A DNA stretch of 64,000 nucleotides, from positions 1,550,001 through 1,614,000 of the forward strand of contig NZ_CP014168.1 of NCBI RefSeq assembly GCF_001717955.1. The letters are read 5' to 3'. Below the pieces are notes generated by a model. The model was not told the origin of the DNA. It made no database searches and saw nothing but the letters and a program-made list of their open reading frames with translations. The stretch comes from Sphingomonas panacis (GTDB lineage Bacteria > Pseudomonadota > Alphaproteobacteria > Sphingomonadales > Sphingomonadaceae). The position numbers and the translations under genes were made by a program. Position 1 is the first letter of the stretch. Every line of letters begins with the position of its first letter. Shown here one piece after another: positions 1 through 64,000 of the stretch.

Positions 1-996
1 GGCGCCGGTGACACTGTCGATCAGCGACTGGTTGAGGTTCGGCACCTGCCCAGGTGCTGGCGAAAGCGGGTTGCCTTCGGTGTTGCGCTCGCCGGAGACC
101 ATGAAGAACAATTTGTCCTTGATGATCGGACCCGACAGCGTGACGCCGTAGGTCTTGCTGTCGAAGTTGAGCTTGGTGCCGCCGAGGCGACGCGCGTCAC
201 CGGTCAGCCCATCGCTGTTGTAGCTGAAGAAGCCGCTGCCGTGGAACTTGTTGGTGCCGCTCTTCAGGATGGCGTCCATCGCGCCGCCCTGGAAGCCGCC
301 CTGACGCACGTCATATGGCGCGACCGAGGTCGAGAACTGGCCGATCGCGTCGAGTGGCACCGGGCCGCGGCGGGTCGGATTGGCATCCGAGTTGAGGCCG
401 AAGTTGTCGCTGACGGTGACGCCATCGACGGAGAATTTGTTGTAGCGCGGGTTGACGCCGGCGAACGAGATCGACTTGCCGCCGCCCGAACCCGACGTGT
501 CCTCGAAGCGCGCGAACGGATCACGACGCGCGAGATCGCGGATGTCGCGGTTGACCGAAGCGACGCGCGAGATGTCGGTCGCGGTCAGGATCGTCTGCGG
601 GCCGTCCGACCGGACGCCGGCGCCCTGGACCCGATTAGCGGTGACGACGATGTCGGACCCGCCAGTCTGCTCGGCAAGATCGACCGGAAGGTCATAGGGC
701 TGGCCGACGACGGTGTAGATGTCGGTAATCGTCGAATTGCCCTGCGCGCTGGTCACGGTCAGCGTGTATGGACCGCCCGCCTGCAGGCCATTGAAGTTGA
801 ACGAACCCGAAGTGTCGGTGGTCGCTGTCGAGCGCGCGCCGGTGGTGGTGCTTTCGATGATGACGCTTGCGCCTGCGACTGGCGCCCCCTGAGCGACGAC
901 ATTGCCGCGCACAGTCGCCGTCGTTTCCTGGGCGCTGGCTGCGGCAGGCATCACCAAGGCGGCGATGGCTGCGCCCATAAGCAATTGATTACGCAT
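1..996 (-). CDS. TonB-dependent receptor, N-terminal part (truncated by window edge)
   Basis: The reading frame is open from the ATG at 996 to the left edge, giving 332 residues without a stop. It begins with a signal peptide (MRNQLLMGAAIAALVMPAAA, then SAQ). Next comes a carboxypeptidase-regulatory-like beta domain (about residues 25-110, ending TVVGQPYDLPVDL), then a plug-domain start with DIVVTANRV and SFAGVNPRYNKFSVDGV. This layout is that of Oar-like TonB receptors, outer-membrane gated porins for large substrates or peptides, common in sphingomonads. The substrate cannot be told. The barrel lies outside the window. The gene stands alone, about 185 bp from the ligA stop, both on the minus strand. 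Confidence 0.88.
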   Translation of the reverse strand, partial: MRNQLLMGAAIAALVMPAAASAQETTATVRGNVVAQGAPVAGASVIIESTTTGARSTATTDTSGSFNFNGLQAGGPYTLTVTSAQGNSTITDIYTVVGQPYDLPVDLAEQTGGSDIVVTANRVQGAGVRSDGPQTILTATDISRVASVNRDIRDLARRDPFARFEDTSGSGGGKSISFAGVNPRYNKFSVDGVTVSDNFGLNSDANPTRRGPVPLDAIGQFSTSVAPYDVRQGGFQGGAMDAILKSGTNKFHGSGFFSYNSDGLTGDARRLGGTKLNFDSKTYGVTLSGPIIKDKLFFMVSGERNTEGNPLSPAPGQVPNLNQSLIDSVTGA

Positions 997-1181
997 GTTT
1001 GAAACCCCCATTTATCATTATTCGCGATGTCGCGAGTCTGCGCGGTGTCCGCGCCGTCCCCGGCCCCCTGCGACCTGATTATTTAAGTAAAATGACAAAG
1101 GGGTCATGCGCCAGCCCCCGACGCAGCTAGTTTTGCCGCGTTGCAAAAAAGCATCACCGGGTCCGAAACGATTGCTCGTCT

Positions 1182-3341
<2,160 letters not shown>

Positions 3342-3429
3342 CTAGACGAGAGCGGGGCCGGGGATCAAGCGCCACATCGTTCGTGCCAGGCGCGGCGGGT
3401 TACACCGCGCCGGGTACGATCGGAAAGGG

Positions 3430-3633
3430 TCAGATGGCCATCATGCTCACGGAGAGCTTGGCTTCTTCGTTGACCGAGCGGCGCTGTTCGGTCTTCTCGG
3501 CGCGGACCGCCATTTCGTCCCACGCCTTGGCGGCGCGAAGCCAGCGGTCGCGGACGTTGTCGAGGGTTGCGGACGCGGCATCGGCGTGCGCTTGGCGCGC
3601 GCGATCCTGGTAGAAAAGAACAGTGGTGCTCAT
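3430..3633 (-). CDS. Small helical protein downstream of cold-shock gene
   Basis: A 67-residue protein starting MSTTVLFYQDRARQAHADAA. The ATG at 3633 is chosen over an upstream in-frame ATG because GGAGAT lies 6 nt before it. It is strongly helical and charged (ATLDNVRDRWLRAAKAWDEM) with no signal peptide or membrane segment. It lies 66 nt downstream of the cspA-like gene on the same strand and may be co-transcribed. I do not recognise a named family; the arrangement suggests a stress-related accessory protein, which is inference. A GC-rich inverted repeat without a U tract follows around 3388-3412. Confidence 0.7.
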   Translation of the reverse strand: MSTTVLFYQDRARQAHADAASATLDNVRDRWLRAAKAWDEMAVRAEKTEQRRSVNEEAKLSVSMMAI

Positions 3634-3699
3634 CGCGTATCTCCGCAAGGAAGGGAAGGCGGGCGGCGCGGGGAGGATTCCCCGGGCCACCCGATCCGT

Positions 3700-3906
3700 T
3701 TACGCTGCGCTCAGATTGACCGCGGACGTTTTGCCGCGACGATCCTGCTCCAGTTCGTAGTTCACGCGCTGCTCGCGATCGAGCGTGCGCATGCCAGCGG
3801 CTTCCACCGCGCTGATGTGGACGAAGGCGTCGTTGCCGCCGTCTTCCGGCGCGATGAAGCCATAGCCCTTGTCGGCGTTGAAGAATTTCACGGTGCCAAT
3901 CGGCAT
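3700..3906 (-). CDS. cspA: Cold-shock protein, CspA family
   Basis: A 68-residue single cold-shock domain, MPIGTVKFFNADKGYGFIAP, with RNP1 (KGYGFI) and RNP2 (DAFVHIS) RNA-binding motifs. It binds single-stranded RNA and DNA as an RNA chaperone. The frame is open further upstream, but the ATG at 3906 preceded by AAGGAAAT fits the family's N-terminus exactly. The C-terminus (YELEQDRRGKTSAVNLSAA) is typical of alphaproteobacterial Csp proteins. About 350 bp without a gene precedes it, room for the long structured leader such genes often have. Confidence 0.95.
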   Translation of the reverse strand: MPIGTVKFFNADKGYGFIAPEDGGNDAFVHISAVEAAGMRTLDREQRVNYELEQDRRGKTSAVNLSAA

Positions 3907-4258
3907 GGGTATTTCCTTAGCGTAGCGGCACCGGGCATTCGCGCGGTGCCGGTTGGGGCCGAGATCAGAGACGCAGACACCGTCCGGCCCCGGCCGGCGT
4001 CTACGAGGGGCTGCGCTCAGCCGATGGCCGAGCGCGCTGGCACAGCAACGGCCAAAAGGCAGTCGCGTGGCGTCGGGAAATGTGAAAGGAGAGCCAAAGC
4101 ACACGTCCGTCGCCAACAAGCGGGAGCGCGGGAGTCTCTCAGTCCGACGATGCTTGAGGGCCAGGTCGCGGGATGCACCCGTTGTAGCACAGCCCGCACC
4201 GCTTGTCGCCCGCTAATCCTGACTCGGTCCCTGGCCGCTGTTGCGCTATGCTCCCGCC
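3907..4258. other. Gene-free divergent region upstream of cspA
   Basis: 352 bp between two divergent genes. No convincing reading frame, tRNA or repeat was seen. It must carry the cspA promoter and probably a leader RNA. On the plus strand TATGCT at 4247-4252 lies exactly 6 nt before the next start codon and could be a -10 element for a leaderless transcript. Confidence 0.5.
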
Positions 4259-4576
4259 ATGCTGATCCTGCTCCTCGCGCTGGCCCAGGCGCCATCGATC
4301 GACGACACCCCGCCGATCGGCACCACCGGCCCCGTAGTGGTGCCGTCGCGCTGCCACGGTGGCACCGATGCGGACGGGGAGATCATCGTGTGCGGACGCG
4401 TCGGGCCGAGCCAGTTCCGGCTGCGCCCGGTGCCCGATCGCTGGCACCCCAACACCGGCCCGGGCCTCGGCTTCATGCTCGGCGACGTGAAGGGCAACGC
4501 CTACGCCGCGCAGGAAACGACGCCCGACGGCAAGCCCGACAAACGCATCATGGTGACGCTGACCAAGCCGTTTTAA
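4259..4576 (+). CDS. Small secreted hypothetical protein
   Basis: 105 residues from the ATG at 4259. The N-terminus MLILLLALAQAPSIDDTPPI is a short hydrophobic export signal. The mature part is Gly/Pro-rich with two cysteines (SRCHGG and IIVCG) that could form a disulfide. An in-frame TTG at 4241 is possible but adds residues before the hydrophobic stretch. No Shine-Dalgarno is visible, and a -10-like TATGCT ends 6 nt upstream, so the mRNA may be leaderless. Family not recognised; similar short proteins with a conserved CGR motif are frequent in sphingomonads (from memory). Convergent with recN. Confidence 0.65.
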   Translation: MLILLLALAQAPSIDDTPPIGTTGPVVVPSRCHGGTDADGEIIVCGRVGPSQFRLRPVPDRWHPNTGPGLGFMLGDVKGNAYAAQETTPDGKPDKRIMVTLTKPF

Positions 4577-4596
4577 CCACCGTCAATGCCGGCTCG

Positions 4597-6261
4597 TCAC
4601 GCCGTCTCCAGCAACCGCTCCGCCTGCGCGCGCGCCTCGGGGGTGATCGTCGCGCCAGACAGCATCCGCGCGATTTCCTCGCGGCGTTCGCCCGCGTCGA
4701 GCTGGCGGACGCCGGTGCGGGTGACGAGGCCGTCGTGGCTCTTGGCGATCAGCAGATGCTGGCGCCCGCGCGCGGCGACCTGTGGGCTATGCGTCACCAC
4801 CAGCACTTGCGTGCGCCCGGCCAGTCGCGCCAGCCGCTCGCCGATCGCGCTGGCGACGGCACCGCCGACGCCGCGGTCGATCTCGTCGAACACCATCGTC
4901 GCCGCGCCACCTTCCTCGGCGAGCGCGACCTTCAGCGCGAGGATGAAGCGCGACAATTCGCCGCCCGAGGCGATCTTGACCAGCGGCGCGAACGGCGCGC
5001 CCGGATTGGTCGAAATCTCGAACTCCACCCGGTCCTTGCCGTTCGGGCTCCACTGCGCCGGTGACAGCGGCACGACCACCGTGCGGAACCGCGCCGCGTC
5101 GAGCTTGAGCGGCGCAAGCTCCGCCTTCACCGCCGCGTCGAGCCGCGCCGCCGCGGCGGTGCGCGCTTCGGTCAGCGTGGCGGCGGCGGCGTCATAGGCG
5201 GCGGCGGTCTCCGCCACCGCGCGCTCCAGCACCGCCAGCCCGGCGCCGCCGCTCTCCAGCAGATCGAGCCGCGCGCCCAGCGTTTCGGCCAGCTCGGCGA
5301 GCGCGTCGGGCTGGACGCGGTGCTTGCGCGCCAGCGCCCGCAGATCGAACAGCCGCGTCTCATCGGCCTCCAGGTGCGCCGGATCGAACGCCAGCGCGCG
5401 CGCGGCGGTATCGATCCCCTCTTGCGCCGCATCTGCCTCGACGATCGCGCGGTCGATCGCCTCCAGCGCTTCGGCAAGCGCCTCGTGGTCGTCCGATAGC
5501 CGCTCTAGAATACGCGCCGCCTGCCGCAGCCGGGCCAGCCCGCCGTCCGATCCTTCGAGCAGATCGGCCACCGCGCGCAGATCGCCAGCGATCTTCTCGC
5601 CGCGCTGCATCCCCGCGCGCCGAGTCGCCAGTTCCTCCTCCTCGCCGGGCTCGGGCGCGAAGCCGCGCAATTCGGCGACGGCATGTTCGAGCCATTCGCG
5701 GTCGCGCTCCTGCGTGTCGAGATCGGCGCGCGCCACCGCCAGCGCGTCCTCGGCCGCGCGCCAGGCGCGATGCGCGCGCGCCGCGGTGCCGGTATCGATA
5801 CGCGCGAAACTGTCGAGCAGCGCACGGTGTCCGCCCGCCGCGAGCAGCCCGCGATCGTCATGCTGGCCATGGATCTCGACGAGATGTGCGCCCAGTTCGC
5901 GCAGCAAGGCGGCGGGCGCGGCCGATCCGTTGACCAAAGCGCGGCTGCCGCCATCGGCCTTGACGATCCGGCGCACGATCAGCGGTTCGCCGGGTTCGAG
6001 ATCGAAGCCGTTCTCCGCCAGCAGCGCGGCGATCGGGCCTTCCGCGTGCGGCGTATCGAACACGGCGGTGACGACCGCCTGCGCCGCACCCTGCCGCACC
6101 AGCCCCGAATCGCCGCGCGCGCCGAGCGCCAGCCCGAGCGAATCGAGCAGGATCGACTTGCCCGCCCCGGTCTCGCCGGTGAGCACGCCGAGTCCCTCAT
6201 GGAAATCGAGGTCGAGCGCCTCGATCAGCACCACGTCGCGAATCGAAAGCGAGGTCAGCAT
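4597..6261 (-). CDS. recN: DNA repair protein RecN
   Basis: 554 residues, the full family length. RecN is an SMC-like ATPase that acts at double-strand breaks. Walker A GETGAGKS is at residues 29-36, followed by a long coiled-coil middle rich in Ala, Glu and Arg. Near the C-terminus are the ABC signature SGGELSRF and Walker B MVFDEID (about residues 456-462), with the H-loop VVTHSPQVAA. It follows bamD by 22 nt on the same strand, so the two are probably co-transcribed. No SOS box was seen in that short gap. Confidence 0.97.
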   Translation of the reverse strand: MLTSLSIRDVVLIEALDLDFHEGLGVLTGETGAGKSILLDSLGLALGARGDSGLVRQGAAQAVVTAVFDTPHAEGPIAALLAENGFDLEPGEPLIVRRIVKADGGSRALVNGSAAPAALLRELGAHLVEIHGQHDDRGLLAAGGHRALLDSFARIDTGTAARAHRAWRAAEDALAVARADLDTQERDREWLEHAVAELRGFAPEPGEEEELATRRAGMQRGEKIAGDLRAVADLLEGSDGGLARLRQAARILERLSDDHEALAEALEAIDRAIVEADAAQEGIDTAARALAFDPAHLEADETRLFDLRALARKHRVQPDALAELAETLGARLDLLESGGAGLAVLERAVAETAAAYDAAAATLTEARTAAAARLDAAVKAELAPLKLDAARFRTVVVPLSPAQWSPNGKDRVEFEISTNPGAPFAPLVKIASGGELSRFILALKVALAEEGGAATMVFDEIDRGVGGAVASAIGERLARLAGRTQVLVVTHSPQVAARGRQHLLIAKSHDGLVTRTGVRQLDAGERREEIARMLSGATITPEARAQAERLLETA

Positions 6262-6283
6262 GTCAGCGCCTCCGGCCTGACGG

Positions 6284-7084
6284 TCAGGCCTTTTTCGCGG
6301 CCGGCTTGACCGGATGCTCCTGCATCAGCTTGAACGCGCGGGCATACCAGATCGTGCCGGGGTAATTGGCGCCGAGCACCGCCGCGGATTTCTCCGCTTC
6401 CTCGCGCACGCCGAGCGAGAGATAGCATTCGGTCAACCGCATCAGCGCCTCGGGCGCGTGAGTCGTCGTCTGATACTCGTCGATCACGGTGCGGAACCGC
6501 ATCGACGCCGCGAGCCACTGGCCGCGCCGCTCGTAGAACCGGCCGATCTCCATTTCCTTGCCGCCAAGGTGATCGCGGACGAGATCGACCTTGAGCCGCG
6601 CGTCGAGCGCATATTTGCTGTTGGGATAGCGCCGCATCAGCTCGCCCAGCGCGTCGAGCGCCTGCTGGGTGATCTTCTGGTCGCGCGTCGCGTCGCTGAT
6701 CTGCTCGTAATAGCCGAGCGCGATCAGATAATAGGCATAAGGCGCGTCGCGGTTGCCGGGATGGACCGACAGGAAGCGCTGCGCCGCCTGGATCGAACTG
6801 GTATAATCGTGCGCGAGATAATAGCTGAACGAGCTCATCAACTGCGCTCGGCGCGCCCAGATCGAATAGGGATGCTGGCGTTCGACCTCGTCGAACAGCG
6901 CCGCCGCGAGCTTGTACTGGCCCATGTCGAGCCGCTTGCGGGCCGCCGTATACAGCGTGCCGACATCGCGCGCGACATAGGGGATATCGGCCTTGGCCTT
7001 GCCGCGCGAAGCGCAGCCGGCGACAGGAAGCGCCGAAGCGGCGATAAGCGCAAGCGCGATCGAGCGAGACATTGGGATACGCAT
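6284..7084 (-). CDS. bamD: Outer membrane assembly lipoprotein BamD
   Basis: 266 residues. BamD is the TPR lipoprotein of the BAM complex that inserts beta-barrels in the outer membrane. The signal peptide ends in a lipobox (LPVAGC), giving a lipidated Cys near residue 24. Five TPR-like units follow (YKLAAALFDEVERQHPYS; AAQRFLSVHPGN; LGELMRRYPNSKYA). I chose the ATG at 7084 because AAGGGTG lies at a suitable distance; an ATG 12 nt downstream lacks one, and longer upstream frames have no family resemblance. Upstream of recN, as in other alphaproteobacteria. Confidence 0.95.
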   Translation of the reverse strand: MRIPMSRSIALALIAASALPVAGCASRGKAKADIPYVARDVGTLYTAARKRLDMGQYKLAAALFDEVERQHPYSIWARRAQLMSSFSYYLAHDYTSSIQAAQRFLSVHPGNRDAPYAYYLIALGYYEQISDATRDQKITQQALDALGELMRRYPNSKYALDARLKVDLVRDHLGGKEMEIGRFYERRGQWLAASMRFRTVIDEYQTTTHAPEALMRLTECYLSLGVREEAEKSAAVLGANYPGTIWYARAFKLMQEHPVKPAAKKA

Positions 7085-7247
7085 CGCCAGCACCCTTAGC
7101 CGAACGCCCGAGCCACGAACAATCCCCTTCGAAAAAAGCCGTATCGCCGCCGCTTTTCCGCCACGGATCACACGGGATCGCCAAGGATCGGATGACAGTC
7201 CCGATGCGTTCGGGCTAGATCGTTTCGCAAATGCAGCGGAGATTCGA

Positions 7248-8072
7248 ATGACGGCCACTCTTCTGGCGACCAAGCGCGTTGAAAAGCCCTGGGGCCGGCA
7301 TGATCTGTGGCCCGGTTTCCCCGATCCGGCGGCGGACACACCCGCGATCGGCGAGGTATGGTTCCAGACTCCGCACGCCGGCGAACCCGAACTGCTCATC
7401 AAATATCTGTTCACCAGCGATCGCCTGTCGGTTCAGGTCCATCCCGATGACGCGGCGGCGCGCGCGGCCGGCTATCCGCGCGGCAAGGACGAGGCGTGGC
7501 TGATCCTCGCCGCCGAACCGGCCTCGACGATCGCGATCGGCACGCTCGCGCCGATGACCCGCGAAGAGCTGCGCGCCGCCTCGCTCGACGGCTCGATCGA
7601 GCATCTGCTCGACTGGAAGCCGGTCAAGGCCGGTGACTTCTATTATTCGCCGGCAGGCACCGTCCACGCGATCGGTGCCGGGCTGACCGTGATCGAGATT
7701 CAGCAGAACGTCGATCTCACCTACCGCCTCTATGATTACGGCAGCGACCGCGAACTCCATCTCGACGCTGGCGTGGCCGCCTCCGATCCGGTGCCGTTCG
7801 TGCCGCTGCCGACCCCCGCCCCCGACGGCCGCGACCACATCGTGCTGGCGGAAGGCCCCAAATTCGTGATCGAACGCTTCGCCGGCGGCGCCCGCGACAT
7901 CACGCTGCCCGAAGGCGTGACCGGCTGGTTCGTCCCCGTCACCGGATCGGGTGTGGCCGACGGCGTCGCCTGGAAAGCCGGCGAATGCCTGACGCTGACC
8001 GGCACCTGCCACATCGACGCGGCGGCGGGCAGCGACGTACTGTTCGCCTATCCGGGTGACACGCGCATTTGA
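7248..8072 (+). CDS. manA: Mannose-6-phosphate isomerase, type I
   Basis: 274 residues; interconverts fructose-6-P and mannose-6-P, a zinc enzyme. Zinc-site motifs are SVQVHPDD (Q63, H65), KDEAWL (E82) and SPAGTVHAIG (H140), followed by a cupin-like C-terminal part. The ATG at 7248 is preceded by GGAGA and begins the family's usual N-terminus (TKRVEKPWGRHDL); the frame is open upstream but without similarity. It is divergent from bamD. Mannose-6-P feeds GDP-sugar synthesis and could supply the exopolysaccharide locus at the right of the window, which is inference. Confidence 0.93.
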   Translation: MTATLLATKRVEKPWGRHDLWPGFPDPAADTPAIGEVWFQTPHAGEPELLIKYLFTSDRLSVQVHPDDAAARAAGYPRGKDEAWLILAAEPASTIAIGTLAPMTREELRAASLDGSIEHLLDWKPVKAGDFYYSPAGTVHAIGAGLTVIEIQQNVDLTYRLYDYGSDRELHLDAGVAASDPVPFVPLPTPAPDGRDHIVLAEGPKFVIERFAGGARDITLPEGVTGWFVPVTGSGVADGVAWKAGECLTLTGTCHIDAAAGSDVLFAYPGDTRI

Positions 8073-8105
8073 GCCGTGGAGGCGATGCGGCAGGCGCCTT
8101 CAAAT

Positions 8106-8223
8106 TCGTTCGCCCTGAGCCTGTCGAAGCCCGTCCTGAGCGGCTGGCTTTGCCAGCGAGCCGAAGGGGCGGGTCCCGAGCGTAGCGCTCGCGGCATGTA
8201 CTTCGACGGCTCAGCACGAATGG
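8106..8223. repeat. Palindromic intergenic repeat, copy 1
   Basis: About 118 bp with complementary ends (CGTTCGCCCTGAGCCTGTCG at the left, GGCTCAGCACGAATGG at the right) and an inner hairpin GCTGGCTTTGCCAGC. It is the same element as 10318-10424 in the opposite orientation. It lies between two convergent genes, so one role may be a bidirectional terminator. Confidence 0.85.
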
Positions 8224-8242
8224 GACGGCCTGCCTTTCGAGA

Positions 8243-9034
8243 TCAGCCTCGCGAGATCCACCGCATCGGAAGTACCGTCCAACTGTTGACGGGCGCCCCG
8301 CCCGCATCCTGCGCGGGCGGATAGCGAATGCGTTTGCCGATCTCGCAGGTCTTCGCGTCAAGCGCAGGGTGACCGGCGCTCTCGACGGTCCTGCAAGCCG
8401 AGACCTTGCCGGTCTCTGCGATGGTCAGCAGCGCGATCGTTCTACCCGAGACGTGAAGCGCCGCAGCCGGGTAATCATCTTTCATATATTTCAGCACATC
8501 CACATAGCCGGGCTGGCCGGGTTCGACCATCGGCCGGAACCGTGCTGGATCGACGCCCCAGCTTCGCAGCAGATCGTCCTCGCACGCCTTCAGCGCTGTG
8601 ATCGCGCTGGCTGCGGTGCCGAGGTGGTAGCTCATGGACGGCCCCCCGGCGATCGAGAGCGTCAGATGCGTGGCGGCGGGGAGCGTGTCGATGATCTTCA
8701 CAGGCACGGAAGCGGTATCGCGGGCCCGGCCATCACCGACGATCGCCGTGTCCGCCTTTCCGTCGAAATGCTCACCTGAAGGAAGCACCGTCACGGTGGC
8801 GGGCTGCTCCGCGTTCGGCTTGGCGGCATCGGCGGCGTGCAGGCTGATCACATCGATCCGTGGCATCCCCGGACGCGGGTGCAATACGAGCGTGACGTCC
8901 GAAGGCGCGCTCCCGAACGTGCGCATCAGCAGGCAGGATTGCGCGCCCGCGTCGAGCCGCCATTTGCCCGCGGGCTCGAGCGCGACCGGGTCCACCGCTG
9001 CGACCAGCAACCCCGCCAACATCATCCACGACAT
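8243..9034 (-). CDS. Secreted protein with TonB C-terminal-like domain
   Basis: 263 residues from the second of two near ATGs (9034), which has GGGGGAG at proper spacing; the ATG at 9040 sits directly on that sequence. The N-terminus MSWMMLAGLLVAAVDPVA is a signal segment. The C-terminal 80 residues (GRTIALLTIAETGKVSACRT ... GKRIRYPPAQDAGG) resemble the TonB C-terminal fold found in many secreted sphingomonad proteins. No N-terminal anchor with a Pro-rich spacer is present, so it is unlikely to be a classical energy transducer. Function unknown. Divergent from the glycosyltransferase at 9145. Confidence 0.8.
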   Translation of the reverse strand: MSWMMLAGLLVAAVDPVALEPAGKWRLDAGAQSCLLMRTFGSAPSDVTLVLHPRPGMPRIDVISLHAADAAKPNAEQPATVTVLPSGEHFDGKADTAIVGDGRARDTASVPVKIIDTLPAATHLTLSIAGGPSMSYHLGTAASAITALKACEDDLLRSWGVDPARFRPMVEPGQPGYVDVLKYMKDDYPAAALHVSGRTIALLTIAETGKVSACRTVESAGHPALDAKTCEIGKRIRYPPAQDAGGAPVNSWTVLPMRWISRG

Positions 9035-9144
9035 GTCCATTCTCCCCCATCGACGATCATAAGGCGCATCCGCGATCACGCAATCGCGCCGGCGCCGCTG
9101 CCTTGGCAGCGCGCTCTTAACCTTCCTGCGATAAGCCCGGCACC

Positions 9145-10311
9145 ATGCTCCGCGTGCTGACCCTCGCCACCCTGTTCCCGCACGCCGCCGCGCCCAATCT
9201 CGGCGTGTTCGTCGAGCGGCAGACGCTTGGCCTTGCCGCCCATTTCGACGTCGATCTGCGCGTCGTCGCCCCGGTCGGGCTGCCGCCGTGGCCGCTCTCG
9301 CGCCACGGCCATTACGCACCGCTCGTGCGCTTGCCGGCACGCGAGACGTGGAAGGGGCTTGATGTGCGGAGACCTCGCTTCCTCACGCTGCCGGGAACGG
9401 CAGGCCGCTTCCACGTGCCCGCGCTGATCCGCGCGCTTGCCCCGCTGCTCGCCGACATCCGCCGCGATTTCGCGTTCGACGTGATCGACGCCGAGTTCTT
9501 CTTTCCCGACGGCCCCGCCGCCGTCGCGCTCGGCAGGGCGCTGGGCGTGCCGGTCTCGATCAAGGCGCGCGGCGCCGACATCCACCATTGGGGCACTGCG
9601 CCCGCGACCGCCGCGCGCGTCATCGCCGCCGGGCGGCAGGCGGACGGGCTGCTCGCCGTCTCGCAGGCGATGCGCGCCGACATGGCCGCGCTCGGCATCC
9701 CGGCGGACACGATTCGGGTCCACCATACCGGCGTCGATCTCGACCGCTTCGCCCCGCGCGACCGCATCGCGGCGAAAGCCGCATTCGGCGTGAGCGGGCC
9801 GCTGGTCGTCTCGGTCGGTGCGCTCATCGCGCGCAAGGGGCATGACGTGGTGATCGACGCGGTGGCGGCGTTGCCGGGCGTCTCCTTGCTGATCGCCGGG
9901 GCAGGGGAGGCGCGCGCCGCGCTCGAGGCGAAGATCACCGCACTCGGCATCGGCGATCGCGTGCGGCTGCTCGGCGCGCTGCCGCATGCCGACGTGCCGG
10001 CGCTGATCGCCGCCGCCGACGTGATGGCGCTCGCCTCCGCGTCAGAGGGGCTGGCGAACGCCTGGGTCGAGGCGCTCGCGTGCGGCACGCCGATCGTCAT
10101 CACCGACGCCGGCGGCGCATGCGAGGTGGTGACTGACGCCGCTTACGGGCGCGTCGTCGCGCGTGACGCGAAAGCGTTCGCGGGGGCGATCGGGAATGTG
10201 TTGGCCGCGCCGGCGGCGCAGGCGGCGGTGCGCAAGGGGGCGGAGCGGTTCGCCTGGAGCGCGAATACCGATGCACTGTACGAGCATCTCAGCGGGCTGG
10301 TTGTGGTCTAA
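9145..10311 (+). CDS. GT4-family glycosyltransferase
   Basis: 388 residues with the GT-B architecture: an N-terminal Rossmann domain (FPHAAAPNLGVFVERQ) and a C-terminal nucleotide-sugar domain (VSVGALIARKGHDVVIDAVA; ASASEGLANAWVEALACGTP, the EX7E-like motif). It transfers a sugar from an activated donor, retaining configuration, at the cytoplasmic side. Acceptor unknown. No Shine-Dalgarno is visible before the ATG; GATAAG lies about 9 nt upstream. The gene stands alone and is flanked, with its divergent neighbour, by inverted copies of a palindromic repeat. Confidence 0.9.
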   Translation: MLRVLTLATLFPHAAAPNLGVFVERQTLGLAAHFDVDLRVVAPVGLPPWPLSRHGHYAPLVRLPARETWKGLDVRRPRFLTLPGTAGRFHVPALIRALAPLLADIRRDFAFDVIDAEFFFPDGPAAVALGRALGVPVSIKARGADIHHWGTAPATAARVIAAGRQADGLLAVSQAMRADMAALGIPADTIRVHHTGVDLDRFAPRDRIAAKAAFGVSGPLVVSVGALIARKGHDVVIDAVAALPGVSLLIAGAGEARAALEAKITALGIGDRVRLLGALPHADVPALIAAADVMALASASEGLANAWVEALACGTPIVITDAGGACEVVTDAAYGRVVARDAKAFAGAIGNVLAAPAAQAAVRKGAERFAWSANTDALYEHLSGLVVV

Positions 10312-10317
10312 CCTCCT

Positions 10318-10424
10318 CCGTTCGTGCTGAGTTTGTCGAAGCACGTGCCCCGGACACGCCCCCTTCGGCTGGCTGGCAAAGCCAGCCGCTCAGGACAGGC
10401 TTCGACAAGCTCAGGGCGAACGGT
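10318..10424. repeat. Palindromic intergenic repeat, copy 2
   Basis: 107 bp with ends CCGTTCGTGCTGAG and CTCAGGGCGAACGG. The inner part (GGCTGGCAAAGCCAGCC) matches copy 1 in reverse orientation. It begins 6 nt after the glycosyltransferase stop and lies between convergent genes. Confidence 0.88.
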
Positions 10425-10443
10425 AATCAGGCGCTGCCGCCGG

Positions 10444-10812
10444 TCAGCCCAGCGGATACAACGCCGCCGCGATCCACCGGCCCTCGCCGCGCAGCACCGC
10501 CCAGGCGCGCGCGGCAGCGCGGCTGTCCATCGCCTCGATGCCATACCCCAGCGCCTCGACGGCCCGGGTGAACGCAGGCGACGGGCGCACCAAAGTCGCG
10601 CCGGTGCCGAGTAGCAGGAACTCGGGCTTGGGATCGAGCGCGAGCAGCGGCGCCAGCGCCTCCACCGTCAGCGCGTCGAGCGCGGGCGGTTCCCAGCCGT
10701 CGGCACGCTCGGGGGTGAGCAGCAGCGCGCGGTACACGCCGTCATCGACCTTGAAGCCGCCGAGCGAAAAGGCCGAGACGATCGGCCCGTCGCTATTCTG
10801 CTCCTTATCCAT
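10444..10812 (-). CDS. Mth938-like domain protein (DUF498)
   Basis: 122 residues from the ATG at 10812; a GTG two codons earlier is also possible. The sequence SLGGFKVDDGVYRALLLTP and FLLLGTGATLVRPSPA fits the Mth938/DUF498 family, whose mitochondrial relative NDUFAF3 helps assemble complex I. No catalytic residues are known for the bacterial members. It starts 12 nt after the secF stop on the same strand, and this pairing with secDF is a recurrent alphaproteobacterial arrangement (from memory). Confidence 0.85.
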   Translation of the reverse strand: MDKEQNSDGPIVSAFSLGGFKVDDGVYRALLLTPERADGWEPPALDALTVEALAPLLALDPKPEFLLLGTGATLVRPSPAFTRAVEALGYGIEAMDSRAAARAWAVLRGEGRWIAAALYPLG

Positions 10813-10824
10813 CCGCACGGCGGA

Positions 10825-11796
10825 TCAGCGCTTCTTGGGCGGCATGCCTTCGCTCGGCACCGCCTTGCCGGTCGGCGCGTCGCCCTTCGTGGGGTCCGGG
10901 CGCAGGCCGAGCGTGATCAGCAGCGACGACGACACGTAGATCGACGAATAGGTGCCAACCACGATGCCAAGGATCATCGCCGCGGTGAAGCCCTGCAGCA
11001 CATGCCCGCCGAAGATCAGCAGCGCGACCAGCGCGATCAGGATCGTCAGCGAGGTCATCACCGTGCGCGGCAGCGTCTCGTTGACCGACAGGTCGACGAT
11101 CTGCGGCATGTCCATCTTACGATAGCGGCGCATGTTCTCGCGGATGCGATCGTCGATGACGATCTTGTCGTTGATCGAATAGCCGATGATGGTCAGCACC
11201 GCCGCGACGATGTTGAGGTCGAACTCCAACTGAGTGAGCGCGAAGAAGCCCAGGGTCATCAGCACGTCGTGGACGATCGCGACCACCGTCGACACGCCGA
11301 ACTGCCATTCGAAGCGGAAGATCGCGAACAGGCCGATGCCGAACACCGCGAGCACCACCGCGAGCGCACCCTTCCAGATCAGCTCGCCCGAGACCTTGCC
11401 CGAAACCGCATCCTGCTTGGAGAATTTGGCGTCGGGGAACTTGGCGTTGATCGCCGCCTGGACCTTCTGGACGACGGCGTCGGTCGCGCCCTTGTCGGTG
11501 CTCTTGGGCGGGGGCAAGCGGATCGACACCGTCCGCGGATCACCGAACTGCTGGAGCCGCACTTCGCCCAGGCCCAGATTGTCGATCGTCGAGCGCAGCG
11601 AATCGAGGTGCGGCGGAGTCGCGAACTTCTCCTCGATCATCAAGCCGCCGACGAAATCGACGCCGAGATTGAGCCCGCGCACGGCGGTCAGCCCGATCGC
11701 GGCGATCGACAGCAGCATCGTCAACCCGAACGCCCACGCGCGCAGCGAGACGAAGGGCAGGTTGGTGTTGTCGGGAACGAGTTTCAGCAGGCGCAT
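10825..11796 (-). CDS. secF: Protein translocase subunit SecF
   Basis: 323 residues. SecF pairs with SecD to use proton motive force in late Sec export. The family N-terminus is present (TAVRGLNLGVDFVGGLMIEE), with a first periplasmic loop and then five further membrane segments that include IGYSINDKIVIDDRIREN, the conserved SecF motif with the charged residues of the proton path. It is 100 bp from secD, the gap being filled by a double-hairpin repeat. Confidence 0.97.
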   Translation of the reverse strand: MRLLKLVPDNTNLPFVSLRAWAFGLTMLLSIAAIGLTAVRGLNLGVDFVGGLMIEEKFATPPHLDSLRSTIDNLGLGEVRLQQFGDPRTVSIRLPPPKSTDKGATDAVVQKVQAAINAKFPDAKFSKQDAVSGKVSGELIWKGALAVVLAVFGIGLFAIFRFEWQFGVSTVVAIVHDVLMTLGFFALTQLEFDLNIVAAVLTIIGYSINDKIVIDDRIRENMRRYRKMDMPQIVDLSVNETLPRTVMTSLTILIALVALLIFGGHVLQGFTAAMILGIVVGTYSSIYVSSSLLITLGLRPDPTKGDAPTGKAVPSEGMPPKKR

Positions 11797-11805
11797 ACGG
11801 GTCTC

Positions 11806-11886
11806 GTCACCCCAGCGAAAGCTGGGGTCTTTTCGGGGAGGGCGTTACGCGCGCCGCAGGGAGACCCCAGCTTTCGCTGGGGTGAC
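11806..11886. repeat. Double-hairpin repeat between secD and secF
   Basis: Two hairpins, each with a 7-bp stem: CCCCAGC-GAAA-GCTGGGG at the left and CCCCAGC-TTTC-GCTGGGG at the right. They are mutually inverted and about 40 bp apart. The whole unit is an inverted repeat of about 81 bp. It resembles a dispersed repeat seen in many sphingomonad genomes (from memory). In the secDF mRNA it could slow exonucleases or adjust the secD:secF ratio. Confidence 0.85.
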
Positions 11887-11896
11887 GGTGTCGGTT

Positions 11897-13495
11897 TCAT
11901 ATATTCATATCCGTAGGCCGCGCGCGGCGGATCCACGTTACCACCAGCATCCGCGTGAACACCACGGCGGTGAACACCGAGGTGCCGATGCCGATCAGCA
12001 GCACGATCGCGAAGCCGCGGATCGGGCCGGAGCCCATCAGCAGCATGATGATCGCCGAAATGGCGTGCGTCACGTTCGCCTCGAAGATCGTGCGGCTGGC
12101 TTCCTTGTAGCCCAGTTCCACCGACTGGAGCACGCTGCGCCCGCGCCGCCGCTCTTCGCGGATACGCTCGTTGATGAGCACGTTGGCGTCGACCGCGGTG
12201 CCGACCGTCAGCACGAAGCCGGCGATGCCCGGCAGCGTCAGCGTCGAGTTGAGCAGCGCCAGCACGCCGACGATCACCACCACGTTGATGATCACCGCGA
12301 GGTTCGCATAGACGCCGAACCGCCCGTAGGTGACGAACATGAAGATCATCACCGCGATCACCGCAATCGTGCAGGCGAGCACGCCGGCATGGATCGAATC
12401 GGCGCCGAGATCGGGGCCGACGGTCCGCTCCTCGACCACCTTCAACGCGACCGGCAGCTTGCCCGAGCGCAGCGCGATGGCGAGCTGGTTGGCGCTGTCG
12501 ACGGTGAAATTGCCCTCGATATAGCCTGAGCCGCCGAGGATTTCGGTGTTGATGCGCGGCGCGGAGATAACCGTGTTGTCGAGCACCACCGCGAAACGCT
12601 TGCCGATGTTGGTCTGCGTGATCCGCGCGAACTTCTTGCCGCCTTCGCTGTTGAAGGTGAAGTTGACGATCGGCGCGTTGTCTTCCTGCTTGTTGCTCTG
12701 CGACGCGGTGACGAGCTGGTCGCCGGTCAGGATCGCCTGCCGCTTGACGAGGATTTTGCCACCGGGGCCGCCCTCGGCGTCGGCGAGGAGCTGCGTGCCG
12801 AGCGGCACGATGCCCTTGGCTGCGTCCTCGGGCGAGATCGGCGTCTCGTCGACCATCTTGAATTCGAGCTTGGCGGTCTTGCCGATCAGCTCCTTCAGCG
12901 CCTGCGGGTTCTGCAGGCCGGGCACCTGCACGACGATCCGGTCGCTGCCCTGGCGGACGATCGTCGGCTCCTTGGTGCCGAGTTCGTCGATACGCTTGCG
13001 CACGACTTCGGTCGCGTCGCCCATCGCTTGGCTGATCGCCTGGTCGAGACCCGCCCGGGTCGGCGTCATCACCACGCGCGTGCTGTCGACGACGTTCAGA
13101 TCCCAGTCGCGCTGGCCGGTCAGCCCCGCGCCGGCGGTCAGCTTGTTGAGCCGCTCGCGCGCCGCGTCGATTTTGGTGACGTCGCGCAGCATGAAGCTGA
13201 TCTTGCCGTTATCGGTGGCGATGTCGCCGATGTCGATCGCGGGTGCGCGCGACATCTCGCTCTGGATCTGGTCGCGCATCGTATTGATGCGGGTTTTCGC
13301 GAGATCGGCGGTGTCCGCCTCGAGCAGCAGATAGCTGCCGCCGGCGAGATCGAGACCGAGGTTGACGCGCGGGTGTGGAATCCAGCCCCACGCCTTGGTC
13401 TGGTCTTCGGGGAAGAAGCTCGGGATCGCCAGCGCCATCAGGCAGGCGAGCAACCCCAGGATCGAGGCGATCTTCCAGCGCGGGAAATCGAGCAT
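11897..13495 (-). CDS. secD: Protein translocase subunit SecD
   Basis: 532 residues. SecD has an N-terminal membrane segment, a large periplasmic P1 domain (starting LGLDLAGGSYLLLEAD) and five further membrane segments. The hallmark GTAVDANVLINERIREERRR lies in the C-terminal membrane part. It works with SecF and YajC at the SecYEG channel. It starts 4 nt after the yajC stop, so translation is probably coupled. Confidence 0.97.
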   Translation of the reverse strand: MLDFPRWKIASILGLLACLMALAIPSFFPEDQTKAWGWIPHPRVNLGLDLAGGSYLLLEADTADLAKTRINTMRDQIQSEMSRAPAIDIGDIATDNGKISFMLRDVTKIDAARERLNKLTAGAGLTGQRDWDLNVVDSTRVVMTPTRAGLDQAISQAMGDATEVVRKRIDELGTKEPTIVRQGSDRIVVQVPGLQNPQALKELIGKTAKLEFKMVDETPISPEDAAKGIVPLGTQLLADAEGGPGGKILVKRQAILTGDQLVTASQSNKQEDNAPIVNFTFNSEGGKKFARITQTNIGKRFAVVLDNTVISAPRINTEILGGSGYIEGNFTVDSANQLAIALRSGKLPVALKVVEERTVGPDLGADSIHAGVLACTIAVIAVMIFMFVTYGRFGVYANLAVIINVVVIVGVLALLNSTLTLPGIAGFVLTVGTAVDANVLINERIREERRRGRSVLQSVELGYKEASRTIFEANVTHAISAIIMLLMGSGPIRGFAIVLLIGIGTSVFTAVVFTRMLVVTWIRRARPTDMNI

Positions 13496-13499
13496 CGGA

Positions 13500-13850
13500 T
13501 CAGTCGTTCGCGGGCTTGGCGAGCGGGTTGGTCACTTCCGACAGCGTCGCCTTGACGACGCGGATGCGGACGTTGGGCGCGACCTCGACCTCGACATACT
13601 GGTCCTCGACGCGAGTCACCTTGCCGAGCACGCCGCCCGCGGTGACGACCGAATCGCCCTTCTTGACGCCGTTGATCTTCGCCTGCTGCGCCTTGATGCG
13701 CTGTTGCTGCGGGCGCAGCAGCAGGAAATAGCCGACCACCGCGATCGCGATATACGGGAAGAACAGCAGGAACATCGACGCCACACCACCGCTACCGCCA
13801 GCGGCGGATGTGGAGGTGGCGGAAGCGGCAAGGGCTGAGGTGGCGAACAT
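13500..13850 (-). CDS. yajC: Preprotein translocase subunit YajC
   Basis: 116 residues with one membrane helix (FLLFFPYIAIAVVGYFLLL) followed by the family motif RPQQQRIKAQQAKINGVKKG and a small beta domain (GGVLGKVTRVEDQYVEVEV). YajC associates with SecDF. It is the first gene of the yajC-secD-secF-Mth938 run. The Ala/Ser/Gly-rich N-terminal 25 residues are longer than in E. coli and may be processed. Confidence 0.95.
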   Translation of the reverse strand: MFATSALAASATSTSAAGGSGGVASMFLLFFPYIAIAVVGYFLLLRPQQQRIKAQQAKINGVKKGDSVVTAGGVLGKVTRVEDQYVEVEVAPNVRIRVVKATLSEVTNPLAKPAND

Positions 13851-14042
13851 GGCGTCCTGAACAAAAGCTGCCGGCGAAGCACCGGGCGCGGAGGCGGCAG
13901 CCGCCCCGCTTACAAGCGGCGCGCGCTACCATCATCGCGAGGGCCACGCAACAATCCGCTGCGCGTGTTGCAGGCGCGACAGGCGGGATAGCGATCTCGC
14001 TTGCATCCCGCGGCCCTTCCGCCTACACGCGCCTCCCTCGGT

Positions 14043-14119
14043 CGGGGCGTAGCGCAGCCTGGTAGCGCATCACACTGGGGGTGTGGGGGTCGCAGGTTCG
14101 AATCCTGTCGCCCCGACCA
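14043..14119 (+). tRNA. tRNA-Pro (GGG anticodon)
   Basis: 77 nt cloverleaf with acceptor CGGGGCG pairing CGCCCCG, D-arm GCGCAGCCTGGTAGCGC, anticodon stem TCACA/TGTGG with loop CTGGGGG (anticodon GGG), T-arm GCAGGTTCGAATCCTGT and encoded CCA. Confidence 0.96.
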
Positions 14120-14241
14120 GAGAACACCAAGCATTTCAGCCCGGAATCGCGAGTTTCGCGTTCCCTTTGCGCTCATGTCGACCGGGGATTCGTCCCCTAT
14201 TGTCGGCTTTACCGCGCCGCGCGTGCTGAGTAACTGGAGCG

Positions 14242-14679
14242 ATGCGCCTGAAATCTACGCCAGAAGATGAGGCCGCGCAGGCCGCGATGATCCGAGCTTT
14301 CGGCATGGTGTTGGTGCCGGGAATGATTTTCGTCTTCGGCCTTATATATCTGGTTTCCCCGAGATATTCTCCGCCATCGCAGGCGTGGGCGAACGGTGTA
14401 TATCGGAACCCCTGCTGCGCGCCTTTGACCTTGCGCGATGGCGTGATCTCCACGGGCGTGGAAACCGCGCATTACAAAGTCACGGACAGTAAACGCGGCT
14501 TTTGTATTGAAGTCGATCGCGGCGTTAGTGTCGATCGCGGATCTGTCCGGTTTGGCGGTACGCTTCAATATGTCTTTTTCAACAAGGATAGCGAGGCGAT
14601 GCCGGCCATACACGAAGCTTACGCGCTTCATCTGATCGGCGCCAATGACATGACCGACTATGCGTTCGTGAAACGCTGA
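14242..14679 (+). CDS. Hypothetical protein with one N-terminal membrane helix
   Basis: 145 residues. The helix at about residues 20-40 (FGMVLVPGMIFVFGLIYLV) anchors a domain with two adjacent cysteines (NPCCAPL) and a later cysteine (KRGFCIEV). GGAGCG stands just before the ATG. Codon use is visibly less GC-rich at third positions than in neighbouring core genes. It sits between tRNA-Pro and an oppositely oriented tRNA-Val, a typical place for acquired genes. Family not recognised. Confidence 0.65.
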   Translation: MRLKSTPEDEAAQAAMIRAFGMVLVPGMIFVFGLIYLVSPRYSPPSQAWANGVYRNPCCAPLTLRDGVISTGVETAHYKVTDSKRGFCIEVDRGVSVDRGSVRFGGTLQYVFFNKDSEAMPAIHEAYALHLIGANDMTDYAFVKR

Positions 14680-14708
14680 ACTGCCATTGCGCCGTTCTCG
14701 TTCGGCGA

Positions 14709-14784
14709 TGGTGGGCGATGACGGGCTCGAACCGCCGACATTCTCGGTGTAAACGAGACGCTCTACCAACTGAGCTAATCGCCC
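14709..14784 (-). tRNA. tRNA-Val (TAC anticodon)
   Basis: 76 nt on the minus strand: acceptor GGGCGAT pairing ATCGCCC, D-arm AGCTCAGTTGGTAGAGC, anticodon loop TTTACAC (anticodon TAC) on a CTCG/CGAG stem, T-arm GGCGGTTCGAGCCCGTC, encoded CCA. Confidence 0.95.
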
Positions 14785-14891
14785 CCTCACGGGAATTCGG
14801 GGCTTTTAGGGGGTTTTGGCCTCCGGTCAATGCTCTGCGAGCGGCACGGACCGCCCGGTGGCCGCTCTGTAGTCGTAGCGACACGGAAATC

Positions 14892-14920
14892 TTGCGCCGC
14901 AAATAAATTGGCGTTACAAA
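14892..14920 (+). promoter_or_regulatory. Candidate brnTA promoter
   Basis: TTGCGC at 14892-14897 and TACAAA at 14915-14920, spaced by 17 bp, inside a locally AT-rich stretch. The expected start of transcription falls on or next to the brnT GTG at 14927, and no Shine-Dalgarno precedes that codon. The transcript may therefore be leaderless. BrnA-type antitoxins usually repress their own promoter. Confidence 0.45.
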
Positions 14921-14926
14921 TAATCC

Positions 14927-15190
14927 GTGGATATCGAATTCGATCCCGCAAAGGATGTGGCCAACGTCGCCAAGCACGGCCTTTCGCTCGCGGACGCGGC
15001 GGAATTCGATCTCTCCACCGCCGTTGTGCTGGTCGATGATCGCTTCGACTATCGCGAGACGCGCTATCGCGCATTCGGCTTGGTCGGAGGGGAGGCGCGT
15101 TGCCTCGTCTTCGCGGTTCGCGGCGCCACGATCCGCGCGATCAGCTACCGCCGCGCGCACCGAAAGGAGATACGCCGACATGGCCTCTGA
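14927..15190 (+). CDS. brnT: BrnT-family toxin
   Basis: 87 residues starting at GTG: MDIEFDPAKDVANVAKHGLS, the usual BrnT N-terminus, then a compact alpha/beta RelE-like fold with the conserved end ISYRRAHRKEIRRH. BrnT toxins are ribonucleases that stop translation; Arg and His in the final segment contribute to activity in the family. The stop overlaps the start of the antitoxin gene by 11 nt. This toxin-first order is normal for the BrnTA type. Confidence 0.92.
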   Translation: MDIEFDPAKDVANVAKHGLSLADAAEFDLSTAVVLVDDRFDYRETRYRAFGLVGGEARCLVFAVRGATIRAISYRRAHRKEIRRHGL

Positions 15191-15464
15191 GAAAAATCCG
15201 CCCGTCGCGTTCGACGATGATAACCCCGAGTGGCTCGATCAGGATTTTGCGGCCGCGAGACCCGCCGCCGAGGTGCTGTCGCCTGACGTGCTCGCGGCGT
15301 TCGGCAAAGGCAAGCGGGGTCGGCCGACGGGGTCGACCAAGGCGGATGCGAAAAAGCAGGTGACGTTGCGGCTCGATCCGGACGTGCTCGCCGGCTGGCG
15401 CGAGACCGGCCCCGGCTGGCAGGTGCGGATCAACGATGCGTTGCGCAAGGCATTGTCGAACTAG
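15180..15464 (+). CDS. brnA: BrnA-family antitoxin
   Basis: 94 residues from the ATG at 15180, overlapping brnT. The N-terminal part (FDDDNPEWLDQDFAAARPA) is acidic and would wrap the toxin; the C-terminal part (KKQVTLRLDPDVLAGWRETG, then INDALRKAL) is a ribbon-helix-helix DNA-binding domain. It neutralises BrnT and probably represses the operon. The frame continues upstream inside brnT but without family resemblance. Confidence 0.92.
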   Translation: MASEKNPPVAFDDDNPEWLDQDFAAARPAAEVLSPDVLAAFGKGKRGRPTGSTKADAKKQVTLRLDPDVLAGWRETGPGWQVRINDALRKALSN

Positions 15465-15550
15465 GAGCTCGCGCAACCATCGCCGCCGCCCCCCGGCACG
15501 CGCGCCCCCTTTGCGTGCGCAAAGCATCGTAACGTTTGCATCTTTCGCAC

Positions 15551-15589
15551 TTGTCAGCCATTGCACGCGCATTATCTGCACATGCAGAT
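15551..15589 (+). promoter_or_regulatory. Candidate promoter and operator of the marR-efflux operon
   Basis: TTGTCA (15551-15556) and TATCTG (15573-15578) with a 16-bp spacer. The -10 overlaps a perfect inverted repeat ATCTGCA-CA-TGCAGAT (15574-15589). A 16-bp palindrome on the -10 of a marR gene is the expected place for autorepression. Because the palindrome contains an ATG, it also argues that translation starts downstream, at 15606. Confidence 0.6.
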
Positions 15590-15605
15590 ATTTCGGAGGC
15601 AGGTT

Positions 15606-16097
15606 TTGGCACGGCTCACCATAGAGGATTGCGCGACGCAGCGCTCACCGGGGCGGATGCTTCGGCGGCTCGAACAGCACGTCAAGACGTTGCTCGAACG
15701 GCGATTCGCGGCGGAGGACGTCACCGTCACGCAGTGGATTGCGCTCAAGGTCGTTCGCGACGGCGCGATCTCGAACCCCGGCGAGCTGGCGCGCGAGCTC
15801 AACATCACCAGCGGCGCGACCACCCGGCTGATCGACACGCTCGAGGAGCGCGGGCTGATGCTGCGCGATCGCAACGCCGAGGATCGCCGCGTCGTCGGCC
15901 TCAAGGTGAGCGCGGCGGGCGACGCCAAGATCGAGGCGATCGCGCCGATCGTGGTGTCGGGCTGGAACACGCTGATCGCCGACTTCAACGATGACGAGGT
16001 CACGCAATTCTCGTCGATGCTCGCGCGGTTGCTGGTCGTCGCCGAACGGATGCTCGCCGAGGAACATGCCGGTTTCGTCGTGGAGACAGTGGAATGA
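15606..16097 (+). CDS. MarR-family transcriptional regulator
   Basis: 163 residues from a TTG at 15606, chosen because GGAGG lies 7 nt before it; an in-frame ATG at 15582 lies inside the putative operator. The protein has a winged-helix core (VTQWIALKVVRDGAISNPGE; ITSGATTRLIDTLEERGLML; the wing RDRNAEDRRVV). It most likely represses the efflux genes that follow and is released by a drug or phenolic ligand. The stop overlaps the next start as ATGA. Confidence 0.9.
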   Translation: MARLTIEDCATQRSPGRMLRRLEQHVKTLLERRFAAEDVTVTQWIALKVVRDGAISNPGELARELNITSGATTRLIDTLEERGLMLRDRNAEDRRVVGLKVSAAGDAKIEAIAPIVVSGWNTLIADFNDDEVTQFSSMLARLLVVAERMLAEEHAGFVVETVE

Positions 16098-17533
16098 GCC
16101 GCCCGCTCATCACCCGCGGCATCGCGGCGGCGACCGCGCTGCTGCTCGCCGGCTGCGCGAGCGTGCCGCGCGATGCCCCGCAGGTCGCACAGCTCAAGCC
16201 GGTCGCGCTTGGCCTGAGCGACGCAGCGCCCGCCGTGTCGGATCGCTGGTGGGACTCGTTCGGCGATCCGCAGCTCGGCCGGCTGGTCGAACTCGCGCTC
16301 GCCGGCAACCCCAACCTCGCCGGCGCGCTCGCCCGCGTCCGCGCGGCGCAGGCCGCGATCGACGTCCAGCATGCCGGCCAATTGCCGCAGATCACCGGCG
16401 ACGCCGGGCTTCAGGCCGAGCGGTTCAGCGAACATTACGTCATCCCGCCGCCCTATGGCGGGCGCACCTATGCGGTGCCGTCGCTCGCGGCGAACCTGTC
16501 ATGGGATCTCGATCTGTTCGGCCGCCAGCGCGCTTTGGTCGCGCAGGCGCGCTCGAGTGAACGCGCCGCCGAGCTCGATGCGGCAGCCGCGCGGCTGATG
16601 ATCGCCACTGCGGTCGCGCAGAGCTACGCCAGTCTGGTCCAGGCCGACCGCCAGGCCGAGATCGCCGACCGTTTCGTCACCACCCGCCAGCAGGCGCTCG
16701 GCTACGTGCAGTCGCGGATCAAGCACAAGCTCGCCAGCGAGTTCGAGGCGCGCACCGCCGAAACGTTGCTCGCCGAGGCGCGGCAGGCCAAGGTGCGCAG
16801 CCTTCAGCAGCATGATCTCGCGGTCCATGCGCTCGCCGCTCTGGTCGGGCGCGGCGCCGATTTCTATCCGCAGATCGCGGCCTCCACGCTCGCGCTCGAT
16901 CGTCCGCCCGAAGTGCCGGCGGTGCTGCCAGCCGATCTGCTCGGCCGGCGGCCTGATCTGCTCGCCGGACAGGCGCGGATCGACGCGGCGGTGTCGGGCC
17001 GGGCGGTCGCGCGCGCGGATTTCATGCCCAACGTCAACATCTCGGCGCTCGCCAGCCTGGCGGCACTCGGGCTTGGCCAGTTCTTCACCGCCGGCTCGGC
17101 GCAGGTATCGGGCGGCGCGGCGATCCATCTGCCGATCTTCGAGGGCGGCCGCCTGCGCGCGCAATATCGCGGCGCCGGCGCTGATCTCGACAAGGCGGTC
17201 GCCGATTACAACGCGAGCGTCATCACCGCGGTGCGCGATTCGGCCGATGCCATCACAAACGTCCGCGCCGCCGATGCCGATCTCGCCCAACAGGACAAGG
17301 TCGTCGCCGGGCTTCGCGACACGGTTCGGCTCGACGCGGTACGCACCTCGACCGGACTCGGCTCGCGACTCGACGCGGTCGATTCGGGCTTCCGCCTGCT
17401 CGAAGCCGAGCAGGGCCGGATCGACGCCGAGGCCAACGCCATCACCCAACGAATCAAACTCATCGCCGCGCTGGGTGGGGGCTTCGATCCCCGCGTCGCG
17501 GTCGCCGCAAACACCAAGGGGTCGGGACTATGA
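16094..17533 (+). CDS. Outer membrane efflux lipoprotein, NodT family
   Basis: 479 residues. The signal peptide ends with a lipobox (LLLAGC). Two OEP repeats follow, with the NodT-type start RWWDSFGDPQLGRLVELAL and long coiled helices of the periplasmic tunnel. It forms the outer-membrane channel of a tripartite pump. It overlaps marR by 4 nt and the membrane fusion gene by 4 nt, a tightly coupled operon. Confidence 0.93.
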   Translation: MSRPLITRGIAAATALLLAGCASVPRDAPQVAQLKPVALGLSDAAPAVSDRWWDSFGDPQLGRLVELALAGNPNLAGALARVRAAQAAIDVQHAGQLPQITGDAGLQAERFSEHYVIPPPYGGRTYAVPSLAANLSWDLDLFGRQRALVAQARSSERAAELDAAAARLMIATAVAQSYASLVQADRQAEIADRFVTTRQQALGYVQSRIKHKLASEFEARTAETLLAEARQAKVRSLQQHDLAVHALAALVGRGADFYPQIAASTLALDRPPEVPAVLPADLLGRRPDLLAGQARIDAAVSGRAVARADFMPNVNISALASLAALGLGQFFTAGSAQVSGGAAIHLPIFEGGRLRAQYRGAGADLDKAVADYNASVITAVRDSADAITNVRAADADLAQQDKVVAGLRDTVRLDAVRTSTGLGSRLDAVDSGFRLLEAEQGRIDAEANAITQRIKLIAALGGGFDPRVAVAANTKGSGL

Positions 17534-18795
17534 CCGAATACTCGACGCGCATTGACCGTGATACCGCACGCGACGACGGGGACGATATGCCCGCCGCCGC
17601 GCCCGTCACCACCGCGGCGCCGCCACCGGAGCCGGCACCCCAGCCCGCCGCCGCCCCACCGACGGCCAAGTCGCGCACGCGCCGCATCGCCTTCATGATC
17701 TTCGGCGCGATCCTGCTAATCGCCGCGATCCTCTATGCGATTCACGTCCTCACCGCCCCGCCCACCGAGGAGACCGACGACGCCTATGTCGGCGGCAATG
17801 TGGTGAGCGTCACCGCGCGTGACGGCGGCACCGTGCTCGCGATCCACGCCGACAACACCCAGGCGGTCAAGCGCGGCCAGCCGCTGATCGATCTCGACCC
17901 CGCCACCACCGATGTCTCGCTGCAAGCCGCCGAGGCCGCGCTCGGCCAGGCGGTGCGCGGCGTGCGCTCGGACAGCGCTTCGGTCGACGAGGCCAGCGCC
18001 GAAATCGCGCAGGCCCGCGCCGATCTCGCCAAGGCGGGGAGCGACCTCGCCCGCCGCAAGGGCGCCGCCGCCGATGGCGCCGTCTCGGGCGAGGAAGTTG
18101 CTCACGCCGCCGATGCCGTCACCACCGCCAATGCCGCCCTCAACCTCGCGCTCGCCAAGCGCGCGCAGGCGGCGAGTGCGGTTGCGGGCACCAGCATTTA
18201 CACCAACCCGCGCGTGCTCGCCGCGATCGCCAATGTGCGGCAGGCGGCGATCAACTCCAGCCATATGCGGATTGTCGCGCCGATGGATGGCGTCGTCGCG
18301 CAGCGCACCGTCCAGCTCGGCCAGCGCATCGCCCCCGGCACGCCGCTGATGGCGGTGGTGCCGCTCGACAGCCTGTGGATCGACGCCAACTTCCGCGAGA
18401 CTCAGCTCGAAAAGATCCGCGTCGGCCAGCCGGTCAAGATCACCGCCGACGTCTACGGAGGCAAGCTCGCCTTCCACGGGCATGTGCTCGGTCTCGGCGC
18501 GGGCAGCGGCAGCGCTTTCTCGCTGCTCCCGGCGCAGAACGCCTCGGGCAACTGGATCAAGATCGTCCAGCGCGTGCCGGTCCGCATCGCGCTCGATCCC
18601 CGCGAGCTGCGCGCGCACCCCTTGCGCGTCGGCCTCTCGGCGAACGTCACGGTCGATACCGCCGATCAGTCCAAGCCGCTCGTCGCGATGAGCGCGCCCC
18701 CCGCCGGCGGCACGCAGGCCAGCCTCGACGGCGGCCCCGAGATCGACACGCGAATCCGCCAGATCATCAACCAGAATCTGGGCCGCGCGCGGTGA
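17530..18795 (+). CDS. emrA: EmrA-type membrane fusion protein (HlyD family)
   Basis: 421 residues: a Pro/Ala-rich cytoplasmic tail, one membrane helix (about residues 55-75, IAFMIFGAILLIAAILYAI), then TDDAYVGGNVVSVTARDGGT, the typical start of the lipoyl/barrel-sandwich domain, a helical hairpin, and a C-terminal beta part (LWIDANFRETQLEKIRVGQP). It bridges the EmrB transporter and the outer-membrane channel. It overlaps both neighbours by 4 nt. Confidence 0.94.
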   Translation: MTEYSTRIDRDTARDDGDDMPAAAPVTTAAPPPEPAPQPAAAPPTAKSRTRRIAFMIFGAILLIAAILYAIHVLTAPPTEETDDAYVGGNVVSVTARDGGTVLAIHADNTQAVKRGQPLIDLDPATTDVSLQAAEAALGQAVRGVRSDSASVDEASAEIAQARADLAKAGSDLARRKGAAADGAVSGEEVAHAADAVTTANAALNLALAKRAQAASAVAGTSIYTNPRVLAAIANVRQAAINSSHMRIVAPMDGVVAQRTVQLGQRIAPGTPLMAVVPLDSLWIDANFRETQLEKIRVGQPVKITADVYGGKLAFHGHVLGLGAGSGSAFSLLPAQNASGNWIKIVQRVPVRIALDPRELRAHPLRVGLSANVTVDTADQSKPLVAMSAPPAGGTQASLDGGPEIDTRIRQIINQNLGRAR

Positions 18796-20339
18796 GCGGC
18801 CAGCCCGGAGCGGCCGCCGGGCCGCCGCCGCTCGCGGGGCTGGCCCTCGCGGTCACCGCCGTCGCGCTCGCGCTTGGCACCTTCATGCAGGTGCTCGACG
18901 GCACCATCGCCAACGTCTCGCTGCCGACGATCGCGGGCAGCCTCGGCGTCAGTTCGGACAACGGCACCTGGGTCATCACCTCGTTCGCGGTGGCGAACGG
19001 CGTGACGGTGCCGCTGACCGGCTGGTTCATGCAGCGCTTCGGCGTGGTCAAGACCTTCACCGTGTCGGTGTTCGCCTTCACCATCGCCTCGTTGCTGTGC
19101 GGCCTCGCCTGGGATCTGCCCTCGCTGATTGTCTTCCGCATCCTCCAGGGCGGCGTGTCTGGCCCGATGATCCCGGGCAGCCAGGCGCTGCTCATCGCGA
19201 TCTTCCCATCCCACAAACGCGGGACCGCGCTCAGCATCTGGTCGATGACGACGCTCGCCGCGCCGGTGTTCGGCCCGGTGCTGGGCGGTTACATCTCCGA
19301 TAACTACCATTGGAGCTGGATCTTCCTCATCAACGTGCCGATCGGCATCGCGGCGGGGTTCATCAGCTGGCAGTCGCTCAAGTCGCGCGAGACCCCGACG
19401 CGCAAAGTGCGGATCGACACGGTCGGCCTCATCCTGCTCGCCTTCTGGGTGTTCAGCCTCCAGACGATGCTCGATCTCGGCAAGGATCGCGACTGGTTCA
19501 ACAACCCGCTGATCGTCATACTGGCGGTGTGCGCGGTGGTCGGCTTCGTCGCGTGGATCATCTGGGAGCTGACCGACGGCCAGCCCGCGGTCGATCTCAC
19601 CCTGTTCAAGCGCCGCAACTTCGCGCTCGGCACGCTCGCGATCTGCCTGGGCTATGCGGTGCTGTTCGCCAACAACCTGCTGCTGCCGTTGTGGCTCCAG
19701 GAGCAGATGGGCTATACCGCGACCTGGGCGGGGCTCGTCGCCGCGCCGGCCGGGATCATGGCGGTGGTGATGACGCCGATCATCAGCCGGCTCAGGATCG
19801 ATGTGCGCTGGATCGCGTCGTTCGCGTTCGTCTGTTACGCGATCTCGTTCTTCATGCGCTCCTGGTACACGCCCGATGCGAGCTTCCTCGTGCTGGCGGC
19901 GCCGCTGCTGTTGCAGGGCGTGGCGATGGCGGCGTTCTTCGTGCCGCTCATCACCATTTTGCTCGATGGCGTGCCTGCGGAAAAGGTGCCCTCGGCCTCG
20001 GGCATCTCCAACTTCGCGCGAATCACCGCGGGCAGTTTCGCGGCGTCGCTCACCACCACCTTCTGGGACCGGCGCGAAGCGCTCCACCAGACGCGGCTGA
20101 CCGAGGCCGGCAGCGACTGGTCGCCGGTCTATCGCCAGACGCTCGACCAGCTTCAGGCGCTGGGCGCCAGTCCGGGGCAGGCGGTCGGCGTGGTGATGCG
20201 GCAGATCGTCGGCCAGGCCTATCTGCTGTCGTCGCTCGAAATCTTCTGGCTGTGCGGCTGGGTTTCGATCGTGCTGATCGGCGTGGTGTGGATGGCCAAA
20301 CGCCCGGCGCCGGCCAATCACGGGCCGGTGGCGGACTGA
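18792..20339 (+). CDS. emrB: EmrB/QacA-type MFS drug transporter (DHA2, 14 TM)
   Basis: 515 residues from a GTG that overlaps the emrA stop (GTGA). The DHA2 hallmark motifs are present: FMQVLDGTIANVSLPTI (TM1), WVITSFAVANGVTVPLTGW, and the motif C-like GPVLGGYISDNYHWSWIFLI. About 14 hydrophobic segments can be counted. It is a proton-driven exporter of hydrophobic drugs, uncouplers or phenolics. The frame is open far upstream inside emrA, but those residues are not part of the family. Confidence 0.95.
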   Translation: MSGQPGAAAGPPPLAGLALAVTAVALALGTFMQVLDGTIANVSLPTIAGSLGVSSDNGTWVITSFAVANGVTVPLTGWFMQRFGVVKTFTVSVFAFTIASLLCGLAWDLPSLIVFRILQGGVSGPMIPGSQALLIAIFPSHKRGTALSIWSMTTLAAPVFGPVLGGYISDNYHWSWIFLINVPIGIAAGFISWQSLKSRETPTRKVRIDTVGLILLAFWVFSLQTMLDLGKDRDWFNNPLIVILAVCAVVGFVAWIIWELTDGQPAVDLTLFKRRNFALGTLAICLGYAVLFANNLLLPLWLQEQMGYTATWAGLVAAPAGIMAVVMTPIISRLRIDVRWIASFAFVCYAISFFMRSWYTPDASFLVLAAPLLLQGVAMAAFFVPLITILLDGVPAEKVPSASGISNFARITAGSFAASLTTTFWDRREALHQTRLTEAGSDWSPVYRQTLDQLQALGASPGQAVGVVMRQIVGQAYLLSSLEIFWLCGWVSIVLIGVVWMAKRPAPANHGPVAD

Positions 20340-20385
20340 GGGCGTGGTCGGGCGTGTGGAGCCGCCCGGCCATCTCGTACAACCC

Positions 20386-20535
20386 CCGTTCGTGCTGAGT
20401 AGCCGCCGAGTAGCCCGCGCAGCGGGCGTATCGAGGTGGCGTATCGAAGCACAGCCCCCGCGCGGAACCTGTGCTTCGATACGAGCTCTCGATACGGGCC
20501 TTTGGCCCTACTCGATCTCTACTCAGCACGAACGG
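20386..20535. repeat. Palindromic intergenic repeat, long variant
   Basis: 150 bp with perfect complementary ends CCGTTCGTGCTGAG and CTCAGCACGAACGG. Inner paired segments include TCGAAGCACAG with CTGTGCTTCGA, and CCCGCGCAGCGGG. It shares its ends with the copies at 10318 and 45714 but has different inner arms. It lies between the emrB stop and a convergent operon, so it may terminate transcription both ways. Confidence 0.85.
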
Positions 20536-20583
20536 TTTGGGTATTGTCGCTGTGCTATAGTTGGGGCCGCCCGGCGCACCCCC

Positions 20584-20781
20584 TCACTCCGGTCTCACCG
20601 GCGGGTTCCCCGGCAGCCGCAGCACGCCGATCAGCCCGCCGGTGATCGTGCCAAGCCCGAACGCCTCGATCTTGCCGATCACGTGCGCGCTCACCACGCC
20701 CGCGACGATCGCCACCGTGAAGATCACCGCCAGCGCGGCGAGCGTGGCGAGATAGGCGATCAGTTGCTCACGCTGGTTCAT
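20584..20781 (-). CDS. Small membrane protein, third gene of SGNH module
   Basis: 65 residues with one or two membrane segments (YLATLAALAVIFTVAIVAGVV; IEAFGLGTITGGLIGVL). GAGGAG lies 7 nt before the ATG and overlaps the stop region of the preceding gene 10 nt away, so the pair is co-transcribed. Size and position resemble small holin-like or virion-cassette proteins, but I see no proof. Family not recognised. Confidence 0.7.
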   Translation of the reverse strand: MNQREQLIAYLATLAALAVIFTVAIVAGVVSAHVIGKIEAFGLGTITGGLIGVLRLPGNPPVRPE

Positions 20782-20791
20782 GCTCGTCTCC

Positions 20792-22504
20792 TCATTGCCC
20801 GGCCAGCGGCCGCATCAGCACGCCAGCGTTGATCCCTGCCGCCGACAGGATCGCGCCGCGCGTGCCCGGATGGACGCCGTTCCAGCCCGGCGCGTCGGTG
20901 ATCCGATAGGTGCTGCTCGCATCGGGCAACGTCGTCCACGGATCGGCGATCAGCACCTGAGTCGCGCTGTTGCCGCCGATGCCGCGATACTGCCCGGCGC
21001 CGGTGCCCGACACGATCTGAAGCTCGGCACCGCGAAGCGCGCCCGCCGCCCACGCCTTGCTGCTATCGTTGAAGCTGTTGCTGGTGTTGCTGCCCGAGGA
21101 CGTGCCGGTCGCATAGGTGACGGTGGCGGGCGGCGAGTACCCGCCGTCGCGCGTCGGCACGCCGCCCGCATTCACCTCAAGCCCCGCGCACGGATCGGCG
21201 ACCCGCGCCACTCCGGCATTGGCCACCCCCGCCACCTGCGCATTCGCCTGCGCGATGAACCCCGCCGGACCGGGATCGCGCAGCCACTGGTTGAACAGCA
21301 CGCGCCCCGCCTCATAGGCGTCCTTGCTTTGCCCGGCCATCGTCAGGAAGCCATCGGAGGAGGTCGGCGCGGGCAGGATCGTCGCGGCGATGAACACCTG
21401 ACCCGGCGCGCCGCCGCCGCGCGGCATCATGAACGCCTTCGCCGCCTGCAACCGCACCGCCTTCATCGCCGCGAGCGCCTGCGCGGGCGTCAGCCCGAGC
21501 ACTCCGACGTCATAGCTCAGATCGTTGCGGCCATAGGCCCACAGCACATGAGTCGCGTAGCCTGACGCCTCGAACCGCGACGCAGAGTTCCACGCCTGCA
21601 CCGCATCCATCTCGCGCTCGCCCGGCAGCGCGAGCAGCATGTGCGGATAGGCCGCGAACGCGCGCAGCGCCCAGCCGCCGGTGAAATAGCCATACCCCGC
21701 GTCATCGACCTTGGCGACGATACTGTCCCCGGCGATCGCGATCGACGGCGCGACCGATCCGTCCGCGCAGATGCCGAGCACCGCCAGCGCCGACCAGCCG
21801 GCAGCGAATTGCGGCGCGCCCACGCTCACGTCCCCGGCGGCATTGTCGAACGCGCGCTCGACCCCCGAATTGACCGTCGATCCCTCGCCGCTGTCGGTGC
21901 CGAACCCGGTCGTGCCGCCGCGCAGCGACACCGTGCTGAAATATTGCTGCCCCGCCGCCGTCTGCGTGATCGACGAGCGCTCGTAGAACGCGGCACCCGG
22001 CGCGACCGACGCCGGGACGGGATCGGACAGCAACAGGTTGGGGAACGCATAAGCGGCGGTCGACGGCGTCAGCGTCGCGGTCGGCTGCCCGCCCCAGCGG
22101 ACGGCCGAGCGCGGCTGTTGCTGGTCGGTCTTCGTACCCGCGAACTCGAACGCGCTGTGGATGATGATCGGATAGGGATTCTGCCGCTCCTTGGGCGCGG
22201 ACGGGCTGCCCGCCGAACTGGTGTTCGCCCAGCCGTAATTGCCCGCGAGCAGCCGCAACCCCGTCGCGGTGCAACCGGCAAGGTTGCGGTGAAGCACGCG
22301 CACCGTGTTGAACGTGCCCGGCGTCAGCGTCGCGGCGAGGCCGTACCATTGCTCGGCGCCCGAGATCACCGACAATCGCGGCACGCGCGCGGCGGCGGCG
22401 GTGTTCGCGCGCAGCGCGAGGCCACGCGCGGCGGGATCGCTTTCGGCGGCGGCGGGCGACGCGCCGAGCAGCGCCGCGAGCGCTACGATATGCCGCGCGC
22501 TCAT
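20792..22504 (-). CDS. Secreted SGNH/GDSL-type hydrolase with an inserted module
   Basis: 570 residues with a signal peptide (MSARHIVALAALLGASPAAA). Catalytic blocks of an SGNH esterase are visible: AIAGDS (nucleophile S261), AYGRND (N327, D328) and NGVHPG (H545). Residues about 1-245 form a Ser/Thr/Gly-rich beta region like phage appendage proteins. Between the GRND block and the catalytic His lies an insert (about 450-535) with the phage-like motif AELQIVSGTGAGQYRGIGG. Likely a carbohydrate or peptidoglycan O-deacetylase, secreted or virion-derived. The ATG at 22504 overlaps the preceding stop (ATGA). Confidence 0.8.
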   Translation of the reverse strand: MSARHIVALAALLGASPAAAESDPAARGLALRANTAAAARVPRLSVISGAEQWYGLAATLTPGTFNTVRVLHRNLAGCTATGLRLLAGNYGWANTSSAGSPSAPKERQNPYPIIIHSAFEFAGTKTDQQQPRSAVRWGGQPTATLTPSTAAYAFPNLLLSDPVPASVAPGAAFYERSSITQTAAGQQYFSTVSLRGGTTGFGTDSGEGSTVNSGVERAFDNAAGDVSVGAPQFAAGWSALAVLGICADGSVAPSIAIAGDSIVAKVDDAGYGYFTGGWALRAFAAYPHMLLALPGEREMDAVQAWNSASRFEASGYATHVLWAYGRNDLSYDVGVLGLTPAQALAAMKAVRLQAAKAFMMPRGGGAPGQVFIAATILPAPTSSDGFLTMAGQSKDAYEAGRVLFNQWLRDPGPAGFIAQANAQVAGVANAGVARVADPCAGLEVNAGGVPTRDGGYSPPATVTYATGTSSGSNTSNSFNDSSKAWAAGALRGAELQIVSGTGAGQYRGIGGNSATQVLIADPWTTLPDASSTYRITDAPGWNGVHPGTRGAILSAAGINAGVLMRPLAGQ

Positions 22505-23040
22505 TGCGCCACCACATAATTGAGCGTGCCGGCGCTCACGGAGCACAGCAGATAGACCTGCGTGTCGGCGATGCTCTCGGACGTGATCGCGCTGTTGACC
22601 GGCGCGGTATACGGCCCGCCGATCGCGACATCGAAGATCGTCAGCGGCAGCTTGGTGACGCCGCCGTCGATGCTGTCGCGCATCTGGCACGAGAACACCG
22701 CATTGTCCGCGCTCCACAATTTGAGGCCGATGTCGCGCCCGAGCTGCGGCACCATCGGCCCGATCGTCGCGGTCCCGCCCGCGAAGCTCGCCGCGCCCGA
22801 GGTCGGCGTCACCGCGCTGGCGGTGACGCTGCCGGCAAGCGGCGTCGAGATCGCCGCGCCGAGCGGCCCCTGCGTGGTCGGCAGCGGCGCGGTCGGGCTG
22901 ACCGCCACACAACTGCTGTCGCTTTGCCGAACGCACGGCGCCTGAATCGGCGCATAGCCGCCCGGCGCCTGAACCGACGCCGCACGCTGCGCCTGCGCCG
23001 GCGCGGACAGCAACGCGACCGCAAGGAAGAGGTATCTCAT
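22501..23040 (-). CDS. Secreted hypothetical protein, first gene of SGNH module
   Basis: 179 residues with a signal peptide (MRYLFLAVALLSAPAQAQ) and a GGGGAT ribosome site. The mature protein is rich in Thr, Ser, Pro and Gly, with paired cysteines (APCVRQSDSSCVAV; FSCQMRDS; LLCSVSAG). The low-complexity beta-type composition (GGTATIGPMVPQLGRDIGL) recalls phage tail or appendage proteins. The stop overlaps the hydrolase start, so the two probably act together. Family not recognised. Confidence 0.7.
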   Translation of the reverse strand: MRYLFLAVALLSAPAQAQRAASVQAPGGYAPIQAPCVRQSDSSCVAVSPTAPLPTTQGPLGAAISTPLAGSVTASAVTPTSGAASFAGGTATIGPMVPQLGRDIGLKLWSADNAVFSCQMRDSIDGGVTKLPLTIFDVAIGGPYTAPVNSAITSESIADTQVYLLCSVSAGTLNYVVAQ

Positions 23041-23288
23041 GCAGCGAATCCCCGATGGCCTGTGAAGGCGGAGTCGCTACCGCGAACGGTGTGCTGTAGG
23101 ACAGCGATTTAACCGATATGGTTATTCGGTCGCGAGATAGCGCTCCGACCGGGTCGCAAGCTGTCCGGCACTACTGCTCACCAGACGTTCCTTTTGAGGA
23201 CGGCGTTGGGCGGCTCTCGCCCAATCCAAGCCGTTCCCAGGCGCGCTGACTTGCCGCTAACTGGCGCCGTTCCGAATGGTCCCGACGC

Positions 23289-23810
23289 TCACGACTGACC
23301 GGCGGAGGAGGGCGAAAACAGCATCGCGATACGAGCCGCAAGCAAGCGGCGGAAGAGCTTTAAGGGAAAGGAGCGATATGCCGGGGCATCTTGGGGAATA
23401 GGTAAATCGGACTTACGCCTGCCGACTTTCGTCCGCATTTCGATCGGCGGCAACGGACCGTTGAACCGTGAGCGATAGGATGAGGTCCAATGCCCCGGCG
23501 CGAATTTGAGGAACAAGCCCGTATTGCAGCAGGAGGCCACGAAGCGCTGCGTCGGTGCATCCGGCTTGAGCTTGTAGCCGACGAGCAATTCAGCACCTTC
23601 TACGCATGCGAAGCGGTCGTCGCGATACGTAAGATATGGTGTTCCGCCGTCTGGATCGAGAACGCTGTCCGCGCCGGCCAAAGCTTCGATCTGGCGCCCC
23701 CCGGCTTGGCAATCGCTACAGTAGCAGACCGTACTCACGATCGGAGCGCCAATGCCCTCACACCGAACGCGACCGCAGTAACAAGTTGCTGTACGCACCG
23801 TCAAACCCAT
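23289..23810 (-). CDS. GFA / CENP-V domain protein
   Basis: 173 residues. Cysteine motifs of the glutathione-dependent formaldehyde-activating (GFA) family are seen: ATCYCGRVRCE, TVCYCSDCQAGG and SCCNTGLFL, which bind zinc. The third motif has CCNTG rather than the usual CCGT, so activity is uncertain. AGGAA precedes the ATG at 23810. Such proteins are zinc carriers or carbon-sulfur lyases of unknown substrate. The gene stands alone in an accessory stretch of lower coding density. Confidence 0.82.
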   Translation of the reverse strand: MGLTVRTATCYCGRVRCEGIGAPIVSTVCYCSDCQAGGRQIEALAGADSVLDPDGGTPYLTYRDDRFACVEGAELLVGYKLKPDAPTQRFVASCCNTGLFLKFAPGHWTSSYRSRFNGPLPPIEMRTKVGRRKSDLPIPQDAPAYRSFPLKLFRRLLAARIAMLFSPSSAGQS

Positions 23811-23997
23811 CCGCCGTTCCTATCGCCGTTCGATCACGATGATGCCCGATAGCCTAATCTTACGCGTCGATGACTGCCAGCCACGCTTCGATCTTGAAGA
23901 TCGAGGCAACTTTCCAGCGCCCCCCAAAGGGACCGCCGCTTCCCACCAGTTTTCGCCGTTCTCGACCCCCTCGCGATCGGATGACGGCTCCCGCCCA

Positions 23998-24324
23998 TTA
24001 GCAGCCGTTGGCGTCAACCTCGAAGACGACAGGCTTGCCCCGCGATGCCGGTTCCCAGCCTGCCATCAATGCAGCGCGGATGCCGTTCTCTATGATCCTC
24101 TGATTGACCTGCGGACGCCGTAGTTGCGGTTGGAGCTTCGAACGCTTCCCCGAGGGCATCGGGAACTCCAGAAGCGCCTCCCGTTGGGCGTCACATTGAC
24201 GAAGAGCGACAGTCATGCCCTTCCAGCCGTCTACGGTGCACCATTGCGGCTCCCGTTGGACGGCCCACTCGTATCGAAGGCCATCGACTTCGGCTGTGCC
24301 ATTCAAGTCGCGAGTGTGAAGCAT
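23998..24324 (-). CDS. Hypothetical protein
   Basis: 108 residues from the ATG at 24324; a GTG directly before it is also possible. The protein is Arg/Glu-rich (DGLRYEWAVQREPQWCTVDG; QREALLEFPMPSGKRSKLQP) without signal or membrane segments and ends in Cys. The WAV-EPQW pattern and a small beta fold recall short sphingomonad orphans, but I do not recognise a family. It lies in a stretch of scattered accessory genes next to a broken immunity gene. Confidence 0.55.
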   Translation of the reverse strand: MLHTRDLNGTAEVDGLRYEWAVQREPQWCTVDGWKGMTVALRQCDAQREALLEFPMPSGKRSKLQPQLRRPQVNQRIIENGIRAALMAGWEPASRGKPVVFEVDANGC

Positions 24325-24475
24325 CACGCGAACCTAACACGGTAGTGACGGCTTTCCACCACTTTTGCCGTTCTCGCCGGGAGCGGCGTCGGGTCCGCCG
24401 GCTGTCGGCAGGCGCCTCATAGTGGACGTTCCTTGCCGCATTGCCGATGACCGTTGGTCCACCTACCAAGGGATA

Positions 24476-24864
24476 ATGACTGATATGGAAGCCATTCCGG
24501 GCTGGGCTGAGGTAATCATTGGTTCGGCTATTCGCCCGACTTCCATGATGCGGAGGTCGTTAGTATCGATCTCAGGCGTAATCCTGAGCCTTCAGTCATG
24601 CGCGTCCATGTATGGAGGACGAACAGCGACATAACCGAGAGCGGTCATTTCCGGCTCGATCGCCACGCGTTGGTGACCTTCACCATTCAAGGCACCAAGA
24701 ATGTAAAGCTGAACGGGTGGAATCACCAGAACGTGCTTTCCGAACTTTTCGTCGATCGGGAGGGCGGCGATTATATCTTGCGCCTTCCGGGGATTTACGG
24801 GGTCGATGGCGAGATTGCCGGGACGCATGTTTCAGTAACAATTGATCCATGTATACCGGAATAA
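24476..24864 (+). pseudogene. Imm50-like immunity gene interrupted by a frameshift
   Basis: The start is ATG at 24476 or 24485 (MTDMEAIPGWAEVI). Near 24508-24520 the frame shifts by one base: the other frame, closed by a TGA at 24508, continues as WFGYSPDFHDAEVVSIDLRR and runs to the stop at 24864 (GWNHQNVLSEL, GIYGVDGEIAG). The join of both parts gives an uninterrupted protein of about 130 residues that fits the immunity protein 50 family (W-P-x-FHDAEV and N-x-QNV motifs). Either a mutation, a sequencing error or a programmed shift explains it. No toxin gene is adjacent. Confidence 0.65.
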
Positions 24865-25024
24865 GGAAGTCGGCCGCCATCGGTCCGCAACCCCGGGATT
24901 CTACGTATTTAGATGATAAAGGATCGTAAAATGAGCTTCGATGGAGATCAAGACGTGCATGGCGGAAGATCATGATCTATATGTAATGCCAACCGCATCA
25001 ATATCGCCGTGCTTGGGAGAGTTT

Positions 25025-25468
25025 ATGTCAGAGCCCCTATCGCCTGATACCATCGTCATCATCAAATCGACGGCTCCGGCTCTCCAGAAGCATGGGGTTG
25101 AGATCACGACACGCATGTACCAACGGCTGTTTGTCGATCCCGAGATCAAAGCGCTGTTCGATATGGCCGCTCAAGACTCCGGCGAGCAGCCCAAGCGGCT
25201 CGCGGCCGCCATCCTCGCCTTTGCGCAGAACGCCGACAAGCTTGACGCGTTGAAACCGGCGATCGAACGCATCGCCGCGCGCCACGTCGCGACGCACATC
25301 AAACCAGAGCATTACCCTGCCGTCGCCAACGCCCTGCTCCCGGCGATCAAGGACGTTCTTGGCGATGCGGTCGATGATACCGTGCTGAATGCATGGGGCG
25401 AGGCGTATTGGTTCCTTGCCGACGTTCTGAAGGGACGTGAAGCCACGCTCTATGCCGAGGCGGCGTGA
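25025..25468 (+). CDS. Single-domain globin
   Basis: 147 residues; the ATG at 25025 is preceded by GGGAGAG. The sequence SPDTIVIIKSTAPALQKHGV and the helix pattern match the globin domain of flavohemoglobins and Vitreoscilla haemoglobin. A proximal histidine is in ARHVATHIKPEHY and a distal Gln fits LAFAQNADKL. No FAD/NAD reductase part is present. Likely role: oxygen or NO binding and NO detoxification with a separate reductase. Alone, convergent with the OprB porin gene. Confidence 0.9.
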   Translation: MSEPLSPDTIVIIKSTAPALQKHGVEITTRMYQRLFVDPEIKALFDMAAQDSGEQPKRLAAAILAFAQNADKLDALKPAIERIAARHVATHIKPEHYPAVANALLPAIKDVLGDAVDDTVLNAWGEAYWFLADVLKGREATLYAEAA

Positions 25469-25525
25469 CATCGAAGATCCTGCCACCGCAGAGCGCTGCC
25501 TTGCGTAAAGCCGACACCGCAACCG

Positions 25526-27007
25526 CTACAGCGTGATCGCCGCCTTCAACCCCAGAACGCCGACGTCGCCCAGCGTCGTCACGCCGCCGGGGTGGTGGAT
25601 CAGTTGTACGTTCGGCTGCAATTCCAGCCACGGCACCGGCGTCATGCTGTAATAGACTTCGGCGGCATATTCGGCATCGCGCACCGGCGTCCCCGGCACC
25701 AGCAGATCGGCGCGCGCCGCGCGCCCGTTGACGTTGGTCCGCCCGACCGCGACGCCGAGCACATCGCCGCCCACGCCCGGCAACAGCCCCTTGTAGAACA
25801 GCCCGAGCGCGACCTGGTTGTCGGTCACGCTGGTCGCGCGGTCGGCCTGAGTCACGTTGGCGAACACGCCCAGCCCGGTCAGCGCCTTGCCGTCCTTCGA
25901 CGTGCCGGTGATCTGCTGCTGAACGCTCGCATAGACGCCGTAGCGCCCCGAATGCTTGAGCGGCGCTAGGCCCGTGATGACGGTCGGCTGGTGGTTGACG
26001 TCGAGCAGCACGTCGTCGCCGTCGGTGGTCGAATACCAGCCGCCCACCTTGTACGATCCGACGTGCCCGCCCTCCAGCCCGCGCGTCCAGCCCGCCTCGA
26101 ACGGGATCAACACGCCGGTCGCGCCGCGCCAGCGCGCGACGAAGAAGCTGTTCTTCAGCTCGTTGGGGTTTTCGACATAGCCGCCGACCTGCACGTACAC
26201 GCCCTTCGCGACATCGACATGGACGATCCCCGCCCACTGCGCGACCGGCCAGTTGTACCAATAGTCGCCGACGAGGTTGCCCGGCTGCGCGCCGCAGAAG
26301 GTGAGGTTCTCGAAATGGCACGAGAACACCGCGAAGTCGGACCCCGGATTGGTCCGCCCGAGCTTCACCTCGACCCGGTCGCCGAGCTTCTGCTGATACC
26401 ACAGCTCGGTCAACCGCACCGTCTGGCCGCGGCCATAGACCTCCTGCACCTGCTGGAGCGTGTTCAGCCCGGCGTCGTCGGAGAGGTTGCGCCCGCGCCG
26501 CCACGTCAGCGTCGCCTGGAAGGTGCCGCCGTCGATCCCGGCGAGCGTGTCGAGATCGAACTTCGCGCCGAGATCGGCCTGCCCGGTCTCGGTGGCGAGC
26601 CGCTTCCTGCCGCCGGTGACATTATAGCCGCTTTCCGAAACGTAGCGCGCCGACACCTCGACCCCGCGCTTGCCGAGCCAGCTCCGCGCCTTGCGCCAGT
26701 CGCCGAACAGCCCCGGCGGCGCCTGATAGCGCGTATCGCCGATCGCCGCGCTCGGCGAGGGGTCGCGCGGGTGAAGCGCATGGGTGAAGCGCCGCCGCGC
26801 CGCCGGGGTCGCGGCGTTGGCGGGCTTCTTCGTGTTGGTGGCGGAGCTGTCGGTCGCGGCGGCAGGGGCGGGCGCGCCGATATCGACTTGCGCCGGGGGC
26901 GGGGCGGGGGCGTCCTTCGTCTCCTGCGCCACCGCGCCGCCGGCGGAGAACAACCAGGCAGCACCGAGGAACGGCGCCAGCCGGCGGGTCGTCGTCACGA
27001 TCATCAT
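25526..27007 (-). CDS. OprB-family carbohydrate porin
   Basis: 493 residues with a signal peptide (WLFSAGGAVAQ) and a Pro/Ala-rich linker (about 30-70). The barrel begins with PPGLFGDWRKARSWLGKRGV and includes QQVQEVYGRGQTVRLTELWY and the conserved GFxxxG-like stretch ATGVLIPFEAGW. It ends with the usual aromatic/Leu C-terminal strand (GLKAAITL). OprB proteins carry sugars across the outer membrane. Two ATGs stand in tandem at 27007 and 27004. Divergent from uvrA. Confidence 0.92.
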   Translation of the reverse strand: MMIVTTTRRLAPFLGAAWLFSAGGAVAQETKDAPAPPPAQVDIGAPAPAAATDSSATNTKKPANAATPAARRRFTHALHPRDPSPSAAIGDTRYQAPPGLFGDWRKARSWLGKRGVEVSARYVSESGYNVTGGRKRLATETGQADLGAKFDLDTLAGIDGGTFQATLTWRRGRNLSDDAGLNTLQQVQEVYGRGQTVRLTELWYQQKLGDRVEVKLGRTNPGSDFAVFSCHFENLTFCGAQPGNLVGDYWYNWPVAQWAGIVHVDVAKGVYVQVGGYVENPNELKNSFFVARWRGATGVLIPFEAGWTRGLEGGHVGSYKVGGWYSTTDGDDVLLDVNHQPTVITGLAPLKHSGRYGVYASVQQQITGTSKDGKALTGLGVFANVTQADRATSVTDNQVALGLFYKGLLPGVGGDVLGVAVGRTNVNGRAARADLLVPGTPVRDAEYAAEVYYSMTPVPWLELQPNVQLIHHPGGVTTLGDVGVLGLKAAITL

Positions 27008-27163
27008 CCAACCATTTCTGCGAGAGACGAAAAACAGACCCCCTTAATGGGTGTCGCGATGTTTCGTTCCAACCCCGGAAGGATCGCCCGCGCACGGCTT
27101 TATCGAAGGCCCCCTCGCGCCCCGGCGGTCGGCGCCCTATCTTCCACACTGGAATCCCATTCA

Positions 27164-27178
27164 GAACAAAGCTAGAAC
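27164..27178 (+). promoter_or_regulatory. SOS (LexA) box upstream of uvrA
   Basis: GAAC-AAAGCTA-GAAC, a perfect match to the alphaproteobacterial LexA consensus GTTC-N7-GTTC read on the opposite strand. It ends 7 nt before the uvrA ATG and overlaps TAGAAC (27173-27178), which stands where the -10 of a leaderless transcript would be. This explains damage induction of uvrA. Confidence 0.85.
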
Positions 27179-27185
27179 CATCGGC

Positions 27186-30100
27186 ATGGCCCTTACCACC
27201 ATTTCCGTGCGCGGCGCGCGTGAGCACAATCTCAAGAACGTTTCGGTCGATATCCCGCGCGATACGCTGACGGTCATCACCGGCCTCAGCGGCTCGGGCA
27301 AGTCGAGCCTCGCGTTCGATACGATCTATGCCGAGGGGCAGCGCCGCTACGTCGAATCGCTCAGCGCCTATGCGCGCCAGTTCCTCGAAATGATGCAGAA
27401 GCCCGATGTCGACCATATCGAGGGCCTCAGCCCCGCGATCAGCATCGAGCAGAAGACCACCAGCCGCAACCCGCGCTCGACCGTGGCGACCGTCACCGAG
27501 ATCTACGATTACATGCGCCTTTTGTGGGCGCGCGTCGGCATCCCCTATTCCCCAGCCACCGGCCTGCCGATCGCCGCGCAGACCGTCAGCCAGATGGTCG
27601 ACCGCGTCATGGCGCTGCCCGAGGGCACGCGGCTGTACCTGCTCGCCCCCGTCGTGCGCGGCCGCAAGGGCGAGTATAAGAAGGAAATGCTTGAGTGGCA
27701 GAAAGCGGGCTTCACCCGGGTCCGCATCGACGGCGAACTCGTCGAGATCGATGAGGCGCCAGCACTCGACAAGAAGCTCAAGCACGACATCGAAGTGGTG
27801 GTCGATCGCCTCGTCGTGAACCCCGAAAGCGCGACGCGGCTGGCGGACAGCTTCGAAACCGCGCTCAAGCTCGCCGAAGGGCTGGCCTATGTCGATCTGG
27901 TCGATGTAACGGTGGCCGATGTCGGGGGCGGGGGAGCCACCCAACCCCCGTTCGTCCCGAGCGAAGTCGAGGGACAAGCCTCGGACGCTGCGCAGGGTGT
28001 CTCGACTTCGCTCGACACGAACGGGAAGGGAAAGCCCGCCGCCGCCAGCAAGAAGATGAAAGGCACCGGCATCCCGGACAACCGAATCGTCTTTTCGGAA
28101 AAGTTCGCCTGCCCGGTCTCCGGCTTCACCATCGCCGAGATCGAACCGCGCCTGTTCTCGTTCAACGCCCCGCAAGGCGCGTGCCCGGCCTGCGACGGGC
28201 TCGGCGAGAAGCTGCTGTTCGACGAAGACCTCGTCGTCCCCAACCATGCGCTCAGCATCAAGAAGGGCGCGGTCGTGCCCTGGGCCAAGTCCAACCCGCC
28301 AAGCCCCTATTACATGCAGGTGCTCGGCTCCCTTGCGCGCGAATTCGGCTTCAGCCTCGATACGCCGTGGGCGGAGCTGCCGGGCGAAGTCCAGCTCATC
28401 ATCCTCCACGGCACCGGCGGCAAGCCGGTCACGCTCACCTTTATCGACGGACGCAAGAGCTACGACGTCAAGAAGCCGTTCGAAGGCGTGATCGGCAACC
28501 TCAACCGTCGCATGCTCTCCACCGAGAGCGCGTGGATGCGCGAGGAACTGTCGAAATACCAATCCTCCGCCCCCTGCGAAGTGTGCGGCGGCGCGCGCCT
28601 CAAGCCCGAGGCGCTCGCGGTCAAGATCGGCATGCGCGACATTTCCAGCATCACCCATCTCTCGGTGGTCGATGCGCTGGCGTGGTTCACCGCGATCCCC
28701 GCCGAACTCACCGCGCAGCAGACCGCGATCGCCGAGCGAATCCTCAAGGAAATCCTCGAACGCCTCGGTTTCCTCAACAACGTCGGGCTCGATTACCTCA
28801 ACCTCGATCGCACCTCGGGCACCTTGTCGGGCGGCGAGAGCCAGCGCATCCGGCTCGCCTCGCAGATCGGCTCGGGCCTGTCGGGCGTGCTCTACGTGCT
28901 CGACGAACCCTCGATCGGCCTCCACCAGCGCGACAACGACATGCTGCTGGCGACGCTGCGGCGCCTGCGCGATCTCGGCAACACCGTGCTCGTCGTCGAG
29001 CATGACGAGGATGCGATCCGCACCGCCGATTATGTGATCGACATGGGGCCGGGCGCCGGCGTCCACGGCGGCAACGTCATCGCACAGGGCACGTTCGAGG
29101 AAGTGCTCGCCACCGAAGGCAGCATCACCGCCGATTATCTCGCCGGCCGCCGCAGCGTGCCGCTCCCCGCCAAGCGCCGCAAGGGCAACGGCAAGAAGCT
29201 CACCGTCCACAACGCCACCGCCAACAATCTGCGCGGCGTGACGGCGAGCATCCCGCTCGGCACCTTCACCTGCATCACCGGCGTCTCCGGCTCGGGCAAG
29301 TCGAGCTTCACCATCGACACGCTCTATGCCGCCGCCGCGCGCACCCTGAACGGCGCGCGCATCGTCCAGGGCAAGCACGACAAGATCACCGGGCTGCAAT
29401 ATCTCGACAAGGTGATCGACATCGATCAGTCGCCGATCGGCCGCACCCCGCGTTCGAACCCGGCGACCTATACCGGTGCCTTCACCCAGATCCGCGACTG
29501 GTTCGCCGGCCTGCCGGAGTCGCTCGCGCGCGGCTACAAATCGGGGCGGTTCAGCTTCAACGTGAAGGGCGGGCGCTGCGAGGCGTGCCAGGGCGACGGG
29601 CTGCTCAAGATCGAGATGCACTTCCTCCCCGACGTCTATGTCACCTGCGACGTCTGCCACGGCGCGCGCTACAACCGCGAGACTTTGGAAGTGAAGTTCA
29701 AGGGGCTGAGCATCGCCGACGTGCTCGACATGACCGTCGAGGATGCGGTCGAATTCTTCAAGGCGGTGCCGCCGATCCGCGACAAGATGGCGATGCTGGC
29801 GGAAGTGGGCCTCGGCTACGTCAAGGTCGGCCAGCAGGCGACGACGCTCTCGGGCGGCGAAGCGCAGCGGGTGAAGCTGGCGAAGGAACTGTCGCGGCGG
29901 GCGACAGGTCAGACGCTGTATATTCTCGACGAGCCGACGACGGGGCTGCACTTCGAGGACGTGCGCAAACTGCTCGAAGTGCTCCACGCGCTCGTCGAGC
30001 ACGGCAATACCGTGGTGGTGATCGAGCACAATCTCGACGTCATCAAGACCGCCGACTGGGTGATCGACCTTGGGCCTGAGGGTGGCGTTAAGGGTGGCGA

Positions 30101-30188
30101 GATTGTTGCCGAGGGCACGCCCGAGGCGGTGGTGAAGGTGAAGGCGAGCTTTACGGGGCGGTATTTGAAGCCGTTGTTGGGGAAGTAG
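27186..30188 (+). CDS. uvrA: Excinuclease ABC subunit UvrA with in-frame repeat insertion
   Basis: 1000 residues, longer than the usual 940-975. UvrA finds DNA lesions and loads UvrB. Present are ATP site I ([10 protein letters not shown], residues 33-42), a zinc module (FACP ... CPACDG), signature 1 ([19 protein letters not shown]), ATP site II (GVSGSGKSS), the second zinc module (CEACQGDG ... [10 protein letters not shown]) and signature 2 ([18 protein letters not shown]). Residues about 254-280 are encoded by a palindromic repeat located just before the FACP zinc module. ATG at 27186; no Shine-Dalgarno. Confidence 0.97.
27947..28025. repeat. Palindromic repeat inside the uvrA coding sequence
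   Basis: 79 bp: outer arms CCCGTTCGT and ACGAACGGG, inner arms GAGCGAAGTCGAG and CTCGACTTCGCTC. The outer arms are those of the intergenic repeats at 10318, 20386 and 45714. It adds about 26 residues in frame (reading [20 protein letters not shown] and on) to a surface loop of UvrA. Confidence 0.9.
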
Positions 30189-30258
30189 GCGAGATAAATC
30201 TTTTCGCCAAAGCCGGAACGTGGCGAAGGCTTAGTTGAAAATCTGAGGAGGTGCAGGA

Positions 30259-30300
30259 CTTATCTGGCAGGAACCTCGGGTGGGAGGGTTCTAAGATAAG
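30259..30300. repeat. Inverted repeat at the left edge of the AT-rich insert
   Basis: Arms CTTATCT and AGATAAG enclose a second pair (GGAACCT and AGGGTTC with one unpaired base). It lies 70 bp after the uvrA stop and may serve as the uvrA terminator hairpin or as an element end. Confidence 0.45.
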
Positions 30301-30319
30301 GACAATCGTAGCGGTCGAA

Positions 30320-30348
30320 CCACGTTGACGACGTACATACGAACGTGG
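30320..30348 (+). promoter_or_regulatory. Inverted repeat upstream of the DUF262-HNH gene
   Basis: CCACGTT and AACGTGG arms, 7 bp, separated by 15 bp, ending 35 bp before the start codon. Shape and position suit an operator, but no regulator gene is adjacent. A G10 run (30366-30375) follows directly before the gene and may act as an oversized ribosome site. Confidence 0.4.
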
Positions 30349-30382
30349 AACATTACTGCTTTGGCGGGGGGGGGGCGATTTT

Positions 30383-31951
30383 GTGCCTAAGATTTACACT
30401 AATATGGATGCGTTAATTCCTAGATCTGATTTTGCTATTAGGGATGGCATAGATGTTGCCACGCAGACTCTGGATAGTTTCGAGAAAATTTCTTTAAGAG
30501 ATTTGGCGGGATCAAGTAACTTCTTGTATAAACTACTACGAAAGCCCGACTTTCAACGAGAGACGACGCAGTGGTCTCCCCAGCAAATCGCCACGTTGAT
30601 CGAGAGTTTTCTTAATGGAGAGTTGATTCCGGCGGTGATTCTCTGGAAGTCGCCAACTCATGTCTTTGTGATTGATGGCGGGCATCGTCTTAGTGCATTG
30701 CTCGCGTGGGCGAATGACGATTATGGCGATGGCCCCTTGTCTTTTAGCTTCTTTAAGCGGCAAATTCCCCAGGAGCAGAAGAGGTCTGCGGAGCGGACCC
30801 GGCGCGAAGTATCCATGAGAACTGGCACCTATCAGCATTTTGCTTCGCGCATTGCTGAAGGCGGTGATAACAACGATCTTTTACTATCCAGTCAGATGAT
30901 GAATTTTGCTACGCGCGGTATCCAGGTTCAATGGATTACTGGCGATGCAGATAAAGCGGAGTCTTCATTCTTTAAAATTAACACCCAGGGTTCAGTGTTG
31001 GACGCCACCGAAAGTAGAATACTTAAAAACCGCCGCAAGGCTCCCGCTATATTAGCAAGATCTGTTGTCCGCGCTGCGACAGGTAGTGAGTATTGGTCAA
31101 AATTTGACCGGCAAATACAAGATAAAATAGTAGATATTTCGAAGAGTATACATAGATCTTTATTTTCGCCTGAACTCAGTACGCCTGTTCGGAGTTTAGA
31201 TTTGCCGCTGGGTGGATCAGCATCCGCCGCGCAAGCGCTCAACCTTCTTATAAATTTTGCGGAAATAGCTGACGGGCAGGGTCGTCCCGTGGAAGCGTTC
31301 GAAGATGACGCTGATGGAAGTCAAACAGTTTTCCTACTCGCTAAATTTAACAAAATTGTTCAAAGGATGGTCGGGACTGGAGCCGGTAGTCTGGGACTGC
31401 ATCCGGCTGTATATTTCTATACATCTCAAGGTCGGCATTATGACCTTTTGCTTCAGGCAATGTTTAACATAATTGCGGAGAGGATAAGAGATAACAACAG
31501 CGATTGGTTCAAGGTTTTTACCGAAAGACGAGGTAAAATCGAGAGGACTCTTCTGGAGAGTAAGACAATAATAACGTTGTTAATTTCTGCACTTGCAAGT
31601 GGAAGGCGGATGGCTGGAGCTAAACAGGTTTTAAACTACATAATAGAAACCGCTGGGAACGATAAACCAGGATTCAATATAAATTCTCTTGCTGAAGAAA
31701 TTGGCCTGCAAAGCAGGCTATATTCTATACAGGCCAAGCCAGGCGCAGATTTTAGTGATGACACTAAAACTTCGGTATTTTTGTCTACAGCTCTCGCTAG
31801 CGCTTTGAAATGTCCGGTTTGCTCTGGATATATTGATCCTAGCAAATCTGCGTCCTACGATCACATTGAAAGAAAGCAAGATGGCGGAAATGGCCGGGAA
31901 GATAATTGTCAGCTAACACATCCTTACTGCAACACGTCAGTTAAGAATTGA
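30383..31951 (+). CDS. DUF262 (ParB/Srx-like) - HNH endonuclease protein, probable defence factor
   Basis: 522 residues from a GTG that follows a G10 run; an ATG lies seven codons further in. The N-terminal DUF262 domain shows KPDFQRETTQWSPQQI and VIDGGHRLSALLAW (DGGHR at 98-102), the ParB/Srx-type nucleotide site. The middle is helical. The C-terminus is an HNH nuclease with CPVC (477-480), YDHIE (H494), N508 and LTHPYC. The combination resembles GmrSD-type modification-dependent restriction enzymes, though those carry DUF1524. The gene is far AT-richer than its surroundings, a sign of transfer, and has no partner gene. Confidence 0.85.
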   Translation: MPKIYTNMDALIPRSDFAIRDGIDVATQTLDSFEKISLRDLAGSSNFLYKLLRKPDFQRETTQWSPQQIATLIESFLNGELIPAVILWKSPTHVFVIDGGHRLSALLAWANDDYGDGPLSFSFFKRQIPQEQKRSAERTRREVSMRTGTYQHFASRIAEGGDNNDLLLSSQMMNFATRGIQVQWITGDADKAESSFFKINTQGSVLDATESRILKNRRKAPAILARSVVRAATGSEYWSKFDRQIQDKIVDISKSIHRSLFSPELSTPVRSLDLPLGGSASAAQALNLLINFAEIADGQGRPVEAFEDDADGSQTVFLLAKFNKIVQRMVGTGAGSLGLHPAVYFYTSQGRHYDLLLQAMFNIIAERIRDNNSDWFKVFTERRGKIERTLLESKTIITLLISALASGRRMAGAKQVLNYIIETAGNDKPGFNINSLAEEIGLQSRLYSIQAKPGADFSDDTKTSVFLSTALASALKCPVCSGYIDPSKSASYDHIERKQDGGNGREDNCQLTHPYCNTSVKN

Positions 31952-32034
31952 TATTTTGCTTTTGTATCATGATCATCGTTGATGTCTGATCTAACTTGCA
32001 TTTTGCGATTACAAGGTCCGCGAACTGAAGAATG

Positions 32035-32313
32035 TCACCCGGTCGAGGAATCTGTCAGCCGCCGCCCGGCTTCCTTGGAGCGTTCGCCCGGTTCGGCGTT
32101 GAGGATGGCGTCGAGTGTTTCGTAATCCAGATCCTCGATCCTGATCGCCTGCCGGTCGCGCCGCGCCAGCCGCGCATAGTCCTTGAGCGAGAGCATCACG
32201 ACGCGCACCGTCCCCTCCCGCGTGATCCCGACCGGACGCCGCATCGCTGCATCGAGGTAGACATCCAGACGGGCTGCGACATCCTCAGCGGGGGCGGCGA
32301 GGGGGTCTGACAT
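32035..32313 (-). CDS. Phd/YefM-type antitoxin, without partner
   Basis: 92 residues. The N-terminal pattern RPVGITREGTVRVVMLSLKD followed by YARLARRDRQ is the DNA-binding fold of Phd/YefM antitoxins; the C-terminal tail (LNAEPGERSKEAGRRL) would bind the toxin. No toxin gene follows on the minus strand: the next DNA is the AT-rich DUF262-HNH insert. It may be an orphan whose toxin was lost when that DNA arrived, or a stand-alone repressor. Confidence 0.75.
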   Translation of the reverse strand: MSDPLAAPAEDVAARLDVYLDAAMRRPVGITREGTVRVVMLSLKDYARLARRDRQAIRIEDLDYETLDAILNAEPGERSKEAGRRLTDSSTG

Positions 32314-32401
32314 GGCGGACGGCTCCGGGCAGGTGGCAGCGTCGTCATACCGGCTTCGGCGCGGTCGATCGACTCAAACCGGCGGGTCCGGTGCGTCACA
32401 G

Positions 32402-32515
32402 GCGCGCCACGGGCAAAGCCCGTGTCGTCGGACGGCGCCGGAGCGCCGCCGGCCGGGCGCGGCTCCGGCTGCGCCGGGCGTGCGCTTGGCTGCGCCAAGT
32501 GCTTGCGCGCCGCGC
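32402..32515. repeat. GC-rich triple-hairpin repeat, left copy
   Basis: About 114 bp with three potential hairpins: CACGGGCAAAGCCCGTG, a GGCGCC/CCGGC-rich centre, and GCTTGGCTGCGCCAAG. It is nearly identical to 33001-33114, in the same orientation, and the two copies enclose the toxin-antitoxin pair. Its right end supplies TTGCGC (32503-32508), a possible -35 for that pair. Confidence 0.85.
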
Positions 32516-32533
32516 CCGCAACCGTGCTATACT
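32503..32533 (+). promoter_or_regulatory. Candidate promoter of the toxin-antitoxin pair
   Basis: TTGCGC at 32503-32508, inside the repeat, and a near-consensus -10 TATACT at 32528-32533, spaced 19 bp. The -10 ends 6 nt before the antitoxin ATG and no Shine-Dalgarno exists, so the mRNA is probably leaderless. Confidence 0.5.
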
Positions 32534-32539
32534 CCCCGC

Positions 32540-32722
32540 ATGACGAAGATGACCCCCATCGAGTCCGAATTCGCCACCACCGAGGACGAAGCCGCCTATG
32601 ATGCGTGGTTCCGCGCCAAGGTCGAGGCCTCGCTTGCCGATCCGTCGCCGCCGATCCCCCACGATCAGATGATGGCGGAGCTCCGCGCCATCATCGCAGC
32701 CAGGCGGACCAAACCGGCCTGA
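32540..32722 (+). CDS. Type II antitoxin, stability-determinant type
   Basis: 60 residues: MTKMTPIESEFATTEDEAAY, then DAWFRAKVEASLADPSPPIP and a basic C-terminus. This acidic-then-helical pattern (YDxWFRxKVxxSLxDPxP) is typical of small antitoxins paired with RelE/ParE toxins. The stop TGA overlaps the toxin start. It lies between two copies of a GC-rich repeat. Confidence 0.85.
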   Translation: MTKMTPIESEFATTEDEAAYDAWFRAKVEASLADPSPPIPHDQMMAELRAIIAARRTKPA

Positions 32723-32997
32723 CGCGCCGCGTCGTTTGGCGCGCAAAGGCGCGGGCGCAGGCGCGCGAGATCATCGTTTACATCGCCGACCGGAACCCCG
32801 CCGCCGCCGAGCGGCTCGCCGACCGTTTCGAAGACGCGGTCGATCGTCTACCCGATCACCCGCATGTCCATCGCCCCGGTCGCGTGTCCGGCACGCGTGA
32901 GGCGATCGTCCATCCGAATTACATCATCATCTATCGGGTCGGTGAGTCGGTGATCGAGGTAGTGGCGGTGCTACACGCCCGACAGCGATATCCCTGA
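32719..32997 (+). CDS. RelE/ParE-family toxin
   Basis: 92 residues if translation begins at CTG 32719, the codon before TRRVVWRAKARAQAREIIVY, which is the normal family N-terminus. No ATG, GTG or TTG lies near; a GTG at 32605 would add 38 unrelated residues. The fold markers are IADRNPAAAERLADRFEDAV, the centre GTREAIVHPNYIIIYRV and the end VLHARQRYP. ParE-like toxins attack gyrase; RelE-like ones cut mRNA; sequence alone does not decide. It overlaps the antitoxin by 4 nt. Confidence 0.88.
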   Translation: MTRRVVWRAKARAQAREIIVYIADRNPAAAERLADRFEDAVDRLPDHPHVHRPGRVSGTREAIVHPNYIIIYRVGESVIEVVAVLHARQRYP

Positions 32998-33000
32998 CCC

Positions 33001-33114
33001 GCGCGCCACGGGCAAAGCCCGTGTCGACGGACGGCGCCGGGGCGCCGCCGGCCGGCGCGGCTCCGGCTGCGCCGGGCGCGCGCTTGGCTTGCGCCAACCG
33101 CTTGCGCGCCGCGC
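33001..33114. repeat. GC-rich triple-hairpin repeat, right copy
   Basis: Direct repeat of 32402-32515 with a handful of mismatches and a 2-bp length change; same hairpins (CACGGGCAAAGCCCGTG and GCTTGGCTTGCGCCAA). It begins 3 bp after the toxin stop. Confidence 0.85.
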
Positions 33115-33317
33115 TGTCCTACACGCCCGCCCCGGCCTATCCTGCGCGGTGGTTCCGTCCCTCCGCGAAAGCCGCATCATGCCCTCGCCCCGTCACCCGC
33201 ATCCGGCCCGCACACACCGCCGCGCGCCAAAGCAGACACCCCCCGCAACCTTTGCAACCTTTCCCGCACCGTGGCTCGGGTGGACGATGATAGCGATGTT
33301 TGCGCGCGCCGATCGCG

Positions 33318-33752
33318 TCACTGCCGCGTGGAATATTCGTCCTCGACCGACCATTGCCGCTCGGGCAGCCAGACATGCGCGGTGTCGGCATAATAGCGCG
33401 GCCGCTCGGTATAGCGCGCCTCGATGATGCGAACCTGCCGCAGCGCATCGCGGATCGCCGTATCGGTGCAGGACGGTGCGTAGGTCGCCGCATAGCGCCC
33501 TTCGCCGAGCGAATCGCACAGCTCATGCGCGGTGAGCGTCACGCGGCGGCGCAGCTCGCGCCGGTCCTCGGGATATTGCAGGTGCAGATCGCCATAGCTG
33601 ACCCGCTGCGACACCGAATCGACGCTGTCCGGGATCGGCACATGGCCATAGACGACAAGGTCGTCGCGGCCGAAGTTCTGCGCGAGCGCCGGGCCCGCCG
33701 CCGCCGCCAGCACGGCGCCCGCCGCCAGGATACGAAGCGCGAAGCGTGTCAT
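33318..33752 (-). CDS. UrcA-family secreted protein
   Basis: 144 residues. ATG at 33752 with AAGGAGG 6 nt upstream. A signal peptide ([18 protein letters not shown]) precedes the UrcA-family motif [20 protein letters not shown], followed by [15 protein letters not shown] and a second Cys ([13 protein letters not shown]). UrcA proteins are small periplasmic proteins typical of Caulobacterales and Sphingomonadales, with no defined function. Divergent from hslV. Confidence 0.88.
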
Positions 33753-33945
33753 CGGATGCCTCCTTGCTTGCCCGGCCCGCCGCGCGGACTCGAAGCCTGA
33801 TGCCGCGTTAACCATTACCACGCCGCCGCGTTCCGGCAATCCGGCGGCGGCGCGCGGTGTGCCATTTCGGGGAACCGCCCCCGCGCCGGCGTATCGTTGC
33901 GCGGGCGGATTGCACGGCGGCGCAACCGCTCCCATATCGCGCCGC

Positions 33946-34512
33946 ATGAACGATAGCTCCAATGCATTGGTGTGGCACGGCACCACGATTCTCTCCGTGC
34001 GCAAGAACGGCCGCGTCGTCGTCGCCGGAGACGGCCAGGTGACGCAGGGCCAGACCGTCATGAAGCCCAACGCGCGCAAGGTGCGGCGTCTGGGCGACGG
34101 CTCGGTGATCGGCGGCTTCGCCGGCGCGACCGCCGACGCCTTCACGTTGTTCGAGCGGCTCGAACGCAAGCTCGAACAGCATCACGGCCAGTTGCTCCGC
34201 GCCGCGGTCGAACTGGCGAAGGACTGGCGCACCGACAAATATCTCCGCAACCTCGAAGCGATGATGATCGTCGCCGACAAGGACGTGACGCTGATCCTCA
34301 CCGGCAACGGCGACGTGCTCGAACCCGAAGCCGGCATCGCCGCGATCGGCTCGGGCGGCAATTACGCGCTCGCCGCCGCCCGCGCGCTGGTCGAATACGA
34401 AGGCGACGCCGAAACCATCTGCCGCAAAGCCATGAAGATCGCCGCCGAAGTCTGCGTCTACACCAACGAACGCCTCACCATCGAAGCGATCGACGGCGCC
34501 GTCGACGCGTAA
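33946..34512 (+). CDS. hslV: ATP-dependent protease subunit HslV (ClpQ)
   Basis: 188 residues. The catalytic N-terminal threonine is T13 in [20 protein letters not shown]; the first 12 residues are a propeptide removed on activation. Also present are [20 protein letters not shown] and the Na-site region near the C-terminus. It forms the peptidase ring of HslVU. No Shine-Dalgarno is seen; CATATC (33933-33938) could be a -10 for a nearly leaderless transcript. 115 bp before hslU. Confidence 0.96.
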
Positions 34513-34514
34513 TC

Positions 34515-34536
34515 CCCCTCCCGCATGCGGGAGGGG
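34515..34536. repeat. 22-bp perfect palindrome after hslV
   Basis: CCCCTCCCGCATGCGGGAGG plus GG: arms of 11 bp with no loop. The identical sequence recurs at 34591-34612. It starts 3 bp after the hslV stop. Confidence 0.85.
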
Positions 34537-34590
34537 CTAGGGGAGGGCCTGTCCTCCCAAGGCGCCGCCCGCGAACATGCCCTCCCCCGA

Positions 34591-34612
34591 CCCCTCCCGC
34601 ATGCGGGAGGGG
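34591..34612. repeat. 22-bp perfect palindrome before hslU
   Basis: Second copy of the 34515 palindrome. Its right arm (GGGAGGGG) supplies the only Shine-Dalgarno-like purine run before the hslU ATG at 34628, so folding of the palindrome could mask it. Confidence 0.8.
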
Positions 34613-34627
34613 GGAAGAAGAAACCAG

Positions 34628-35923
34628 ATGAACGACTCTCTCACCCCCAAAGCCATCGTCCGCGCGCTCGACGCGCACATCATCGGCCAGTCCGACGCCA
34701 AGAAGGCGGTCGCGGTCGCCCTGCGCAACCGCTGGCGCCGCCAGCAACTCGGCGCCGATCTGCGCGACGAGGTCACGCCCAAGAACATCCTGATGATCGG
34801 GCCGACGGGTTGCGGCAAGACCGAGATCAGCCGCCGCCTCGCCAAGCTCGCCGACGCGCCGTTCGTCAAGGTCGAGGCGACCAAGTTCACCGAGGTCGGC
34901 TATGTCGGCCGCGACGTCGAACAGATCGCGCGCGATCTCGTCGAGGAAGCGATCCGGCTCGAGAAGGAACGCCGGCGAGTCGCGGTGAAGGACAAGGCCG
35001 AGGACGCCGCGATGGCGCGGCTGCTCGACGCGCTCACCGGCAAGGGCGCCAGCGAGGCAACGCGCGAGGCGTTCCGCCAGCGCTTCCGCGACGGTCATCT
35101 CGATACCACCGAAATCGAGATCGAACTCGAACAGGCGCCGCAAATGCCGTTCGAGGTGCCCGGTGGCGCGCCGCAGATGATCAACCTCACCGAAATGATG
35201 GGCAAGGCGTTCGGTGGTCAGCAACTCAAGCGGCGCAAGATCACCGTGCCGGCCGCGTGGGAAAAGCTCGTCGAGGAGGAGGCCGACAAGCGGCTCGACC
35301 AGGACGAGGTCAGCCGCATCGCGCTGGCGAACGCGGAGGAGAATGGCATCGTCTTCCTCGACGAGATCGACAAGATCGCGGTGAGCGACGGTCGCGGCGG
35401 CTCTATCAGCCGCGAGGGCGTCCAGCGCGACCTGCTGCCGCTCATCGAAGGCACCACCGTCGCGACGAAGTACGGGCCGATGAAGACCGATCACGTGCTG
35501 TTCATCGCAAGCGGCGCGTTCCACGTCGCCAAGCCAAGCGACCTGTTGCCCGAGCTGCAAGGGCGCCTGCCGATCCGCGTCGAGTTGAAGGCGCTGACGG
35601 AGGATGATTTCGTCGCGATCCTGTCCGACACCAAGGCGTCGCTCACGCAGCAATATGTCGCGTTGATCGGCACCGAGGGGGTCGCCGTCGAATTCACCGA
35701 GGACGGCATCCGCGCGGTCGCCAGGATCGCCGCCGAAGTGAATGGCGAGATCGAGAACATCGGCGCGCGCCGGTTGCAGACGGTCATGGAGAAGCTGCTC
35801 GAGGAAGTCAGCTTCGAGGCCGAGGATCGGCAGGGCGAGACGGTGGTGGTCGATGCCGCCTACGTCGAGAAGCAATTGTCGAGCATCGCGCGCAACACCG
35901 ATCTGTCGCGCTTCGTGCTATAG
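34628..35923 (+). CDS. hslU: ATP-dependent protease ATPase subunit HslU (ClpY)
   Basis: 431 residues. AAA+ unfoldase that feeds HslV. Walker A GPTGCGKT is at residues 58-65; the pore motif GYVGRDVE lies near residue 93; the I domain is inserted at about 110-230; Walker [12 protein letters not shown] at about 240-250; sensor region and the C-terminal [12 protein letters not shown] tail that activates HslV. An in-frame ATG at 34577 lies in the repeat region and adds residues outside the family, so 34628 is preferred. Confidence 0.97.
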
Positions 35924-35935
35924 AAATACCGCGCC

Positions 35936-36343
35936 CTATTTGGGCGCGGTATACGGCACGAACTCGCGGATCGTACAGAAGCCGCTCGGGATGCGGCTGG
36001 TCAGGTCGACGGTGCGGATCGGATCACCCGCGCAGAGCTGCGAGCCGAACTGCCGGGTGACGATGGCGTCGCCGCGGTCGAGGCCGTTGCAACCGCCGTT
36101 GGTGTCGGCACGGTAGATCTTGCGGCGCGAAACTTTGTACAGGATCGTGTCGCCGATCCGTTGGGTCGCATATTGATCGCGGCTGTCGAGACATTGCTGC
36201 GGCTTGCCGGGAACGAGCCCGGTGAGCGCCTTGTCGAGCTCCGCCTTGTTTTTGGCCGCCTCGCGTGCGGCGTAGCCATGATCGGAGGAGAGTGCGGCGG
36301 TGCCGGCGCATAGCAGCAACATGGGCAAGATGATGCGATGCAT
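35936..36343 (-). CDS. Secreted hypothetical protein with disulfide cysteines
   Basis: 135 residues. A signal peptide (MHRIILPMLLLCAGTAALSS) is followed by a helical segment (REAAKNKAELDKALTGLVPG) and a beta part with four cysteines (PQQCLDS, GGCNGLDRGDAIV, SQLCAGDPIRTV, SGFCTIREF). AAGG precedes the ATG. The GKPQQCLD start of the domain is shared with many small sphingomonad periplasmic proteins (from memory), without known role. Convergent with hslU. Confidence 0.75.
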   Translation of the reverse strand: MHRIILPMLLLCAGTAALSSDHGYAAREAAKNKAELDKALTGLVPGKPQQCLDSRDQYATQRIGDTILYKVSRRKIYRADTNGGCNGLDRGDAIVTRQFGSQLCAGDPIRTVDLTSRIPSGFCTIREFVPYTAPK

Positions 36344-36382
36344 CGGCTAGGCCTTTCGAACGCTTGAGTGTCTGTAACGCGG

Positions 36383-37117
36383 CTAACCCCGGAAACTATC
36401 CTTGGCGGCGCGCCGATCGGCGAGTTGCTCGGCCGAGGCTGCCCGCAGGAACGGATTGGTCGCGCGTTCCAGTGCGATCGTCGTCGGCACCGTGGCCTCG
36501 CCGGCCGCGCGCACGGCATCTACATCCCGCATCCGTGCCGCCACGTCAGCATTGTCCGGTTCGGTGACCAGCGCAAAGCGTCCGTTGCTCTGGGTATATT
36601 CATGCGCGCAATAAACTGATGTCTCGGCGGGCAGTGCCGCCAACCGCTGCATGTTGCCGAACATCTGCTCCGGCGTCCCCTCGAACAGCCGGCCGCAGCC
36701 CATCGCGAACAAGGTATCGCCGACGAAGATCGTCGCATCCTGGGCCAGATGGAACAAGATATGTCCGGCGGTGTGCCCAGGCGCCGCGATCACACGCGCG
36801 ACATGCGAGCCGAGCCGGACCGTGTCGCCTTCCGCAAGCTCGATATCTAGCGTCGGGATCTTAGCGGCCTCCGCCGCTGGTCCACTGATGATCGCGCCGG
36901 TCGCAGCCTTCACCTCGGCGTTACCGCCGGTGTGATCGGCGTGCCAATGCGTGTTCCAGACCTGTCCGATCGTCCAGCCGCGCCGCCCGGCCTCGGCGAG
37001 CACAGGCGCGGCGTCGCCCGGATCGATCACTACCGTTTCTTGCGAGACGGGATCGTGAACCAACCAGATGTAGTTGTCGGTGAAAGCGGGGATGCGGACG
37101 ATATCGAGATCGGTCAT
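36383..37117 (-). CDS. gloB: Hydroxyacylglutathione hydrolase (glyoxalase II)
   Basis: 244 residues. Metallo-beta-lactamase fold with the metal motif THWHADHTGG (H57, H59, D61, H62), AAPGHTAGHILF and GDTLFAMGCGRLFEG, and the glutathione-binding C-terminus. It hydrolyses S-lactoylglutathione to lactate. It overlaps the nitronate monooxygenase gene by 4 nt and closes a run that also holds glyoxalase I, so the whole methylglyoxal detoxification path is in one transcript. Confidence 0.95.
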   Translation of the reverse strand: MTDLDIVRIPAFTDNYIWLVHDPVSQETVVIDPGDAAPVLAEAGRRGWTIGQVWNTHWHADHTGGNAEVKAATGAIISGPAAEAAKIPTLDIELAEGDTVRLGSHVARVIAAPGHTAGHILFHLAQDATIFVGDTLFAMGCGRLFEGTPEQMFGNMQRLAALPAETSVYCAHEYTQSNGRFALVTEPDNADVAARMRDVDAVRAAGEATVPTTIALERATNPFLRAASAEQLADRRAAKDSFRG

Positions 37118-38169
37118 GCAAGTTCCTCTATCGCCAGCGCGGCAAGGCCGAGCCTGCGGGTGAGCGCCGCGGCGGGTTCCGAGCGCGCGAGCGCAACGCC
37201 CTGCCCGGCCCAGAGCGGCGAATAGTCGCCACGCCCTTCGCTTTCGGCATGCGCCCGAAGCGGTGCCAGTGCAGCGCCGGCATAAGGGAAGGGCGGGGCG
37301 GCAGCGTTGACCGGGCCGATTGCCTCGATCAGCCGGTTGCGCAAGCCCCGCGCCAGACCGCCCGAGAACAGGTTGGTGAAGACGCTGTCATCGGCGCTCG
37401 CCCTATCCAGCGCGGCGCGATGCGGTGCGCTCGGGCTGGCTTCGGGTGTCCTGAGGAAAGCGGTGCCGACCTGCACCGCCCCTGCGCCTAGCGCAATGGC
37501 GGCGCGAACACCGCGCTCGTCGGCGATGCCGCCTGCCGCAATTACCGGCACATCAACCGCATCGACGATCTGCGGCACCAGTGCGATCAACCCGACCGGC
37601 TTGTGACCGTCGAGAAAATGCCCGGCATGTCCACCCGCCTCGAAGCCCTGCGCGATGATCGCGTCGCAGCCTTTGTCCGCCAGAAAGCGTGCCTCGGCGA
37701 CGGTGGTGGCGTTGCTGATCAACCGCGCGCCGGTCGCACGCACTCGGTCGAGCAGCGCCGGCTCGGGCAGGCCGAAGTGGAAGCTCACGAACTCGGGTCT
37801 CGCCGCTTCGATCGCCTCGGCCATCGCCGCGTCGAACGGGCGGCGCAGGGGCGGCGCGGTCGTCGGGCGCGGAAGATCCTCGGCCACATAGCAGGGCGCG
37901 AGCTGCGCTTCCCATGCGGCGCTATCGGGCACCGGCCCGAGCCGATGGCAGAAGACGTTGAGGTTGAGCGGTCCAGCTGCCGCCGCGCGGATAGTCGCGA
38001 CCGTTTCGATAACGGCGTCAGGCGACAGCGTCGCGCAGGCGAGCGACCCGACCGCGCCCGCACCGAGCGCGGCGATGGCGAGCTCAGCACCGGCGAAGCC
38101 AGCCATCGGCGCCTGAATCACTGGGAGGCGCGCGCCCGAAAGATCGAGGAACGCGCACACCCCCTGCAT
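37114..38169 (-). CDS. Nitronate monooxygenase / 2-nitropropane dioxygenase family protein
   Basis: 351 residues, TIM barrel with FMN. The N-terminus (LPVIQAPMAGFAGAELAIAA), the FMN phosphate region (VPVIAAGGIADERGVRAAIA) and GADAVQVGT-like GAGAVQVGTAFL, plus the catalytic-His stretch AQGFEAGGHAGHF, define the family. It oxidises alkyl nitronates; in this context it might also handle other reactive electrophiles. It starts 1 nt after the glyoxalase I stop. Confidence 0.9.
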   Translation of the reverse strand: MQGVCAFLDLSGARLPVIQAPMAGFAGAELAIAALGAGAVGSLACATLSPDAVIETVATIRAAAAGPLNLNVFCHRLGPVPDSAAWEAQLAPCYVAEDLPRPTTAPPLRRPFDAAMAEAIEAARPEFVSFHFGLPEPALLDRVRATGARLISNATTVAEARFLADKGCDAIIAQGFEAGGHAGHFLDGHKPVGLIALVPQIVDAVDVPVIAAGGIADERGVRAAIALGAGAVQVGTAFLRTPEASPSAPHRAALDRASADDSVFTNLFSGGLARGLRNRLIEAIGPVNAAAPPFPYAGAALAPLRAHAESEGRGDYSPLWAGQGVALARSEPAAALTRRLGLAALAIEELA

Positions 38170-38170
38170 G

Positions 38171-38587
38171 TCACCATACTCCGGTATTGGGCATCGATGC
38201 CCAGGGCTCGGCCGGGGGCAGGCGACCGTCCTGCAACAGCTCGACCGAGATGTTGTCGGGCGTGCGAACGAAAGCCATGTGCCCGTCGCGCGGCGGCCGG
38301 TTGATCGTTACGCCCGCGTCCCGCAGCCGCTGGCACGTCTCGTAGATGTCATCGACCTGATAGGCGAGGTGGCCGAAATTGCGTCCGCCACTATACTCCT
38401 CAGGGTCCCAATTGTGCGTCAGTTCAACCTCGGCGACGCCCTCCTGGCCGGGCGCGGCGAGGAAGATCAGCGTGAAGCGGCCTTGCTCGCTATCGATACG
38501 ACGCACTTCCTTGAGGCCGATCAGTTCGAAGAACGCGATCGTCGCGGCCGGATCGGTGACGCGGATCATGGTGTGGAGGAATTTCAC
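38171..38587 (-). CDS. gloA: Lactoylglutathione lyase (glyoxalase I)
   Basis: 138 residues from a GTG with AGGAG about 10 nt upstream. Glyoxalase I motifs: FLHTMIRVTDPAATIAFFEL (metal His), VAEVELTHNWDPEEY (metal Glu and the GSH region), GHLAYQVDDIY (His) and NISVELLQDG (Glu). It isomerises the methylglyoxal-glutathione hemithioacetal. The GTG start is chosen because the metal-binding His must be included. Part of the leftward operon with gloB. Confidence 0.94.
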   Translation of the reverse strand: MKFLHTMIRVTDPAATIAFFELIGLKEVRRIDSEQGRFTLIFLAAPGQEGVAEVELTHNWDPEEYSGGRNFGHLAYQVDDIYETCQRLRDAGVTINRPPRDGHMAFVRTPDNISVELLQDGRLPPAEPWASMPNTGVW

Positions 38588-38646
38588 CGGCGACAAGCTC
38601 CTGTTGTGACGGGGCACAGATAGGCACGCCGCCTCGCCAGTGCCAG

Positions 38647-39402
38647 CTACGGCTTCGCCGGCGTATCGAATTGCGCGAGCGCTGCGGCGGCGGCCTTGTT
38701 GGCGTCGCTGCCCGGCTGGAGCTGCGCGGCGCGGCCCCATGCCGCCTTTGCGCCAGCTTCGTCGCCGGCCTTTGCGGCGATATTCCCCGCTTCGAGCTGG
38801 ACCGAGGCATCATCCGACGAGCGTTTGAGCGCCTCGGCGATGTCGGTCTGCGCGCGCGTCAGGTCGCCCATCCGCCGCGCGAGCGTTGCCGAGAGCAGCC
38901 AGGCGAGCGGGTCGCTGCTGGCGGCGAGCAATGCCTGGTCGAGATCGGCGCGCGCGGCTTTGGCATCACCAGCGGCGACGAAGGCGCGCGCGCGGTCGAG
39001 ATAGGCTTCACCGCTCTGTAGCCCGACCAGAGTGTGCGGTGCGAGTGCGGCGTCGAGATCGGCGCGCGCCTTGTTGGCGTCTTTTGCGCCAAGCCAGGCA
39101 TTGCCCGCCTGCGCCCAATAATAGGCGCTGCGATCGTCACGAGCGACATCGGCCGCGCGCGCCGCCAGTTCGAACTCGGCGGCGGCGGCGGACCAATGCC
39201 CCTCGTTGGTGTACGCGATGCCGAGACATTGGTGCGCGAGGAAGCCGCCGCCGTCGAGCATCCAGCGGCTCGCCGCGCCCTCCGCTGCGGCGGGATCGCG
39301 CGCGGCGAGATCGACGCAACGGTCGTAGCGCTCCTGTGTCGGATTGGGGGTAGCGGGCAGCTTCTGCGCAGCGGCGGCGAGGAGCAGCAGGGGCAGGATC
39401 AT
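38647..39402 (-). CDS. TPR-repeat protein, secreted or periplasmic
   Basis: 251 residues. A short hydrophobic N-terminus (MILPLLLLAAAAQKLPAT) is followed by about five Ala-rich TPR units (SAYYWAQAGNAWLGAKDANK; SGEAYLDRARAFVAAGDAKA; VQLEAGNIAAKAGDEAGAKA). TPRs mediate protein contacts; no partner is evident. Its ATG overlaps the stop of the alpha/beta hydrolase gene by 4 nt. The frame stays open upstream, but that part lies over other genes and has no similarity. Confidence 0.88.
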   Translation of the reverse strand: MILPLLLLAAAAQKLPATPNPTQERYDRCVDLAARDPAAAEGAASRWMLDGGGFLAHQCLGIAYTNEGHWSAAAAEFELAARAADVARDDRSAYYWAQAGNAWLGAKDANKARADLDAALAPHTLVGLQSGEAYLDRARAFVAAGDAKAARADLDQALLAASSDPLAWLLSATLARRMGDLTRAQTDIAEALKRSSDDASVQLEAGNIAAKAGDEAGAKAAWGRAAQLQPGSDANKAAAAALAQFDTPAKP

Positions 39403-40118
39403 GGGCGCGGCGCAACCTGTTCGATCAGATCGATGATCCGCGCGATATCGGCATCGCGCGACAATCGGTGGTCGCCATCCTTGACGAGCGTAAGCTGGAC
39501 ATCGGCTGAACGGATCAACTCGGCCAGCCGCACGCTGCGGTTCCACGGCACGTCGCGGTCGACCATGCCGTGGATCAGCCGCACCGGCACGTCGATGGCG
39601 ATGGGGCCGAACATCAACCGGTTGGCCTCGCCCGATTGCCAGAAGGCGCGCGTATAGACGGTCGGGGTGTCGGCATAAGGCGAAGGGCGTTCGAGCCGGC
39701 CGGCTGACAGGATCGCGAGCTTCTCCTCGACGGTGAAGCCCCAGTCGGTGAAGTCGGGCGCGGGCGCGATGCCGACGAGCGCCGCGACTTTCCCTGGGTG
39801 ATCGCGTGCGATGAGCAGCATCAGCCAGCCGCCCATCGACGATCCGACCAGTACCGCTGGCCCGTCGACGAGCTTGTCGAGCAATTCCAGGACATCGTCG
39901 CGCCACCCGGCGAGCGTCTGTTCCTCGAAGACGCCCTCGCTTGCGCCGCAGCCGCCGTAATCGAAGCGCAGGAACGCGCGGCCGGTCGCCTTCGCCCACG
40001 CTTCGATTGCGAGCGCCTTGGCGCCGGTCATGTCGGATGCGTAGCCGGGCAGGAAGACGATCGTCGGGCCGGCGCCCGGCGTGAGGTGATAGGCGAGCGC
40101 GGGGCGGGGATCGGTCAT
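39399..40118 (-). CDS. Alpha/beta hydrolase
   Basis: 239 residues. Nucleophile elbow GSSMGG (about residues 92-97), oxyanion region FLPGYASDMTGAKA, acid near VRLIHGMVDRDVPW and catalytic His in DGDHRLSRDAD. The closest family from memory is the PHA-depolymerase/acyl-protein-thioesterase-like hydrolases related to mammalian BPHL/ABHD10 (RFDYGGCGASEG). Substrate not known. Coupled to the TPR gene. Confidence 0.88.
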   Translation of the reverse strand: MTDPRPALAYHLTPGAGPTIVFLPGYASDMTGAKALAIEAWAKATGRAFLRFDYGGCGASEGVFEEQTLAGWRDDVLELLDKLVDGPAVLVGSSMGGWLMLLIARDHPGKVAALVGIAPAPDFTDWGFTVEEKLAILSAGRLERPSPYADTPTVYTRAFWQSGEANRLMFGPIAIDVPVRLIHGMVDRDVPWNRSVRLAELIRSADVQLTLVKDGDHRLSRDADIARIIDLIEQVAPRP

Positions 40119-40166
40119 GCCTGGGCTTTACCCGGCCTCTCGATCCTCGGCAAACGGCGCCGCTGG

Positions 40167-41225
40167 TTAGAAGCGGAAGCCCGGCGCGCGTGCTTTGGGA
40201 TCTGACGTGCAGATGTCGCGCAGCGCGCCCCACTGATCGGCGTCCAGCACCGGGCGGTCGTTGTGATGCAGCTTCGCCGCGGCGATGAAGCGCGCGGCGC
40301 GATCCTGCGATATCGGGTGCGTCGAGAGATAAGCGGTGAGACGGCCGACGCCGCCCGAATCCTCGCCCGCCGAGAGCCGTTTGAAGAAGCGCGCGGTCGG
40401 CAGCGGCGAGATGTGCGCCTGCGCGAGCGCGTCGATCGCGAACCCGTCGGCGCGGGCTTCCGCGTCGCGCGAGTAGGCCGAGGCGAGCAGCGCGTTGGTG
40501 TAGCCGCCGACATGCCCGTCGAGGCCGCCGAGCAGCACGCTGAGCCCGAGCTGGCGGAGCAGCGATTCGAGCACGTCGCGGTGGCGGACGTGGCCGAGTT
40601 CGTGGGCGATCACGCCGGCGACCTCGTCGGGCGAGGCGGCGGCTTTGACGAGGCCGTCGAACAGCACGATTCGGCCGCCCGGCAATGTCACGGCGTTGAC
40701 GATCGGCAGATTGACGACGCTGACGCGCACGTCGCGGTCGCCCGGATCGATGCGGGCGACGAGCGCGGCGAGCGCTTGCGGGCCGTTCGGGCCGGCGCAG
40801 TTGCGGTCGCCGAAGTCGCGGGCCATCATGTCGCCGAGCTTGCGTTCGACCGATTGCGGGACGGCGCGGGCGACGAGCGCGGGCGTCATCAGGAAGAGCG
40901 CGACCGCAATCGTGGCTAACGTTGCGCACAGCGCGGCCGCGGGCCAGAGGCCGATCCGGTCGATCAGGCGGCCGTAGCGTGTTGGAGCCGGGAGGCGGGA
41001 GGCGAGATCGGCGGGGATGCCGCCGGGGAATCCTATTCTCCAGCCGGTTGAACCCTTTAGGCCGTAGATCGCGGCGCCGTCGACCGCGTCTCCGGCGACG
41101 AGATCGGCGAAGCGGTAGGGGCCTTCCACCCTGTCACGTTCGACCAGAACGAACGCATCCCCGTCCGCCACCAGCTCGGGCTCCCGGCGCAGCGCGCTGA
41201 GGCCGTCGTAATGCCACACGCGCAT
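40167..41225 (-). CDS. M48-family membrane metallopeptidase
   Basis: 352 residues. A cytoplasmic N-terminal domain (about 1-90) is followed by a membrane helix (LCATLATIAVALFLMTPALV) and a peptidase domain with the zinc motif HELGH (VIAHELGHVRHRDV) and third ligand Glu in RDAEARADGFAID. Similar to HtpX/Oma1-like peptidases with a C-terminal THPISQDRAARF motif. Its start overlaps the DUF898 stop as TGATG. The pair DUF898-M48 is recurrent in proteobacteria and suggests membrane quality control. Confidence 0.9.
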   Translation of the reverse strand: MRVWHYDGLSALRREPELVADGDAFVLVERDRVEGPYRFADLVAGDAVDGAAIYGLKGSTGWRIGFPGGIPADLASRLPAPTRYGRLIDRIGLWPAAALCATLATIAVALFLMTPALVARAVPQSVERKLGDMMARDFGDRNCAGPNGPQALAALVARIDPGDRDVRVSVVNLPIVNAVTLPGGRIVLFDGLVKAAASPDEVAGVIAHELGHVRHRDVLESLLRQLGLSVLLGGLDGHVGGYTNALLASAYSRDAEARADGFAIDALAQAHISPLPTARFFKRLSAGEDSGGVGRLTAYLSTHPISQDRAARFIAAAKLHHNDRPVLDADQWGALRDICTSDPKARAPGFRF

Positions 41226-42322
41226 CAGATCGCGCCGATATCGAAGGCGTCGAGCAGCCCCTCGCCCTGGCCCGGCCGGCGCGTGGTGGATTGCGTCAGG
41301 CGCGCCAGATCGATCTCGCCATAAGCGTGCATGTGGCGGATGAAGAACGTCCAGTTGCGATAGCCGACGAAGATCTGGCCGATGCCGAGCGTGCAGACCA
41401 CCAGCGCGATGTTTCCCGCGAACAGCCTGATCCAGTCCCCCGTCGTCGCGGTGAAGGCGAACTCCAGATCGCCCAGCCGAAGCGCCCCCACCGCCTCCCG
41501 GAAATAGGCCGAATAGAACACCAAAGCGATCACGCCGAGCACGACGAAGAACAGCAGGTAGAAGCCCGCCAAGATCGCGAACATCACGGCCGCCGTCACG
41601 CCGTCGCTCGGCAGGCTCCGCCACGACCCCATCCCGCCCGCGACCATGCCGAACACCACCAGCGCGATCACCGCGACCAGGAAGAACACCGGCGCCAGAT
41701 AGAACAGCAGGAAGCGCAGGAAGATCGGCGCGGCGCGCGCGCTCGCCTCGAACCGATAGGGGCCGAAGCTCATCTCGCCCCAGCGCTCGTTCCACAGCGT
41801 CGTCATCGTCCAGGGGACGAGCAGCCCGAGCGTGAACGACCCCAGCACGCTCTTCCACAGATAGCTCCAGCCGAACGCCAGCCCGAACGTGTCGCTGCCG
41901 CCGCGAATGCCGTGCCACAACGTGCGGCTGAGCCGGTAGCGCAGCGCGCGGAAGATCGCGACGCCGGTGAGGAAGAAGAAGGCGAGGTACAGGCCGAGGC
42001 CGACCAGCCCCGCCACCCCTTCATGCCCGCGCATCATCGCGCTGTTGAGCACGACGAGGTTGATGAAGCCGAACGGGATCACGAAGATCAGCATCGCAAG
42101 GCCATAGCCGATCATCAGCTCGCGCCCGGTGCCGGTCCATTCGAGCCGATCGTCGATGAACTGCGTGCGGCTCCACAGATAGCGCCGCTCGCGCGTGCGC
42201 GCCCAGAACAGATAGACGCCGAGCGTGACGATGCTCAGCAACAGGTTGGTGAAGGCGATCGGCGCGAACTCGCGCCAGTCGCCCGAGAAGGTGAAAGCCT
42301 TGTTGCCTTGCGATTCGTGCAT
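41225..42322 (-). CDS. DUF898 (YjgN-like) membrane protein
   Basis: 365 residues from the ATG at 42322, which has a GGGGGAG ribosome site; an upstream in-frame ATG lacks one. It starts with FTFSGDWREFAPIAFTNLLL and has about nine membrane segments; FWARTRERRYLWSRTQF and GYRNWTFFIRHMHAYGEIDL are family signatures. Function unknown; members sit beside M48 peptidases, as here. First gene of a leftward run of seven closely spaced genes reaching gloB. Confidence 0.9.
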   Translation of the reverse strand: MHESQGNKAFTFSGDWREFAPIAFTNLLLSIVTLGVYLFWARTRERRYLWSRTQFIDDRLEWTGTGRELMIGYGLAMLIFVIPFGFINLVVLNSAMMRGHEGVAGLVGLGLYLAFFFLTGVAIFRALRYRLSRTLWHGIRGGSDTFGLAFGWSYLWKSVLGSFTLGLLVPWTMTTLWNERWGEMSFGPYRFEASARAAPIFLRFLLFYLAPVFFLVAVIALVVFGMVAGGMGSWRSLPSDGVTAAVMFAILAGFYLLFFVVLGVIALVFYSAYFREAVGALRLGDLEFAFTATTGDWIRLFAGNIALVVCTLGIGQIFVGYRNWTFFIRHMHAYGEIDLARLTQSTTRRPGQGEGLLDAFDIGAI

Positions 42323-42600
42323 GTTCCGTAGCTCCCCCAACCCGGAGGCGGTTGGAGCGCAGGGCGGGGGCGGGGTCAATGTGTTAAAAAGAAGCGGCGA
42401 TTATCGTGGAACTCGTAAACCAATCTCTCGTAACCTAACGGTATCGAAAATGACGGGGTTTAGAAGGCCGACGCTTAGAAACCTGATTTGAAAACACGGC
42501 TCGGCACCAATTAATTGTGGTGCCGGTTGCGCTCTGTGCGGTATTGCCGTGAGGATCAAGTGCGCTTCTAAGTAAGCCACTTCCAAGGGAGTCGGCGTAA

Positions 42601-44139
42601 ATGGCTGTCGAATTTTTAAAACTATTCGGTTTCACGGAAGACCCTTTTGCGTCGACAAACGCCGCAGATGAGCCACTTATCGACCGATATTTCGTGCAGC
42701 CCCCGTTCTTCCCATCCGTGATTGGCGATCCCAGCAAACCCAAGAGCAACGTCGTTTTTGCTCCACGTGGCGGGGGTAAGACGGCGCAGAAAATCATGAT
42801 CGAGCGAAAAAGTGAAATTGATGGTGGGTTCTTGTGCGTTGCGTACGATAAGTTTCCACTTGATGGCATTAAGCAAATAACAGACGCTGACGCTGAATAC
42901 CACATCACCAATATAACTAGGCTGTTGTTAGTAGCAGTATTAATATCGTTAACCGATGTTCATAAAAGCAATGTTGACGCTACGGATCGTGAGTTAATCG
43001 TGGATCTGTCTAAACAGCTTCTTGGTGGTCTTTCGCAATCTCGTTTGAAAGATGAAATTGACTCGATAAAGTCGCTCGGTCAGAAAACTCGTGAGTCATG
43101 GAGGAAATATGGTGGTGCGGCAATTAGTCTTGTGAATGCGGTGCTTACTTCATATGGAGCTGCGGCGATTGTCTTGCCTGAATCCAATCAGAAAAACTCA
43201 GAATCGACGCGTTTCAAATTTGAAGCTCTCGTAGCATTGGCGATAAAGATCGGATATCAGTCGGTCTATATATTAGTTGATCGTACAGATGAGCTGACCC
43301 TTACCGCGCAGAATGCTGACAAGGCTTTTGCGTTTATATCGCCCGTTCTTATCGACCTGCCTCTTCTGGAAACTGCTGGGGTTGGCTTTAAATTTTTTCT
43401 TTGGGATCAGATGAAGGAGCCTTACCAAGAGGGGGGTGGCCGGCCCGATCGTTTGCTTGAATACACGCTTGATTGGTCGGTAAGCGAGCTTGAAAAGGTT
43501 CTTGAGCGCCGTCTTCAAACTTACTCTGACGGTCAAGTGTCAAGGTTTGACCAGCTTCTCTCTGGCGCGCCGTATGACGTGCACAGGATGATATCCTATT
43601 TTGCGAATGCTTCGCCACGAGATATGGTTAGAATTTGCAAAAAGATCGTAGATGAGCACACGAAGTCTGGAGTATTTTCTCCAAAGATCGACTTTAAAAC
43701 TGTCAAAGTTGCCCTAGCTTCGTTCTCTCTTGAACGAGCTAGGGAGCTTTATGGGGCCTTCATATCTGATCTTAAAAAAGTGGGGGAGCTGACATTCACT
43801 ACAAACTTCCTCGCAAACGACGTTTTTCGGATCGGTGCACAAGGCGCTAGGGCAAAGGTACAGAAATGGCAGAGCGCGGGTGCGGTTATTAAAATTGGCG
43901 AGCTTCCAAACAAGGGTAATCGCCCACTCTATAACTATGGTATCGTTGATCCTAGGCTCGCGCTCGCTGTACTATCCGACGCCAGTTTAGAGGAGGCAAT
44001 GGATAATTACTTAGTTATCTGCCCTCATTGCAAGGATTTGCGGATTGGGATCAAGGGGTCGATTACATGTCCCGGTTGTCAGGGTAGCTTCGAAATGGCG
44101 GATGCTGACAGCTTAGCGACGGTATGTGCAATAGCTTAG
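42601..44139 (+). CDS. P-loop ATPase with C-terminal zinc ribbon (Sll1717-like), AT-rich insert
   Basis: 512 residues, AAGGGAG before the ATG. N-terminal LKLFGFTEDPFASTNAADE is the entry motif of STAND/ORC-like ATPases. Walker A is APRGGGKT (54-61), Walker B VYILVDRTDEL (about 222-232). A helical and winged-helix-like part follows (YDVHRMISYFANASPRDMVR). The C-terminus has a zinc ribbon, CPHC (474-477) and CPGC (490-493). It fits the P-loop ATPase Sll1717 family, of unknown function. AT-rich codon use and AT-rich flanks mark recent acquisition. An antiphage role is inference. Confidence 0.82.
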   Translation: MAVEFLKLFGFTEDPFASTNAADEPLIDRYFVQPPFFPSVIGDPSKPKSNVVFAPRGGGKTAQKIMIERKSEIDGGFLCVAYDKFPLDGIKQITDADAEYHITNITRLLLVAVLISLTDVHKSNVDATDRELIVDLSKQLLGGLSQSRLKDEIDSIKSLGQKTRESWRKYGGAAISLVNAVLTSYGAAAIVLPESNQKNSESTRFKFEALVALAIKIGYQSVYILVDRTDELTLTAQNADKAFAFISPVLIDLPLLETAGVGFKFFLWDQMKEPYQEGGGRPDRLLEYTLDWSVSELEKVLERRLQTYSDGQVSRFDQLLSGAPYDVHRMISYFANASPRDMVRICKKIVDEHTKSGVFSPKIDFKTVKVALASFSLERARELYGAFISDLKKVGELTFTTNFLANDVFRIGAQGARAKVQKWQSAGAVIKIGELPNKGNRPLYNYGIVDPRLALAVLSDASLEEAMDNYLVICPHCKDLRIGIKGSITCPGCQGSFEMADADSLATVCAIA

Positions 44140-44380
44140 AGGTCTAAAGACGCGCGCTTTTCTATCTACCGTTAAATAATCATCGCTCCCACACAGAGCA
44201 CGTATATTGATACCCGGCGATCTATAGTATCGTATTTGCGAAAAATTTCGATATTATTTTTAATTCGCTTAGTGCTATTCAATAAATTTGGAGAGCGCGG
44301 TGGCGGATCGGGAGAGAGCTTAACGAGTAAATGAGAATCGATACGGTGCATCGCGCCCGCCACCACGCTACGGCTCCACC

Positions 44381-45712
44381 GTGACCCGCCTGATCCTCGC
44401 TCTCCTCCTGCTCACCCTATCAGGCTGGAGCGCCACCGCCGCCGCGCAGATCGTGCCGCCGCCGCTGGCCGCGCCGGTGGTCGCCTTGCCGTCTCCCGTC
44501 TCGCCCGCAGCCCCGCCGCTGCCGGGCGCGCAAAGCGACAGTCAGGCGTTGCTTCAGGACGGCGCCGAATACGCCCGCCAATATGACGTGCCGATCGAGG
44601 AAGCGATCCGGCGGTTGCGCGCGCAGGCCGCGAGCGTGCCGGCGACCGATGCGCTGGCCGAGCGGTTTCGCGCGCGGCTCGCCGGCATCGCGATCGAGCA
44701 TCGTCCGGCCTATCGCATCGTCGTCACGCTGACCGGCACTGCGCCGGTGCCGCCCGAGTGGATCGACGCGGGCGGGATGCTGGTGCCGGTGGTGTTCCGC
44801 ACCGGCGCGAAGGCGACGCGCGAGCAGATCGTATGGGCGATGACCAACCATCAGGCCGCGATCCGCGCCGCCTTGCCCTCGCCGCCGAGCATGGGGCTGG
44901 ACCAGCGTACCGGCGAACTGGTGGTGACGATCGGCACTGCCGACCCGGCGGCGCGCGCGGCGATCCAGCGGCGGATCGCGGCGATCGTCGGCGTGCCGGT
45001 GCGGATTCGGCTGATCGAGAGCCGCGACACGGATTTCGCGCCCGAGGGCGGATCGCGCGTCGATGGTCTCAACCCCGGTGACGATCGCCGCTATCTCTGC
45101 ACGACCGGGTTCAACGTCACCGACGGCGCGCGCTTCGGCATCACCACCGCCGCGCATTGCCCCGACGATCTGCGTTACCGCGAGCCGGGCGGGGGAATCG
45201 TCCCGCTCGTGTTTTTGGGCCAATGGGGCTGGGGCTATCAGGACGTTCAGATCAACCTCAGCGCGGCGCCGCTGTCGGCCTTGTTCTTCGTCGATGCCGC
45301 GCGCACGATCGACCGGCCGGTCACCACGCAGATCGGGCGCGGCTCGACCCGCAGCGGCGACTTCGTCTGCCACCGTGGCGAGCGCACCGGCTATAGCTGC
45401 GCGCTGGTCGAGCTGACCGATTTCGCGCCGGCGGGCGATCTGTGCGGCGGCGCGTGCCTGCCCAATTGGGTGACGGTGGCCGGGCCGACCTGCCTGGGCG
45501 GCGACAGCGGCGCGCCGGTGTTCAGCGGGACGGCGGCGTATGGCATCCTGAAAGGCGGGAGTTACCGGCGCGACGGGAGCTGTGCGTTCTATTTCTATAT
45601 GTCGGTGGACTATCTGCCGGTGGGGTGGTCGCTGGTGGGCGTGGCGAGCGGCGGCAGGGATGCGGGCGCGCATCCCGTTAGCGAGCGCTGGGGCACGGTG
45701 ACGTTACCCTGA
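44381..45712 (+). CDS. Secreted chymotrypsin-like serine protease with prodomain
   Basis: 443 residues from a GTG; no in-frame ATG lies nearby. A signal peptide (LILALLLLTLSGWSATAAAQ) and a Pro-rich linker precede a prodomain-like part (about 60-215: VVTLTGTAPVPPEW ... GELVVTIGT) like that of alpha-lytic proteases. The catalytic domain has GITTAAHC (H259), YQDVQINL (D288) and CLGGDSGAPV (S376). The enzyme would be activated after export. A palindromic repeat begins right behind the stop. Confidence 0.9.
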   Translation: MTRLILALLLLTLSGWSATAAAQIVPPPLAAPVVALPSPVSPAAPPLPGAQSDSQALLQDGAEYARQYDVPIEEAIRRLRAQAASVPATDALAERFRARLAGIAIEHRPAYRIVVTLTGTAPVPPEWIDAGGMLVPVVFRTGAKATREQIVWAMTNHQAAIRAALPSPPSMGLDQRTGELVVTIGTADPAARAAIQRRIAAIVGVPVRIRLIESRDTDFAPEGGSRVDGLNPGDDRRYLCTTGFNVTDGARFGITTAAHCPDDLRYREPGGGIVPLVFLGQWGWGYQDVQINLSAAPLSALFFVDAARTIDRPVTTQIGRGSTRSGDFVCHRGERTGYSCALVELTDFAPAGDLCGGACLPNWVTVAGPTCLGGDSGAPVFSGTAAYGILKGGSYRRDGSCAFYFYMSVDYLPVGWSLVGVASGGRDAGAHPVSERWGTVTLP

Positions 45713-45713
45713 A

Positions 45714-45794
45714 CCGTTCGCACTGAGCTTGTCGAAGTGCGCGCCCCCCAGCGAAGCACCTGTGGCACGTGCTTCGACAGGCTCAGCACGAACG
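45714..45794. repeat. Palindromic intergenic repeat, copy near protease
   Basis: 81 bp with ends CCGTTCGCACTGAGCTTGTC and CTCAGCACGAACGG and inner arms GAAGTGCG and CGTGCTTC. It begins 2 bp after the protease stop and can fold as a long hairpin, suitable as a terminator. Confidence 0.87.
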
Positions 45795-45924
45795 GGGGAG
45801 GGCGGGCGATGCGATCGCGCTGTTGTGACAAAGGCCGCAATTCCGTTGCGCCGGCGTCATGTTTCGCTCGCCAGCATCATGGTTAATGCCCTAGTCTCGC
45901 CCGCGAAGATTGGGGGGCTGATCT

Positions 45925-47916
45925 TTGCGCGACGGACGAACGATGGCGGGCGGCGTGGGGGCGCGGGCCGGGCATATCGCCGGGATCGACGGATTGCGCG
46001 CGCTGGCGGTGCTGGCGGTGGTGGTGTTCCATCTCGACGCGCGCTGGCTGCCGGGCGGGTTCGTCGGGGTCGATGTGTTCTTCGTGATCTCGGGGTTCGT
46101 CGTCGCGCATTCGGTGGCGGGGGTTCGCGCCCGTAGCTTCGGGGCGTATTGCGCGGGGTTCTACCGGCGGCGGTTCCTGCGCATCCTGCCGGCGCTGTAC
46201 GTCTATGTGCTGGTGGTGGCGCTGGCCGGCGTGCTGCTGCTGCCGACCGCCGAGGTGACTCGCTTCGTCGAGCTGACCGGCGCGGCGGCGGTGTTCGGGC
46301 TGAGCAATGTCGCGTTGCTGTGGAAGGCGGGCGACTATTTCGCGGCGGCGAGCGATTACAACAGCTTCACGCAGACCTGGTCGCTGGGGGTGGAGGAGCA
46401 CTATTATCTGCTGTTCCCGGCGGTGTCGTGGTGGCTGATGCGCCGGCCGCAAGGGGGCCGGGCGCGCTGGTGGGGGATCGGCGCGGTCGGGCTGGCGTGC
46501 GCGGTGTCGCTTGGCGCGGCGTGGTGGTTCACGCAGCATTGGCGCGCGTTCGCGTTCTTCCTGCTGCCGGCGCGGTTGTGGGAGCTTGGCATCGGCATGC
46601 TGCTGCGCTGGCTGGGCGAGCGGGTGGTCGTGCGCGGGGGCGCGTGGTGGTCTGGCGTCGCGCTGGCGGCGCTGTTGCTGAGTTTCGGGGTGACGCGCGA
46701 GGATGCGTTTCCGTGGCCGGGGGCGCTGCTGCCGTGCGTCGCGACCGTGGTGCTGCTGGCGGTGCTGTGGCGCGGCGGCGGCGGGTGGCTCGCGCGGGTG
46801 CTTGGCGTGGGCGTGCTGCGCTGGGTCGGGGCGATCAGTTACTCGCTGTATCTGTGGCATTGGGGCGTGGTGGTGCTGATGCGCTGGACGGTGGGGCTCG
46901 ATACGCTTGCGCTGAAGGCGCTGGCGGTGGGGCTGATGCTGGCGCTGGGGGGGGCGAGCTATCGCTGGGTCGAGGTGCCGCTTCGGCGCGATCGGCGGTT
47001 GATGGGGCTGGAGACGCCGGCGTTCTTCGCGGGGTTCGCAGTCGTGGCGGTGGTGGTCGCGGCGGCGTGTGTGGGGCTGCTGTATGCCAAGCCGTGGATT
47101 GGGCTGGCCGCATCGAACGACGCGGCGGTGTGGAACCCGGCGTTCGTCCCGGCGGCGGGCGCCTGCGCGGTGGCGCGCGGCACGGTCGATTTCGGGAGCG
47201 GGTGGCGGGTTACGTATCGGCCCGCCTGCGCGGCGGCTGGCGCGCGGCGGCTGTTCGTGGTCGGCGATTCGCATGCGGGGGCCTATGCGTTGCTGCTGCA
47301 TGAGGTGGCGGCGCGGGGGATGCCGGTCGATCTCTATACGGCGGGCGGGTGCCGGGTGATCGATGTCGACGATGCCGTGCTGCCGCCGGGCTGCGCGGCG
47401 TTCCGCGCGCGGGCGCTGGCCGAGGTGCGCGCCGCCGCGCGGTCGGGCGATGTGGTGTTTTTGCCGGGGCTGTATACGCCGCTCTACCGCACGCTGTGGG
47501 ATGGCGCGGCGCTGCGCGATGCCGGGGAGGCGCGGATCGCCGAGTCCGAGGCGCGGCTGCGGGCGGTGCTGGGGCGCGGCGTGACGGTGATCGTCGAGGC
47601 GCCCAAGCCGGTGATGCCGACCGCGCTGTTCCGCTGCGCCGACTGGTTCAACCGCGGGAGCGGCTATTGCCGGCCGGGCTGGCACGTGCCGCGCGCCGAG
47701 GCCGAGGCGCGCCGCCGCCGGCCGCTGGCGGCGCTGGTGGCGATCCGGCGTGACCTGCCGGGGGTGCGGCTTTGGGACCCGCTGCCGGTGCTGTGCGGCG
47801 CGCGGTTCTGCGACGGCTATCGCGACGGCAAGCCGATTTATTATGATGCGCATCATCTGAGCGCAGCGGGCAACCGGCTGCTGGTGCCGGCGTTTCTGGG
47901 CGTGCTGGGGCGATGA
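45925..47916 (+). CDS. Membrane O-acyltransferase with C-terminal SGNH domain (OafA-like)
   Basis: 663 residues from a TTG with GGGGGG 8 nt upstream; an ATG at 45943 is the alternative. The acyltransferase-3 domain has IDGLRALAVLAVVVFHLD (catalytic His), GGFVGVDVFFVISGF and ten or so membrane segments, with TWSLGVEEHYYLLFP. A periplasmic SGNH domain follows (VVGDSHAGAYALLL; end DAHHLSAAGNRLL). It moves acetyl groups across the membrane and attaches them to the exopolysaccharide. First gene of a block of four overlapping genes. Confidence 0.93.
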   Translation: MRDGRTMAGGVGARAGHIAGIDGLRALAVLAVVVFHLDARWLPGGFVGVDVFFVISGFVVAHSVAGVRARSFGAYCAGFYRRRFLRILPALYVYVLVVALAGVLLLPTAEVTRFVELTGAAAVFGLSNVALLWKAGDYFAAASDYNSFTQTWSLGVEEHYYLLFPAVSWWLMRRPQGGRARWWGIGAVGLACAVSLGAAWWFTQHWRAFAFFLLPARLWELGIGMLLRWLGERVVVRGGAWWSGVALAALLLSFGVTREDAFPWPGALLPCVATVVLLAVLWRGGGGWLARVLGVGVLRWVGAISYSLYLWHWGVVVLMRWTVGLDTLALKALAVGLMLALGGASYRWVEVPLRRDRRLMGLETPAFFAGFAVVAVVVAAACVGLLYAKPWIGLAASNDAAVWNPAFVPAAGACAVARGTVDFGSGWRVTYRPACAAAGARRLFVVGDSHAGAYALLLHEVAARGMPVDLYTAGGCRVIDVDDAVLPPGCAAFRARALAEVRAAARSGDVVFLPGLYTPLYRTLWDGAALRDAGEARIAESEARLRAVLGRGVTVIVEAPKPVMPTALFRCADWFNRGSGYCRPGWHVPRAEAEARRRRPLAALVAIRRDLPGVRLWDPLPVLCGARFCDGYRDGKPIYYDAHHLSAAGNRLLVPAFLGVLGR

Positions 47917-48797
47917 AGGCGGCGATCATCACGCCGACCTATCGCAACGATCTGGAGATCGTGCGGGGGTTGTGCGCGTCGGTCGATGCGTTCGTGGGGG
48001 CGGACATCCACCATTATCTCGTCGTGCCGCGTGGCCAGTATCGGCTGTTCGCCGACCTGAACGGGCCGCGCCGGACGGTGACGGTCATCGAGGACGTGCT
48101 GCCGCGCGGCTTCTTCAAGCTGCCGTTGCCTGCGCGGCTTCCGTTCACCGGCCGAGCGTTGCGCGAAGGGTGGGTGGTGCCGGGCCGGTGGCGGGTGAGC
48201 GGGTGGATCATCCAGCAGATCGTCAAGCTGAGCGCCGACCGGATCTGCGATGCCGAGCTGTTGCTGTTCATCGACAGCGATGTGCGGCTGTTGCGGCCGA
48301 TGGACGCGGCGCTGTTCCGGCAAGGCGATGCGGTGCGCTTCGTCCACAAGCCGGGGCTGGGCGCGGACCAGCCGGCGCAAGGCGCGTGGAGCCGTACCGT
48401 CGGGCGGCTGCTCGGGATCGAACCGCAAGCCTATTATGGCGCGGATTATGTCGGCAACATCATCTCGTGGCGGCGCGATACCTTGCTGCGGCTGCAGGCG
48501 CGGATCGCGCGCACGACGGGTTTGCCGTGGCAGGTCGCGGTCGGGCGCGAGCCGCTGTTTTCGGAATATATGGCTTATGGGGTGTTCATCGATCATGTCG
48601 AACGCGGCGACGGCCACGCGCGCACGCCCGAGAGCCTGACGCTCAACTCGTGGAATTACGCGCTGTCGCTGCCGGGTGAAGAGGAGCGATTTCTCGCCGA
48701 CTGGCAGCCGCATCATATCGGCGTGCTGCTGCAATCGACCGAGCGGCTCGCGCCCGACACGCGCGAACGCATCATCGCCGCGCTGGCGGCGCGGTGA
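47913..48797 (+). CDS. DUF6492-family glycosyltransferase-like protein
   Basis: 294 residues. The start MKAAIITPTYRNDLEIVRGL and the metal-like motif LLLFIDSDVRLLRP (DSD) have the look of a GT-A nucleotide-sugar enzyme; PESLTLNSWNYALSLPGEEE is a further conserved-looking stretch. The family is known only as DUF6492. It overlaps the acyltransferase by 4 nt and the next gene by 1-4 nt, so it belongs to the polysaccharide block. Sugar not known. Confidence 0.82.
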   Translation: MKAAIITPTYRNDLEIVRGLCASVDAFVGADIHHYLVVPRGQYRLFADLNGPRRTVTVIEDVLPRGFFKLPLPARLPFTGRALREGWVVPGRWRVSGWIIQQIVKLSADRICDAELLLFIDSDVRLLRPMDAALFRQGDAVRFVHKPGLGADQPAQGAWSRTVGRLLGIEPQAYYGADYVGNIISWRRDTLLRLQARIARTTGLPWQVAVGREPLFSEYMAYGVFIDHVERGDGHARTPESLTLNSWNYALSLPGEEERFLADWQPHHIGVLLQSTERLAPDTRERIIAALAAR

Positions 48798-49858
48798 TGA
48801 CCGATGACGTGACGATCGGCGTCGACGCGCATGTGCTGACCGGCAAATATCAGGGCACGCGCTCGACGCTGACCAATTTGTTGCGCGCGCTGGGCGGGCG
48901 GATCGGCACGCGGCGGCTGATCGTTTATGCGGACGATCCGGTGACGGCGCGGGCGGCGGTCGGGGTCGAGGCGTTCGAATATGTTGCGCTGCCGGCGCGG
49001 GGCGCGGTGCGGCGGCTGCTGGAGTTCCCCCGGCTGTTCCGGCGCGACGGCGTCACCATCGGGGTGTTTCAATATATCGCGCCGCTCGCCGGGCGGCATG
49101 CCGTGTTCGTCCACGATATCCTGCCGCTCACCCACCCGCGCTATTTTCCGCTGGCGATGCGGCTGCGGATGCGGGTGTTCGGCGCGCTGGCGATCCGGCG
49201 CGCGGGCGTGGTGCTCGCCGTCAGCGAGGATACGCGCGCGGCGGTGGAGGCGCGCTTCGGGGTGCCGCCCGAGCGGCTGCGCGTGGTGCTGAACGGGCCG
49301 TCGTTTTCGCCGTCGGCCTATGATCGCGCCGAACCGGCATCGCCGCGCTATATCCTGACGGTCGGGCGGATCGAGCGGCGCAAGAATGTCGGGCTGTTGA
49401 TCGACGCGTTCCGTTTGGCCGACCCGGCCGACGTGCGGCTGGTGATCGTCGGCGCGGTCGATGCCGGGTTCGGCTTCGCGATGCCGCGCGATCCGCGCAT
49501 CGACCTGCGCAGCCATCTGCCCGAGGACGAACTGATCGCTGTGTATCGCGGCGCCAGCCTGTTCGTCTATCCGAGCGCGGCCGAGGGGTTCGGCCTGCCG
49601 CTGCTCGATGCGACGTTGTTCGGCATCCCGACGATCGCCTCGAACCGGACCGCGCTGCCCGAGGTCGGCGGCGATCTCGTCCGCTATTTCGATCCCGAGG
49701 CTGAGGACGCCGTGACGACGCTCGCCGGGCTGATCGCCGGGCATTTCGCTGCGTCGCCGGTTCCGGCGCCGGATGCGGCGCAGCGGCGCGCGCAGGCCGA
49801 ACTTTTCTCCTGGGACCGCGCCGCCGCCGCCTTCCTCGCTGCGATCGACACGCGATGA
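48797..49858 (+). CDS. GT4-family glycosyltransferase
   Basis: 353 residues from the ATG at 48797; a GTG one codon earlier is possible. The retaining GT-B fold is visible: GVDAHVLTGKYQGTRSTLTN, VHDILPLTHPRYFP, RYILTVGRIERRKNVGLLID and the EX7E region SAAEGFGLPLLDATLFGIP. This pattern is typical of mannosyl- or rhamnosyltransferases of O-antigen clusters. Overlaps both neighbours. Confidence 0.92.
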   Translation: MTDDVTIGVDAHVLTGKYQGTRSTLTNLLRALGGRIGTRRLIVYADDPVTARAAVGVEAFEYVALPARGAVRRLLEFPRLFRRDGVTIGVFQYIAPLAGRHAVFVHDILPLTHPRYFPLAMRLRMRVFGALAIRRAGVVLAVSEDTRAAVEARFGVPPERLRVVLNGPSFSPSAYDRAEPASPRYILTVGRIERRKNVGLLIDAFRLADPADVRLVIVGAVDAGFGFAMPRDPRIDLRSHLPEDELIAVYRGASLFVYPSAAEGFGLPLLDATLFGIPTIASNRTALPEVGGDLVRYFDPEAEDAVTTLAGLIAGHFAASPVPAPDAAQRRAQAELFSWDRAAAAFLAAIDTR

Positions 49859-51060
49859 GCGGCAAGCGCCTGATCGTGCTGACCAGCGATCTGCCCTGCC
49901 CGCCGACCTATGGGCACAAGGTCGATCAGTATCACCGCTGGCGTGCGTTCGCCGCGCGCGGCTGGCGGCTGCGGCTGATCTGCTGGCGCTCGCCGCTGGA
50001 TGCGCCCGCCACCGCCGCCGATGTCGATGCGCTGCGCGACGTATTCGAGGCAATCGATATCCTGCCGATCGCGCACAGCCCCGCCGCCTTCGCGCGGCGG
50101 CTGGCGCGGCTGTGGCGCTACCCCAGCCATGTCGCCGCGCGCGTGCCCGATGCGGCTACGCAGGCGCGGCTGATCGCCGAGGCCAAAGCGTTCGGCCCCG
50201 CCGCGATCGTGCTCGACGGCATTTATGGCGGCGTTGGCGGTGAGGCGCTCGCGCGGGCGTGCGGGGTGCCGGTGATCGTGCGCGGGCACAATATCGAACA
50301 TCTGTATTTCGCGCAGCAGGCCGCAGCCACGCGCGACCTGCGCTCGCGGCTCGCGTGGAGCATCGCGCGCTTCGGGCTCAAGCGGTATGAGGAAGGGCTG
50401 CTCCGGCGCGCAGCGTGGACCTTCGATATCTCCGCCGACGACGTCGCGTACTGGAAGCGGCGCGGCATCGCGCGCATTTCGTGGGCGCCGACGGTGTTTT
50501 CGGGAGACCGCGCGGTCACACGTCTGCCGCCTGCCGAAAAGCGCTGGGACGTTGCCTATATCGGCAACCTGCGGCTGCCCAACAATCTGCGCGGGATCGC
50601 GTGGTTCGTCAGCGATGTGATGCCGCATCTGCGCGCGTTGCGCCCCGGCATACGCTGCGCCTTTGCGGGCGCCGATCCCGGGCCGGCGGCGCTGGCGCTG
50701 TTCGTGCAAGCGCCGGATATCGACCTCATTGCCAATGCGCCGAGTGCGGACGATGTGCTTTGCAACGGGCGCGTGCTGGTCAACCCGATCCTGTCGGGCA
50801 GCGGCGTCAACGTGAAGTCGATCGACATGCTGCGCTATGATGCGCCGATCGTGACCACCTCGGTCGGCGCGCAGGGCTTTGCGCCCGAGGTGGCGGGGCA
50901 GTTCCGTATCCACGACGATGCCGAGCCGTTCGCCCGCGCCGTGGTCGCGGCGCTCGCCGACCCGTATCCGCCGGCGGGACGTTCAGGCGTGCGCAGCCTG
51001 TTCGGCGAAGATGGCATTACCGAACAGGCTGCGCTGATTGCGCGCATCGCCGGCATATGA
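49855..51060 (+). CDS. Glycosyltransferase (GT-B, GT4-like)
   Basis: 401 residues. The N-terminal domain starts LIVLTSDLPCPPTYGHKVDQ, with VIVRGHNIEHLYFAQQA in the middle, and the C-terminal nucleotide-binding part includes VAYIGNLRLPNNLRGIAWF and LVNPILSGSGVNVKSIDML. Overlaps the previous gene by 4 nt. Its last 78 nt overlap, tail to tail, the end of the glycosyltransferase gene on the other strand. Confidence 0.9.
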   Translation: MSGKRLIVLTSDLPCPPTYGHKVDQYHRWRAFAARGWRLRLICWRSPLDAPATAADVDALRDVFEAIDILPIAHSPAAFARRLARLWRYPSHVAARVPDAATQARLIAEAKAFGPAAIVLDGIYGGVGGEALARACGVPVIVRGHNIEHLYFAQQAAATRDLRSRLAWSIARFGLKRYEEGLLRRAAWTFDISADDVAYWKRRGIARISWAPTVFSGDRAVTRLPPAEKRWDVAYIGNLRLPNNLRGIAWFVSDVMPHLRALRPGIRCAFAGADPGPAALALFVQAPDIDLIANAPSADDVLCNGRVLVNPILSGSGVNVKSIDMLRYDAPIVTTSVGAQGFAPEVAGQFRIHDDAEPFARAVVAALADPYPPAGRSGVRSLFGEDGITEQAALIARIAGI

Positions 51061-52278
51061 GCTGCGCTGCGACCACGCTTCGATCAGCTGCTCATACCCC
51101 GACAGCACCTTGTCCCAGGTGAACGCCGCCCGCCACCGCGTCACCGCCGCCGCGCGCAATTCGACGCGCAGCGCCTCGCAACTGACCAGCCGGTCGATAT
51201 GGTCGGAAATCTGGTCCTCCGAGGCGAAATACAGCCCCGCCCGGCCCGCCACCCACCGATTGAAGCGGTTGTCGTGCGCGATGATCGCGTTGCCCGCGCC
51301 GAGCGCTTCGACCAGCGACGGATTGGTGCCGCCGACCTGATGGCCGTGCAGATAGGCGATGCTGTGAACCCGCAGCGCATCGACGATGCGCCGGTCGTAG
51401 ATCGCGCCGGGCATGACGACCTCCGGCCCCGCCGCATTCAGCACCGCCGCGTGATAGGGGATGGCGGGATCGTAGGCGCCGAGCACCAGCAATTTCAGGC
51501 CGCGCCGCCGGCGCGAGAAGGCGCGCACGATCTCCAGCACCGAATTCTCCGGCTCGGGGCGCGCGATCAGCGTGAAGAAGCCGCCCGGCTCCACCCCGAG
51601 ACCGGCGAGCGGCGCGGCCGACATGTCGAGCAGCCGATCGCTGCCATAGGGAATCACGATCATCTTTTCTGGCGACACATGGCTGGCGAGATGGTCGGCG
51701 ATCGCCGGATGATCGGCGATGAGCGTGTTGCCCGCGCGGGCGGCGAGCCGCTCGTTGATCCAGAGGAAGGCGCGCGCGGGCGCGGAATATTTGGCGCGCT
51801 TCCACTCCAGCCCGTCCATATTGACGAGGTTCACCCGGCCACGCGTGCGCAGATACGCACTCAGGAAGCCGGTATTATAGCCCAAGGTCAGGATCGTGCC
51901 GGGGCGTCTGAGCGCGTCTGCCGCCGCGCGGATGTCGAACTCGATGGTTCCCCATGCAGCACCGGCGTGAACGGGGATGTGGATGCGGCGGACGCCCTCC
52001 CACATATCCTCCTCGCGCCGCCCGGTCGGCGAGCCCTGGCAGTAGACGGTGATATCCCATCCGCGCGCGCTCAGGTGCCGCGCGAGCCGGTCCGCGAAGG
52101 TCTCGAAGCCGCCGTGTGTCGCTGGCACACCGCGAATGCCGAGAATGATGAGCGACCGGCGCGGGGCGCGGCCCGTGGCCGGGGCCGTTCGGTGCGGCTG
52201 CCACGCCAGGACGGCATCGTCATCGTCGTCGCGCGCATGGGCGCGTGCGCGCCCGATCTGCCGCACCAATCCCGTCAT
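50983..52278 (-). CDS. DUF1972-type glycosyltransferase (rhamnosyltransferase-like)
   Basis: 431 residues. After a 40-residue charged N-terminal extension comes the family start LIILGIRGVPATHGGFETFA, then ILTLGYNTGFLSAYLR, VNMDGLEWKRAKYS and the C-terminal HGHQVGGTNPSLVEALGAGN. DUF1972 GTs transfer rhamnose or related 6-deoxysugars in surface polysaccharide assembly. The ATG at 52278 is the first good start; the extension lacks similarity. Convergent with the preceding glycosyltransferase, with a 78-nt overlap. Confidence 0.92.
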   Translation of the reverse strand: MTGLVRQIGRARAHARDDDDDAVLAWQPHRTAPATGRAPRRSLIILGIRGVPATHGGFETFADRLARHLSARGWDITVYCQGSPTGRREEDMWEGVRRIHIPVHAGAAWGTIEFDIRAAADALRRPGTILTLGYNTGFLSAYLRTRGRVNLVNMDGLEWKRAKYSAPARAFLWINERLAARAGNTLIADHPAIADHLASHVSPEKMIVIPYGSDRLLDMSAAPLAGLGVEPGGFFTLIARPEPENSVLEIVRAFSRRRRGLKLLVLGAYDPAIPYHAAVLNAAGPEVVMPGAIYDRRIVDALRVHSIAYLHGHQVGGTNPSLVEALGAGNAIIAHDNRFNRWVAGRAGLYFASEDQISDHIDRLVSCEALRVELRAAAVTRWRAAFTWDKVLSGYEQLIEAWSQRSSYAGDARNQRSLFGNAIFAEQAAHA

Positions 52279-53115
52279 GCCGTCGCCCGGTACAAAGATG
52301 CGGTCTGCACTATGCGCTGCCAGCCGCGATCCATCAAAGATGCGTGCTCCATAACGATCACCTCCGCGCAGATCATGCGCCTTGCGATGGGTCGATATCG
52401 GGAAATGCGAGACGCGAGATCTACTCGCCGCACAGGAACGCGTAGCGACGATTCGAAGTATGCTTGCCGGTTCTTCTCACGTCAAATGGGTAAATGACAT
52501 TTTCGTTATCTTTTAAGATGTGCGCTGCAATGCGGAATCGGCTGGCCGTCGATCACTTTGCGCTTTAAGGCGACGATGGCTCGGCTACGGAGGTGCGACA
52601 GGTGATAGGACGCTCGACTCTGGGTGCGGCGCGGCGGCGGCTGGGGCGGCTGCGCTTCGGTGCCTGTCGCGGCCTTTCGCCTCGGTTTTGGGGTCACGCC
52701 GCGCGCCGGGCACGATGCTCGATCGTTCCGACCCGTTCGCGGGGGTCGACGAGCGCGATCTCGCCAATGGCCGGCTGTTCGCCGGGCCGCTCAACGATCG
52801 TCCCGGTACCGCAACAATTATGTCGCAGCGCGGCATGCCTCGATTGATCGTGCTTGGACGGGGTTGCGATCGATATCGTGTGGCGGGAACAGAGGACGTG
52901 AGCACCGCGACGCCGAATATCGTGCAAGATGTTCGGCGTTTTACGGTGCCTGTATTGCGGCGCGTCCCGGTACATCATCGAAATTCCTCGGATCGGCGGG
53001 GCTTTACGCGACGAACTGACGTGTGGCGGGGCCGCGCATATTGCCTGACAGCCGCGCCTGTGTCAGATGTTGCACAGCACAAGCCGCGCCGCAGAGCCGT
53101 GTGAAGGGAGCTTAA
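52279..53115. other. Gene-poor region between divergent polysaccharide genes
   Basis: 837 bp between the DUF1972 gene and the wza-like gene. It has an AT-rich patch (about 52485-52515) that could hold promoters. Several open frames exist; the best, from an ATG at 52714 to 53104 on the plus strand (starting MLDRSDPFAGVDERDLANGR), keeps a coding-like third-position GC for only its first half and matches no family I know. I see no RNA gene. The region may be a long leader or a gene remnant. Confidence 0.5.
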
Positions 53116-53691
53116 GTGGGTATCCGATCAGCGATGTTGTTGTGCGTCTGCGCGTTGTTGGCGGCGTGCGGAGGCAGGGGTGCGGAGGTCATCTCGACCG
53201 GTGACCGTTACGTCTCCAACCGCGCCGTCGTCACCGATTACCGGCTGGGAATCGGTGACAAGGTGCGTCTCACGGTGTTTCGCGAGCCCGACATGTCGGG
53301 CGAGTTCACGGTCGGGCCGAACGGCACCGTCGCGTTGCCGCTGATCGGCGCGACGCCGGCTGTCGGGCGCCGGGTCGAGGAAGTCGCCGCCGAAGCGCAG
53401 GCGCGCTATGGCGACGGCTATCTGCGCAGCCCGCAGGTCAACATGGAAGTCACCGGCTTCCGTCCGTTCTTCATTCTCGGCGAAGTCACCGCACCCGGCC
53501 AGTTCCCCTATTCGATCGGCCTGACCGCGTTCAACGCGATCGCGACCGCGCAGGGGTTCACCCCGCGCGCCGACCGCTACATCGTTCACATCCGGCGTGA
53601 GGGCGCGACGGTGGAGGAGAATTACCAGCTCACGCCGGATCTGCGGGTATATCCGGGCGATACGATTCGCGTCGGAGAGCGCTTCTTCTGA
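53116..53691 (+). CDS. Polysaccharide export lipoprotein, short Wza/GumB type
   Basis: 191 residues from a GTG with AAGGGAG upstream. Lipobox LLAAC in MLLCVCALLAACGGRG. The poly-export domain starts VTDYRLGIGDKVRLTVFREP, followed by FTVGPNGTVALPLIGATPAV and one SLBB domain (FFILGEVTAPGQFPYSIGLT). It ends right after that, so it lacks the C-terminal helix with which E. coli Wza spans the outer membrane. It needs a partner pore, probably the beta-barrel encoded next. Confidence 0.93.
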   Translation: MGIRSAMLLCVCALLAACGGRGAEVISTGDRYVSNRAVVTDYRLGIGDKVRLTVFREPDMSGEFTVGPNGTVALPLIGATPAVGRRVEEVAAEAQARYGDGYLRSPQVNMEVTGFRPFFILGEVTAPGQFPYSIGLTAFNAIATAQGFTPRADRYIVHIRREGATVEENYQLTPDLRVYPGDTIRVGERFF

Positions 53692-53866
53692 TCGGTCGAT
53701 CGGGAGAGTGCTGGTCTTGCCGCATGTGCGGTGACGATCGTTCAGGGAGACGCGGGTTGATGGGATTGCGTTTGGCTCCCGAAGGAAGATGCCACCGCTC
53801 CGCCTGGGCGTGCGGCGCTTCGGCGCGCATCCTGGCGTGTTGCGGTGCGGGAGCGTCCGGGGGCTC

Positions 53867-55183
53867 ATGACCGTGTCCGCCAAATCGGTGAATCGGGGGT
53901 GGCGCCTCCTGCTGTGCGCGGCCGTGCCGGCGTGCGCGATCGTTCCCGCGCGCGCGCAGGTCGGCGAATCGCTGCTGTTGCCGCCGGTGGTGCCGCCGGG
54001 GTTCAACCGCGGGCGCAACCAGAGCGTGGTCGAACTGCCGCGCCGGGCGTTCGACCCGGTCGGGATTCGCATCGGATCGTTCAATCTGCTGCCGTCGATC
54101 CAGTCCGGCGGCGGCGCGACCAGCAACACCTATTACACCGCCGAGCCGACCGCCTCCGCCTTCATCTCGACAACACCGAGCGCGACGTTGATCTCGCGGT
54201 GGAACCGGCACGAGCTGCTGGTTTCCGGTACGGGCACGTTCCGCCAATATATCGGTCAGTCGCGTCGCAACGAGGCGACATGGCAAAGCGATGTGCGGGG
54301 GCGGGTGGATCTTGGGCGGTTCAGTTCCGTTACGGTCGAAGAGATTTCGACGCAGGCGAACGAAAGCCAGTTTTCCGGAGAAGTGACGCCGACGGTCGCA
54401 GCGATTTCCCGATATCGCCGTGATTTCGTGAGTGTGCGCGGCGTCAATCAGGTCGGGCGGACCCGCACGACATTGGCCGTCGATTACGCATCGTTTCGTT
54501 TTCAACCATTGCCGTTGCTGGACGGTGAAACGCGCGACCAGTCGAACCGCGACCGGAACATCGCACGTGTCACCGGCCAGTTCGAATACGCCCTATCGCC
54601 TAGCCTTGCCTTCTTCGCGCAGGGTTCCTTCGCCAACCAGGCCTTCAAGACCGAATTAAGCCCCGGCGTGCCCAACCTCGATTCGGATGGGCTTCGCGCA
54701 CTCGGCGGGATCAACTTCGATTTGCCGGGCAAGGTCCGCGGGTCGCTCGGCGTCGGCTATACCCGCCAGACGTTCGAGGCTGCGCTCTACAAGCCGGTCG
54801 GCGGCGTGTCGCTCGAGGGCAGGCTCGAACTCTTTCCATCGCGACTGACGACCGTCACCTTGGGCGCGCGTCGCTCGATCGAGATTACCAGTCTGGGCAT
54901 CAGTGGCGCCTATTGGGACAACCGTGTCAGCACGCGAGTCGATCGGGAGGTCTGGCGCGGCATTCTGGTGAACGCGACCGGTGAATATTCTCGACAGAAT
55001 TATGTCCGTACCGGACAGAATGCGAATGCGTACCGGCTCGGCGCTGGCGCACGGTATTTGTCCTCGCGCAAGGTGGTGCTCGATGGTTCGCTCAGTTACA
55101 GCAATCGCAGCGCAACATCGGGCGTACTTGGCAGCGGTTACGACGAAGTACGGGGCGAGGTGGGGTTGACGTTCCGGATCTAA
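53867..55183 (+). CDS. Outer-membrane beta-barrel of the polysaccharide exporter
   Basis: 438 residues from the ATG at 53867; upstream in-frame starts give a non-signal N-terminus. The signal peptide is GWRLLLCAAVPACAIVPARA. The rest consists of alternating strands (NRHELLVSGTGTFRQYIGQS; TRTTLAVDYASFRFQPLPLL) ending in a terminal Phe-Arg-Ile strand (EVRGEVGLTFRI), consistent with a barrel of about 16-18 strands. It resembles the VpsM/EpsL-type outer-membrane proteins beside Wza. Probably the outer-membrane pore for the polymer. Confidence 0.85.
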   Translation: MTVSAKSVNRGWRLLLCAAVPACAIVPARAQVGESLLLPPVVPPGFNRGRNQSVVELPRRAFDPVGIRIGSFNLLPSIQSGGGATSNTYYTAEPTASAFISTTPSATLISRWNRHELLVSGTGTFRQYIGQSRRNEATWQSDVRGRVDLGRFSSVTVEEISTQANESQFSGEVTPTVAAISRYRRDFVSVRGVNQVGRTRTTLAVDYASFRFQPLPLLDGETRDQSNRDRNIARVTGQFEYALSPSLAFFAQGSFANQAFKTELSPGVPNLDSDGLRALGGINFDLPGKVRGSLGVGYTRQTFEAALYKPVGGVSLEGRLELFPSRLTTVTLGARRSIEITSLGISGAYWDNRVSTRVDREVWRGILVNATGEYSRQNYVRTGQNANAYRLGAGARYLSSRKVVLDGSLSYSNRSATSGVLGSGYDEVRGEVGLTFRI

Positions 55184-55228
55184 TACTTTCCCGGGACAGA
55201 ACGCTTCTAGCAGGATAACAGGACGCTT

Positions 55229-57361
55229 ATGGAAGTCAGACAGGAAGCCGGTGAGTCCGAAGCGCAGCTTGCGGATATCATCCAGATGGTCCGCGACACC
55301 GTCATGCGTCGGTGGCTGCTGCTGCTTGTCGTGTTCGCGGCGGTGGCGGTGCTGGGGATCGTCGCGGTACAGTTCCTGCCGGTCTCCTACACCTCGACGG
55401 CGAAGGTGCGAATCGATCCGTCGCTCAACCCGCTCGCCACCAAATCGGCGGACGGCAAGGCCGAACTGACCCCGGAAGCGATCGACACCGAGGTCGCCTC
55501 GGTGCAATCGCCGACGATCGCGCGCGCGATCGTGCGGCAGTTCCACCTCGATCGCGATCCCGAATTCGCCAAGGCCTTGCAGGGGGGCGGACCTGGTCTT
55601 ACGACGGCGTCCGATCGCGAGAGCGTGCTTGCCGCCGCGCTCCTCAAGAAGCTGAACGTTTCCCGCGAAAAGCTGACCTACATCCTCGACATCAGCTTCA
55701 CCTCGGCCGATCCGATCAAGGCCGCCAAGTTCGCCAACGCGTTCGCGCAGGGCTATATCGACGCCAAGACCGGCAACAAGGCCGGCACCGCCGAACGCCA
55801 GTCGCAATGGTTTGAGCGTCGGCTGAAGGAACTGGCCGACGATGCGCGCAATGCCGACGCGCAAGTCGCCGATTACCGCGCTAAGGCGGGGATCGTCGAA
55901 AGCGACGGCGGTGGCGCGAACGGCAGTACGATCGTCGACCAGCAGATCACCCCGCTCGCCGGCTCGCTCGCTCAGGCGCAAGCCGATGCGGCGGCGGCAC
56001 GGTCCGATCTCGATGCCGCGCGCACGCAGATGGCGCATGGCAGTCGCGACTCGGTCGGTGTCGTGCTCAATTCGGCGACGGTGCAGGCATTGCGCAGCCA
56101 GCGTTCCGACATCGTGCGCAACCTCGGCGAAATCCAGGTTCGTTACGGCGAGAAGCACCCCGAGACGCTGCGCGTGCGCGACCAACTTGCCGCAGTCGAT
56201 GCGCAGCTTCAGAACGAGACGCGGCGTGTGATCTCCGCGCTGACCGCCACCGCCGCGTCCACGCAAGCACGCGTCGCGAGTTTGCGTGAGTCGATGGGGC
56301 AGCTCGAAACGCGGCGTGCCGGCGATACCCGCAACGCGGTGATCGCCGAAGGTCTCGAGCGCGAGGCGACCGCCAAGCGTGCGCTCTATGATCGCATGTC
56401 GCAGATGGCGCTCGACAGCATGCAGGCGGCGCGTGTGTCGCTGGCGCAGGCGCAGATCGTCGAGGTCGCGCAGGCGCCGTCACGGCCAACCAGCCCGAAC
56501 AAGCCGCTCTTCTATGTCGCCGCTTTGGTGCTCGGTCTGATCGCCGGCGGTGCCACGATCGCGGTGCAGGAACTGATGTCGGGCACCTTGCGCTCGGCGG
56601 AAGACGCCGACCGCACGCTCGGCCTGACGATGCTCGCGGCGATCCCCAAGGTCGCCAAGGGCGTCAACCCGGCCGATCTGCTCATCACCGAGCCGACCTC
56701 GTTCTTCTCGGAATCGCTGCGCATCGTCCGCGCCGCGGTGCTGGGCGTGCGCGGCCAGGCCGCGCCCAAGGTGATCGCGCTCACCTCGGCGCTGCCGAGC
56801 GAAGGCAAGAGCACCACCGCGCTCGCGTTCGCGCGCACGCTCGCGATCGCGAACGCCAAGACCCTGCTGATCGAGTGCGACGTTCGTCGCGCGGTCATGC
56901 AGCGCATGGTCAAGGGCGCGCCGCCGCGCGTCGGTCTGGTCGAAGTGATCCACGGCGACGCGCAACTCGACGAGGCGATCCTGCCGGGTGACGTGCCGGG
57001 GCTCGACCAGTTGCTCGTCGTGTCGCGCTATTTCAGCTCGGAGGATCTGTTCGGCGGCGGCGCGATGGAAAATCTGCTCAATACGCTGCGCGGTCGCTAC
57101 GATCATATCGTGCTCGATCTGCCGCCGCTGATGGGTCTCGCCGACGGCCGCTTCCTCGCGGTACTGGCGGACGCGACGATCATGGTGGTGAAGTGGGATG
57201 AGACGCCCGCCTCGGCAGCCTCCTCGGCCGTCAACTGGCTTCGCGCCGACGGCAGCAACCCGATCGGCATGGTCTATTCGATGGTCGGCCAAGGCGCCGA
57301 ATCGGTCGGTGGCCTGTATTATTACTCGCGCAAATACGCCGAATATTACCGGAGCGCGTGA
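55229..57361 (+). CDS. Wzc-type chain-length determinant / tyrosine autokinase
   Basis: 710 residues. Wzz domain with two membrane helices (about 28-50 and 430-450, PNKPLFYVAALVLGLIAGGA) around a periplasmic coiled-coil part. The kinase domain has Walker A ALPSEGKST (about 522-529), Walker A' LLIECDVRR, where the first Asp is Glu, and Walker B IVLDLPPLMG. A tyrosine cluster ends the protein (GLYYYSRKYAEYYRSA). It controls polymerisation and export by cyclic autophosphorylation. Both halves are fused, unlike the split GelC/GelE form of sphingans. Confidence 0.94.
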   Translation: MEVRQEAGESEAQLADIIQMVRDTVMRRWLLLLVVFAAVAVLGIVAVQFLPVSYTSTAKVRIDPSLNPLATKSADGKAELTPEAIDTEVASVQSPTIARAIVRQFHLDRDPEFAKALQGGGPGLTTASDRESVLAAALLKKLNVSREKLTYILDISFTSADPIKAAKFANAFAQGYIDAKTGNKAGTAERQSQWFERRLKELADDARNADAQVADYRAKAGIVESDGGGANGSTIVDQQITPLAGSLAQAQADAAAARSDLDAARTQMAHGSRDSVGVVLNSATVQALRSQRSDIVRNLGEIQVRYGEKHPETLRVRDQLAAVDAQLQNETRRVISALTATAASTQARVASLRESMGQLETRRAGDTRNAVIAEGLEREATAKRALYDRMSQMALDSMQAARVSLAQAQIVEVAQAPSRPTSPNKPLFYVAALVLGLIAGGATIAVQELMSGTLRSAEDADRTLGLTMLAAIPKVAKGVNPADLLITEPTSFFSESLRIVRAAVLGVRGQAAPKVIALTSALPSEGKSTTALAFARTLAIANAKTLLIECDVRRAVMQRMVKGAPPRVGLVEVIHGDAQLDEAILPGDVPGLDQLLVVSRYFSSEDLFGGGAMENLLNTLRGRYDHIVLDLPPLMGLADGRFLAVLADATIMVVKWDETPASAASSAVNWLRADGSNPIGMVYSMVGQGAESVGGLYYYSRKYAEYYRSA

Positions 57362-57382
57362 CGCGCTCGCGCGCCGGGCGGC

Positions 57383-58690
57383 GTGAACGGGTGCCGGATC
57401 GTGGCACGCGCTGACCGCGGCCCGGCGCTCACCGGGGATCTGTTGCGCTACGCGCTGGCGCTGGCCGGGCCGGTCGGCTCGGCCGGTGCGCAATTCCTGC
57501 TGTCGCTGGTGTTGTTGCGGCAGGTCGATCCGGCGGGGTTCGGGCGCTTCTCGTTCCTGCTGATCGCGGCGCAGCTCGGCTCGGCGATCTGGTCCGCCTT
57601 GTTCTGGGCGCCGCTGCCGCTGGTGCTTAGCGCAGCCCGCGACGAGGGTGTGGACGATCCGGCGCGAACCATGCTGTCCGCCAATCTGTGCGGCGTGCTG
57701 CTCGCGGCCTTGCCGTTCGCGCTGGTCGCGCGCGCCGTTGGCGAGGGCTGGGATGCGGTTGCGCTGTTCGCCGCCTTCGCCGCGCTCGCGCTGCTGCGCG
57801 GGTTCGCGCGCGCGCTCGGCTATGCGCGCGCGCAGCAACGCCGCGTGAGCGGATCGGACCTGCTCTATAGCGTCGTGCTGCTGATCGGCACCGCGCTGCT
57901 GTTTGCTGGCGTCGTGCGCGGCACTGGCGGCGCTTTTGCGGTGTTCCTTGTCGCGACGGTGGCGGGGTTGCTCGCCTTCGGCCCCGCCGTTCTCGTCGAG
58001 CAGATCGCCGCGTTCAGCCCGGCGCATCTCGCCAACTATCGCAGCGTGTGGCGCGCGCATGGCCGCTGGTCGCTGCTCGGCGTGGTGACGTCCGAGGCGA
58101 CCGTCAACGCGCATGCCTATCTCGTCACCGGCTTCCTCGGTGCGGGCGCGTTCGCGCCGCTGGCGGCGGCGGCGATTCTGATCCGGCCGATCACGGTCAT
58201 CTTCAATGCTCTGACCGAGTTCGAGCGGTCCCGGATCGCGCGGGCGATCGGTGCGGACGATCTCGGCGAGGCGCGCCACGCGGTGCGGTTGTTCCGCGCG
58301 ATCCTGCTGCTAAGCTGGCTTGGTACCGCCGTCGCCACCGCCGCTTTGTTGTGGTTCGATCCACGGCTGATCTATCCGCCGCAATATCACCGGCACATGC
58401 TCGCGATCGGCGCGGCGTTGTGGATGACGACAGCGCTGTTCCGGGTGGTGCGGATTCCCGATGGCACTTTGCTTCAGGCCGGCGGCGCGTTCCGGCCGCT
58501 CGCGCTGGCGAGCCTGTGGTCGGCGTTCGTCTCGGTCGCGGCGGTCGCGGCGCTGCTGCTGATCGCGCCGCCTTTGTGGTCGATTCTCGGCGTTGCACTC
58601 GGCGATGCGGTGTGCGCGGCGCTGATCCTGCGCGCGGCGCGGCTGTGGTATGGGCGCGCCGCCTCGCCCACGCTATCACCCACGCCATGA
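57383..58690 (+). CDS. Polysaccharide flippase-like membrane protein (MATE/Wzx superfamily)
   Basis: 435 residues with 12 or so hydrophobic segments: LLRYALALAGPVGSAGAQFL, LLSLVLLRQVDPAGFGRFSF, LFWAPLPLVLSAA. The pattern of TM1 followed by GFGRFSFLLIAAQL matches lipid-linked oligosaccharide flippases. A GTG at 57383 is used; another GTG lies six codons in. It is likely the Wzx of the locus. Its stop overlaps the next start by 4 nt. Confidence 0.85.
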   Translation: MNGCRIVARADRGPALTGDLLRYALALAGPVGSAGAQFLLSLVLLRQVDPAGFGRFSFLLIAAQLGSAIWSALFWAPLPLVLSAARDEGVDDPARTMLSANLCGVLLAALPFALVARAVGEGWDAVALFAAFAALALLRGFARALGYARAQQRRVSGSDLLYSVVLLIGTALLFAGVVRGTGGAFAVFLVATVAGLLAFGPAVLVEQIAAFSPAHLANYRSVWRAHGRWSLLGVVTSEATVNAHAYLVTGFLGAGAFAPLAAAAILIRPITVIFNALTEFERSRIARAIGADDLGEARHAVRLFRAILLLSWLGTAVATAALLWFDPRLIYPPQYHRHMLAIGAALWMTTALFRVVRIPDGTLLQAGGAFRPLALASLWSAFVSVAAVAALLLIAPPLWSILGVALGDAVCAALILRAARLWYGRAASPTLSPTP

Positions 58691-59682
58691 AAATCGCGAT
58701 CGGCATCAAGGCGCTCAACGAGGCGACCAAGATCGAGGCGGCGCTGCGCAGCGCGCTCGCCGCTGTCGAACCTTATGGCGGCACGGTGCTGCTTGCCGAC
58801 AGCGGTTCGAGCGACGCGACCGTCGAGATCGCGCGCAGGCTGCCGGTCGTGGTCGTCCAGCTCGCCAATCGCGACGAACGATCGTGCGGCGCCGGCGCGC
58901 AACTCGCCTTCCAGCATCTCGATGCCGACTATTTCTGCCTGATCGATGGCGACATGACGCTGGTGCCGGGCTTTATCGAGGCGAGCCTCGCGTATCTCGA
59001 CGCGAATCCCGATGTCGCGGGCGTCGGTGGGCAAGTGATCGAGCGCAATCTCGAGGCCGAGGAGTTCCAGATCCGCGCTGCCGCGATGGCACGCGAGGCG
59101 CATCGCCGCGCCGGCCCGGTCGATCGGCTCGATGGCGGCGGGGTGTATCGGATGCGCGCGATTCGCGAGGTCGGCTATTTCTCCGATCGCAACCTCCATT
59201 CGTTCGAGGAGTTCGATCTCGCCGCGCGGCTGACCAGCCGTGGCTGGACGCTGGTGCGGATCGACGTGCCGGCGGTCGAGCATCGCGGCCATTCGGGCAA
59301 CGGCTATCGGCTGCTGCTGTACCGGCTCACCTCGGGGCAGATGGGCGGCGCGGGCGAGGTGCTGCGCGCGAGCATCGGCAAGCCGCATTTCGGGCTGGTC
59401 GTGCGACGGCTCGGGCATGTCCGCAAGGCGGTGGTGATCGCAGGCTGGTGGCTGTCGCTGGTGCTTGCGCTGTGGCGCGCGCCGGTGGTTGCGGCGGCGC
59501 TGGTGATCGTGCCGGTCGCGTGGCTTGGGTGGCGGCGCGGATCGCTCGCGCTCGGGCTGTATTCGTTCGCGATGTGGAACGCGCTTGCAGTCGGGCTGAT
59601 CGGCGGGCTGTTCCGGCGGCGCGTGCCGCCGACGCGGCCGCTCGCCTCGGTCGCGTTCACGCGGTTGCCGCCGGCTCCATAG
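58687..59682 (+). CDS. GT2-family glycosyltransferase with C-terminal membrane segments
   Basis: 331 residues. GT-A fold: IAIGIKALNEATKIEAALRS, VLLADSGSSDATVEIARR, the metal motif CLIDGDMTLVPG (DGD) and the acceptor region NLHSFEEFDLAARLTSRGW (ED motif). Two membrane helices at the C-terminus (VVIAGWWLSLVLALW; SFAMWNALAVGLIGGLF) tie it to the inner membrane. It probably adds a sugar to the lipid-linked unit. Its 3' end overlaps the convergent gene by 26 nt. Confidence 0.92.
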   Translation: MKIAIGIKALNEATKIEAALRSALAAVEPYGGTVLLADSGSSDATVEIARRLPVVVVQLANRDERSCGAGAQLAFQHLDADYFCLIDGDMTLVPGFIEASLAYLDANPDVAGVGGQVIERNLEAEEFQIRAAAMAREAHRRAGPVDRLDGGGVYRMRAIREVGYFSDRNLHSFEEFDLAARLTSRGWTLVRIDVPAVEHRGHSGNGYRLLLYRLTSGQMGGAGEVLRASIGKPHFGLVVRRLGHVRKAVVIAGWWLSLVLALWRAPVVAAALVIVPVAWLGWRRGSLALGLYSFAMWNALAVGLIGGLFRRRVPPTRPLASVAFTRLPPAP

Positions 59683-60727
59683 CATCGATCGCGGCGGCGA
59701 GCGTCGCGACGCAGGCCGCCCAGCTATAATCCTCGCGAACGCGCGCGCCCATCGCGGCGCCGCGATGGCGCAGATCGTCGAGACGGTTGGCTTCGAGCCA
59801 GGCTTCCGCGTCGGCGACGGCTGTGTCCGGGGCGACGAGATGGCCGTCATAGGCCGAGGTCATCGCGCGCACGCCAGCCATGTCGATCGCGATCGGGAGC
59901 GTGCCGGCGGCCATCGCTTCGAGCACGATCAGCGGGAAACTGTCGAGCCGCGACAGGTGGACGAGGATGTCGGCGTCCCCCAGCGCGGCGATCAATGCCG
60001 GGCCATCGAGCCAGTCGGACAAAGCGATGTGGGGCTTGAGGCCGTTCGCTTCGATGCGGGCGTAAAGCTCCTGCATCAACGCTTCGTCACCGCGTCCGAT
60101 GATCCGCGCGGTGAAGGGCACCCCGGCGCGGTCCAGCGCGGCGCACAGATCGACGATCGCGAGACTGCCTTTGCCCTCTGAGAGCCGGCCGGCGTGGATC
60201 AGCCGCAGCGCGGGCTCGGTGGGTAGCGCGGCGGGGGGCGTGAAACTCTCCGGCGGCAGGAAGGTGCGGATCGTCGAACGCGGCACATGCGCGGGCAGGT
60301 CGATCTCGGCGTCCTGCCCGTCGAACAGCAGGGCGATCCGGTCGGCGCGCGCGGCCAGCGTGCGGGACAGCCAGCGCAGTACGGCGATGCGTTGCAAGCG
60401 GCTGTTCGCGCCGAGATGCAGCGTCACCAGCACGCGGATGCCGAGCGCCTTGGCGAGCAGCACGAACAGCAGATCGGGCAGATTGGCGGCGTTGAGCCAC
60501 AGCACGTCGATCGGCACGCGGTTGGCGCGGCGGAACGCGTTCAGCGCGCGCAGGAAGCGCGGCAGGCGCGCGGGATTGAGATGGCCGCTATGGGCTTGCA
60601 ACCAGAGGACATCGCACGCCTGCCAATGCGTCCGCACCGCCTCGAGCGCGCGGGCGCAGAAGATTTCGACGCCGCCGGGGTCGCGCGTCGAGCCCCCGAC
60701 GATGCACAGGCGTTTTGCGGGTGTCAC
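59657..60727 (-). CDS. GT4-family glycosyltransferase
   Basis: 356 residues from a GTG at 60727; the frame is open upstream but over another gene. Retaining GT-B: KRLCIVGGSTRDPGGVEIFC, TLHLGANSRLQRIAVLRWLS, RLIHAGRLSEGKGSLAIVDL and the EX7E-like DSFPLIVLEAMAAGTLPIAI. It is the last gene of a leftward block and its end overlaps the GT2 gene on the other strand by 26 nt. Confidence 0.9.
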   Translation of the reverse strand: MTPAKRLCIVGGSTRDPGGVEIFCARALEAVRTHWQACDVLWLQAHSGHLNPARLPRFLRALNAFRRANRVPIDVLWLNAANLPDLLFVLLAKALGIRVLVTLHLGANSRLQRIAVLRWLSRTLAARADRIALLFDGQDAEIDLPAHVPRSTIRTFLPPESFTPPAALPTEPALRLIHAGRLSEGKGSLAIVDLCAALDRAGVPFTARIIGRGDEALMQELYARIEANGLKPHIALSDWLDGPALIAALGDADILVHLSRLDSFPLIVLEAMAAGTLPIAIDMAGVRAMTSAYDGHLVAPDTAVADAEAWLEANRLDDLRHRGAAMGARVREDYSWAACVATLAAAIDAMEPAATA

Positions 60728-60810
60728 GGGTGTCTGGTCACGATGGGGCGAGACCGGGGACGCAGCGCGCGAGGACCATGCTCGTCCAATAGGGGGTTCA
60801 CCGGGGTTGC

Positions 60811-61716
60811 TCAAGCGCGGCCGAGCAGCCGGTTGAGCTCGCGTTTGGGGCGCAGCATCAGCCCCTCGGCGGAGACGGTCATGCGCTTGACGTCGACCAG
60901 AGTCGCCGGTCCCGCCGCCGAGAGCGTGTGCAGCCCGGCGCCGAACGGCGCGGCGGCGAGCGGAGCGGTGAAGCGGGTGCCAGCGCGCGCGGCGAAGCGA
61001 GTCTCGTCGAGCGTCTCGATCTCCAGCAGCGTGACCGCGCCGCCATAGGTGCGCGAACAGTCCTGCACCGGCAGCAGGATTCGCCCGTCGGCGGTGACGA
61101 TGGGCGTGCCGCCGGGGCGCGAACTCGCGCGGCCGGTCCGCACCGGATTGGCGGGATGCGGGGTCCACGGCCCGGCGAGCCGATCGGCGAAGGCGATGTT
61201 GAGCGCGCTCATTCCGTCCTGTCCATGTGCGGTCGACGTGTAGAACAGCCACCAGCGGCCTTTGTGCCACAGCGGCGTCGCATCGACGGGCGCGGGATCG
61301 ACGGTGATGGTGAGCGCCGGCTCCCAGCGATCGGGGAAGGCGACCGCACGGTAGAGGGTGAGGCGGCCCGACTGGTTCGCCTCTGGCATCAGCCAGGTTT
61401 CGCCCTCGGCATCGAACACGACCGGATAGGACAGATGCCACGGCTCGCGCAGCACCGGGCGCTGCTCGACGAAGCGATATGCCGCGTCGAATACCAATAC
61501 ATCGATCGTGCCGACCGGGTGGCGATAGTCGAACGTCTCGACGAACACGTACAGCAGCCCGCCGCGCCAATAGCCGAACGGATCGGCCTGAAAGCGCAGG
61601 CTTTCGAGACCCGGCGCCCAGTGCAGCGGCAGGCCTTCGAGCGTGCCGCGCGCGACGATCTCGGCCAGCGGCAGTGGTATGATCAGCGGGTGCCAGATGT
61701 CCTTTGCGAGGCGCAT
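60811..61716 (-). CDS. GINT1-N-like beta-propeller protein
   Basis: 301 residues. Repeated beta-propeller blades with W-x-L/M-x-P and FYTS patterns: FQADPFGYWRGGLLYVFVET, HLSYPVVFDAEGETWLMPE, WWLFYTSTAHGQDGMSALNI. The fold is that of the N-terminal domain of glucosamine inositolphosphorylceramide transferase 1, related to GH43-type five-bladed propellers. Bacterial members occur in polysaccharide or formyl-sugar clusters. Here no second domain is attached. Possibly sugar binding or a glycosidase-like role; unproven. Confidence 0.75.
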   Translation of the reverse strand: MRLAKDIWHPLIIPLPLAEIVARGTLEGLPLHWAPGLESLRFQADPFGYWRGGLLYVFVETFDYRHPVGTIDVLVFDAAYRFVEQRPVLREPWHLSYPVVFDAEGETWLMPEANQSGRLTLYRAVAFPDRWEPALTITVDPAPVDATPLWHKGRWWLFYTSTAHGQDGMSALNIAFADRLAGPWTPHPANPVRTGRASSRPGGTPIVTADGRILLPVQDCSRTYGGAVTLLEIETLDETRFAARAGTRFTAPLAAAPFGAGLHTLSAAGPATLVDVKRMTVSAEGLMLRPKRELNRLLGRA

Positions 61717-61730
61717 GACCGTCTTCCCGG

Positions 61731-63713
61731 CTATCGCGCCTGTGCGGCGAGGACGTGGCGCGCGCCGGCGGCGCTGACATGATTCTCGTCGCGGAAGAAC
61801 AGCGTCTTGCCGATGCCGGTCCCGCAGTGCAGCCCGGTGCAGAGCCGCTGGAGCGCGTCGACATATTCGGCGCCGGTCTGCGCGGCGAGCGTGCGCAGGA
61901 TCGTGTTCGCCTCAGGGATTTCGCGGCGCGTGGTGAGATCGGCCTCGCAATGCTGGGAATCGTCGCCGCGCCAGGCGGCGCGCGCCATGCATTTGGGCGC
62001 GGATACGGCGAATTCGGGCGTCGGGCCGATCAGCGTCACCATTTTGCCGGCGTGGCGAAGCCGAACGATCATGCCGCGCACCGAGACGATGAAGGCGTGG
62101 CGGCTGGTCGCGCTGTCGATCGGCTCGCCGGGGTGAAGCTGGAGATAGCCGTTGGTGGTGCCACCGCCGCCGGGGCCGAGGAACTTGCCCCAGCGCCCCG
62201 AGATATAGACGTGGCCGATCGCCGGATCGGCGACGATGCCGGCAAGAATCGCGTTGTTGAACGCCGCGCACGCATCATTGCGATCGCCGACCTGATCGAG
62301 CTGAATCGCGCCGGCAAACGGCGCGCAGCCGTTCTTGGTGATGCTGCGCAAAGTGAGGCTACGCGCCTCGAGTTGCGCCGCGAGCGCGTCCTTCATTTGC
62401 AGCGCATGCGAATCGCCCCACAGGACGATGCTCGGTTCAGGGTTGGCGGGGGCAAGACAGGGCCGCATTACCGCGGCCGATACGGTCGGCCCGACCAGCC
62501 CGCAGCCGGGCAGCGCGCGATGCGGGAGCGACTTCGATACCGTATCGTACTGGCGGGCGAGCGGTGGCAGGCGCTGCGGCAGGCCCTTCGCCGCCACCAG
62601 CACGCCGGCGACAGCAGCGACCACCGCCATCGCGGCTACGCCCGTCGCGGCGGTACGGCGCTGCGTGGCGACGTCGCGGTCCCGCACTTGCCGGAACGGT
62701 TGTTCGATATAGCGCCACGACAGGATCGCCAGCAGCAGCGATGCGACGAGCGCGGCCACCGCCTCCACCGTCGAAAGCGGGCGGCTGAGCGCGAGCTGTG
62801 ACAGCGACAGGATCGGCCAGTGCCACAGATACAGCGAGTAGGAGACCAGCCCGATCCCGACCAGCGGCGACCACGTCAGCAGCCGGGTCGCCGGGCCATC
62901 CGCCTGCCCGGCGTAGAGCAGCAGGGCGGTGCCGAGGCACGGCACCAGCGCCGCGAAGCCGGGGAAGAGTATCGAATCGTAAAAGAACACCACAGCATAG
63001 GCGATCAGCGCGAGACCGGCGACGCCGCCGATCGCCAGCCAGCGGTGATGGCGCGGCGCAGGCGGCGGCAGCAGCACCAACGTTGCGCCGATCAGCAGTT
63101 CCCAGCTTCGCGACGGCAGCATGTAGAAGGCGCTGGTCGGCGATTTCACCGTCAGCCACTGCGACAGCAGCAGCGACGCCACCAAAGCGATCAGCACGAT
63201 GGCGAGCGCGGCGCGGCGCGGCAGCTTGGCGAGCACCAGCACCACCAGCGGCCAGAGGATGTAGAATTGCTCCTCCACCGCCAGCGACCACGTATGCAGC
63301 AGCGGCAGATCGATGTTGGGATCGCCGAAATAGTTGGTCGTCTTCCAGAACCAGATGTTCGACGAGAACAGCACCGCCCACAGCAGCGACCAGCCGTAGG
63401 AATACAGCTCCGACGGCAGCAGGATGACCAGCGCGGCGAGCGTGGTCGCGGCCAGCACCGCGATCAGCGCCGGGAAGATGCGGCGGATGCGGCGATCGTA
63501 GAAGCCGAGGATCGAGAACCGCCCGGCAGCGGCGCTGCGGAACAGTACCGACGAGATCAGGTAGCCCGAGATCACGAAGAAGATATCGACCCCGACGAAC
63601 CCGCCCGGCAGGCCGAGCCCGGCGTGGAACAGCAGCACCGGCACGATCGCCAGTGACCGCAGTCCATCGATGTCGCGGCGGTGGTGGAGGAGCGGTGTTG
63701 CCGCCCGCTGCAT
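61731..63713 (-). CDS. Membrane O-acyltransferase with C-terminal SGNH domain (second copy)
   Basis: 660 residues. Acyltransferase-3 domain: RDIDGLRSLAIVPVLLFHAG (catalytic His), GGFVGVDIFFVISGYLISSV, TWSLAVEEQFYILWPL, then SGNH domain with VLWGDSHALQMKDAL and the end block DENHVSAAGARH. Same layout as the protein at 45925 but only distantly similar. Its start overlaps the preceding gene's stop (TGATG). Two such enzymes imply two acetylation sites or sugars. Confidence 0.93.
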   Translation of the reverse strand: MQRAATPLLHHRRDIDGLRSLAIVPVLLFHAGLGLPGGFVGVDIFFVISGYLISSVLFRSAAAGRFSILGFYDRRIRRIFPALIAVLAATTLAALVILLPSELYSYGWSLLWAVLFSSNIWFWKTTNYFGDPNIDLPLLHTWSLAVEEQFYILWPLVVLVLAKLPRRAALAIVLIALVASLLLSQWLTVKSPTSAFYMLPSRSWELLIGATLVLLPPPAPRHHRWLAIGGVAGLALIAYAVVFFYDSILFPGFAALVPCLGTALLLYAGQADGPATRLLTWSPLVGIGLVSYSLYLWHWPILSLSQLALSRPLSTVEAVAALVASLLLAILSWRYIEQPFRQVRDRDVATQRRTAATGVAAMAVVAAVAGVLVAAKGLPQRLPPLARQYDTVSKSLPHRALPGCGLVGPTVSAAVMRPCLAPANPEPSIVLWGDSHALQMKDALAAQLEARSLTLRSITKNGCAPFAGAIQLDQVGDRNDACAAFNNAILAGIVADPAIGHVYISGRWGKFLGPGGGGTTNGYLQLHPGEPIDSATSRHAFIVSVRGMIVRLRHAGKMVTLIGPTPEFAVSAPKCMARAAWRGDDSQHCEADLTTRREIPEANTILRTLAAQTGAEYVDALQRLCTGLHCGTGIGKTLFFRDENHVSAAGARHVLAAQAR

Positions 63714-64000
63714 CACGGCCGCGTCTCCAAAAGGTCCAGACATTGTGCCGCATCGGCGGCGAGGCGCTTCGAGACGTCGAGAATTTGCGCTCGGCGCGTA
63801 TCGCCTGCCGCGAGCAGGTCTCTCGTCTGCCGCACGATCGTTTCCACATCGTCGTCCGACGGAAAGGCGCTGAATTCGCGCGGGTCCGCGTATTCCAACA
63901 GGGTCTGGATGCTCAGCGTCTTGTGCGAGTTCGAGCCGAGGAACACGCACGGCGTTCCACCCAGCGCGGCCATGATCGAGGGGTGCCAGCGCCCCGAGAC
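63713..64000 (-). CDS. Probable polysaccharide pyruvyl transferase, C-terminal part (truncated by window edge)
   Basis: 96 residues are visible; the frame runs off the right edge. The pattern VSGRWHPSIMAALGGTPCVF followed by LGSNSHKTLSIQTLLEY fits the end of the pyruvyl transferase fold (R-x-H, then a conserved NSHK lysine). These enzymes put a pyruvate ketal on exopolysaccharide sugars. A helical C-terminal tail follows (VETIVRQTRDLLAAGDTRRA). An ADP-heptose-type glycosyltransferase is a less likely alternative. Overlaps the acyltransferase start by 1 nt. Confidence 0.6.
   Translation of the reverse strand, partial: VSGRWHPSIMAALGGTPCVFLGSNSHKTLSIQTLLEYADPREFSAFPSDDDVETIVRQTRDLLAAGDTRRAQILDVSKRLAADAAQCLDLLETRP

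Follow-up and report, generated by a model that had tools for sequence, protein, structure and literature searches.

A dispersed palindromic repeat read in frame within uvrA of Sphingomonas panacis lies in a linker where palindromes of several types recur

Results

The stretch of Sphingomonas panacis DNA analysed here (the window; 64,000 nucleotides, NZ_CP014168.1, positions 1,550,001 to 1,614,000) carries on its forward strand, at 27186-30188, an open reading frame of 1000 amino acids whose product is UvrA, excinuclease ABC subunit A, as established both by its score against the NCBIfam equivalog model NF001503 (1559.8 bits, cut-off 1147) and by the fold of its predicted model, for which the top Foldseek hits are the solved UvrA structures 3uwx (TM-score 0.83 by query length) and 2r6f. 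A match to the solved interaction domain 3fpn places the UvrB-interaction domain at residues 132-239 (27579-27902), and the invariant columns of a 31-sequence alignment, A1, mark out residues 307-336 (28104-28193; C309, S312, C333 and C336), the region of the first zinc module in the established UvrA structure. Between the two lies a hypervariable linker, residues 247-294 (27924-28067), whose flanks are nearly adjacent in 2r6f, residues 239 and 298 of our protein aligning to chain residues 257 and 259. In an AlphaFold2 model built on A1 (mean pLDDT 78.9), residues 247-294 fall below 50 and have no secondary structure; the linker is therefore predicted to be disordered, low pLDDT being a sign of disorder and no proof of it. 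The nucleotide-binding and zinc-module columns are invariant in all 31 sequences, including those that carry the inserts described below, and the insert-bearing UvrA probably works normally. We also observed that the first zinc module reads C-P-V-S at 28110-28127, against C-P-Y-C in 2r6f; because the serine is invariant across A1, the module is one cysteine short in these sequences.

Within the linker, at 27947-28025, lies a palindromic insert, an inverted dimer with a 77-bp core at 27948-28024. Its arms in the inverted-repeat listing (27947-27971 and 28001-28025) are 25 nt each, 92% complementary and separated by 29 nt. The left half-site (27948-27971, forward strand; genome positions 1577948-1577971) is read as PFVPSEVE and the right one (28001-28024, reverse strand; 1578001-1578024) as STSLDTN, and both match the pattern that we call sub-type B with 0 mismatches. 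A second copy elsewhere in the genome (locus L036) is identical at 72 of 77 positions; since this identity takes in most of the spacer (27972-28000), the spacer is part of the element, which seems to have been copied as a ready-made dimer. Inspection by eye shows no target-site duplication around the uvrA copy, and because 77 bp is no multiple of three, gain or loss of further bases must also have taken place there. Translated, the insert covers approximately residues 255-280, which follow the UvrB-interaction domain and precede the first zinc module; the earlier note on this DNA was thus right to place an inverted repeat in frame within uvrA. Its estimate of about 26 added residues overstates the net gain: 77 amino acids separate the anchors here and 63 in the relative at L063, because a VREAPQ-like native segment present in relatives is missing from the window's loop. 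Among known RNA families, only microRNA models matched the insert, all below their gathering scores, and a 79-bp query for a plasmid origin returned two Sphingobium records (82% and 77% identity), which do not explain the copy.

The half-sites of this element are dispersed throughout the genome. Allowing up to three mismatches, the sub-type B half-site CCGTTCGTNNCGAGCGAAGTCGAG has 87 + 86 sites in the 5,322,941-base genome, and a sister sub-type, A, which carries ..GTGCTGAG.., has 94 + 88 sites at up to two mismatches; reversed-pattern controls gave 0 in each case, and with mismatches allowed the two patterns may share sites. In the window, the outer arm CCGTTCGTNNNGAG (up to one mismatch) has 10 matches against 2.11 expected, including 10318/10410, 20386/20522 and 45714/45782. 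The earlier note held that the uvrA repeat shares its outer arms with the copies at 10318, 20386 and 45714: the outer end is indeed common to them, but those three copies belong to sub-type A and the uvrA copy to sub-type B. They comprise a dimer with a nested further hairpin at 10318-10423 (inverted-repeat listing; locus L030), with no long open frame across it, a pair of halves enclosing another palindrome at 20386-20535 (inverted-repeat listing and arm matches) and a pair of halves at 45714-45795 (arm matches). The window also holds palindromic pairs of two further families that recur inside uvrA of relatives (see below), one of the CGTCACCCCAGCGAAAGCTGGGG family, type E, at 11805-11887 and one of the CCCTCCCGC..GCGGGAGGG family, type C, at 34514-34613.

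To characterise the family we fetched 60 half-site loci, the first exact matches per sub-type in genome order and hence a non-random sample. A simple rule parsed 51 distinct type A/B elements from these, 44 as inverted pairs and 7 as singles, where a few short pairs are perhaps chance or deletions and one pair, in sufC (L008), was scored as single. Among these non-random loci, with open frames judged by GC pattern and by eye, copies interior to genes fell in two genes, uvrA and sufC. At L050, near genome position 1203179, a membrane-protein-like frame terminates with a type B arm, and its C terminus may thus be supplied by the repeat. Nested in the type A dimers at window 10318-10423, L004 and L026 is another hairpin, GGCTGGCTGGC..GCCAGCC, so that one repeat lies within another.

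The uvrA repeat thus has two traits of REP/REPIN elements, a short palindrome in high copy number and a usual arrangement in inverted pairs. A third trait, a cognate RAYT flanked by the repeats, was not found at the one candidate locus of our own genome. Y1_Tnp (PF01797) matched in four of the 40 genomes (G000, G010, G033 and G043), three of them among the 20 carriers of a uvrA insert, and gave no match in the other 36, including 17 carriers, some of these assemblies being drafts and two of the carriers less than 90% complete. The own-genome PF01797 protein is, we assume from its appearance, an IS200-type TnpA; its 3357-bp locus lacks any match to types A, B or E at up to five mismatches and contains one weak five-mismatch match resembling types C/D and F. 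A RAYT as mobiliser was accordingly rejected, and in most carrier genomes the repeat copier is not a detectable Y1 (RAYT/IS200-type) transposase. The sub-type B ends, CCGTTCG..CGAACGG, bear neither GTAG nor terminal CGTC.

We then sought UvrA in 81 genomes of the genus, our own and 80 drawn from a larger group, and obtained 74 readable loops (G006, G007, G015, G020, G062, G069 and G080 gave none). Palindromes occupy the loop in 20 of the 74, always in an open frame, and fall into six types, for which we coined the names A to F: A in three loci (L064, L068, L076), B in three (L066, L067 and the window's own, L061), C, CCCTCCCGC..GCGGGAGGG, in five (L062, L072, L075, L077, L079), D, CCCTCCCCT..AGGGGAGGG, in four (L065, L070, L074, L082), E, CGTCACCCC..GGGGT, in three (L071, L073, L078) and F, CTCTCCCC..GGGGAGAGG, in two (L083, L085). 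As C resembles D and A resembles B, the six types are perhaps four families. The relatives therefore share no non-palindromic loop of a common length, the finding that would have told against the earlier note; lengths and contents vary by species, and many loops hold other palindromes, in frame and in the same place. Judged by eye, a pair of inverted arms of the same type brackets the native V-x-E segment, rather than forming one block, in L062, L067, L070, L072, L077, L079 and L083, as if two nearby insertions had formed a dimer and captured host DNA.

The palindromes are confined to the loop. In 66 of the 74 uvrA genes scanned end to end (eight compact-loop genes lay outside the scan), every family match at up to two mismatches is in the loop; at three mismatches there are further matches in the loops of L063, L071 and L085 and a single one elsewhere, at residue 656 of L066. 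Exact 11-mer inverted pairs in the same genes, overlapping ones counted apart, number 70 inside the loop and 3 outside it (two overlapping in L086, one in L111). Occupancy also follows loop class: compact loops with a PADPVE (34) or PGRE (12) motif have no insert, against 20 of 28 in the remaining, long class (Fisher P 5e-12, relatedness ignored; L090, which has no insert, counts as long here and in the folding analysis and as compact in the tree analysis). Repeat scans of 12 of the 46 compact-loop genomes and all 28 long-loop genomes, in which types A to E were counted and C and D shared one pattern, found five of the 12 to be repeat-rich: G060 has 54 + 61 type A sites, and G022, G018, G034 and G021 have 144, 108, 74 and 67 C/D sites. 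Others of the 12 are poor, for example G055 (0 of A, 1 of C/D, 2 + 4 of E, 0 of B). Carrier genomes hold from 13 (C/D, G045) to 218 (C/D, G054) sites of their insert type, the uvrA copy included, and eight long loops have no palindrome, though G023 and G078, for example, hold many type E repeats. Collectively, these data indicate that the UvrA loop is a recurrent landing site for palindromes of several types in the genus.

We built a UvrA protein tree with the loop cut out. No insert type forms a clade on it, and the changes needed for types A to F (3, 3, 5, 4, 3 and 2; 20 in total) equal the number of rows of each type; strongly supported branches alone force 3, 2, 5, 4, 2 and 2 (18 in total). 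One pair of B rows and one pair of E rows might thus have a common origin where the tree lacks resolution. Sister species differ in their occupant: L064 carries A and L065 D, the one to the left and the other to the right of the native segment or the reverse, and L076 carries A and L079 C. Among three near-identical UvrAs, L069 has no insert, L074 a single D arm and L077 a pair of C arms. On the left, L077 has 24 nt that the other two do not; on the right, L074 and L077 share 12 nt absent from L069, in which the ..EGEG.. at this place may be an eroded copy. A change on the tree could be a gain or a loss; repeated gain is more likely than a single ancestor from which many types were lost on many occasions. 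Insertion into the loop is the reading suggested by these comparisons between species, as no empty and filled pair was seen at strain level. Erosion and slippage could mimic turnover in types C, D and F, which are of low complexity and encode linkers rich in Pro, Gly, Ser and Glu.

The inserts are not read in arbitrary frames. Our frame set comprised 40 arms from 22 elements, the 20 in uvrA and two of type A in sufC; nested elements, three further sufC inserts and the second arms of L076 and L082, both degenerate, were left out. Of the 40 arms, 34 use the least basic frame that is free of stops, and by type the frame held in 5/5 first and 4/4 second arms for A, 3/3 and 3/3 for B, 5/5 and 4/4 for C, 3/3 and 3/3 for D and 3/3 and 3/3 for E, with F as the exception. 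The charges of the 22 elements add up to -17, where open frames chosen at random give +17.0 (sd 8.6; P about 5e-6, taking separate insertions as independent while elements of one type share letters). A preferred DNA target could in part account for the fixed frame. At the nucleotide level, we compared the folding of 120-nt windows with that of shuffles of non-overlapping dinucleotides, which keep dinucleotide content only roughly. Insert loops have a mean z of -4.9, with 15 of 20 below -3, whereas long loops without an insert average -1.1 (0/8 below -3), compact loops +0.24 (0/46) and other uvrA windows -0.31 (4/296).

A second protein shows the same pattern. At L008:1248-2084 (own genome 516408-517244), a gene identified as sufC by its TIGR01978 match contains an in-frame type A dimer. 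We fetched 30 sufC loci from the 81 genomes, with 7 loci escaping the search pattern, and found palindromes of different kinds in the turn GSVTF..DLLELEPHERAAAG in five of the 30 (L136, our own, to L140), with a short turn in 18. The two parts of SufC lie at most about 15 bases apart in 72 genomes, these 18 and six of the seven pattern-missed loci included, and could not be judged in G012, G015, G041 and G043. The type A frame of uvrA is reused in sufC. Further afield, 20 of 28 new family-level UvrA loops (L166-L193), the best-scoring loci and so biased to long loops, contain a perfect inverted repeat 9 bp or more in length, compared with 131 of 1400 letter shuffles. Such a repeat also occurs in 5 of 29 named records (L194-L222; among the best 80 of more than 590 records), those of Sphingobium fuliginis (L199), Blastomonas (L200), Sphingomonas Root720 (L206), Erythrobacter AP23 (L207) and Sphingorhabdus (L217). 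Among the same best 80 records, repeat-like UvrA loops were seen in Devosia (L225) and in a metagenome-assembled genome of Hyphomicrobiaceae (L245). The UvrA-loop pattern may thus reach beyond Sphingomonadaceae.

Discussion

The explanation that we consider likely is ongoing insertion of repeats filtered by what the protein tolerates, the uvrA palindrome being a translated, dispersed REPIN-like dimer in a tolerant linker that six types have re-entered. A sub-type B inverted dimer would have inserted into uvrA in the S. panacis lineage and then been translated, persisting because it fell in frame into the disordered linker that joins the UvrB-interaction domain to the zinc module. Across the genus, palindromes of six or more sequence types would have entered this linker repeatedly. 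Insertions presumably rain on the whole genome, and copies that land in ordered protein or out of frame, or that give a basic or stop-containing peptide, would be lost. The loop would tolerate the remainder, and old copies would erode or be replaced, so that the occupant differs between sister species. The identity of the insert with a dispersed family, its position, the open frame through it, the multi-type loop, the scattered distribution on the tree and the frame bias are direct observations. The earlier note's proposal that such repeats are mobile and tolerated in a surface loop gains support from arms that recur by the hundred in the genome and from a structure model in which the insert lies within a linker of predicted disorder (pLDDT below 50).

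The hotspot could instead be made at the level of DNA, with the site sequence or a resident palindrome drawing in repeats through nesting or recombination and protein tolerance playing a lesser part. By eye, the right arms of L079 and L082 hold a nested unrelated palindrome with two inner hairpins, still in frame, and these nested copies, the arms that bracket V-x-E and the fixed reading phase of each type are what such a process might leave. We nevertheless think it unlikely, given that types of unrelated sequence enter the loop, that insertion points vary by species and fall on either side of the native segment, that the type A frame recurs in another gene and that compact-loop relatives have no insert. 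Selection of the inserts for changing UvrA activity, for example towards weaker repair and higher mutation, would fit a repair gene that is struck repeatedly and echoes a speculation in PMC3733652 on REPs in repair genes. This seems very unlikely against the invariant nucleotide-binding and zinc-module columns of the carriers, insert peptides and orientations that differ, and the same pattern in SufC, which is an ATPase of Fe-S assembly rather than a repair protein.

A role in the mRNA, where a hairpin slows translation or stabilises the message and the peptide is merely tolerated, could draw on the strong folding of insert loops relative to the rest of uvrA. Any palindrome must fold, however, so that folding is no evidence of use, none of the 54 insert-free loops reaches a z of -3, and the constrained reading frame points to the protein; we regard this role as highly improbable. 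Scarcely credible, finally, is that there was no insertion and that a native linker rich in Pro, Gly, Ser and Glu is palindromic by chance. The low complexity of types C, D and F lends this idea what appeal it has, against which stand tens to hundreds of family matches per carrier genome and none in controls, the 72/77 identity to another copy and the confinement of palindromes to the loop; for types A to E, copy number refutes it. Ongoing insertion filtered by protein tolerance remains our preferred account.

A broader proposal, possible though doubtful at present, is that the UvrA linker and one SufC turn serve Sphingomonadaceae, and maybe further Alphaproteobacteria, as a standing safe harbour that unrelated palindromic repeats continue to enter, with some sequence-tolerant mechanism spreading palindromes as such. 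Such a mechanism is suggested by sister species that differ in their occupants and by carrier genomes that mostly have no detectable Y1 transposase. S. wittichii and N. aromaticivorans are both sphingomonads. A 2013 study in BMC Genomics (PMC3733652) counts the two among the hosts of CGTC REPs and describes GTAG/CGTC REPs, often inverted dimers, in frame inside uvrA and other repair genes of bacteria other than Rickettsia, naming uvrA in Thioalkalivibrio and O. terrae. It reported that X. campestris and X. oryzae have different REPs at about the same site of recB, and its authors suggested flexible linkers or loops as the places of intragenic REPs. REPs in frame within uvrA are thus a kind of event already on record, and the earlier note, while overselling its novelty, undersold the loop as a recurrent target of six types.

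The present elements resemble those intragenic REPs in being dispersed palindromes, often inverted dimers, read in frame in genes that include uvrA. They differ in that the inserts which PMC3733652 describes in uvrA, those of Thioalkalivibrio and O. terrae, lie at different sites, whereas here one loop takes six types in 20 genomes of one genus, and in that sub-types A and B have no GTAG or terminal CGTC tag, although type E has CGTC at its start. By description, Rickettsia palindromic elements are likewise dispersed palindromes in frame within genes (PMC10969869, PMC3733652), but they measure about 150 bp, and R. conorii is reported to have 44 of them, spread over unrelated genes (PMC10969869). 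REPINs and REP doublets share the high-copy inverted pairs; those with a RAYT differ from the present case, with PF01797 absent in 36 of 40 genomes and no A, B or E copy beside the own-genome hit. Repeated insertion of several types into the same loop with a frame filter was not found in the literature searched, most subscription papers and supplements lying outside that search, and the supplementary table of intragenic REPs of PMC3733652 may list sphingomonad uvrA cases.

The 2013 study left open whether such repeats still form, which enzyme mobilises CGTC elements and what their presence in repair genes means. The uvrA loop bears on these matters as a clean recorder, since homology marks the native residues, and offers a natural record of where repeats land without breaking the gene. 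Because sister species differ, several repeat types are suggested to have moved recently, and the record suggests that the protein filters inserts by frame and charge, in genomes where the usual candidate transposase is mostly absent. For annotators, length variants of UvrA and SufC in these bacteria can be repeat insertions rather than domains. If the safe-harbour proposal is true, the UvrA and SufC loops would be places to catch the spreading mechanism in the act.
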